Positions 1 to 25,053 of a stretch of DNA of 25,053 nt are shown here, piece by piece. This stretch comes from a virus, in the IMG/VR virus record IMGVR_UViG_3300043331_000183, positions 1 through 25,053 of that record, one strand, 5' to 3'. The notes under the pieces were generated by a model. It saw nothing but the letters and a program-made list of their open reading frames with translations. It was not told the origin of the DNA and searched no databases. Position 1 is the stretch's first letter. Each line of letters starts with the position of its first letter. A program made the position numbers and the translations under genes.

Positions 1-2
1 CA

Positions 3-242
3 GCTGCAGTACCTCTGAAGAATACGGGTGACAACTACGCCAGTGCTTTCGCTTGGGCAAACGTTGGCACTGGTAACCTTAGGTACGGTGGTATAGGGAT
101 AACAGTGCCAACGGAAGGGACTATCGCTAGATTCGCCTCTAACGCTGACAATGTCGGTTGGCAGGCAACAATTCCAGCAGACTGGCAAGCCGGAAACCAA
201 ATGAATATGCTCGCGATCTACGAATCGTCGGTGTCAGCATGA
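3..242 (+). CDS. C-terminal end of a tail structural protein (partial)
   Basis: The frame starting at base 3 is open from the window edge to a TGA at 240-242, giving 79 residues of a protein whose start lies upstream. The other two forward frames stop within the first 31 bases. The visible part is rich in Gly, Ala, Thr and Asn (for example NTGDNYASAFAWANVGTG and GWQATIPADWQAGNQ), as expected for a beta-rich phage tail, fibre or baseplate protein. The stop overlaps the ATG of the next gene (ATGA at 239-242), so the two are probably translationally coupled. The tail assignment rests on composition and on position just before a gp37-like tail gene; no specific family is recognised. Confidence 0.7.
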   Translation, partial: AAVPLKNTGDNYASAFAWANVGTGNLRYGGIGITVPTEGTIARFASNADNVGWQATIPADWQAGNQMNMLAIYESSVSA

Positions 243-592
243 GTTACACCGATGAACCAATACCCGTTGGCGCAAACGCTCAGTTCGCTGCGTGGAAGAA
301 AAAGATCGGCTTGCGCCTCGATGACCTCGAGCGTCACAGCACTATTGTTACGCCAGAACCTATTTCAGGTACGACTGATGCTAGTGGGTTCTTTACGTTC
401 TTCCACGGCGCGTTCCAGGTTCCAAAAGCGATTATGCTCCAGCCAGAAGCTCCTAGTGGTGGTACCAATATCTTCGTTGGTCATGTGGTTGATTCCATTA
501 CTGATCAGACGGCTCGAGTACGCGCAATCAACCAAACTGGCGGTGCTTTGGTTAGCATTGCGATAACGTTCAGGATTGTGGTGTTCATATGA
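239..592 (+). CDS. Small tail-associated protein, possibly a fibre or receptor-binding component
   Basis: The protein has 117 aa. The ATG at 239 is preferred over an ATG at 158 because it overlaps the upstream stop (ATGA), and the extra 27 codons would lie inside the preceding gene. The N-terminal part is charged (WKKKIGLRLDDLERH). The C-terminal part alternates hydrophobic strands with Gly/Thr turns (DASGFFTFFHGAFQVPKAIM, then GGALVSIAITFRIVVFI), resembling small beta-sandwich domains at tail fibre tips. It lies between two tail genes and overlaps the next one by 4 nt. The role is inferred from context and predicted strand pattern. Confidence 0.6.
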   Translation: MSYTDEPIPVGANAQFAAWKKKIGLRLDDLERHSTIVTPEPISGTTDASGFFTFFHGAFQVPKAIMLQPEAPSGGTNIFVGHVVDSITDQTARVRAINQTGGALVSIAITFRIVVFI

Positions 593-1803
593 GTATGTCA
601 GAACATCACGGAGCAGTGTCGTCAATAACAGCGACCGAGCTGACGTTCCTGGTTACTGGCTTACTGTCTGGAAAGGTTATCAGCGAGGTCGATCTTAGTT
701 CGTTCAACTACACAGAGACTCTCAACCGTCCTGGAGCAGGTGCTGCCACAGCTCGCATCGAGGCAGAGACTACCACAGACGAAAACTTCCTGTCTTGGGG
801 AAACGCTCTATGGGTACTTGAAGGCGACACTGTTCTCTGGGGCGGAATCATTGGTGAAGTTCAACCGCGCGCAGACAGTCGAGTTCTGAACATTCCGATA
901 CACGGGTTCATGACGTACTACGAGACACAACCTATTCAGGTGACTCACGACAACCAGTTCATGAACATGTTAGCGATCGGGCCAAACTGGGACTTCACGG
1001 GGCCGTTTCATCCTCACAAGTCAGCTGTGTCTGCGCAAGGTATCGATCAGTTCCTGGTGTTTGAAGACCTGATCATGCACTGCGGCAGGCGAGACGTGCT
1101 ATCTAACATACACCCGATGATCAAGTATGAACAGTTGTCAGGCGTGCCGCGTCACGACATTTGGTTCAACTACGAGTACAAGATGGCTGGTATTGCTGCT
1201 CAACAGATCGCAGATCGCGAGGACGGGTTCTTTTGGCACACTCGCTTCGAGCTAGACAACAACAGCCCTGCGTTTCACTTCCACTTGCATACACCTTTGC
1301 ACGGGCTCGACAGACCAATCATCCTCGACTACGACGCAGACCCTGAAGAGACTGTTCTTACTAAGTACGACTTTGGTGGTGAGCAGAAGCCAGCGAACAG
1401 TGTGATTGTAGTTGGCGAAGGCGAAGGTGCTGCAGCGCTAGTTGCTCGTAGAGATTCGACAGCACATCCGCTTGGTGCTTTCACTGCTGGGCGACCGAGG
1501 TACGTCGAAGTCATTTCACAAACGGACATCAAGAACATTACTCCGTTGTCGGTTCACGCTATCAAGCGTTGGACGCGTCACAAGGTACCCTTCAAGACCG
1601 CACATGTTACGATGCACGATCCTGATACAGAATACGTAGCTTTCGACATTGGAGACACTCTCAACCTGCGCATCAACGATCACGCCGTACAAGTTTTCGA
1701 CCGCTATCGCGTCGTTGTCAAGCAGACAGCGTTCACGAAGGAAGGAGACAAAATCATAGACCTGGACCTAGAAGAACCGTTTGTCGTATTCGAAGGTGAG
1801 TGA
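589..1803 (+). CDS. Minor tail protein, ReqiPepy6 gp37-like (tail hub or baseplate)
   Basis: The protein has 404 aa and starts at ATG 589, overlapping the previous stop by 4 nt; a second ATG lies two codons in. The N-terminal half contains FNYTETLNRPGAGAATARIE and WVLEGDTVLWGGIIGEVQ, the pattern of siphovirus gp37-like / minor tail hub proteins found at the end of actinophage tail modules. The middle contains WFNYEYKMAGIAAQQIADR and the C-terminal half is a strand-rich region ending in FVVFEGE. Such proteins sit at the tail tip and help organise the distal tail or contact the cell. Position right before the lysis genes fits. Family recognition is by motif memory, without an alignment. Confidence 0.7.
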   Translation: MSMSEHHGAVSSITATELTFLVTGLLSGKVISEVDLSSFNYTETLNRPGAGAATARIEAETTTDENFLSWGNALWVLEGDTVLWGGIIGEVQPRADSRVLNIPIHGFMTYYETQPIQVTHDNQFMNMLAIGPNWDFTGPFHPHKSAVSAQGIDQFLVFEDLIMHCGRRDVLSNIHPMIKYEQLSGVPRHDIWFNYEYKMAGIAAQQIADREDGFFWHTRFELDNNSPAFHFHLHTPLHGLDRPIILDYDADPEETVLTKYDFGGEQKPANSVIVVGEGEGAAALVARRDSTAHPLGAFTAGRPRYVEVISQTDIKNITPLSVHAIKRWTRHKVPFKTAHVTMHDPDTEYVAFDIGDTLNLRINDHAVQVFDRYRVVVKQTAFTKEGDKIIDLDLEEPFVVFEGE

Positions 1804-1804
1804 C

Positions 1805-2032
1805 ATGGCAGAAGAAGAGCTACAGGAACCCACAGGTGATCTGTCTGCTCTCGAGGACGTAAACACAGATGAGCTCAATGCTCTTGCGGATGAGGGTATC
1901 GGCGAAGGCGACTTCGACGATGATTGTCCTGACGTCCCAGCTGAGCTGACTGATTTGTACATCGACCTCGAAGTGGAGGGAGTGTCCCCTGAAGAGTTCA
2001 AGCAACTAGTTGACGAGGGAGTGATCTTGTGA
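1805..2032 (+). CDS. Small acidic protein of unknown function
   Basis: The protein has 75 aa and starts at ATG 1805, one base after the stop of the minor tail gene. An upstream in-frame start at 1781 would overlap the tail gene and is less likely. It is extremely acidic (about a third Asp plus Glu) and has two similar helical segments, LSALEDVNTDELNALADEGI and VSPEEFKQLVDEGVIL, which look like a degenerate internal repeat. The stop overlaps the GTG of the amidase gene (GTGA). It could be a small tail accessory protein or a modulator of lysis. No family is recognised. Confidence 0.65.
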   Translation: MAEEELQEPTGDLSALEDVNTDELNALADEGIGEGDFDDDCPDVPAELTDLYIDLEVEGVSPEEFKQLVDEGVIL

Positions 2033-2973
2033 GTCTCCGTGGTGAAATCTACGGGACCACGATCTTCACTAGATCAGAGATCGGACTGAAGCCACCCACT
2101 TCAGTGACACCGATTCCCAATCCACAGATGGTGACTGTGCATTATGCAGGGCCGTCTGACTGGTGCCGTGGAGGTGTAGATCGCTCGTCTCCTGAACGTT
2201 TCCGTCTAACGACCGATCACAGTCGCTGTGCAGCGATCATGCGGTCGCATCAAGCGTTTCACATGGGCCCACAACGCGGGTTCTCTGACTACGCCTACAA
2301 CGGTGCAGTCTGTCCGCATGGTTTCGGGTTCATCGGTCGTGGCCGCGGAGTTCGCTCAGCTGCGCAAGGCACAACGGTTGGTAACAACACCAGCTATGCC
2401 ATCCAGTATATGGGTGCCGGTGTTTGTAACGGTGTAGAGGACCCTCTCACTGAAGCAGCCAAGCGTGCGTTCTATGACTTCGCGGCGTACCTGGACAAGA
2501 CACTTCAGCGCGGTCACCGTGACTGGAAGACAACCTCATGCCCCGGCGAGCCCACCTACGCGTGGCGTCGAGCCGGATTCCCGAAGCCCGCTGGCGGACC
2601 TCCGCCACAACCACCGAAGGATTGGTTTGATATGGCAACGAAGGCAGAGCTGCAAGAACTTCTTCGCACGTACACCTCAGGGTGGCTCGTGCGAGCGAGG
2701 ATGCCAGATGGAAAGTTGGACGACAACGTGTTCGTCGTTGCATCCGACTTCTCGACGAAGACCTGGTGGGGCGGCTGGACCAACGTGAGAGTCATTGACT
2801 TCGTCGATGACCTGATGCCCGGCGGAACAGATGCAGCCGGCAACCCCAAAGCTTGGGACGCTCCCTGGGCAACCATTGCCCAGATCCACGAGCTCGAGAA
2901 TCCTGTGATTGGGACCTCGGAGAATCCGAAGCCGGACTGGCAGGAGCGTCTGGCAGCCCTGAACCCTCAGTAA
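2029..2973 (+). CDS. Endolysin: N-acetylmuramoyl-L-alanine amidase (PGRP / amidase_2 fold)
   Basis: The protein has 314 aa with a GTG start that overlaps the preceding stop. Residues about 30-185 form an amidase_2 / peptidoglycan-recognition domain: MVTVHYAG supplies the first zinc ligand (His38), GFSDYAYN the typical Ser/Tyr region, and GHRDWKTTSCPGE the remaining zinc ligands (His163, Cys171). The enzyme would cut the amide bond between N-acetylmuramic acid and L-Ala of peptidoglycan at the end of infection. A Pro-rich linker (PAGGPPPQPPKDW) leads to a C-terminal domain (about 215-314) that is presumably a wall-binding module but is not recognised. No signal peptide is visible, so release would depend on a holin. 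A perfect 9-bp stem-loop follows the stop directly. Confidence 0.9.
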   Translation: MSLRGEIYGTTIFTRSEIGLKPPTSVTPIPNPQMVTVHYAGPSDWCRGGVDRSSPERFRLTTDHSRCAAIMRSHQAFHMGPQRGFSDYAYNGAVCPHGFGFIGRGRGVRSAAQGTTVGNNTSYAIQYMGAGVCNGVEDPLTEAAKRAFYDFAAYLDKTLQRGHRDWKTTSCPGEPTYAWRRAGFPKPAGGPPPQPPKDWFDMATKAELQELLRTYTSGWLVRARMPDGKLDDNVFVVASDFSTKTWWGGWTNVRVIDFVDDLMPGGTDAAGNPKAWDAPWATIAQIHELENPVIGTSENPKPDWQERLAALNPQ

Positions 2974-3006
2974 GCCCCGGACCTCCATCACTCCCCAGTC
3001 CGGGGC
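2974..3006 (+). terminator. Stem-loop immediately after the endolysin stop codon
   Basis: GCCCCGGAC (2974-2982) and GTCCGGGGC (2998-3006) are perfect 9-bp inverted arms with a 15-nt loop. The stem begins on the base after the TAA. It lacks a clear T-run (CTTGTTAC follows). It could be an intrinsic terminator of the kind common in high-GC hosts, an RNA-stability element, or a structure acting on translation of the next gene, whose start codon at 3018 lies only 11 nt downstream. Confidence 0.55.
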
Positions 3007-3017
3007 CTTGTTACGGA

Positions 3018-3620
3018 GTGGACTATTCGTTCAGTCGACCGAGCTTGGTCTGTCTGCCTGCAACTAACTTAGTTGCAGACAACCCTGACAGCCTTGTGAA
3101 GTTCGTTGTACGATACTTCGGGCGAGACCCACGCTTCGATGGTACCAAGGACCTTACATTGGTTGAAGCCAACGCTTTGAAGAACGCTGGCTTAGCGAGG
3201 GTGTCCAACTATCAGCCACGTCAGGCATTCGTACCAACATTCGCTGATAACGGTGTTGCAGCTGCAACTCAAGCGCATGAAGACGCAGTAGCGTGTGGCA
3301 TGCCTCCTACTCGACCGATCTACTTCTCGGTTGACGGAGACACGTCACAATTCATGGCAACTCGGTGGCAAGCTGTTGATGAGTTCTTCCGTGAGGTGAA
3401 CTCTCAGATAAGTGTACAGCGAACTGGTGCCTATGGAAGCAAGCACACGATTGACCATCTGTCATCTCTTGGGCTCATTGCCTGGAAGTGGCAGACGTCG
3501 TCGTGGTCGCAAGGTGCTTGGGCTGACGTTCACATGCGTCAGTACAACCACAACATTTCCATGTGTAGTGGCTCAGTGGACTTCAATCAAGCAATGAAGG
3601 TCGATTACGGTCAGTGGTGA
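3018..3620 (+). CDS. DUF1906 glycoside-hydrolase-like protein (probable second lysis enzyme)
   Basis: The product has about 200 aa and matches the DUF1906 / Rv2525c-like TIM-barrel family: YGVDYSFSRPS at the beginning, KFVVRYFGRD, then GLARVSNYQP, RPIYFSVDGD with acidic barrel-end residues, GAYGS, and WKWQTSSWS with a final VDFNQAM. Family members are thought to act on cell-wall glycans; their exact activity is poorly known. The GTG at 3018 is the nearest in-frame start but would leave out the Tyr-Gly before the conserved VDYS and has no spaced Shine-Dalgarno (CGGAG abuts it). The frame stays open upstream to about 2808, inside the endolysin gene. The start is therefore uncertain (see findings). 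The stop lies 1 nt before the next ATG. Confidence 0.75.
   Translation: MDYSFSRPSLVCLPATNLVADNPDSLVKFVVRYFGRDPRFDGTKDLTLVEANALKNAGLARVSNYQPRQAFVPTFADNGVAAATQAHEDAVACGMPPTRPIYFSVDGDTSQFMATRWQAVDEFFREVNSQISVQRTGAYGSKHTIDHLSSLGLIAWKWQTSSWSQGAWADVHMRQYNHNISMCSGSVDFNQAMKVDYGQW
3058..3078. repeat. 21-bp near-perfect palindrome inside the DUF1906 gene
   Basis: CTGCAACTAA (3058-3067) and TTAGTTGCAG (3069-3078) are perfect 10-bp arms around a single base. It lies 40 bp after the putative GTG start. It could form a short hairpin in mRNA or bind a dimeric protein. A second palindrome with the same GTTGCAG half (GTTGCAGCTGCAAC, 3255-3268) occurs 180 bp further on. Confidence 0.6.
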
Positions 3621-3621
3621 T

Positions 3622-3942
3622 ATGTGGCTGATACTAGCTCAGGCCGAAAGCATTGGCGACAGGACGTGGGAGATATTCGGCGTCTTCTCGTTCATTGTCA
3701 TCGGCCTGGGCTGGTTCAGCCTCAAGATGCTCAATCGAATATTTGAAGAGAACAAAGCCCTGGCCGATCAACGAGAAGAGATGATTCGTACTCTGCTCCA
3801 GGTAGTCCCTCTCATCTCACAAGCAACGGAAGTTCTCAAAGAACGTCAATCGCTCGACAAAGAAATGATAGACGCCATTGAGAAGAACACGGAAACGCTT
3901 AAAGAGACTAGGTGGGCACTCCAACGGAGGAGTGAACCGTGA
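3622..3942 (+). CDS. Small membrane protein with coiled-coil tail, lysis cassette
   Basis: The protein has 106 aa with ATG 3622 one base after the previous stop. It shows one strong hydrophobic segment at about residues 18-36 (EIFGVFSFIVIGLGWFSLKML), followed by a long charged helical region with heptad character (NRIFEENKALADQREEMIRTL and later VLKERQSLDKEMIDAIEKN). This layout, an N-terminal membrane anchor with a cytoplasmic coiled coil, is typical of small phage membrane proteins located between endolysin and holin. It could be a holin partner or antiholin-like regulator. No named family is recognised. The stop overlaps the GTG of the next gene (GTGA). Confidence 0.7.
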   Translation: MWLILAQAESIGDRTWEIFGVFSFIVIGLGWFSLKMLNRIFEENKALADQREEMIRTLLQVVPLISQATEVLKERQSLDKEMIDAIEKNTETLKETRWALQRRSEP

Positions 3943-4115
3943 GACTCCCGTGGACTCGCAGCGAAGAGCAGAAGATGGAGGAACGTCGTGAGACTGACGC
4001 AGCCCTGAACAAGTTGTCTCTGACAATCCTTGAACTAAACGAGACACTCAAAGAAGTGCGGGACGTAACACAGAAAGTAGTCAATGGGCGTCACAAACGA
4101 TCAGCCGAGCAATAA
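3939..4115 (+). CDS. 58-aa coiled-coil protein in the lysis cassette
   Basis: A GTG at 3939 overlaps the upstream stop (GTGA at 3939-3942) and opens a 58-codon frame ending in TAA at 4113-4115. The product begins MRLPWTRSEEQKMEERRETD and continues with a heptad-like stretch (LNKLSLTILELNETLKEVRD), ending in a basic tail (NGRHKRSAEQ). It lacks a membrane segment. It fills what would otherwise be a 141-nt hole between two membrane-protein genes and overlaps the next ATG by 32 nt. Heptads in all three neighbouring products suggest they may interact; this is inference. Confidence 0.6.
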   Translation: MRLPWTRSEEQKMEERRETDAALNKLSLTILELNETLKEVRDVTQKVVNGRHKRSAEQ

Positions 4116-4494
4116 CTTACGTGAAGCTCTCGACAATACTACCAAAGCGCTTGAAGACGTTACTCATGAGTTGGGAAAGCTACGTCGCGCTAATACCGTC
4201 AATCGTATATTCGGTGGTCTGTTGGTGGCCTTCTTCGTGTGCTTCGCGATTGTAGCTTATGTCGCCTTCATAAACGCTCAAGACGATCGCGAAGCGCTTC
4301 GAGAGCTGGGATGTGCGTCAGCTGAGGCTGCAGCGCGCAATGGCCGTAATGCAAACGAAGCAGTTGTAAGAACCTTCATCAACGTTCTTGTAGATCCCAA
4401 CGATCCCGATGACCTGCTTGTGATCGGGGAAATCCGAGAGGAGCTCGAACGTCAGCAATCAGAATTAATTCCTCTACCTATATGCGAAAGCTAG
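4084..4494 (+). CDS. Single-pass membrane protein, lysis cassette
   Basis: The protein has 136 aa. It has a soluble helical N-terminus (NLREALDNTTKALEDVTHEL), then one strong membrane segment at about residues 42-64 (NRIFGGLLVAFFVCFAIVAY), then a mixed-charge C-terminal domain of about 70 residues with two Cys. With few positive residues after the membrane span, an N-in/C-out topology is plausible. Position next to a holin-like gene suggests a lysis accessory, for example an antiholin or a spanin-like envelope protein; no lipobox is visible. It overlaps the 58-aa gene by 32 nt and ends 11 nt before the next start. Confidence 0.65.
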   Translation: MGVTNDQPSNNLREALDNTTKALEDVTHELGKLRRANTVNRIFGGLLVAFFVCFAIVAYVAFINAQDDREALRELGCASAEAAARNGRNANEAVVRTFINVLVDPNDPDDLLVIGEIREELERQQSELIPLPICES

Positions 4495-4505
4495 GAGGAC
4501 AGGAA

Positions 4506-4724
4506 ATGTTCAAGTGGATTCCGGTCAAGTACCGGGACACAGTTGAGCGGATCGTCTGGACTGTGCTCGCTGCAGGTCTCGCAGCCATTCCAGTCGAACT
4601 TGCTGACTGGGACGCGTGGTGGGTCGCAGGTGCGATCGCTCTCGCGAACTGGCTTCTGATCGAGCTTCGGAAGCTTACACCGCTCCCCAGTCCGGGCGAA
4701 GGATTACCTGGCGCACCCACGTAA
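4506..4724 (+). CDS. Probable holin with two membrane segments
   Basis: The protein has 72 aa. ATG 4506 is chosen because a strong AGGAGG (4492-4497) lies at a suitable distance; an in-frame ATG at 4482 would overlap the previous gene and lack a site. There are two hydrophobic segments separated by a short acidic loop (IVWTVLAAGLAAIPV, then LADWD, then AWWVAGAIALANWLLI), followed by a basic/polar tail (ELRKLTPLPSPGEG). Small size, two helices and the end-of-cassette position fit a class II-type holin that would permeabilise the membrane and release the endolysin. It is the last plus-strand gene before the terminator. Confidence 0.7.
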   Translation: MFKWIPVKYRDTVERIVWTVLAAGLAAIPVELADWDAWWVAGAIALANWLLIELRKLTPLPSPGEGLPGAPT

Positions 4725-4744
4725 TCCAACTTGCTCAACAGACC

Positions 4745-4790
4745 GTAGAGAGGGCGTCCCTTGCTTGGGCCGAGGGAGCGCCCTCTCTAC
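4745..4790. terminator. Strong bidirectional terminator between converging transcription units
   Basis: GTAGAGAGGGCG (4745-4756) pairs with CGCCCTCTCTAC (4779-4790). The stem is extended by TCCC/GGGA after a single bulged G, giving about 16 bp around a 13-nt loop. It sits between the stop of the holin-like gene (4724, plus strand) and the stop of the RuvC-like gene (4795, minus strand), exactly where both transcripts should end. There is a short T-rich stretch on the plus side (ATCTTTAC) and no strong U-tract. Confidence 0.8.
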
Positions 4791-4794
4791 ATCT

Positions 4795-5304
4795 TTACAC
4801 GTTGGTACGCAAAGGAAGCAAGATGTCCTTACGCCCAAGTGTCTCGACTGCGAAGTACAACAAATGCCGCGTCGCGTCATTGCGGTGTTGTTCCCCAGGC
4901 ATGTAAATCCCCAGCTTTCTAAGTGCATCATCAGCCGTCCATGCCAGTGATATCACAGAGGAGGGCTGCATATGCAGAGGCTTGTTGGTGAGCGCGCAGT
5001 ACAACTTGATGACTCCAATATACTCACGCGACACGAGTTGAATACCGGGTTGAGCGACGCCTTGGTTCTTGACGATCCTATAGACGAAGTCTTCGCAGAC
5101 TATTCTATCAGGGTCTTCCCGAGTCAGCAGTTGCCACAACTCTCTGTGATGGGTACGCGGCCCGAGCTGACCACCTCTCCAAACACCGTTGTAATCGTAA
5201 CTCGTACCGCTTGAGAGGCTGCGCCCTCTACGAGCTAGGTTACGAATCGTGTACCCCGTTGTGCCGCCTGGGTCAAAGCTCATAATGCTTTCGGTTGTTG
5301 CCAT
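4795..5304 (-). CDS. RuvC-like Holliday junction resolvase (RNase H fold)
   Basis: The protein has 169 aa with ATG 5304 and an AAGGAAGG ribosome-binding site just upstream. It begins with the RuvC/RNase H signature IMSFDPGGTTGY (first catalytic Asp near residue 11). A second acidic position is VCEDFV (about 71), and a C-terminal helix motif, QHRNDATRHLLYF, supplies the final Asp/His region typical of phage RuvC-like resolvases. The enzyme would cleave branched DNA during phage recombination and before packaging. A TATAAT at 5318-5323 ends 13 nt before the start codon. It is the last gene of the long minus-strand series. Confidence 0.8.
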   Translation of the reverse strand: MATTESIMSFDPGGTTGYTIRNLARRGRSLSSGTSYDYNGVWRGGQLGPRTHHRELWQLLTREDPDRIVCEDFVYRIVKNQGVAQPGIQLVSREYIGVIKLYCALTNKPLHMQPSSVISLAWTADDALRKLGIYMPGEQHRNDATRHLLYFAVETLGRKDILLPLRTNV

Positions 5305-5317
5305 GACCTTCCTTGTT

Positions 5318-5323
5318 ATTATA
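5318..5323 (-). promoter_or_regulatory. Putative -10 box for the RuvC-like gene
   Basis: On the minus strand the sequence reads TTCTATAATAACAAGGAAGG, combining a consensus TATAAT with the ribosome-binding site of the RuvC-like gene. No good -35 is visible at 17-18 bp (TGCAGT or ATGCAG). The box overlaps the TAA stop of the LAGLIDADG gene. The expected transcript start would lie only about 7 nt before the ATG. Confidence 0.45.
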
Positions 5324-5768
5324 GAACGGGCAGGTGATTGACTGCATCCCAGTCAGGTGTGGGAAAGGACTGTCCTATCTGTCCGGTGTTCGGTAGGTAA
5401 GTTCCGGGTCCTCTATAAGGGTGAGGCTCAGGATGCTTGGCGTTGGCACGTTCTAAATATGCGACGAGAGCATCATGTTTGACAATTGAGTATGGGAGCA
5501 TCGCTTCGGCAATTGGAATAGCTTTGTACCCTGTATAATTTAAGCGATGATTTGGGCCGTACGTCTTCCCTGTATGTGGGTGCCGTTGTAACGGTGCTCT
5601 ATAGACGTGGCCTCCAGGAAAGGTCTCTAGGATGGCATCCAAGACTTCTCGTTCGTTTTGACTTATTTGCAGGTTCCAATTACAGAAGGGTTTTGTTGTC
5701 ATACCGTAAACACAGCCCTCACCATCAAAGAACCCTGCTACGTATGCTGCATGTAACTTTGGCTTCAT
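5319..5768 (-). CDS. LAGLIDADG homing endonuclease (single motif)
   Basis: The protein has 149 aa starting at ATG 5768. The N-terminal AYVAGFFDGEGCV is a clear LAGLIDADG motif with its acidic metal-binding residue, followed by the expected strand-turn-strand region (WNLQISQNEREVLDAILETF) and GYKAIPIAEAMLPY. Only one motif is present, so the active enzyme should be a homodimer. Freestanding homing endonucleases cut an allele lacking them and are copied in by repair. It sits alone between an HNH-like gene and the RuvC-like gene, with 110 bp of repeat-containing DNA upstream and similar TTATTATAGAA blocks at both ends, consistent with insertion as a mobile gene. Confidence 0.85.
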   Translation of the reverse strand: MKPKLHAAYVAGFFDGEGCVYGMTTKPFCNWNLQISQNEREVLDAILETFPGGHVYRAPLQRHPHTGKTYGPNHRLNYTGYKAIPIAEAMLPYSIVKHDALVAYLERANAKHPEPHPYRGPGTYLPNTGQIGQSFPTPDWDAVNHLPVL

Positions 5769-5779
5769 GTCGCAACCTT

Positions 5780-5785
5780 ATTATA
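5780..5785 (-). promoter_or_regulatory. Putative -10 box for the LAGLIDADG gene
   Basis: On the minus strand TTCTATAATAAGG precedes the ATG at 5768, with 11 nt between TATAAT and the start codon. The -35 region is weak: TTGAAA is present but only 14 bp away. The box matches the one before the RuvC-like gene over 11 nt. Confidence 0.4.
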
Positions 5786-5790
5786 GAATC

Positions 5791-5885
5791 GAGTTAGAAT
5801 TTCAAGAGCCCTCTTGGGGCTTAAAGGTTGTAGATTTGAGTCTAACTAGACTCTAACCTAGTCTAACTCAATGTCCCTCTAACTC
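5791..5885. repeat. Cluster of GTTAGA-type repeats in the largest intergenic gap
   Basis: The 110-bp gap 5769-5878 and its edge hold repeated TCTAACT-like units: GAGTTAGA at 5791-5798 (inverted relative to the rest), TCTAACTA at 5841-5848, TCTAACCTA at 5852-5860, TCTAACTC at 5862-5869 and TCTAACTC at 5878-5885, which overlaps the stop codon of the HNH-like gene. GAGTCTA and TAGACTC (5838-5853) form a short palindrome around AC. The pattern resembles a protein-binding array or small iteron set. No function is known. Confidence 0.65.
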
Positions 5886-6283
5886 ACGAGTTCCCTCTCT
5901 TCACGTCGTTCTGCTTGGTCATGGATTGCGATCTGTTTCCTTGTAGGTTCTGGCGGCTCGAGTTCTTGCCAGATCTTCCAGGCTTCGATGGGGTCTATAT
6001 CTTGGAGCTCCTCCATGCGTTGCAACAGTGCGTTACGCAGCGTGTTGATTCGTTGGAGCTTCCCTCTCTTCTTCCGTCCAATCGCGATGTTACTCGGATC
6101 CAGGTTCGTGCGGTTATTGTCGATGAAGTAGACCCGTTCGCGACTGAAGTCGATCGCGCGTCCGGCCTTCTCTTGGGCGATGATGTGGTGTACTGCCATC
6201 CACTTACCATCGACCTTCCGGTAACGGTAACCGTTAGCAGCAGTGTACTCGTCACCGTCCTTTGCTGGTTTGCCTCTAGGCAT
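5879..6283 (-). CDS. HNH-like endonuclease or DNA-binding protein with altered active site
   Basis: The protein has 134 aa starting at ATG 6283, which overlaps the preceding gene by 8 nt. The central region, WMAVHHIIAQEKAGR then ERVYFIDNNRTNLDPSNI, follows the layout of phage HNH_3 endonucleases, with the conserved Asn residues and the DPSNI helix cap. The usual paired His just before the ID(G/N)N segment is replaced by Tyr-Phe, so catalysis through the normal His is doubtful. The C-terminal half is helical and charged (NTLRNALLQRMEELQDIDP). It may be a nuclease with a shifted His, or a DNA-binding derivative. It lies directly before the homing endonuclease. Confidence 0.65.
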   Translation of the reverse strand: MPRGKPAKDGDEYTAANGYRYRKVDGKWMAVHHIIAQEKAGRAIDFSRERVYFIDNNRTNLDPSNIAIGRKKRGKLQRINTLRNALLQRMEELQDIDPIEAWKIWQELEPPEPTRKQIAIHDQAERREERELVS

Positions 6284-6551
6284 TGACTTGCTCCCATGCC
6301 GGATACAGAAGTCGTTGTAGTGCCTCTACGCGGCGCCTGAGATCGCCTAGGCTGGGTCGACCACTAGTTCCCCTTGAGCAAGAGCGGCACTGCGGTTTGT
6401 GGCCGTCTTCCATCTTCAGGTCGACATAGAACAAGTCCAGTGGCTGAATGGTCCAGCATCCAGTGCAGATCTTGAGGTCCTTGAGACGCAGCTCAAGTAA
6501 GTCGGTGAGCCTACGAACATCTGTAGGCGAGAGCTTAACTGGGTTGTACAT
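6276..6551 (-). CDS. 91-aa zinc-ribbon protein of unknown role
   Basis: ATG 6551 is preferred because AGGAAG lies just before it and the stop of the upstream gene overlaps by 17 nt; the longer open frame to 6797 is noise inside another gene. The protein shows ICTGCWTIQPLDLFYVDLK followed by KPQCRSCSRG: two CxxC pairs about 30 residues apart with a DG turn between them. This pattern is seen in the N-terminal zinc-binding part of phage HNH-type endonucleases, but no HNH catalytic region follows. It could be a stand-alone zinc module or a transcription-related small protein. Confidence 0.7.
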   Translation of the reverse strand: MYNPVKLSPTDVRRLTDLLELRLKDLKICTGCWTIQPLDLFYVDLKMEDGHKPQCRSCSRGTSGRPSLGDLRRRVEALQRLLYPAWEQVNA

Positions 6552-6984
6552 CTTCTGCTTCCTCCTTGTCTGGTGTCCACGGACGGGTCTCGGACAGCAA
6601 CTGTCTCCAGACTCTGACATGGTACTCGCGTACCAGTTCGCTCTCGATGTCCTCAGCCGGACCGTCTGGACACTCGTATCCCGATGCTGCGAAACCCATT
6701 TCCAGGTTGACAGCTGACGCGACAGCATCGAACAGAGAGCGCAGGTCTCTCGTGTACAGTTCGAACGTTGGCTTCCAGTCCACCGCGTCACCAGCAACGT
6801 AAATGCCTATGTCTGAATGTTGCCGTCCACCCGTGTCTGGGGCGTTTACTGTTAGCTCGACTTCCTGTCCGGGTGGTGACATGAACTCGTGACCCTTGTC
6901 ACAAAATATCCGAAACCAGTCTTCGTGCGGAAAACTTTTCGCGACAACTGTAATGCTGCCACAAGTACCACAACGGTAGTCCAT
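6535..6984 (-). CDS. 149-aa protein with N-terminal zinc-binding motif, unknown
   Basis: The start ATG at 6984 overlaps the polymerase stop (TAATG). The protein opens with MDYRCGTCGS (CxxC) and has a further Cys/His in FCDKGHEF, forming a likely zinc ribbon in the first 35 residues. The remainder is acidic and mostly helical (YTRDLRSLFDAVASAVNLEM) with VREYHVRVWRQLLSE near the end. No enzymatic motif is seen. Coupling to the UDG-polymerase gene suggests a replication or repair accessory; this is inference. Confidence 0.65.
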   Translation of the reverse strand: MDYRCGTCGSITVVAKSFPHEDWFRIFCDKGHEFMSPPGQEVELTVNAPDTGGRQHSDIGIYVAGDAVDWKPTFELYTRDLRSLFDAVASAVNLEMGFAASGYECPDGPAEDIESELVREYHVRVWRQLLSETRPWTPDKEEAEDVQPS

Positions 6985-9365
6985 TACACCTCTTTCAGTT
7001 CGCCCCAGGAAGGGCCTGTTGATATGTCTACTGGGAATGGAACGTAGTCACTGAACTCTCGCATAGCGGCTGCGCTCATAACCTTTCGCATTTCCTCGCC
7101 GACCTCGACAGCTTCCTCTTGTTTGCATTCAACCATGATACTGTCGTGTACCGGGATACGAATGCGAGGTGCAGTTGTCGATTGTCCGAACGCTCGACGT
7201 AGGTCCACAAGCGCGGACATACAAATATCGTTCGCGGTTGACTGCGGCAGGAAGGCGAGTGCTTCTTTTTCGACGTCACGTTTGTTGTCCCTCGTGATTA
7301 ACCAAAACCTACGTTTGCGACCGAAGTGTGTTACGAGTCCTTGGCCCCCTGTGAAGACCCTATCACGGACGCTGGTGCGCCATGCGACTGTCTTAGGGAT
7401 GACTCCGAAGAACGCCTGCATGAACTTCTGAGCTTCATGTACAGGCATCCTGTACTCACTAGCGATGCTAGGAGCCTCACGTCCGTAAGCGAGTCCGTAC
7501 ACTATTGCTTTGGCTCGAACCCGTTGTTCCTTGTTCCATCCGGGACCGTAGAACTGCTCTGCGATCTCACCGTGAATGTCCCGGTTCGAGTCCGATAGGA
7601 CTTCTTGGAGGTAGTCGTCCTCTGCATAACAAGCGACCACTCGGAGCTCAACCTGAGAGTAGTCCCCTTGCACAAACGTATTTCCATCTCCCGGGACAAA
7701 TAGTCGCCTGATGCTAGATTCGCGTGGTACGTTCTGAACGTTCGGATTACGACACGCCAGCCGCCCAGTAACGGAACCGTGAAGGAGATAGGTCGGGTAT
7801 ACTCGTCCGTTGTTAAGCCGCTTACGCGTTCCTTTGAGGTAGGTTCCATAGAGCTTTGCTCCCTTGCGATGGCGCATCATTAGGTTCAAGAATTCGAAAC
7901 GATCTGTGCCTTGACGTGAACGCTCGAGTGCTAACTGTAGTGTATCGACGTTCGTGTTCTGATGCGGAATGCCAAGGCCTTTCATAGCTTCCGACACCTG
8001 TTTTGGACTTCGCGGGTTGAACTCAGCGCGTCCTACTACTGCTGCGATTTCTTGTTCAAGGACTGCGAGCTTCTCGAGGAACTCACCAGAGATGATATCC
8101 AGGTGTTGCTGATCGATGGCGATGCCATCCATCTCGACATGGATCATCTCGTTGGAGTAGCGAACTAGTCTGTCGTGGACTGCTCGTAACTCACTACCAA
8201 GCTCGCGTTGAAAATGCGTCCAGAGATTGTAAGTGAGCGCTGCGTCGTAAGCGTTATATCGATACAGGACAGGACGAGGAATGACTGCGTAGGAGTCACC
8301 CTTACCGACATACTTGCCCAGCTCACTGGCATAGTCCGGAGCGCCAAGGATTTCAGAGGCAAGTCCCTTGAGTCCGTGATGTCCAGGCCTCTCATCAAGC
8401 ACGTATGACGCCAGCATTGTATCTGCGTAGAGCTTAGGCGTCCCAATGATCCCAAGGCGCATGAGGACTTGCAAATCGAATTTTCCATTGTGACAAACGA
8501 TCTTCTTCGTGTCGAGGAACTCTGTCAGGAGCCGCTTAACGTACTCGTCCAGTAACGCCCGCTGCCCAAGAACGACAGCTTTATTAGGCTGAAAACCAAT
8601 ACCGACACAGAGTAGGTCAGAAGGATGAGTAAAGTCAGTATCTTTGTCGACTCCGACTTCGATGTCAACTGTAAAGTCCCCAGAACGATCGAGGAGCTCA
8701 CAGAGTACACTAGCTGCTGTTGGTGCATCGTCGAACTCCTTGAATGTTGGTGCTTCCCACTTTACATACGCAGATGTGTCCTTCGCCTTCTTAAGATCCC
8801 GAACGAGTGATGGGAATGTATCACTCGATCGCAAGCAAGCAGCAGGATGTACTGTTGCAACAATCTCAGCACCAGGATACTTGGGGTGGCTACGAGGAGG
8901 ACCCTGGCGGACACGCGTGATTGGCTCACGAGTTTCCAGAACGGCCTGCTTGGCAACGTTTCCAAGTAGGACAATAGTCTGTCGACCCTTAAGTTCCTCT
9001 GCGAGTCTCGGGCGGCATGCGCTCTCAACCTCTTTTGGTGGATCCGTCGGCTTCTGACCCGGTACAAAGAGTGGGTGACAAGCCACCACGTTCGTGAATC
9101 GGACCTGAGACTGATCAAATCCATGATGAGCCAGAACCTTATCCAGGAGTTGGCCAGACGGTCCCGTGAAGGGCTTCCCCGTCTTAGTTTCGTCAGCGCC
9201 AGGAGCAATGCCAACGAGAAGAATAGGAGCGTCACTGGGACCCTTAGCACCTGCGAACCCTGAATGGTCGTACCATGGACACTCCTCACACTTCGCGAGT
9301 GGATGTTTGCGTGGTGGCGGTGGGGGGCTCTCGCCCCCCACCACCGCTTGCTCAGTGTCTGCCAC
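6984..9365 (-). CDS. Fusion: uracil-DNA glycosylase-like domain + DNA polymerase I (3'-5' exonuclease and polymerase)
   Basis: The protein has 793 aa with a GTG start behind AAAGGA. Residues about 24-205 form a family 4/5-type uracil-DNA glycosylase domain: CEEC (Cys26, Cys29), GIAPGADETKTGKPFTG, NVVACHP (Cys96), SACRP (Cys117) and VHPAACLR. The four Cys match the 4Fe-4S ligand layout of these enzymes. Residues about 215-400 form a DEDD 3'-5' exonuclease (FTVDIEVG, VCHNGKFDLQVL, YNAYDAALTYNLW). The rest is a family A polymerase: SVTGRLACRNPNVQNVP, motif A QGDYSQVELRV, motif B RVRAKAIVYGLAYG, motif C PVHDSIMVE. There is no 5'-nuclease domain. Tyr occupies the place of E. coli Phe762. This is presumably the main replicative polymerase. 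Confidence 0.92.
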   Translation of the reverse strand: MADTEQAVVGGESPPPPPRKHPLAKCEECPWYDHSGFAGAKGPSDAPILLVGIAPGADETKTGKPFTGPSGQLLDKVLAHHGFDQSQVRFTNVVACHPLFVPGQKPTDPPKEVESACRPRLAEELKGRQTIVLLGNVAKQAVLETREPITRVRQGPPRSHPKYPGAEIVATVHPAACLRSSDTFPSLVRDLKKAKDTSAYVKWEAPTFKEFDDAPTAASVLCELLDRSGDFTVDIEVGVDKDTDFTHPSDLLCVGIGFQPNKAVVLGQRALLDEYVKRLLTEFLDTKKIVCHNGKFDLQVLMRLGIIGTPKLYADTMLASYVLDERPGHHGLKGLASEILGAPDYASELGKYVGKGDSYAVIPRPVLYRYNAYDAALTYNLWTHFQRELGSELRAVHDRLVRYSNEMIHVEMDGIAIDQQHLDIISGEFLEKLAVLEQEIAAVVGRAEFNPRSPKQVSEAMKGLGIPHQNTNVDTLQLALERSRQGTDRFEFLNLMMRHRKGAKLYGTYLKGTRKRLNNGRVYPTYLLHGSVTGRLACRNPNVQNVPRESSIRRLFVPGDGNTFVQGDYSQVELRVVACYAEDDYLQEVLSDSNRDIHGEIAEQFYGPGWNKEQRVRAKAIVYGLAYGREAPSIASEYRMPVHEAQKFMQAFFGVIPKTVAWRTSVRDRVFTGGQGLVTHFGRKRRFWLITRDNKRDVEKEALAFLPQSTANDICMSALVDLRRAFGQSTTAPRIRIPVHDSIMVECKQEEAVEVGEEMRKVMSAAAMREFSDYVPFPVDISTGPSWGELKEV
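9318..9347. repeat. GC-rich hairpin in the 5' coding region of the UDG-polymerase gene
   Basis: GGTGGGGGGC (9319-9328) pairs perfectly with GCCCCCCACC (9333-9342) around a TCTC loop. The pairing continues after one mismatch (9318/9343). It lies 18-46 nt into the gene on the minus strand and encodes the GGESPPPPP segment. Such a stable stem close to the start codon could limit translation or act as an attenuator. Confidence 0.65.
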
Positions 9366-9383
9366 ACTGTTCCTTTGGATGCG

Positions 9384-9926
9384 TTAGTGACTGTGGTTGT
9401 GCATGTACTGCAGCACGGCGAGACCATCCGAGGATGGCCAACCGTTCAGCAAGCAGCCATCGGCGACACCAAGAGTCCGCATGATGGAGTCGCAGGCAAT
9501 GACCTTCAGAACGGTGCTGCTCGTCACCTTGTTCGAGTTGATCGACGTGGTTGTTCGTCCGTAGGGGTCGGGCATCAGGTGATCACCTGACAGCACGTAG
9601 TGGATGCTGTTGTAGGGACCTCCGGTGCCACCCGGGTAGGTGTTGACCTTCGTACAGGCATACCCGATGAAGCAGGCGTGCTGAACGTTGACGAGCGGCG
9701 CCGCGTTGCTGATGATGAGCGCCGCGTCATCGAACTCATCGAACCAGCCGCTGGGGATGTCGTAGCTGAGCCCGAGGTATGCCTGGATGCCAGGCGCGCG
9801 GGCAACGTGAATACCGTAGATGCTCGAAGCAGCATCTGCCGGCGAGGCGTTGTCGATGACTTGTTGAGTGCTGACTGCGCCAGCTACGAAGACCAGCGCA
9901 GTCAATAGCGTGATGACTCGTTTCAA
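9384..9926 (-). CDS. Secreted protein of unknown function (signal peptide)
   Basis: The protein has 180 aa. The TTG at 9926 is chosen because GGAGG lies 8 nt upstream and it gives a proper signal peptide: MKRVITLLTALVFVAGAVST, then a likely cleavage after ADA near residue 34. The mature part is about 145 residues with four Cys (HACFIGYAC, VIACDS, DGCLLN), suggesting two disulfides, and many Gly/Ser/Thr/Asn residues. It ends in HNHSH. No enzymatic motif is recognised. A secreted product is unusual between a DNA polymerase and a modification operon; possible roles include superinfection exclusion or modifying the cell surface. It follows a membrane-protein gene whose stop lies 4 nt upstream. 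Confidence 0.65.
   Translation of the reverse strand: MKRVITLLTALVFVAGAVSTQQVIDNASPADAASSIYGIHVARAPGIQAYLGLSYDIPSGWFDEFDDAALIISNAAPLVNVQHACFIGYACTKVNTYPGGTGGPYNSIHYVLSGDHLMPDPYGRTTTSINSNKVTSSTVLKVIACDSIMRTLGVADGCLLNGWPSSDGLAVLQYMHNHSH
9575..9590. repeat. 16-bp perfect palindrome in the secreted-protein gene
   Basis: TCAGGTGATCACCTGA reads the same on both strands with no spacer. It is within coding sequence (VLSGDHLM). A palindrome of this length is only mildly unexpected by chance in 25 kb, so significance is uncertain. Confidence 0.35.
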
Positions 9927-9930
9927 CGTA

Positions 9931-10152
9931 TTATCCTCCAAAGGTGAAGTGTACGAATAACCAAGCGAGGAATCCGAATAGTGCTGCTGCCAATAGGCCT
10001 ACACCTGCCTTCCCTGTATGTTCCTTGATCCAATCACGTACCCACCAGTACATCTGCGAGTACGTGTCGAGCTTGGGTCCCTTCCCCAGAATGCCTGCGA
10101 TCTCCCATGAGAGTGCTAACAGACCAATGAAGAGACCTACCAGTACTGCCAT
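9931..10152 (-). CDS. Small two-helix membrane protein, holin-like topology
   Basis: The protein has 73 aa with ATG 10152 behind AGAGG. There are two hydrophobic segments (MAVLVGLFIGLLALSWEIAG at the N-terminus and VGLLAAALFGFLAWLFVHF near the C-terminus) joined by a polar amphipathic loop containing MYWWVRDWIKEHTGK. The size and topology resemble holins, but it lies far from the lysis cassette, on the opposite strand, and is paired with a secreted protein gene. A role in membrane remodelling or superinfection exclusion is as plausible as lysis. It has its own promoter-like sequence at 10166-10195. Confidence 0.65.
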   Translation of the reverse strand: MAVLVGLFIGLLALSWEIAGILGKGPKLDTYSQMYWWVRDWIKEHTGKAGVGLLAAALFGFLAWLFVHFTFGG

Positions 10153-10165
10153 CGTACCTCTTTCT

Positions 10166-10195
10166 ATTATACCATCTCTCGCTAGGACCCTTCAA
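10166..10195 (-). promoter_or_regulatory. Promoter for the membrane/secreted protein pair
   Basis: On the minus strand: TTGAAG (-35, 10190-10195), 18-bp spacer, TATAAT (-10, 10166-10171) with an extended TGG just before it. The -35 continues as TTGAAGGGTCC, identical to the promoter at 18988-19017. The -35 half lies in the last codons of the dpdA-like gene. The -10 ends 13 nt before the ATG at 10152. Confidence 0.7.
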
Positions 10196-10925
10196 CACGC
10201 ACTTCGCATAGGATGTCCATGTCCCGTACGTTAGCTGCTGCAGTCTCTAGACGATGTGATTCGAGCTCGATGTTGAAGTAGTCCACTTGTCGCTTGATGT
10301 ACTCGTACTCGACGAACAGCTTGTCGTTGAACGCGAGACTGAATGGCAAGCTCGTGTCTACGCCACGTGCGCCCAGCCGAGCAAGCAGTGACAACTCCTG
10401 CATGTGCTCGCTCATGCCTAGACAGTGTACTGCTTGAAGTTCTTTGCGGTACTCACCTCGCCAGGCACTAAGCAAACTGAACCGCGTGTAGGCGTCGATG
10501 TCATTGACATTGCGCGGCAGTCCCAGGACTTGTATCCACTTCTCTCTTGCAAACCACCCCATACAGAACACGAGCTCAGCGAAGGTTTTGCCCTGCACGA
10601 CGCCCATGTATCTGTACTCAGGATGCTTACGAGCTTGTTCACCGAACTCCTGCGCAAGCAAGATCGTGCTGCTCTGGTTCTTTATCGCGTCAGGAACAAC
10701 GATCTCGTCGGCACCAATGAAGTCTGCGATTTCGAAAAGTTCCTTCCGGGGCACAAACTCACCCTCAGCCGCACCGTTATCGAGGATCTTGTAGCCATCG
10801 ATCAAATGGTAGAACTCTGCGTAGTGTTCGTCAGTGCGTACGCGTTGGGGGAGCACAAGGTGGTAGTCGCGTTGTCCACAGAACTGCCACAGGTGCTTGG
10901 TAGGTGGGATCAGCGCCAGCTTCAT
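10182..10925 (-). CDS. dpdA: DpdA-like 7-deazaguanine DNA transglycosylase (TGT fold)
   Basis: The protein has 247 aa, with ATG 10925 overlapping the previous stop (ATGA). Motifs match the tRNA-guanine transglycosylase fold: YKILDNGAAEGEF (Asp49), ADEIVVPDAI (Asp80), YMGVVQGKTF, VHCLGMSEH and RGVDTSLPF (Asp190 at the place of the TGT nucleophile Asp). It is much shorter than tRNA TGTs (about 375 aa) and has no C-terminal CxCxxC zinc site. In phages such proteins, encoded beside preQ0 genes, swap guanine in DNA for a 7-deazaguanine base. It closes an operon with queC, queD, queE and folE, which makes DNA rather than tRNA the likely substrate. A tRNA-directed activity cannot be excluded from sequence alone. 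Confidence 0.85.
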   Translation of the reverse strand: MKLALIPPTKHLWQFCGQRDYHLVLPQRVRTDEHYAEFYHLIDGYKILDNGAAEGEFVPRKELFEIADFIGADEIVVPDAIKNQSSTILLAQEFGEQARKHPEYRYMGVVQGKTFAELVFCMGWFAREKWIQVLGLPRNVNDIDAYTRFSLLSAWRGEYRKELQAVHCLGMSEHMQELSLLARLGARGVDTSLPFSLAFNDKLFVEYEYIKRQVDYFNIELESHRLETAAANVRDMDILCEVRVEGS

Positions 10926-11347
10926 GCAGGGTCAACCTCCTCAGCCCAGGACAGCAAGTCGCTGTAGTCGGAAATGATCGGGTACATCAGCCGGTACATC
11001 AGCTCTGGCTTGGCGATCTTGCTTTCGGGAGCGAACACACATACGGACTTGTCACGGCCGGCTGCCCAACCAGCCTCGAGGTGCGCACTAGCTCCGCACG
11101 GGAGCACGAGCACGAATGCACCAGACATGTTCATTGCGTCCCAGTCACGCTCGAACCCTCGTGTTGCTTGAGGGCTCATCAGAGCATTGACGTACTGGTG
11201 CAAGCTCCAGCTTTCCCAATCCGGGTCTATCTGCTGCCACTTGAACCCATGGTCCCTGAAGTCGTACACCTTGTGTCCCTTCTCAGACAGGAGGTGAACG
11301 ACATAGGGCTGATGTTCATTCCTCCAGCTTGACGCGACGTAGATCAT
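10922..11347 (-). CDS. Nucleoside 2-deoxyribosyltransferase-like protein
   Basis: The protein has 141 aa. ATG 11347 is chosen: AAGGA lies 5-6 nt upstream and it overlaps the preceding stop (ATGA); a TTG at 11362 is less likely. It starts with MIYVASSWRNEHQ, a Rossmann-like strand and turn of the nucleoside 2-deoxyribosyltransferase family, and continues with VYDFRDHGF, then FVLVLPCGASAHLEAGWAAG, where the Glu of HLEAGW is at the place of the catalytic Glu. The family moves or hydrolyses deoxyribose-base bonds. Four-nt coupling to the DpdA-like gene suggests action on a deazaguanine nucleoside or on competing bases; that is inference. Confidence 0.75.
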   Translation of the reverse strand: MIYVASSWRNEHQPYVVHLLSEKGHKVYDFRDHGFKWQQIDPDWESWSLHQYVNALMSPQATRGFERDWDAMNMSGAFVLVLPCGASAHLEAGWAAGRDKSVCVFAPESKIAKPELMYRLMYPIISDYSDLLSWAEEVDPA

Positions 11348-11592
11348 TGGCTTCCTTCCCAACCTTCCTTGGTTAGTTCGTGTTTGAACGCTTTGAGTAG
11401 TCCGGGTTCGACATTGCCTACGCGCATAACCCTTGCTCGCCTGATACTCATCTTACGTCCCCACAACCTGTACTTGTCAGAGAACGTGACGAGAGGAATT
11501 ACAACCTTACGGTCGCTATGATCGATATCATGCTTGGCGCAGTACTGTTCGAATACCGGCCAGCTCTCTGCTATAACGACCGTAACGGTCAA
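11344..11592 (-). CDS. 82-aa protein of unknown function in the modification operon
   Basis: The start TTG at 11592 overlaps the previous stop (TTGA) and is preceded by AGGAGG with an 8-nt spacer. It begins with a hydrophobic strand and a helix (MTVTVVIAESWPVFEQYCAK), then has strand-like VVIPLVTFSDKYRL and a basic segment (GRKMSIRRARVMRVG), ending in a charged helix (LKAFKHELTKEG). A small Rossmann-like fold is possible. No family is recognised. Tight coupling on both sides implies co-expression with the nucleoside deoxyribosyltransferase-like and DpdA-like proteins. Confidence 0.65.
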   Translation of the reverse strand: MTVTVVIAESWPVFEQYCAKHDIDHSDRKVVIPLVTFSDKYRLWGRKMSIRRARVMRVGNVEPGLLKAFKHELTKEGWEGSQ

Positions 11593-11990
11593 CGAGCGTC
11601 CCTCCTAAGGATGCCCCAAGCAAGGACTGAGTACACGGCGCGGTCCTTGTAGGTATCGTCGAGTGCCTCGTTCCTCGGAGGACGCCCTGCCTGGCGAAGG
11701 GTATTGATACGACCTTGCTTGAGCAACACCAATAGGTTGCAAACCTCGAGGGGGTTCAAGCCACCCTGACGAAGCTGCATAGCGTTCGCGACGTAATCGA
11801 AGTTCGCAAAGATGTTCGCTTCGGTCGCGTAGTCAGCGCGCTTTGCGCGATTGGTCAACACCATCTCGATCAACAGCGACTCGAATGGGTCCGTTGGATC
11901 GAGTGTGATGTCCTTGTGTTCATCTGGCACCGTGTACTCTCCTGTAGTGTCGTCCTCTGGGACACGCTTCAGAAAACCTGTAAGTTCCAC
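11589..11990 (-). CDS. DUF6378-like phage protein
   Basis: The protein has 133 aa. GTG 11990 has GAGGAG 9 nt upstream and lies just after the preceding gene; the longer open frame to 12233 is noise inside that gene. The core reads DPFESLLIEMVLTNRAKRAD, then FANFDYVANAMQL and GRPPRNEALDDTYKDRAVYS. The pattern of a lysine/arginine-rich helix, FANF, and a final E(A/G)xDDTxxDRAVY helix is what I associate with small DUF6378-type proteins common in actinophages. They sit near nucleotide metabolism genes; no activity is established. The family assignment is from memory. Confidence 0.65.
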   Translation of the reverse strand: MELTGFLKRVPEDDTTGEYTVPDEHKDITLDPTDPFESLLIEMVLTNRAKRADYATEANIFANFDYVANAMQLRQGGLNPLEVCNLLVLLKQGRINTLRQAGRPPRNEALDDTYKDRAVYSVLAWGILRRDAR

Positions 11991-12003
11991 CGTGTTACTC
12001 TCC

Positions 12004-12402
12004 TCAGTGCGGCCTACCTCCGTAGACCCGTTCGTAGACTCGGATGAGGTCTGGTGGTCTCCATCCTGCTGGTTTGAGTTGCTTTCCGTCTTCTCGCTTC
12101 GGGCCACCGGCTTTCTCCATGTTCGCTCTTTGGATCTCTTCAAAGAATGGTTCAAGGTCGACACCAAGAACCACAGCAGCCCCATAAACCACGTAAAGTA
12201 GATCGCAGAGCTCCTGTATGATATTCGGTACATCCTTATTCGCTACTCCTTCCTTGTATTCGTCGAGTTCTTCCTGGATGCAGTCAGCGCGTACGTTTGC
12301 TAACGCATCCCAGTCGATGTCACGCTTGCGAGGGATCGTGTCTGGCGATCCCAGTTTACACGCGCGATGCATGTCACGCACCTGCGCTTGCGGTTTGTGC
12401 AC
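12004..12402 (-). CDS. MazG-like nucleoside triphosphate pyrophosphohydrolase
   Basis: The protein has 132 aa with GTG 12402, 1 nt after the folE stop, behind GGAG. It is all-helical with EELDEYKEGV followed by NIIQELCDLLYVVYGAAVVL, the E-x-x-E ... E-x-x-D metal-binding pattern of the MazG-like / all-alpha NTP-PPase superfamily. PFFEEIQRANMEKAGGPKR and a lysine-rich segment follow. These enzymes hydrolyse (d)NTPs to the monophosphates. Within this operon it could trim canonical nucleotides or a signalling nucleotide, but it may simply be a general phage house-cleaning enzyme. Confidence 0.8.
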   Translation of the reverse strand: MHKPQAQVRDMHRACKLGSPDTIPRKRDIDWDALANVRADCIQEELDEYKEGVANKDVPNIIQELCDLLYVVYGAAVVLGVDLEPFFEEIQRANMEKAGGPKREDGKQLKPAGWRPPDLIRVYERVYGGRPH

Positions 12403-12403
12403 T

Positions 12404-12991
12404 TCAGTGTCTCCCGTTGTTGATCAGGTTCAGGAACTCCGTCCTTGCCAGTCGGTCGTGATCTCCGTACACGCCAAGCATAGAGCTTGTGGTAGTCTTC
12501 GTACCGTGCACCTGTACGCCTCGGAGAGACATACACATATGCTCGGCTTCCATCACGACCGCAACTCCCTTTGGCTCGAGGAACCTGACGAGGTAGTGTG
12601 CGATGTCGTCCGTCATCTGTTCCTGGATCGTGAGTCCTGCAGCGAACCACTTGACAACACGAGCAATCTTTGACAGACCAACGAGCTGCTCGCTCGGAAC
12701 GTACCCGACATGCGCTAAGCCTGTAACGGGCACGACATGGTGCGCACAGAGGGTCGCGAACGGAATGTCTTTCACTACGATCATCTCGTCGTTCTTGCTC
12801 GGGAAGGTCTTCCACTTGATGTCCTGAGGTGTCGTAACCTCCATCAACATCTGTGCGAACCTTGCAGGAGTGTCAACGAAGTGATCATCTGACCAGTCAA
12901 TGTGAGGCCAGATGATCTCGAACAGCTCAGCCGCACGCTCTGCAGCGCGCATCAAACGCTCTTCCTCAGTCATGTACGCGTGAGCTTCCAT
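12404..12991 (-). CDS. folE: GTP cyclohydrolase I
   Basis: The protein has 195 aa with ATG 12991 overlapping the queE stop (TGATG). Signature motifs: FATLCAHHVVPVTGLAHVGY (Cys82 and the His pair near the zinc), LVGLSKIARVVKWFA, LTIQEQMT, and EAEHMCMSLRGV (His151, Cys153), then GTKTTTSSMLG. The enzyme turns GTP into 7,8-dihydroneopterin triphosphate, the first step of both folate and 7-deazaguanine synthesis. Being coupled to queE and queD places it in preQ0 synthesis. All expected residues are present and the length is normal. Confidence 0.93.
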   Translation of the reverse strand: MEAHAYMTEEERLMRAAERAAELFEIIWPHIDWSDDHFVDTPARFAQMLMEVTTPQDIKWKTFPSKNDEMIVVKDIPFATLCAHHVVPVTGLAHVGYVPSEQLVGLSKIARVVKWFAAGLTIQEQMTDDIAHYLVRFLEPKGVAVVMEAEHMCMSLRGVQVHGTKTTTSSMLGVYGDHDRLARTEFLNLINNGRH

Positions 12992-13677
12992 CAAACACCC
13001 CTTGCTTCCGCAGGCCAGATGTACTTGTGTACTTGCAAGCTAAGCCTCCAAGGCAACTCGTATTCCTGTACGAACTCGATAATGTACCTGGCATCGTACT
13101 TATCCCAAACGGGAGTGACCCAAAAGATTGCTCCTACACCCAAATCTCGTAGGCTGCGGTAATCCTGTAGAGCAAATCCCAAGTCGTGTTCGTCCTTGAC
13201 GACGAACTTGATCCCGTCAGACACCTTGAGACACAGAGCGTTACTACGACGTATCTTTTGTGTCTCATCGTCGAACTCTTCGCCAGAGCCTGGGAGCTTC
13301 CAGTCCATCATGAACTGCAGACCTTGCCAAGTCCATGGCGGGAACTGCTTTGTACCGTTCGTGAAGACCTCCGTCGTGTATCCGCGACCCCACGCGAGTG
13401 TACAAAACTCGTGCAGCTCCAAATCAGGCTGGATGAAAGGCTCTCCCCCTGTGAAGCAGAGATGCTTGGGCCACATTGGAACCTTCTCGATCAGATCTGC
13501 GGGCGAAAGCTTCTCACTTTCGTGTCGCCAGATGCTTGGTTCGATAGCGAACGGTGTATCGCAAGGCCAGCCAGGGCACCGCAGATTGCAGCCAGCAAAA
13601 CGAACAAACTGGGTCGGACGACCGACATTTGGTCCTTCTCCTTGTACGGATGTATACAGTTCACTAAGTCGTAACAT
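12991..13677 (-). CDS. queE: 7-carboxy-7-deazaguanine synthase (radical SAM) with altered Cys spacing
   Basis: The protein has 228 aa with ATG 13677 overlapping the queD stop (TGATG). It begins LYTSVQGEGPNVGRPTQFVR, typical of QueE, followed by AGCNLRCPGWPCDTPF. The three Cys are 30, 34 and 39, a CX3CX4C spacing instead of the usual radical-SAM CX3CX2C. HLCFTGGEPFIQP is the SAM-binding GGEP motif, and VFTNGT follows. It converts 6-carboxytetrahydropterin to 7-carboxy-7-deazaguanine. The inserted residues between the second and third Cys resemble the modified cluster loops of divergent QueE proteins and are worth checking. Confidence 0.9.
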   Translation of the reverse strand: MLRLSELYTSVQGEGPNVGRPTQFVRFAGCNLRCPGWPCDTPFAIEPSIWRHESEKLSPADLIEKVPMWPKHLCFTGGEPFIQPDLELHEFCTLAWGRGYTTEVFTNGTKQFPPWTWQGLQFMMDWKLPGSGEEFDDETQKIRRSNALCLKVSDGIKFVVKDEHDLGFALQDYRSLRDLGVGAIFWVTPVWDKYDARYIIEFVQEYELPWRLSLQVHKYIWPAEARGV

Positions 13678-14165
13678 CAGCCACCTGGTCCTGGTGTGTA
13701 GATCGCAGTACTAGATGGCGTCTCCCAGACCTTGACTGCATCGAGATACGCCATGTCGTTGTACGCGTTGTTGATTGGGAGCTTGATTTGGTCGAACACC
13801 CACCGCGCGATGTTCTCAGCCGTTGGCACGTACGGGAAGAGAATGATCTTCCATCCACGATCATCAGTGACGTATGACGGCTCCGGATCGACTGCATATC
13901 CGAAAGCGTGCATCATGTCGTAGTCACGCTCGTACACGATAAATCCGTGGTCGAGTATGTCGTGTACGTGTTCCGTGAGAATCTGTTTGACGTCACCGAA
14001 ATCGAGAACCATACCTGTCGCGGAGCCTTCCTCCATGAGGACCTCGGACAGGACATAGGCTCGAACTCTGTAACGATGACCATGTGGGTTACGGCACTTC
14101 GAGTTATGCTCAGGTACTCGATGACCTGCATCGAACTCGATCTCCTTGGTCAGAATGTAGGTCAC
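13677..14165 (-). CDS. queD: 6-carboxy-5,6,7,8-tetrahydropterin synthase
   Basis: The protein has 162 aa. GTG 14165 overlaps the previous stop (GTGA) and gives a standard N-terminus; a GTG at 14189 is also open but would overlap more. The PTPS/QueD signature is complete: IEFDAGHRV (His15), CRNPHGHRYRV (Cys24, His28, His30), VLDFGDVK, LDHGFIV, and PTAENIARWVF. The three His bind zinc and Cys24 is catalytic. The enzyme turns dihydroneopterin triphosphate into 6-carboxytetrahydropterin for QueE. It sits directly before queE. Confidence 0.92.
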   Translation of the reverse strand: MTYILTKEIEFDAGHRVPEHNSKCRNPHGHRYRVRAYVLSEVLMEEGSATGMVLDFGDVKQILTEHVHDILDHGFIVYERDYDMMHAFGYAVDPEPSYVTDDRGWKIILFPYVPTAENIARWVFDQIKLPINNAYNDMAYLDAVKVWETPSSTAIYTPGPGG

Positions 14166-14386
14166 AGTACTGCTAGCTCCTGAGCCCACCAGATGATCAC
14201 GACGGTCAGTGCGAACAGGACCAGCGCCAGTGCGTAGAAAGCAAGCGCCTTTCCAGCTTGTTGACTCCTGACTTCGTTCAACGCGAGCTTGCGGCGTAGA
14301 TCGTCATTGCCCTCGAAAATCTTGTCGAGTCGTGCTTGCTCCTGTTCCGCCTTCAGCTTGCGTATGTTGTACTCAGATTCGTTCAC
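14162..14386 (-). CDS. Tail-anchored small membrane protein in the que operon, unknown
   Basis: The protein has 74 aa with GTG 14386 behind GGAG at 7 nt. Residues 1-45 form a charged helix with heptad character (EYNIRKLKAEQEQARLDKIF), followed by one hydrophobic segment at the C-terminus (ALAFYALALVLFALTVVIIW). It overlaps the preceding gene by 14 nt and queD by 4 nt. Why a membrane protein lies between queC and queD is unclear; it could be unrelated cargo. No family is recognised. Confidence 0.65.
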   Translation of the reverse strand: MNESEYNIRKLKAEQEQARLDKIFEGNDDLRRKLALNEVRSQQAGKALAFYALALVLFALTVVIIWWAQELAVL

Positions 14387-14666
14387 CGATTGGCTCCATC
14401 ACTCTGAGGGTCGTACCTTGCTGACGTATGCGCTGTGGTGAGTCTAGCTCACGCACTCCAGCATAGTACCAGTACTCGCCTGGCTCTATGTCCGGCATGT
14501 CCTCGATTTTCAAGTACATCGTACGTTTGCTACTGGTCTTCTCATACAGCACCGTCCCATCAGGTCGAGTAATCCGGAAGAAGAATTGCAGTCGCCCTTT
14601 CAGGCCCGACCCCTTAGTACTGAACTTGATTGGGATCTCGGTGCCCTTTAGTAGCACCATCGTCAC
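14373..14666 (-). CDS. 97-aa beta-rich protein in the que operon, unknown
   Basis: GTG 14666 overlaps the queC stop (GTGA) and has GGAGGG at 9 nt. The sequence alternates strands and turns: GTEIPIKFSTKGSGLKGRLQ, then FFFRITRPDGTVLYEKTS, MYLKIEDMPDIEPGEYWYYA and GTTLRVME. This looks like a small immunoglobulin-like or tail-decoration beta-sandwich. Such folds are normal in virion proteins but odd inside a biosynthetic operon. No enzyme motif is visible. Confidence 0.65.
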   Translation of the reverse strand: MTMVLLKGTEIPIKFSTKGSGLKGRLQFFFRITRPDGTVLYEKTSSKRTMYLKIEDMPDIEPGEYWYYAGVRELDSPQRIRQQGTTLRVMEPIGERI

Positions 14667-15382
14667 TGCAGTTTGCCCTCCTTGACAAGTTCCTCGTACA
14701 GCGAGACGTCAGCATAATTGGTAGGGTCAGAAACGCCAGCAATCCCGAATGCCTCAATTCGCTCCAGACAAGTCGAACAACGTCCACAGTGAATGTCGCC
14801 TCCCTTGTAGCAGCTCCACGTCTGCGTCCAGTCGACCTTGAGCTCGTCGCCCAACTGCGCGATGTCTGCCTTGGTCATCATGACGAATGGTGCAAGCACT
14901 GCGAAGGCCGGGTTGATGAAGCCCTCACAAGCGATGTGAGCCAGACTTTGCAGCTTCGCGATAAAGTCTGGCCTGCAATCGGGGTACACGGCGTGATCCC
15001 CTGCGTGGATACCGATGCGAACGTCGACTGCCTTCTCCGCGACTGCGTGTGCGATCGCAATGTTCAGCATCATGGAGTTGCGGTTCGGGACAACCGTGAT
15101 CTTCATCGTCTCGTCCTCGTAATGACCCTCAGGCACCTCGATGCCTGGATCAGTCAACGCGGACGTGTCGATCAGCTCGTTGACACTACGTAGGTCAACT
15201 AAGTGCCACGGCACTTCGTAGTGACGTGCCTGCCACTGAGCGAATCCGAGCTCGCGCCTGTGACGCTGTCCGTAATCGAAGCTCAGAGCAGAAACCTGTT
15301 GTGGGCCCCACTCGTTCACGGCAGCAGCCAAAAGCACCGTCGAGTCCATGCCACCAGAGATGATGACAACTGATGCTACCAT
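14663..15382 (-). CDS. queC: preQ0 synthase (7-cyano-7-deazaguanine synthase)
   Basis: The protein has 239 aa with ATG 15382, 1 nt after the primase-helicase stop. The PP-loop SGGMDSTVLL (residues 9-18) binds ATP; FDYGQRH, VVPNRNSMML, GIHAGDHAVYPDCRPDF and WSCYKGGDIHCGRCSTC with four zinc Cys (191, 199, 202, 205) are all QueC hallmarks. The enzyme converts 7-carboxy-7-deazaguanine to preQ0 using ATP and ammonia. It is normal in length and not fused to an amidotransferase domain, so formation of archaeosine-type bases through a Gat-QueC is not indicated. Confidence 0.94.
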   Translation of the reverse strand: MVASVVIISGGMDSTVLLAAAVNEWGPQQVSALSFDYGQRHRRELGFAQWQARHYEVPWHLVDLRSVNELIDTSALTDPGIEVPEGHYEDETMKITVVPNRNSMMLNIAIAHAVAEKAVDVRIGIHAGDHAVYPDCRPDFIAKLQSLAHIACEGFINPAFAVLAPFVMMTKADIAQLGDELKVDWTQTWSCYKGGDIHCGRCSTCLERIEAFGIAGVSDPTNYADVSLYEELVKEGKLQ

Positions 15383-15383
15383 T

Positions 15384-17585
15384 TCACTCTCCTCCGACCT
15401 TTACGGTCCTCATCGGGTAGAGCCTCTCGGCCCTGTTGCTCTTTTCGATGCGAATCAGCCCACGCTGCGAGAGCGTAGCAAAGATCGCTTCTGCTTCTCG
15501 TGCATGCAGTCTGAACACCTGCATCAACTGGCTACGTGAGCAGCCTGTGTTGTCCTGCACGAACTTGAGTACGCGTTCGAGTTCCTTCTCTGATGCAGTC
15601 TTGCCTGCGTTAGCAACGACGTTGAGTGCGTACTGCTTCCAACGCTCAACATACGCAAATGCATGAAGGATGTCTGTCTCACGTACAACCACTTCGTCAT
15701 CTAGTCGCTCGGCTGCAGCAACCAGAATTGCGGCTTTCAACCCTGACTGGGCAAGTCTCACCATCACAGGGGTGAGTATGTCTGGAATCGAAGATTCTAT
15801 ACCGATAGTCAGCATTGTCTCTTCGATCCGATTGTATAACACCCAAGCTTCAGGTGTTAGCTGAACTTCCCAGTTGCGACTGAAATTGACCGTCTCACCG
15901 TTCGAGCTGTCATCAATCACCTTAACGTTGTAGTGCGCGTGGATGTCGCGGAACCTCTGCAACAGTTCATCTCGTCTAGAGACTGTAGCTACTGAAGGCG
16001 GTCCGAGCGGACGCAACTTAGTGATGTCTGACGTAGCTGTAATGAAACAAAACCTAGGAACGAATCCACTGTTGATGTGGTCTGCTGTCAACAGGCTGTA
16101 TATCCGCTCCTTGATCCCGCCTGTGAAGAGGATCAACACGGGCTCGCGGACTTCAATCGTTTCTTTCTTGAGTACTCGCTTCTGGAACTTGCCGTCGTAG
16201 AGCTTTGTCAGTGTCTCGAGCATCCCCGCATAGTAGTCACGTTTGTTCATCTGCTCGAGCAGTCCAGAAAACTCGTCGCGTAAGAAAATTGAAGGACGTC
16301 CGGGTCGTACGGACAGTGACCCCATTAAGCCTTCGATGGAGCCATCTGTTGCCAGCACGCAGTCCGAGTCGATTTCCGTTAAGAAGTCGATAGCCAAGTC
16401 CATGGCGGTCGTCTTGCGAGTCAGGGTTGTGTCCGCTAAGATCATGAACCATAGATTGGGCAAGACTGCTCCGTAGCTCGTTGGCAATCGCACGCGACCT
16501 GCAAGCAGGGCAGACAGAACTGTGAAAGCTCCTGCTTCGTGGTATTGTGGTGCTGCATCTCCTGTTGTCTTGGCCCATTCTATGTACTCCTCCACGACGG
16601 TGTGGCGTTGTTTTGCTCGTTCACGTTCTTCGCTTGTGAGGATGTCCTTGTCAGGCAAGTACCAGTTCGGCTCCTCACCGCTTGCCTCTACGACTGCTAT
16701 GGTCTGGTTCTCTGCAGCGGCTTGCGCGCGAATGACATCTTTCCACAGCAGCTCATCTGGTTTGTTGTCTCTTGCGAACTTGTTGCAGGCGGCGCTCTTA
16801 GCGACCGTAAAGACCTGCTCTGCTGTTAACCCAGCTGCGAACAACATCTGGTTCAGATGCCACAACTGACCTGACCAGTCGCCGTTCGGAATCTCGTTGA
16901 CCAGCGTGAAGACTCTAGGGTGCACACTCATACGTGCGGCTTCCAGGATCTCTTCCGCAGTCTCTTCTGACCATACCTCTGGCATCGGAGTGTCAACTCT
17001 ACTGACACCCTCAGCCTCTGGATACGCGTCGAAATCCTTTAGCTCGTACTCCTCACCATCACCGCCAACAAGCAGAATCTCGTGCATCTCCGGGCTGTAC
17101 TTGTAGTTGCGAGTGAGAGGGACCCGTAGCAGTTGAGTCAGGTCCCAGCCAGTAGTGTCGCAACCTTCTTCTTTATGGCGATAGGCAATACGTCGGTTAA
17201 GGCTCTCGATGTCGAGTGCGTGTTGTGAATCCTTGAACTTCCAGTACGCTTGGTACCTACCGTATGACGTACGCACTACCACACTAGCTGGTACTAACAG
17301 ATTCTCAGGGTCACAAGTATCGAGGTCAGCCCATGCTACATCGCTGATCTCGATGTTCTCTTTGACTCGCCGCGGCTGACGCAGAAGTGTCGGACAGAAG
17401 TAGACGTCACAATGCAACAAGCGCTTGTCAATGAAGGCAAGCGCTTGTCCTATGTCGTCGGGATACCGAACGAATATCTCTGTGAACTCTCCTGATCTTG
17501 CGACACGGGCACACAACGACATGAAGCCCTCGTTGCGTCCGTACACCCACCTGAGAAAGCCAACTCGCTTGTCATCGTCTGGCAC
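15384..17585 (-). CDS. Primase-helicase (AEP-type primase domain + DUF3987-like ATPase + winged helix)
   Basis: The product has about 733 aa. GTG 17585 follows AAGGAG closely; an in-frame GTG at 17600 is the alternative but has no ribosome-binding site. The N-terminal part (about 30-190) looks like a RepB/archaeo-eukaryotic primase domain: VAWADLDTCD (DxD-like metal site), VVVRTSYGRYQAYWKF, and LTQLLRVPLTRNYKY. The middle carries a RecA-like ATPase of phage DUF3987 type: LWFMILADTTLTRKTTAMDL at the P-loop position, with Gly residues replaced, and SIFLRDEFSGLL as Walker B. The last 70 residues form a winged helix (CSRSQLMQVFRLHAREAEAI). It would prime and unwind DNA for the polymerase. The queC gene follows 1 nt later. 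Confidence 0.8.
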   Translation of the reverse strand: MPDDDKRVGFLRWVYGRNEGFMSLCARVARSGEFTEIFVRYPDDIGQALAFIDKRLLHCDVYFCPTLLRQPRRVKENIEISDVAWADLDTCDPENLLVPASVVVRTSYGRYQAYWKFKDSQHALDIESLNRRIAYRHKEEGCDTTGWDLTQLLRVPLTRNYKYSPEMHEILLVGGDGEEYELKDFDAYPEAEGVSRVDTPMPEVWSEETAEEILEAARMSVHPRVFTLVNEIPNGDWSGQLWHLNQMLFAAGLTAEQVFTVAKSAACNKFARDNKPDELLWKDVIRAQAAAENQTIAVVEASGEEPNWYLPDKDILTSEERERAKQRHTVVEEYIEWAKTTGDAAPQYHEAGAFTVLSALLAGRVRLPTSYGAVLPNLWFMILADTTLTRKTTAMDLAIDFLTEIDSDCVLATDGSIEGLMGSLSVRPGRPSIFLRDEFSGLLEQMNKRDYYAGMLETLTKLYDGKFQKRVLKKETIEVREPVLILFTGGIKERIYSLLTADHINSGFVPRFCFITATSDITKLRPLGPPSVATVSRRDELLQRFRDIHAHYNVKVIDDSSNGETVNFSRNWEVQLTPEAWVLYNRIEETMLTIGIESSIPDILTPVMVRLAQSGLKAAILVAAAERLDDEVVVRETDILHAFAYVERWKQYALNVVANAGKTASEKELERVLKFVQDNTGCSRSQLMQVFRLHAREAEAIFATLSQRGLIRIEKSNRAERLYPMRTVKVGGE
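17418..17449. repeat. Tandem pair of CAAGCGCTTGTC
   Basis: CAAGCGCTTGTC occurs at 17418-17429 and 17438-17449, 20 bp apart. Each contains the 10-bp palindrome CAAGCGCTTG. The copies fall in different codon phases of the primase-helicase gene, so protein repetition does not explain them. Confidence 0.5.
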
Positions 17586-17622
17586 AACTCTCCTTGGCAC
17601 CGTATAGAAGTGAGGGATAGCA

Positions 17623-17653
17623 CAAGGGCCCTGTCGCTCTGACAGGGCCCTTG
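17623..17653 (-). terminator. Strong hairpin terminator after the Sak4/DUF669 unit
   Basis: CAAGGGCCCTGTC (17623-17635) and GACAGGGCCCTTG (17641-17653) form a perfect 13-bp stem with a 5-nt loop. It lies in the 84-bp gap between the DUF669-type gene stop (17685) and the primase-helicase start. There is no U-tract on either strand, as often in high-GC hosts. It would limit read-through from the Sak4 promoter into the primase and que genes. Confidence 0.75.
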
Positions 17654-17684
17654 CACTGCTGCCCTACCTAGATGGAGGTGTGTA

Positions 17685-18188
17685 TCAAGGCAGGAACGAT
17701 GGCTTCGAGCCGCCTGAAGACTTGGCAGTGTCAGTCTCGGACACGACAGGGTTCGTACCGAGCGGAGCGTAGTCCGTCGGCTGGTTCCTGTCGTCGTAGC
17801 CCGTCTGGCGCTGGATCTTCACGCGGACCTGGAGCTCTGCACCTTGCGGGCGCTCGCGGAGCTCCTTGGGGTCGAGTGCCCCTCCGAGTTCGTCCTCCGT
17901 GAACTTGCCCGTCGCGAGCAGGAAGTTCTTCCAGTACGGAAGCGAGGTTGCGTGATGCCAGAAGTTCGGCCAGAACTTCCGATCCTCGTACGGTCCGTCA
18001 AGGATCGTGACCTCGTACGTGGTACCGGCAGTACCCACGGGGAGCTTGCCCTTACCACTCTTCCCTGACACCTCGTTCTCCGACCAGTCGGACACAACAA
18101 CGTTGTACCAACCGGCAGGAACGGGTGCGAACCCTCCTGACGCGGCCTTGACATCGCTGAAGTCGAGTGTGAGGTCTGCGTCGCTCAT
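17685..18188 (-). CDS. DUF669-like single-stranded DNA-binding protein
   Basis: The protein has 167 aa from ATG 18188 (GGAG 11 nt upstream). A GTG at 18197 overlaps the previous stop and is an alternative. The core resembles phage DUF669 / SSB-like proteins: FAPVPAGWYNVVVSDWSENE, TTYEVTILDGPYEDRKFW, then a small helical part (NFLLATGKFTEDELGG) and VRVKIQRQTGYDDRNQPTDY. The C-terminus is Ser/Gly-rich. DUF669 genes commonly stand next to Sak4-type ATPases, as here, and the protein is thought to coat ssDNA in phage recombination and replication. The assignment is by pattern and neighbourhood. Confidence 0.7.
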   Translation of the reverse strand: MSDADLTLDFSDVKAASGGFAPVPAGWYNVVVSDWSENEVSGKSGKGKLPVGTAGTTYEVTILDGPYEDRKFWPNFWHHATSLPYWKNFLLATGKFTEDELGGALDPKELRERPQGAELQVRVKIQRQTGYDDRNQPTDYAPLGTNPVVSETDTAKSSGGSKPSFLP

Positions 18189-18193
18189 GTTGT

Positions 18194-18949
18194 TCACGTC
18201 TCCGATGTGATTGTGTATAGCTCTTGCATGGTTGGGTTGTCTAGATACGGCGGCAGGCGATCCGTACGGTCCTTGGCCGTAATCTCGTCGGTAGCCATCG
18301 TGAGGATCCGACGAACGATCTGCTCGTCTTCGACCTTACGATACATGTACACGACGATGTCTAGGAAACCTGCTGCCTCGTTAGCTAGCTTCGCAGACAA
18401 CGAAGGCTGGGTTGTGACCTTGCCCTTTTTGTCCTTCTCGGTTCTGGCTAACGCCGTGAAGATCGTGTTCATAGGGAGATCACGGAATGCGCGGATGACC
18501 TTGCGCATCTGCTCCGTGTTCTTACCCCACTCACCGATCCCTGGAAGATCCGGATCTCGCTCGGGGTCTTCCTTTACGGTCTTTGCCATGATCTCGTACA
18601 TGCCGTACTTCTGAATTTCCGTGATGGAATCCAGTACAACGGTTCTGTACAGACCAGGATTCTCTCGTAGCGCATTGTACGCTACTGACAAGTCCGCGAA
18701 ATGCTTGACACGAACTTTCTTCACGTCAGGATACTTGTTGCGAAGTGAAAGCGTACCGCCTTCTGCGTCGATGAAGATCACCGGGCACATCGCTTCGACG
18801 GCAGCCGCTGACCCAGCTAGTACGGTCTTACCCACGCCGGGGTCACCGTACACCAACAGGTTGAGGTTCGGAATTTCTTCCTGAACTCCAACTACGGACA
18901 ACTCCCCAAGGCTATCTGCCCTGAGGACCTCTGCAGTGGCTGTGGACAA
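18194..18949 (-). CDS. Sak4-like RecA-family ATPase (recombination mediator)
   Basis: The protein has 251 aa with a TTG start at 18949. LNLLVYGDPGVGKTVLAGSA is Walker A (about residues 29-48), IFIDAEGGTLSL follows, and YRTVVLDSITEIQKYG is Walker B. TIFTALARTEKDKKGK and GFLDIVVYMYRK fit the RecA core. There is no N-terminal oligomerisation domain, so the single-domain size matches phage Sak4 annealing/recombination proteins (AAA_24-type). It is the first gene after the promoter at 18988-19017 and is coupled to the DUF669-type gene, a common pair. The ribosome-binding site is weak (GAGCTGAAA). Confidence 0.8.
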   Translation of the reverse strand: MSTATAEVLRADSLGELSVVGVQEEIPNLNLLVYGDPGVGKTVLAGSAAAVEAMCPVIFIDAEGGTLSLRNKYPDVKKVRVKHFADLSVAYNALRENPGLYRTVVLDSITEIQKYGMYEIMAKTVKEDPERDPDLPGIGEWGKNTEQMRKVIRAFRDLPMNTIFTALARTEKDKKGKVTTQPSLSAKLANEAAGFLDIVVYMYRKVEDEQIVRRILTMATDEITAKDRTDRLPPYLDNPTMQELYTITSET

Positions 18950-18987
18950 TTTCAGCTCATTTCGTTGTTTATGAGTTTGTTTCGATC

Positions 18988-19017
18988 ATTATAATAGACT
19001 CTAGATGGACCCTTCAA
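18988..19017 (-). promoter_or_regulatory. Promoter for the Sak4/DUF669 unit
   Basis: On the minus strand: TTGAAG (-35, 19012-19017), 18-bp spacer, TATAAT (-10, 18988-18993). TTGAAGGGTCC is identical to the promoter at 10166-10195 and the spacer length is the same. The -35 overlaps the stop codon of the upstream gene. The leader to the TTG at 18949 would be about 32 nt. Confidence 0.7.
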
Positions 19018-19304
19018 GGCAGCACTTTAACTGCATCCTTTGGAAATGGTCTGTCCGCTTCCAGAATCGAAAAGAGGTTGTACAGCGGATTTGGTACTAC
19101 CGGTCTGCTGTGATTGTGTTCAACACAATCACAGCCCGTGCAGGGCGTTATCAAGGCGCTAGTACCAGCTTCGTTCATGAGCTCGATCTCGTTGATCGGG
19201 TAGTTGTGGTCTTTCTCAGTGTTGTGCCACAACCAGTCCATGACGTCCTTCTTGACGTCTTCATTGAGTTCTCTGTACTGTTCGAGGTTAAGTCCGAATC
19301 TCAT
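19014..19304 (-). CDS. 96-aa protein with clustered Cys/His, unknown
   Basis: ATG 19304 overlaps the stop of the 41-aa gene (ATGA); the longer GTG start at 19319 is less likely. The N-terminal half is a charged helix (NLEQYRELNEDVKKDVMDWL). The centre has CTGCDCVEHNHS, a dense set of three Cys and two His that could bind a metal, and it ends in FSILEADRPFPKDAVKVLP. The DCVEHNH codons coincide with a 29-bp palindrome. No family is recognised. Confidence 0.6.
   Translation of the reverse strand: MRFGLNLEQYRELNEDVKKDVMDWLWHNTEKDHNYPINEIELMNEAGTSALITPCTGCDCVEHNHSRPVVPNPLYNLFSILEADRPFPKDAVKVLP
19107..19135. repeat. 29-bp near-perfect palindrome
   Basis: GCTGTGATTGTGTT (19107-19120) and AACACAATCACAGC (19122-19135) are perfect 14-bp arms around a single C. 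It lies in the coding region of the 96-aa gene, 90 bp upstream of the -35 of the Sak4 promoter. Arms of this length with a 1-nt spacer are very unlikely by chance in 25 kb. Confidence 0.85.
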
Positions 19305-19426
19305 CGACTCATAACCCACTCACAGTACTTCTTGTACCACTTGCTCCTACCGATGAGCCAAACTGTAAGTGTGCCAGAAATAGCACCGGCAGCCCCTCCC
19401 ACAATAACTGCTACGACAATCTCCAT
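19301..19426 (-). CDS. 41-aa single-pass membrane protein
   Basis: An ATG at 19426 overlaps the stop of the nuclease gene (TGATG) and opens 42 codons ending in TGA at 19301-19303, which overlaps the next ATG (ATGA). The product is MEIVVAVIVGGAAGAISGTL followed by TVWLIGR and a basic/aromatic tail (SKWYKKYCEWVMSR): one glycine-rich membrane helix with a positive C-terminal end. Precise coupling at both ends, in the only gap between two well supported genes, is the main evidence that it is real. Function unknown. Confidence 0.65.
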   Translation of the reverse strand: MEIVVAVIVGGAAGAISGTLTVWLIGRSKWYKKYCEWVMSR

Positions 19427-20559
19427 CACGCACGCACCGCATACTGTTGTGAGTGCTCTAGGTGCCACTGCCAATCACTGCCCTCTTGCTTGAGTAGACA
19501 GGGAGTCCGCATGGCACAGCCGTTGCAGTTCCACCGGCTTGGGTTCGGATAGATCGAAGGGTCGTTGAGCATGTCGATTGCCTCGAGACAAATGTTGTGT
19601 TCGAGGATCTCCAGCTCACGTTGTGAACGATGTACGGTCAAGCGGCGAAAGTATTCCTGCTGTGACTCCCGTAACGTTTGGACAAAGGCTGCATACGGCT
19701 CTGGATTATATCCACCGTCGAGGATTGCCTTCTCGTACAGCTCAGCTGTCGTGCCTTGCGCTTTGTTCTGCGACAGCTCTCCGCTCTGAAGCACTGTAGG
19801 CTCTTTCGGAACCTTCTTCCGGAGCTCCTGGTAGATGACACCATCGACGTTGATGCCAAGGATCTTTTGAATCGCCCAACAATACGAACCGCACTGAGGA
19901 TCGAGTTCCAGATGCTCTGTCTGTCCGAACTGTGCAGCTGTCTTGTGATCAACGATCCAGTACTTGCCTGTTCGTTTGTTCCTGATGATGAGGTCAATCC
20001 GGCCCTGATAGACAACAGGGATCATGACGTACTCATCAGAGCCTTCAGGCATCACTCGCTGGTACAGGTTACCGTCGATGGCACTGAACTCCCAAGGCAA
20101 GTGATCGATTGTGTCAGGAACCGGGATTGGTACCTCAAACTCGATCTCTGTCTTGATTGGCTCCCAATCGTCCTTGAGGTCATGGCGAGGCGCCCACATA
20201 AAGTAGTGGTTGAGCATCCCAGTGCCCAACTCTTTGTGTTCGTTCCAGGTAGCTTTGCGTGCTTCCCAATTGTCTGACTTGATGAGTCTGCGCTTCCAAT
20301 CGTTCATAACAGCCATGAACGCTAGATGTGCCTCAGCCTCAACGATCAGCCGCTCATCGTTCCAGCGCTCCGGATCGTAGTAGACCTCCATGCCCTTGTG
20401 GACGGCAATGCCGAAGTCGAGTGGATCGATGCCGGGGACCCACTCCCAGTTCAGACGGATCTTACTGGTAAAGTTCCACAGCTCCCGACACTTACGAAAC
20501 TGCCCTCTGTCGCTCGTTCGGATGATCAGCTTTGGATCATCCAGCTCTGTCGTCGTCAT
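19426..20559 (-). CDS. Cas4/RecB-like PD-(D/E)XK nuclease with Fe-S Cys
   Basis: The protein has 377 aa. ATG 20559 sits behind GAGGG; a GTG at 20565 is an alternative. SDRGQFRKCRELW provides an N-terminal Cys. YQGRIDLIIRNKRTGKYWIV then DHKTA is the PD-(D/E)XK core (Asp ... Asp-x-Lys). Near the C-terminus, WNCNGCAMRTPC gives three further Cys, so four Cys in the Cas4/AddB-type iron-sulphur arrangement are present. FGIAVHKGMEVYY is the usual helix with a His before the active site. It would act as a DNA exonuclease in recombination or end processing, close to the Sak4-like ATPase and SNF2 helicase. Confidence 0.85.
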   Translation of the reverse strand: MTTTELDDPKLIIRTSDRGQFRKCRELWNFTSKIRLNWEWVPGIDPLDFGIAVHKGMEVYYDPERWNDERLIVEAEAHLAFMAVMNDWKRRLIKSDNWEARKATWNEHKELGTGMLNHYFMWAPRHDLKDDWEPIKTEIEFEVPIPVPDTIDHLPWEFSAIDGNLYQRVMPEGSDEYVMIPVVYQGRIDLIIRNKRTGKYWIVDHKTAAQFGQTEHLELDPQCGSYCWAIQKILGINVDGVIYQELRKKVPKEPTVLQSGELSQNKAQGTTAELYEKAILDGGYNPEPYAAFVQTLRESQQEYFRRLTVHRSQRELEILEHNICLEAIDMLNDPSIYPNPSRWNCNGCAMRTPCLLKQEGSDWQWHLEHSQQYAVRA

Positions 20560-20860
20560 TCCCACCCTCTAGTAGATTTAGATTCGGCTCTCCGGCTACT
20601 GGCGGTTCTAGTGGTACTGGTTGCGATCTCTCTAGTGCACGCTGATGAGTGCCCTCCACAGCGTTCCTGATCACATTAGGAAGCTCTTCCATAATCCGTT
20701 CGTGACTGAACCCGAACGATGCATTGGCTTGCTCCAACGTTTGAATACGCTCTAGCAGAACGCGTATCAGTCGCTTCGCCTTCTTGGGTGTTGAGCGCTT
20801 CTGAATGTAAGCGATTGCCTCGTACTTGATCAGCTCGAGGTTCTCAGTTCCCATCGACAT
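20537..20860 (-). CDS. 107-aa helical protein, unknown
   Basis: ATG 20860 has GGAGG 6 nt upstream and overlaps the previous gene by 17 nt. The N-terminal two thirds are helical and basic (YIQKRSTPKKAKRLIRVLLE, then RIQTLEQANASFGF); the C-terminal third is Pro/Glu-rich and acidic (VPLEPPVAGEPNLNLLEGGN). It overlaps the nuclease gene by 23 nt. No family is recognised; it may be a partner or regulator of the nuclease. Confidence 0.65.
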   Translation of the reverse strand: MSMGTENLELIKYEAIAYIQKRSTPKKAKRLIRVLLERIQTLEQANASFGFSHERIMEELPNVIRNAVEGTHQRALERSQPVPLEPPVAGEPNLNLLEGGNDDDRAG

Positions 20861-21347
20861 TGGGTTCCTCCCTCACGTGCGGGATCTCAACCTCTTCGAG
20901 ATTGTCAGATGTCAATACCAGAACGTGTCCGTCCGGGTACTGAAGTCCGACCCTCTGACCTCGAGCTGCAGCACGCACAGCCTGCCGAATGACTTCAGAC
21001 TGATTGATTGTCGCTCGCATATAGAACGTTGTGTCGACCTTAGGTGGATCTTGCACCTCAAGCGGAGGTGGATCTTGGACGATCATTGGCTCGTGCACTA
21101 TCGGTTTGTTGCCGTCACGGAACTCAACTGGGACAACGTTGTCGGCTATGTCGTTGAGATTCACAGGTTGGGGGTGGTAAACCTGAGACATTCCGGCTCC
21201 GCCTGCCATTGCATCAGCAACAGCGAGGAGCTCCTGTCCCAGAGCTGCTAGAGGTGCAGCTCCCTCCATCAACGCCTTCCCCAGCTTCCGCTGAGCCTTC
21301 GCCATTCCGAACAGTACGGCTGCTTGGTCACGTAGGACGTCTTCCAT
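20844..21347 (-). CDS. 167-aa protein, unknown
   Basis: ATG 21347 overlaps the previous stop (TGATG). The N-terminal 50 residues are Ala/Leu-rich helices (AAVLFGMAKAQRKLGKALME). The middle is Pro-rich, with VQDPP occurring twice, encoded by a 12-nt direct repeat (21042-21053 and 21066-21077). The C-terminal part has helical INQSEVIRQAVRAAARGQRV and a strand pair (GLQYPDGHVLVLTSDNLEEV). No enzymatic motif is seen. Confidence 0.65.
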   Translation of the reverse strand: MEDVLRDQAAVLFGMAKAQRKLGKALMEGAAPLAALGQELLAVADAMAGGAGMSQVYHPQPVNLNDIADNVVPVEFRDGNKPIVHEPMIVQDPPPLEVQDPPKVDTTFYMRATINQSEVIRQAVRAAARGQRVGLQYPDGHVLVLTSDNLEEVEIPHVREEPNVDGN

Positions 21348-21754
21348 CACTCCACCTCAAAGTCGGTAACCGGTCGTTTGTCGTCTTCCTCAATCAGTTC
21401 CTTCAAGCGCTTCACCAAGGGAGTGTTCTCGAGCCACTCCTGTGGGTTATCGATCTGCCAAGTGACAGCTTCCTCTGCGGCATCCATTGCGTGATCTCCG
21501 CCGGGAGCCATTGGACCTGCAAGCATGATGATGCCGTCTTTAAAGGCCAATCCAAATGCTCGCTTGCGAAGGAACTCCAACAGATTCCTCCTGTGAGACG
21601 GAGTCATGTCCTCGAGCCTGAGTCGACGCTTGTCTTTCGTTAGCCACTCCTTGTCTTGGTGAAGTACATCTACGCCGAACACGTTGTCGGTGACAGGATC
21701 GTACTTCGTGAAGTCCCATATCTCAGGATAGCCAGGCTCTTGCTTAATTGGCAT
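21347..21754 (-). CDS. 135-aa protein, unknown
   Basis: ATG 21754 has AAAGGA at about 9 nt; an ATG at 21763 is also possible. The sequence contains EPGYPEIWDFTKYDPVTDNV, a basic segment (WLTKDKRRLRLEDMTPSHRR) that could contact nucleic acid, and helical FLRKRAFGLAFKDGI, ending in an acidic tail. It overlaps the preceding gene by about 11 nt and is coupled to the next. No family is recognised. Confidence 0.6.
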   Translation of the reverse strand: MPIKQEPGYPEIWDFTKYDPVTDNVFGVDVLHQDKEWLTKDKRRLRLEDMTPSHRRNLLEFLRKRAFGLAFKDGIIMLAGPMAPGGDHAMDAAEEAVTWQIDNPQEWLENTPLVKRLKELIEEDDKRPVTDFEVE

Positions 21755-21947
21755 CGTCGTCATCCTTTGTGTCAGTGTACCAAGTCATCTGTCCGTAGTG
21801 TTCTTGTCTGCGCGTGCACTGCCAAGCGATGATCTTGGCGTACTTTAAGTCAGTGTGTGACTGAGGTGTTATTGCACTCGCCTCAATGAAGACTGGACCT
21901 AGCATCAGTGCGCGTGCGAAACAGAATGAACAGGCCGGAACTTGCAT
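21744..21947 (-). CDS. 67-aa protein with CxxC, unknown
   Basis: ATG 21947 overlaps the previous stop (TGATG); the open frame reaching 22112 is noise inside the neighbouring gene. It begins MQVPACSFCFARALMLGPVF, with CxxC, and has a third Cys in IIAWQCTRRQEHYG, ending in an acidic TDTKDDDDAN. A very small zinc-binding or thioredoxin-like segment is possible. It fills the gap between two coupled genes. Confidence 0.6.
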   Translation of the reverse strand: MQVPACSFCFARALMLGPVFIEASAITPQSHTDLKYAKIIAWQCTRRQEHYGQMTWYTDTKDDDDAN

Positions 21948-22558
21948 CACAACCTCTCTCGAGCGTCCTCTGCGACGATCTCCCAGCCAGCTAGCTCGGC
22001 TTGTCTGGTTGAGATACCTTGCGGGTAGTAGCTCTCCATGTCCTTGATGTCCTGCTTGCACTTCTCGATTGCTTCGGTAGCTGTGTTGAGAACTGCTTGA
22101 GGCGTTGCCCACTTGTCGTCGTACTGGACCGGTTGCTCTTCACAGATGCAGCCGAGAACGTACGAACGTACGTTCTCGATCGACAGGTGAGCATTGCGGT
22201 CATAGAAGGCTGCCTTGTAGAAGATCGCGACGCGCTTGCGGCCGAGTTCGTCGTTGATGTAGGACCACATCGCGTGGTCTGAACCTTCACGCAGCCAGCC
22301 CTTTGGGAAGATGGCCTTACGAAAGAGGTCGTCGACTTGCTCACCTAGTTGGAAGCCCAAGTCGAGCAGGTCCTGTTCACTGCAGAAGTTGTAGTCGACC
22401 GGAATCACATCGGACTTCAGGAGCTCCGCTTGTCCGCGCGCCTCCTGATCCAGTATGACGTTGGACGGGTCCAAGCCTGCTCTGGCGTATCGCAACCCAG
22501 ACTCAAGCACTGTCCTCGCGTCCTCGGGTGTGTTCTCATGTCGTGGGAAATCACTCAT
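21947..22558 (-). CDS. 203-aa phage protein, unknown
   Basis: ATG 22558 has GGAG 9 nt upstream and starts 2 nt after the helicase stop. It includes VIPVDYNFCSEQDLLDLGFQ, LFRKAIFPKGWLREGSDHAM, WSYINDELGRKRVAIFYKAA and a long C-terminal helix (AVLNTATEAIEKCKQDIKDM). It is a soluble mixed alpha/beta protein. I do not recognise a domain. A 26-bp palindrome lies in its coding sequence. Confidence 0.65.
   Translation of the reverse strand: MSDFPRHENTPEDARTVLESGLRYARAGLDPSNVILDQEARGQAELLKSDVIPVDYNFCSEQDLLDLGFQLGEQVDDLFRKAIFPKGWLREGSDHAMWSYINDELGRKRVAIFYKAAFYDRNAHLSIENVRSYVLGCICEEQPVQYDDKWATPQAVLNTATEAIEKCKQDIKDMESYYPQGISTRQAELAGWEIVAEDARERL
22153..22178. repeat. 26-bp near-perfect palindrome
   Basis: CGAGAACGTACG (22153-22164) and CGTACGTTCTCG (22167-22178) are perfect 12-bp arms around AA. 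It is inside the 203-aa gene (codons for ENVRSYVL). Arms of this length with a 2-nt spacer are unlikely by chance in 25 kb. Confidence 0.8.
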
Positions 22559-22559
22559 G

Positions 22560-23933
22560 TTATGTGTCTCCAAGCATCTTGCGGATCCATTCCCGCTTGC
22601 GTTCGATATGCTGCAACCGCCCCATGTCGACTGTGTTGCGTGCGATGATGTCGTACACGTTCACGACTCTGGTTTGTCCTCCTCGGTGGAGTCTGTCCTC
22701 TGCCTGCTCGTTGAGAGCAGGGCTCCAATTTCGGTCGAGGAATATGACATTGCATGAAGCATGTTGGAGACCATCGACGCCAACTCCACCCGAACCAATT
22801 GTTCCCAATAGGATGCGTCGACTTCCGGCGATGAATTCTCGCTTGGCAATATCACGGATGCGTTGAAGGTCGTCTCCAGTAAAGGAACTGTAAGTGATAC
22901 CTGCAGCCTCAAATCTTTGCCGAAGAAGTCGGAGTGGACCTTTGAACTGCGAAAAGATAACGAATTGTTCATCCTCGTTGTCTTCCAGTAGCGCCATCAC
23001 CGCGTCGACTTTGGATGATGGATCGGTGATTCGAATTCGACCCTCATCGTCGAACTCAGGTGTCCCCAGTGCGATTTGCTGTAAGCGGATCAGTCGCGCT
23101 ATGACCGCAGCAGCGACCAATGCCTCTTCGCCTTCTCTGAGGCTGTTGATCCACGTAATCATCTGCGTGCGCATCTCGTCATAGACTCGACGCTGTTGAG
23201 GTGCGAGATCAACGTGAATCTGGTTGTACAACTTAGGAGGAATGTCGATACAGTCCTCCTGAAGTCGACGATCGTAGAAGTCCCTGATCGCTGGTAGCCC
23301 TGATCTGTACCACTCGTCGCTAGGACCGAGCACCTTGTGGTAGCCCTGTGGGTACATGATCTGGAAGTTGACCATCTCGTTGTAGAACTTCCAGTACGCG
23401 GAGTACGTTCGTGGCTTCAGATGGTTGAGGATAGACCACAGGTCTTGAGGACGAGTCGTAACTGGACTACCTGACATGTCAGTCAGGTACGGGATGCCCA
23501 GCTTCTTCGCTGCCCTAGTCATCTTCGCCTTGCGGTTCTGGATCTTGTGGCACTCGTCAAAGATACCGTGACCGAATCCGAATTCGCGGAGATCAGGCAT
23601 GAGGCGCAGAGCTTCGTAGTGCATGATGTACACATCAGCCTGGCTGCCCTTCTCACCGATAAACCACTCTCGGATCTTCGGATTGATCTTCTTTACAACC
23701 AGGCCCGTTTCATCTCTGAAGTGACTCAGCCACGTATCGTGCGTGTTCAACGGCGCAACGACTAGAGTAGGTCCCTGGTACTCAATTTCACGCAGACGGA
23801 GATCACGCTCTACACCGAACAGCGTCTTGCCCGTTCCCATCTGCCAAGCGTTGAGGACACGCGGTTGGTCCTCGAAGCGCTCGACGGTCTCAAGTTGATG
23901 CTGCCAAAGCGGGGTCTTAACAAGTTGTGTCAA
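22560..23933 (-). CDS. SNF2-type (SF2) DNA helicase/translocase
   Basis: The protein has 457 aa with TTG 23933 overlapping the previous stop (TTGA) and GAGGTG upstream. LNAWQMGTGKTLFGVERDLR is motif I, TLVVAPLNTHDTW motif Ia, GHGIFDECHKIQN motif II (DECH) and TDMSGSPVTTRPQDLWSILN motif III. In the second RecA domain, QFVIFSQFKGPL, ILLGTIGSGGVGVDGLQHAS (motif V) and QAEDRLHRGGQ (motif VI) are the SNF2 pattern. The size is that of a minimal phage enzyme without an extra nuclease domain. It would remodel or unwind DNA during replication or recombination. Confidence 0.9.
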   Translation of the reverse strand: MTQLVKTPLWQHQLETVERFEDQPRVLNAWQMGTGKTLFGVERDLRLREIEYQGPTLVVAPLNTHDTWLSHFRDETGLVVKKINPKIREWFIGEKGSQADVYIMHYEALRLMPDLREFGFGHGIFDECHKIQNRKAKMTRAAKKLGIPYLTDMSGSPVTTRPQDLWSILNHLKPRTYSAYWKFYNEMVNFQIMYPQGYHKVLGPSDEWYRSGLPAIRDFYDRRLQEDCIDIPPKLYNQIHVDLAPQQRRVYDEMRTQMITWINSLREGEEALVAAAVIARLIRLQQIALGTPEFDDEGRIRITDPSSKVDAVMALLEDNEDEQFVIFSQFKGPLRLLRQRFEAAGITYSSFTGDDLQRIRDIAKREFIAGSRRILLGTIGSGGVGVDGLQHASCNVIFLDRNWSPALNEQAEDRLHRGGQTRVVNVYDIIARNTVDMGRLQHIERKREWIRKMLGDT

Positions 23934-24127
23934 GTCTGCACCTCGTCAATCCATATCGCCTCGCCACCACGAATCCTAACATGTGCCTTCCATCCGTACT
24001 TTGCCATGTCAGTAGGTCGTGGCCTATTTCGCGTTGAGCGCGGGCACGTACAACTCCATTCGGATCTCCCGTCCCCGTGAGGGATCAGATAACCGATGTG
24101 CCTGATACTATTGAGGTCTCGTTTCAC
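23930..24127 (-). CDS. 65-aa protein, unknown
   Basis: GTG 24127 sits behind AGGAAAC and overlaps the preceding gene by 20 nt; the stop overlaps the helicase TTG. The sequence is basic with a Cys-x-Cys (EWSCTCPRSTRNRPR) and ends in VRIRGGEAIWIDEVQT. It could be a small DNA-associated protein. No family is recognised. Confidence 0.55.
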   Translation of the reverse strand: MKRDLNSIRHIGYLIPHGDGRSEWSCTCPRSTRNRPRPTDMAKYGWKAHVRIRGGEAIWIDEVQT

Positions 24128-24338
24128 GTTTCCTGCCTAGTAGTGCGTCGACTATGTCTTGCATAGTCACTTCCGGGTCTTCAGCTTCCCAACGTTTCGC
24201 CAAGTCACGTGCTCGACGATACCGTTTGATCTCTTTGATTTCGTAACGGTGGATCGGTTGGCGATCCTTGTTCCACTTCTTGAGTTGTGAGATCGTTGGT
24301 TCAACGTCGGGTGAACGGTACTTGACTTCGTCGCTCAT
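24108..24338 (-). CDS. 76-aa basic helical protein, unknown
   Basis: ATG 24338 overlaps the stop of the 57-aa gene (ATGA); the longer open frame to 24362 is less likely. It is rich in Lys/Arg (KKWNKDRQPIHRYEIKEIKR, YRRARDLAKRWE) with a C-terminal helix (TMQDIVDALLGRKRE). It may be a small nucleic-acid-binding protein. No family is recognised. Confidence 0.6.
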   Translation of the reverse strand: MSDEVKYRSPDVEPTISQLKKWNKDRQPIHRYEIKEIKRYRRARDLAKRWEAEDPEVTMQDIVDALLGRKRETRPQ

Positions 24339-24508
24339 GGCGTTACCGTGACAGCCTTCCACTCACCGTGCTCGTACACCTGGATGACACCGTCGATGAA
24401 GTCACCACTTGCGTAGCAGACAGTGACTTCGCCCTCGTTGTCAGTTGTTCCGTACGCATCCTCGTGAATGTCGTACGTATTGTCGGGTAGTGTAACGATC
24501 GTCTGCAT
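24335..24508 (-). CDS. 57-aa acidic protein, unknown
   Basis: ATG 24508 lies 2 nt after the preceding stop, and the TGA at 24335-24337 overlaps the next ATG. The product begins MQTIVTLPDNTYDIHEDAYG and continues DNEGEVTVCYASGDFIDGVI then QVYEHGEWKAVTVTP, a compact strand-rich acidic protein. It fills a 172-nt gap that is otherwise unexplained. Function unknown. Confidence 0.65.
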   Translation of the reverse strand: MQTIVTLPDNTYDIHEDAYGTTDNEGEVTVCYASGDFIDGVIQVYEHGEWKAVTVTP

Positions 24509-24510
24509 GG

Positions 24511-24741
24511 CTATACGACCTCTGCTTCCGTTGTGTATTCCGGGTGCTTCCTCTTCAAGTGCTCTTCCCAGAGCGTAACTAGGCGTGCGTCACTCACAGA
24601 ATGAGCTTCGTACTCCTTGCCTGTTGCTCCGCAAGAGCACTGCCACTTCTTATGACTGGTCCACCGTCTGTGGTATGGATTGTCGCGCTGACGCAGCCGG
24701 CCGTAGTGGAGGACCTTGAACGTGATCGCTTGCTTCGTCAT
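24511..24741 (-). CDS. 76-aa protein with zinc-finger-like motif, unknown
   Basis: ATG 24741 overlaps the previous stop (ATGA), so the frame extending to 24777 is not needed. After MTKQAITFKVLHYGRLRQRD the sequence has WQCSCGATGKEYEA followed 20 residues later by LWEEHLKRKHPEY: a C-x-C plus H-x4-H pattern suggesting a small zinc finger with DNA- or protein-binding potential. No family is assigned. Confidence 0.6.
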   Translation of the reverse strand: MTKQAITFKVLHYGRLRQRDNPYHRRWTSHKKWQCSCGATGKEYEAHSVSDARLVTLWEEHLKRKHPEYTTEAEVV

Positions 24742-25001
24742 TGGTAGTACTCCGCTGGTCCTAGTGAGTGTGGCCAACCGTGGAAGTTCGTGTTCACGTC
24801 GTACACCTCGAAGAAGACCTCCTTACGGATCTCCTTGGGCTTCATGTGTCCGAACCACCTTGGGTAACGCTTACGAACCTGTCCGACCAGCAGCTTCGTC
24901 ATGCGCCACACGTCGTCTGCTTCACAGAAGCGAACACCGAGTGTCACTATCTCACCGTCAGGGAGCTCACGCGGTCGGTAGTATGCACTGACCATTAGCA
25001 T
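24738..25001 (-). CDS. 87-aa protein, unknown
   Basis: ATG 25001 overlaps the stop of the partial gene upstream (TGATG); ATG 24992 is an in-frame alternative. The sequence includes ELPDGEIVTLGVRFCEADDV, WRMTKLLVGQVRKRYPRWFG and EIRKEVFFEVYDVNTNFHGW. It is a small mixed alpha/beta protein without a recognised motif. It is coupled to the next gene by an ATGA overlap. Confidence 0.6.
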   Translation of the reverse strand: MLMVSAYYRPRELPDGEIVTLGVRFCEADDVWRMTKLLVGQVRKRYPRWFGHMKPKEIRKEVFFEVYDVNTNFHGWPHSLGPAEYYQ

Positions 25002-25053
25002 CACAGACTCACCTGCACTTCCTCGTCGGGTTCGTCACCGACAACGACCTTGA
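25001..25053 (-). CDS. C-terminal end of an unknown protein (partial)
   Basis: The last 16 residues of a minus-strand gene running off the right edge are visible (KVVVGDEPDEEVQVSL), ending in TGA at 25001-25003 that overlaps the next ATG. The acidic tail and the coupling support it as real. Nothing can be said about function. Confidence 0.5.
   Translation of the reverse strand, partial: KVVVGDEPDEEVQVSL

Follow-up and report, generated by a model that had tools for sequence, protein, structure and literature searches.

A viral genome fragment, IMG/VR record IMGVR_UViG_3300043331_000183, carries an operon that very probably makes preQ0 together with a DpdA3-type transglycosylase that exchanges it for guanine, giving viral DNA with 7-deazaguanines. 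The window analysed is the entire 25-kb record (25,053 nt). A preliminary description had predicted such a modification from a preQ0 pathway and a DpdA-like enzyme, and as a prediction this stands, now backed by gene families, a structure model and kinship with proteins of Campylobacter phage CP220 and the Flavobacterium phage immuto. The genes, the fold, the motif order and membership of the family with CP220 and immuto were computed; from these we infer activity, product, extent and benefit.

The preQ0 cassette

The preQ0 genes and the TGT-like ORF are all on the minus strand, and the ORF list places them where they had been described (Table 1). It had been stated that queC, queD, queE and folE are present with intact key residues. 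All four carry their catalytic motifs, with the qualification that the cysteine spacing varies in QueE and QueC. The QueC motifs are SGGMDS, YGQRHRRE, VPNRN and YPDC, a set of the type that serves as the QueC signature (PMC13329287). Its zinc motif is C-x7-CxxCxxC and not C-x8, a spacing also seen in 46 of 56 QueCs from transglycosylase loci, and the QueE cluster motif is CX3CX4C where the canonical form is CX3CX2C. Judged from the sequence, these non-canonical spacings count somewhat against full confidence in the pathway, by which FolE, QueD, QueE and QueC would convert GTP to preQ0.

Table 1. Predicted features of the cassette and its surroundings, in genomic order.
Feature	Position (nt)	Strand	Basis
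DNA polymerase A (PolA) with N-terminal uracil-DNA glycosylase (UDG) domain and 3'-5' exonuclease	6984–9365	−	PF00476 3e-70, PF03167 3.8e-26, PF01612 8.2e-16
Protein without assigned function	9384–9941	−	No Pfam or PHROG match
Small hydrophobic ORF between transglycosylase and polymerase	9931–10152	−	ORF; homologue in none of the loci
Predicted DpdA3-type guanine transglycosylase, 247 aa	10182–10925	−	AF2 model pLDDT 96.1; Z 17.9 vs arcTGT 1iq8; family invariants
Nucleoside 2-deoxyribosyltransferase (NDT)-like protein	10922–11362	−	PHROG_12607 E 2.4e-42; 4-nt overlap with transglycosylase gene
Small protein without assigned function	11344–11592	−	ORF only
Protein without assigned function	11589–12233	−	PHROG_1485 match limited to residues 116–212; 11 further loci have relatives
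MazG-type all-alpha nucleotide pyrophosphohydrolase, DR2231-like	12004–12402	−	PF01503 E 1.3e-15, PF03819; PDB DR2231 E 5e-22
FolE, GTP cyclohydrolase I	12404–12994	−	PF01227 E 2.1e-52; CAHH, EHxC
QueE, radical SAM CDG synthase, variant CX3CX4C cluster motif	12991–13677	−	PHROG_2076 E 2.6e-35; motif
QueD, 6-carboxytetrahydropterin synthase	13677–14189	−	PF01242 E 7.8e-32; TIGR03367 just above cut-off; CxxxHGH
Small ORF, probable one-helix membrane protein	14162–14386	−	ORF; judged by eye only
Small ORF within operon, no function assigned	14373–14666	−	ORF; 4-nt overlap with QueC
QueC, preQ0 synthase, unfused, 239 aa	14663–15382	−	PF06508 E 1.9e-60 above cut-off; TIGR00364 above cut-off; catalytic motifs
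DUF3987 primase/helicase-like protein, cassette head	15384–17600	−	PF13148 5.2e-13; upstream of QueC in many relatives

The preliminary description had missed the MazG gene, the NDT-like gene and the link to PolA, all relevant to the question of whether DNA or nucleotides undergo the exchange. The ORF that overlaps the MazG gene probably has its real start internally, given the limited extent of its PHROG_1485 match. The NDT-like protein has a candidate catalytic Glu96 in SAHLEAGWA. NDT was rejected as a core part of the system, being found by search near the family only in the window and in one other locus (L058). The window contains no tRNA genes and none for QueF, a formyltransferase or a kinase, and no recognisable kinase is encoded by its clade.

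A compact putative transglycosylase shared with CP220 and immuto

The 247-aa protein has no Pfam, PHROG or NCBIfam match at 0.01, so the TGT fold first ascribed to it was an inference, which a structure model now supports. In the AF2 model (pLDDT 96.1), all 50 PDB matches listed by Foldseek were TGTs (best 2e-8), and a VIA-align superposition on archaeosine TGT 1iq8 gave Z 17.9 over 230 residues with an rmsd of 3.2. On this model, a TGT-type (beta/alpha)8 barrel can be predicted with high confidence. Only the fold search succeeded in this respect, as PDB sequence searches with the ORF or its profile returned no TGT. Asp49, Asp80 and Asp190 had been named for this protein; the outer two hold, while the third aspartate is Asp79. 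D49, D79 and D190 are conserved in 99–100% of the family, in TGT order and at barrel strand ends, and the family invariants are D49, N50, E54, H167, G170 and D190. From their positions, Asp190 would be the nucleophile, Asp49 the general base and Asp79 would serve base recognition, so that the compact enzyme may swap guanine for preQ0 with TGT chemistry retained. The length and the missing TGT zinc site were correctly described: the motif CxCxxC...H is absent and the four cysteines (16, 121, 168, 240) are scattered. Grouping with tRNA-guanine transglycosylases, named at the outset as evidence against a DNA-modifying enzyme, was not seen by sequence, with no match to a TGT family profile in Pfam, NCBIfam or PHROGs.

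By sequence the protein joins neither DpdA1 nor DpdA2, nor TGT, and an identity as DpdA1 or DpdA2 was rejected. The DpdA1 proteins compared, those of 9g, Dp-1 and Funsized, gave no blastp or hmmsearch match to it. The DpdA2 of Vibrio phage nt-1 had no blastp match to ORF390. The nt-1 enzyme is also a TGT-like protein beside preQ0 genes, but it is 464 aa long and reportedly lacks the DpdA histidine, which the window protein has as His167 (His196 in 9g). Motif for motif, the family can be aligned to DpdA1 (D49/D72, D79/D114, H167/H196, D190/D215) with weak scores, and hhalign gave a probability of 64% with three rows but 6% with 38. Homology to DpdA1 is thus supported only marginally by profile-profile comparison, and it is the fold that provides the real evidence.

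The transglycosylase belongs instead to a separate family found in viruses, with at least 238 IMG/VR loci. CPT_0056 of CP220 is a member (profile A1 match, E 3.5e-21) and falls in one tree with the window protein, and so is an immuto protein deposited as 'DpdA' (family profile, E 1.2e-52). 'DpdA-like' was therefore apt as a general term, for an enzyme that is neither DpdA1 nor DpdA2 but of the family common to CP220 and immuto. We take this family to be, almost certainly, the DpdA3 of Cui 2023, with CPT_0056 presumably the DpdA3 of CP220. The window protein shares 22–41% identity with its relatives, and the tree places CP220 in its opposite half, so that product and extent are extrapolated. 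Some members have weak matches to PHROG_19058 and PHROG_20335, both without known function. A genome scan with one pattern returned no cellular relative.

Gene linkage and the site of exchange

Homologous ORFs are accompanied by the same gene set in many viral contigs, a recurrence that is more than chance. Among isolates, Bacillus phage BSP7, Weizmannia phage Youna2 and Cellulophaga phiST carry the cassette. PolA is present in 70 of 86 related loci, and QueC, QueD, QueE or FolE in 55–62 of the 86, where many contigs are short. Among UDG-PolA loci, preQ0 genes occur in 41/43 with the transglycosylase and 0/18 without it. Of 78 dereplicated family loci, 27 have a MazG gene no more than four genes away, compared with 0/7 for DpdA2 and 1/38 for DpdA1, the latter a narrow control centred on 9g-like phages, as hardly any loci turned up in scans with the DpdA of Dp-1 and Funsized. 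A Pfam census agrees, although some of the profiles used in the census derive from these same loci. Near UDG-PolA, MazG was found in 28/43 loci with the transglycosylase and 0/18 without (Fisher 1e-6, kinship uncorrected). It often directly follows FolE, and in L051 a dATP/dGTP diphosphohydrolase stands in its stead (PF18909, E 2.8e-22). Small MazG-like neighbours (c13, c27, c28), for which hhalign to MazG was not significant, were left out of these counts. The transglycosylase also has kinase neighbours in a scatter of lineages, namely DNMK in Ahp1 and L072, a dNK-like kinase in Bacillus phages, L041, L054 and L087, and an AAA_28 kinase in CP220 and immuto. Unlike DpdA1 and DpdA2, the DpdA3-type family is tied to nucleotide-pool enzymes, a linkage that is new here.

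DpdA enzymes are said to exchange the base on DNA, and whether the window enzyme does so after replication we regard as evenly balanced. The alternative, plausible though we lean slightly against it, is that it works on nucleotides: MazG would take dGTP to dGMP, the transglycosylase would swap guanine for preQ0 at the level of the deoxynucleotide or nucleoside, and PolA would put the product into DNA once a kinase of phage or host had re-phosphorylated it. This would carry the strategy of Z-genome phages (MazZ, PurZ, DpoZ) over to G, and it fits the MazG skew and the adjoining kinases. The fusion of MazG to a deoxynucleoside kinase in L087 is hard to understand other than by a nucleotide change between both steps. 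Such a route was proposed earlier for Campylobacter phages (PMC6884629), where it would suit the complete replacement in CP220, and MazZ is a (d)GTP diphosphohydrolase (PMC8342488). Against it, Pfam and PHROG searches of 20 related records of ~50 kb were negative for DNMK, thymidylate kinase and NDT, and the nearest PDB relative of the window MazG is DR2231, which we take to be a dUTPase. Known TGT-superfamily enzymes, moreover, act on polynucleotides. Acidic charge was rejected as a sign of an enzyme not acting on DNA (median pI 5.7 versus 6.1 for DpdA1, a gap that vanishes when the other genes of each phage are taken as baseline), and the share of conserved Lys/Arg did not differ (3/31 versus 9/113). 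We put forward only tentatively the wider proposal that DpdA3-type enzymes, MazG and a deoxynucleotide kinase turn dGTP into 7-deaza-dGTP for the phage polymerase, with complete G replacement.

MazG could also have another job, either dUTP removal alongside the UDG of PolA or trimming of the FolE triphosphate, with exchange on DNA. The resemblance to DR2231, the UDG domain and the position after FolE all speak for this, yet we consider it unlikely: MazG is missing near UDG-PolA wherever the transglycosylase is, the L051 substitute acts on dATP/dGTP, and QueD takes the FolE product as the triphosphate. Supply of queuosine or preQ0 to host or phage tRNA is a far more remote reading, even though the four preQ0 genes are common to queuosine synthesis and the protein shares its fold with tRNA TGT; Hutinet 2019 named this option for phages without DpdA. 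It is opposed by the absent zinc site, the linkage of the cassette to primase and DNA polymerase in a window without tRNA genes, the lack of QueF above cut-off in the 20 related records, and the CP220 and immuto relatives, which point to DNA.

Predicted product and known systems

The absence of QueF and of an amidotransferase-fused QueC had led to a prediction of dPreQ0. Neither a Gat-QueC fusion nor ArcS was found in the window, whose QueC is unfused, and with QueF absent from the 20 relatives dPreQ0 stays the first guess. The deduction is not strict, since CP220 has a QueC of ordinary length (231-aa open frame) yet 100% of its dG is reported to be replaced by dADG (PMC8306585). The product is likely dPreQ0, and possibly dADG. 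Probably a large share of the Gs would be modified, and such DNA may resist restriction.

The closest parallels are the Campylobacter phages CP220 and CPt10 and the Flavobacterium phage immuto (almost certainly DpdA3), which have preQ0 genes and, by profile, the same transglycosylase family. The immuto gene order is FolE, pyrophosphohydrolase, transglycosylase, kinase, QueF, PolA, whereas the window lacks QueF, formyltransferase and kinase and is only distantly similar in sequence; in CP220, unlike the window, the transglycosylase gene is apart from the preQ0 genes. The dPreQ0 phages Rosebush and CAjan likewise combine FolE, QueD, QueE and QueC with a transglycosylase and no amidotransferase, and in these ~28–32% of Gs were measured as dPreQ0 (PMC6884629). 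The Z-genome cluster of cyanophage S-2L (MazZ, PurZ, DatZ) also places a MazG-type enzyme beside a base-altering enzyme and is linked to the replication module, but it replaces A, not G, and the enzyme that alters the base is homologous to PurA rather than to a TGT.

DpdA3-type modification, previously seen in few isolates, now appears widespread in uncultivated phages, encoded there by a gene without annotation; most isolate entries call the product a 'hypothetical protein', with immuto as the exception. Its association with MazG, kinase and PolA makes the site of exchange directly testable. If exchange does occur in the nucleotide pool, the system would do for guanine what the Z-genome pathway does for adenine and include the first TGT-fold enzyme known to act on mononucleotides. 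A compact operon could then suffice to replace G completely in DNA, which would be useful in synthetic genetics and for predicting the restriction resistance of phages from their sequences.

Operon layout and preQ0 enzymes

The window, the complete IMG/VR record (25,053 bases), is a phage fragment. Its minus strand carries genes for a primase-like protein, QueC, two small ORFs, QueD, QueE, FolE and MazG, followed by two unknown ORFs, the NDT-like and TGT-like proteins, two small ORFs and a UDG-exonuclease-PolA protein, and neighbouring genes nearly abut or overlap. The NDT-like gene was not found in 20 related records and is therefore regarded as a local addition.

Coordinates of features in the window
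Feature	Position (nt)	Strand	Remarks
Primase-like protein	17600-15384	-	First of the cassette's run of genes
QueE	12991-13677
NDT-like deoxyribosyltransferase	10922-11362		Overlaps transglycosylase gene by 4 nt; also in viral contig locus L058
TGT-like transglycosylase	10182-10925	-	247 aa
DNA polymerase A fused to uracil-DNA glycosylase domain	6984-9365		Likely iron-sulfur cysteines; relatives also in phages without preQ0 cassette
Rv2525c-like glycoside-hydrolase domain	2853-3620		Adjoins amidase-like ORF; hints at actinobacterial host

The recurrent order in 86 loci, gathered by pattern-seeded searches and with mechanical gene calls, is (primase) QueC-QueD-QueE-FolE-MazG-(small ORF)-transglycosylase-PolA (PolA present in 70, FolE 62, QueE 59, QueD 56, QueC 55). 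FolE2 replaces FolE in some (PF02649, 3e-79): L034 and L045 by Pfam; L047, L049, L056 and L086 by clustering. In about 11 of the loci (L024, L026, L035, L044, L064 and others), the transglycosylase gene has a gene for a DUF3310 protein as its immediate neighbour. Flavobacterium phage immuto has the order FolE, pyrophosphohydrolase, transglycosylase, formyltransferase, kinase, QueF, PolA.

The preliminary description held the key residues of all four preQ0 enzymes to be intact, and by motif and family score the enzymes are sound, apart from cysteine-spacing variants in QueC and QueE. QueC fits the 2026 signature (PMC13329287) except for C-x7-C where the signature has C-x8-C, a spacing common to 46 of the 56 QueCs of these loci. 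The QueE radical-SAM cluster motif, CX3CX4C (CNLRCPGWPCD), recurs in 25 of 61 QueEs (L015, L018, L025 and L093 included); those of L060, L070, L072 and L094 have a longer second spacing (CTHRCYFGEGGWCD). Both spacings are unusual among radical SAM enzymes and are kept across loci.

Fold and family of the transglycosylase

The TGT-like protein matched no family. Its AlphaFold2 model (60 input sequences; mean pLDDT 96.1, pTM 0.92) bears out the TGT fold: the best 50 Foldseek PDB matches listed were all tRNA-guanine transglycosylases, and VIA-align to archaeosine TGT gave Z 17.9 over 230 residues (rmsd 3.2). Among viral models, the closest is that of an uncharacterised protein from Cellulophaga phiST (TM 0.85). 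The zinc site, earlier said to be missing, is indeed absent from the protein. Of the aspartates first named, Asp49 and Asp190 are invariant in the family, as are N50, E54, H167 and G170, but in place of Asp80 the conserved residue is D79 (99%). In the model, these residues mostly sit at the C-terminal tips of the barrel strands, and they match DpdA1 D72, D114, H196 and D215 in order, with weak profile scores.

A five-member profile recovered family members at no fewer than 238 IMG/VR loci, and CPT_0056 of Campylobacter phage CP220. Other members occur in Campylobacter phages (CPt10, CP20, CP21, IBB_35 and others), Cellulophaga phi13:1, phi19:2 and phiST, Chryseobacterium MA9V-3, Bacillus BSP7 and BSTP phages, Weizmannia Youna2, Aeromonas Ahp1 and immuto, where the protein is deposited as DpdA, 'DNA guanine transglycosylase'. 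Cui et al. in 2023 reportedly gave the name DpdA3 to the subfamily permitting complete replacement. In CP220 and CPt10, dADG has been reported in place of 100% of dG (PMC8306585). Because the family includes these two phages, we infer, with that naming, that the window protein is of DpdA3 type. BLAST found no relation of the window protein to 9g DpdA, Funsized DpdA, nt-1 DpdA2 or Dp-1 TGT.

Nucleotide-pool genes and the site of exchange

MazG lies within four genes of the transglycosylase in 27 of 78 dereplicated loci, against 1 of 38 for DpdA1 and 0 of 7 for DpdA2; corresponding counts, likewise not independent events, are 8, 0 and 0 for dNK-like kinases and 56, 9 and 0 for PolA. A Pfam census of genes up to two places away gave the same picture: families of MazG, dGTP diphosphohydrolase and P-loop kinases turned up solely on the window-family side. 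Since MazG could belong to a UDG-PolA module instead, UDG-PolA loci were collected independently: with a transglycosylase nearby, 28 of 43 had MazG and 41 of 43 preQ0 genes nearby, whereas neither was found near the 18 without one (0/18 each). Three kinds of kinase adjoin the transglycosylase gene, in scattered branches of a tree whose deep forks are weakly supported and in which the window falls in no starred clade; near that gene in viral contig locus L087, a MazG domain (PF03819) is fused to a deoxynucleoside kinase domain (PF01712; 5535-6494). Mycobacterium phage Funsized (L007, DpdA1-type) has an adenylate kinase gene just past FolE, which in part runs against a restriction of kinases to the DpdA3 type.

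This linkage to MazG and kinases makes entry of the modified base as modified dGTP, before replication, worth serious consideration for this family. Related records of about 50 kb, however, lack a deoxynucleotide kinase by Pfam, so that host kinases would be required, and the closest PDB relative of the window MazG is DR2231, a dUTPase. Charge tests on the transglycosylase were neutral on this point. DpdA insertion is said to have been regarded by Cui et al. in 2023 as post-replicative, and exchange on the DNA is placed ahead, at about an even chance. The modified-dGTP route, once proposed for Campylobacter phages (PMC6884629), is given a somewhat lower probability.

Predicted modified base

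No QueF scored above the cut-off in 20 relatives, and weaker matches fall in ORFs whose lengths fit FolE, a related T-fold. Together with the unfused QueC, this favours dPreQ0 as the predicted product, as first proposed, although CP220, whose QueC is similar, produces dADG. The simplest account of the operon is a DpdA3-type DNA 7-deazaguanine system.
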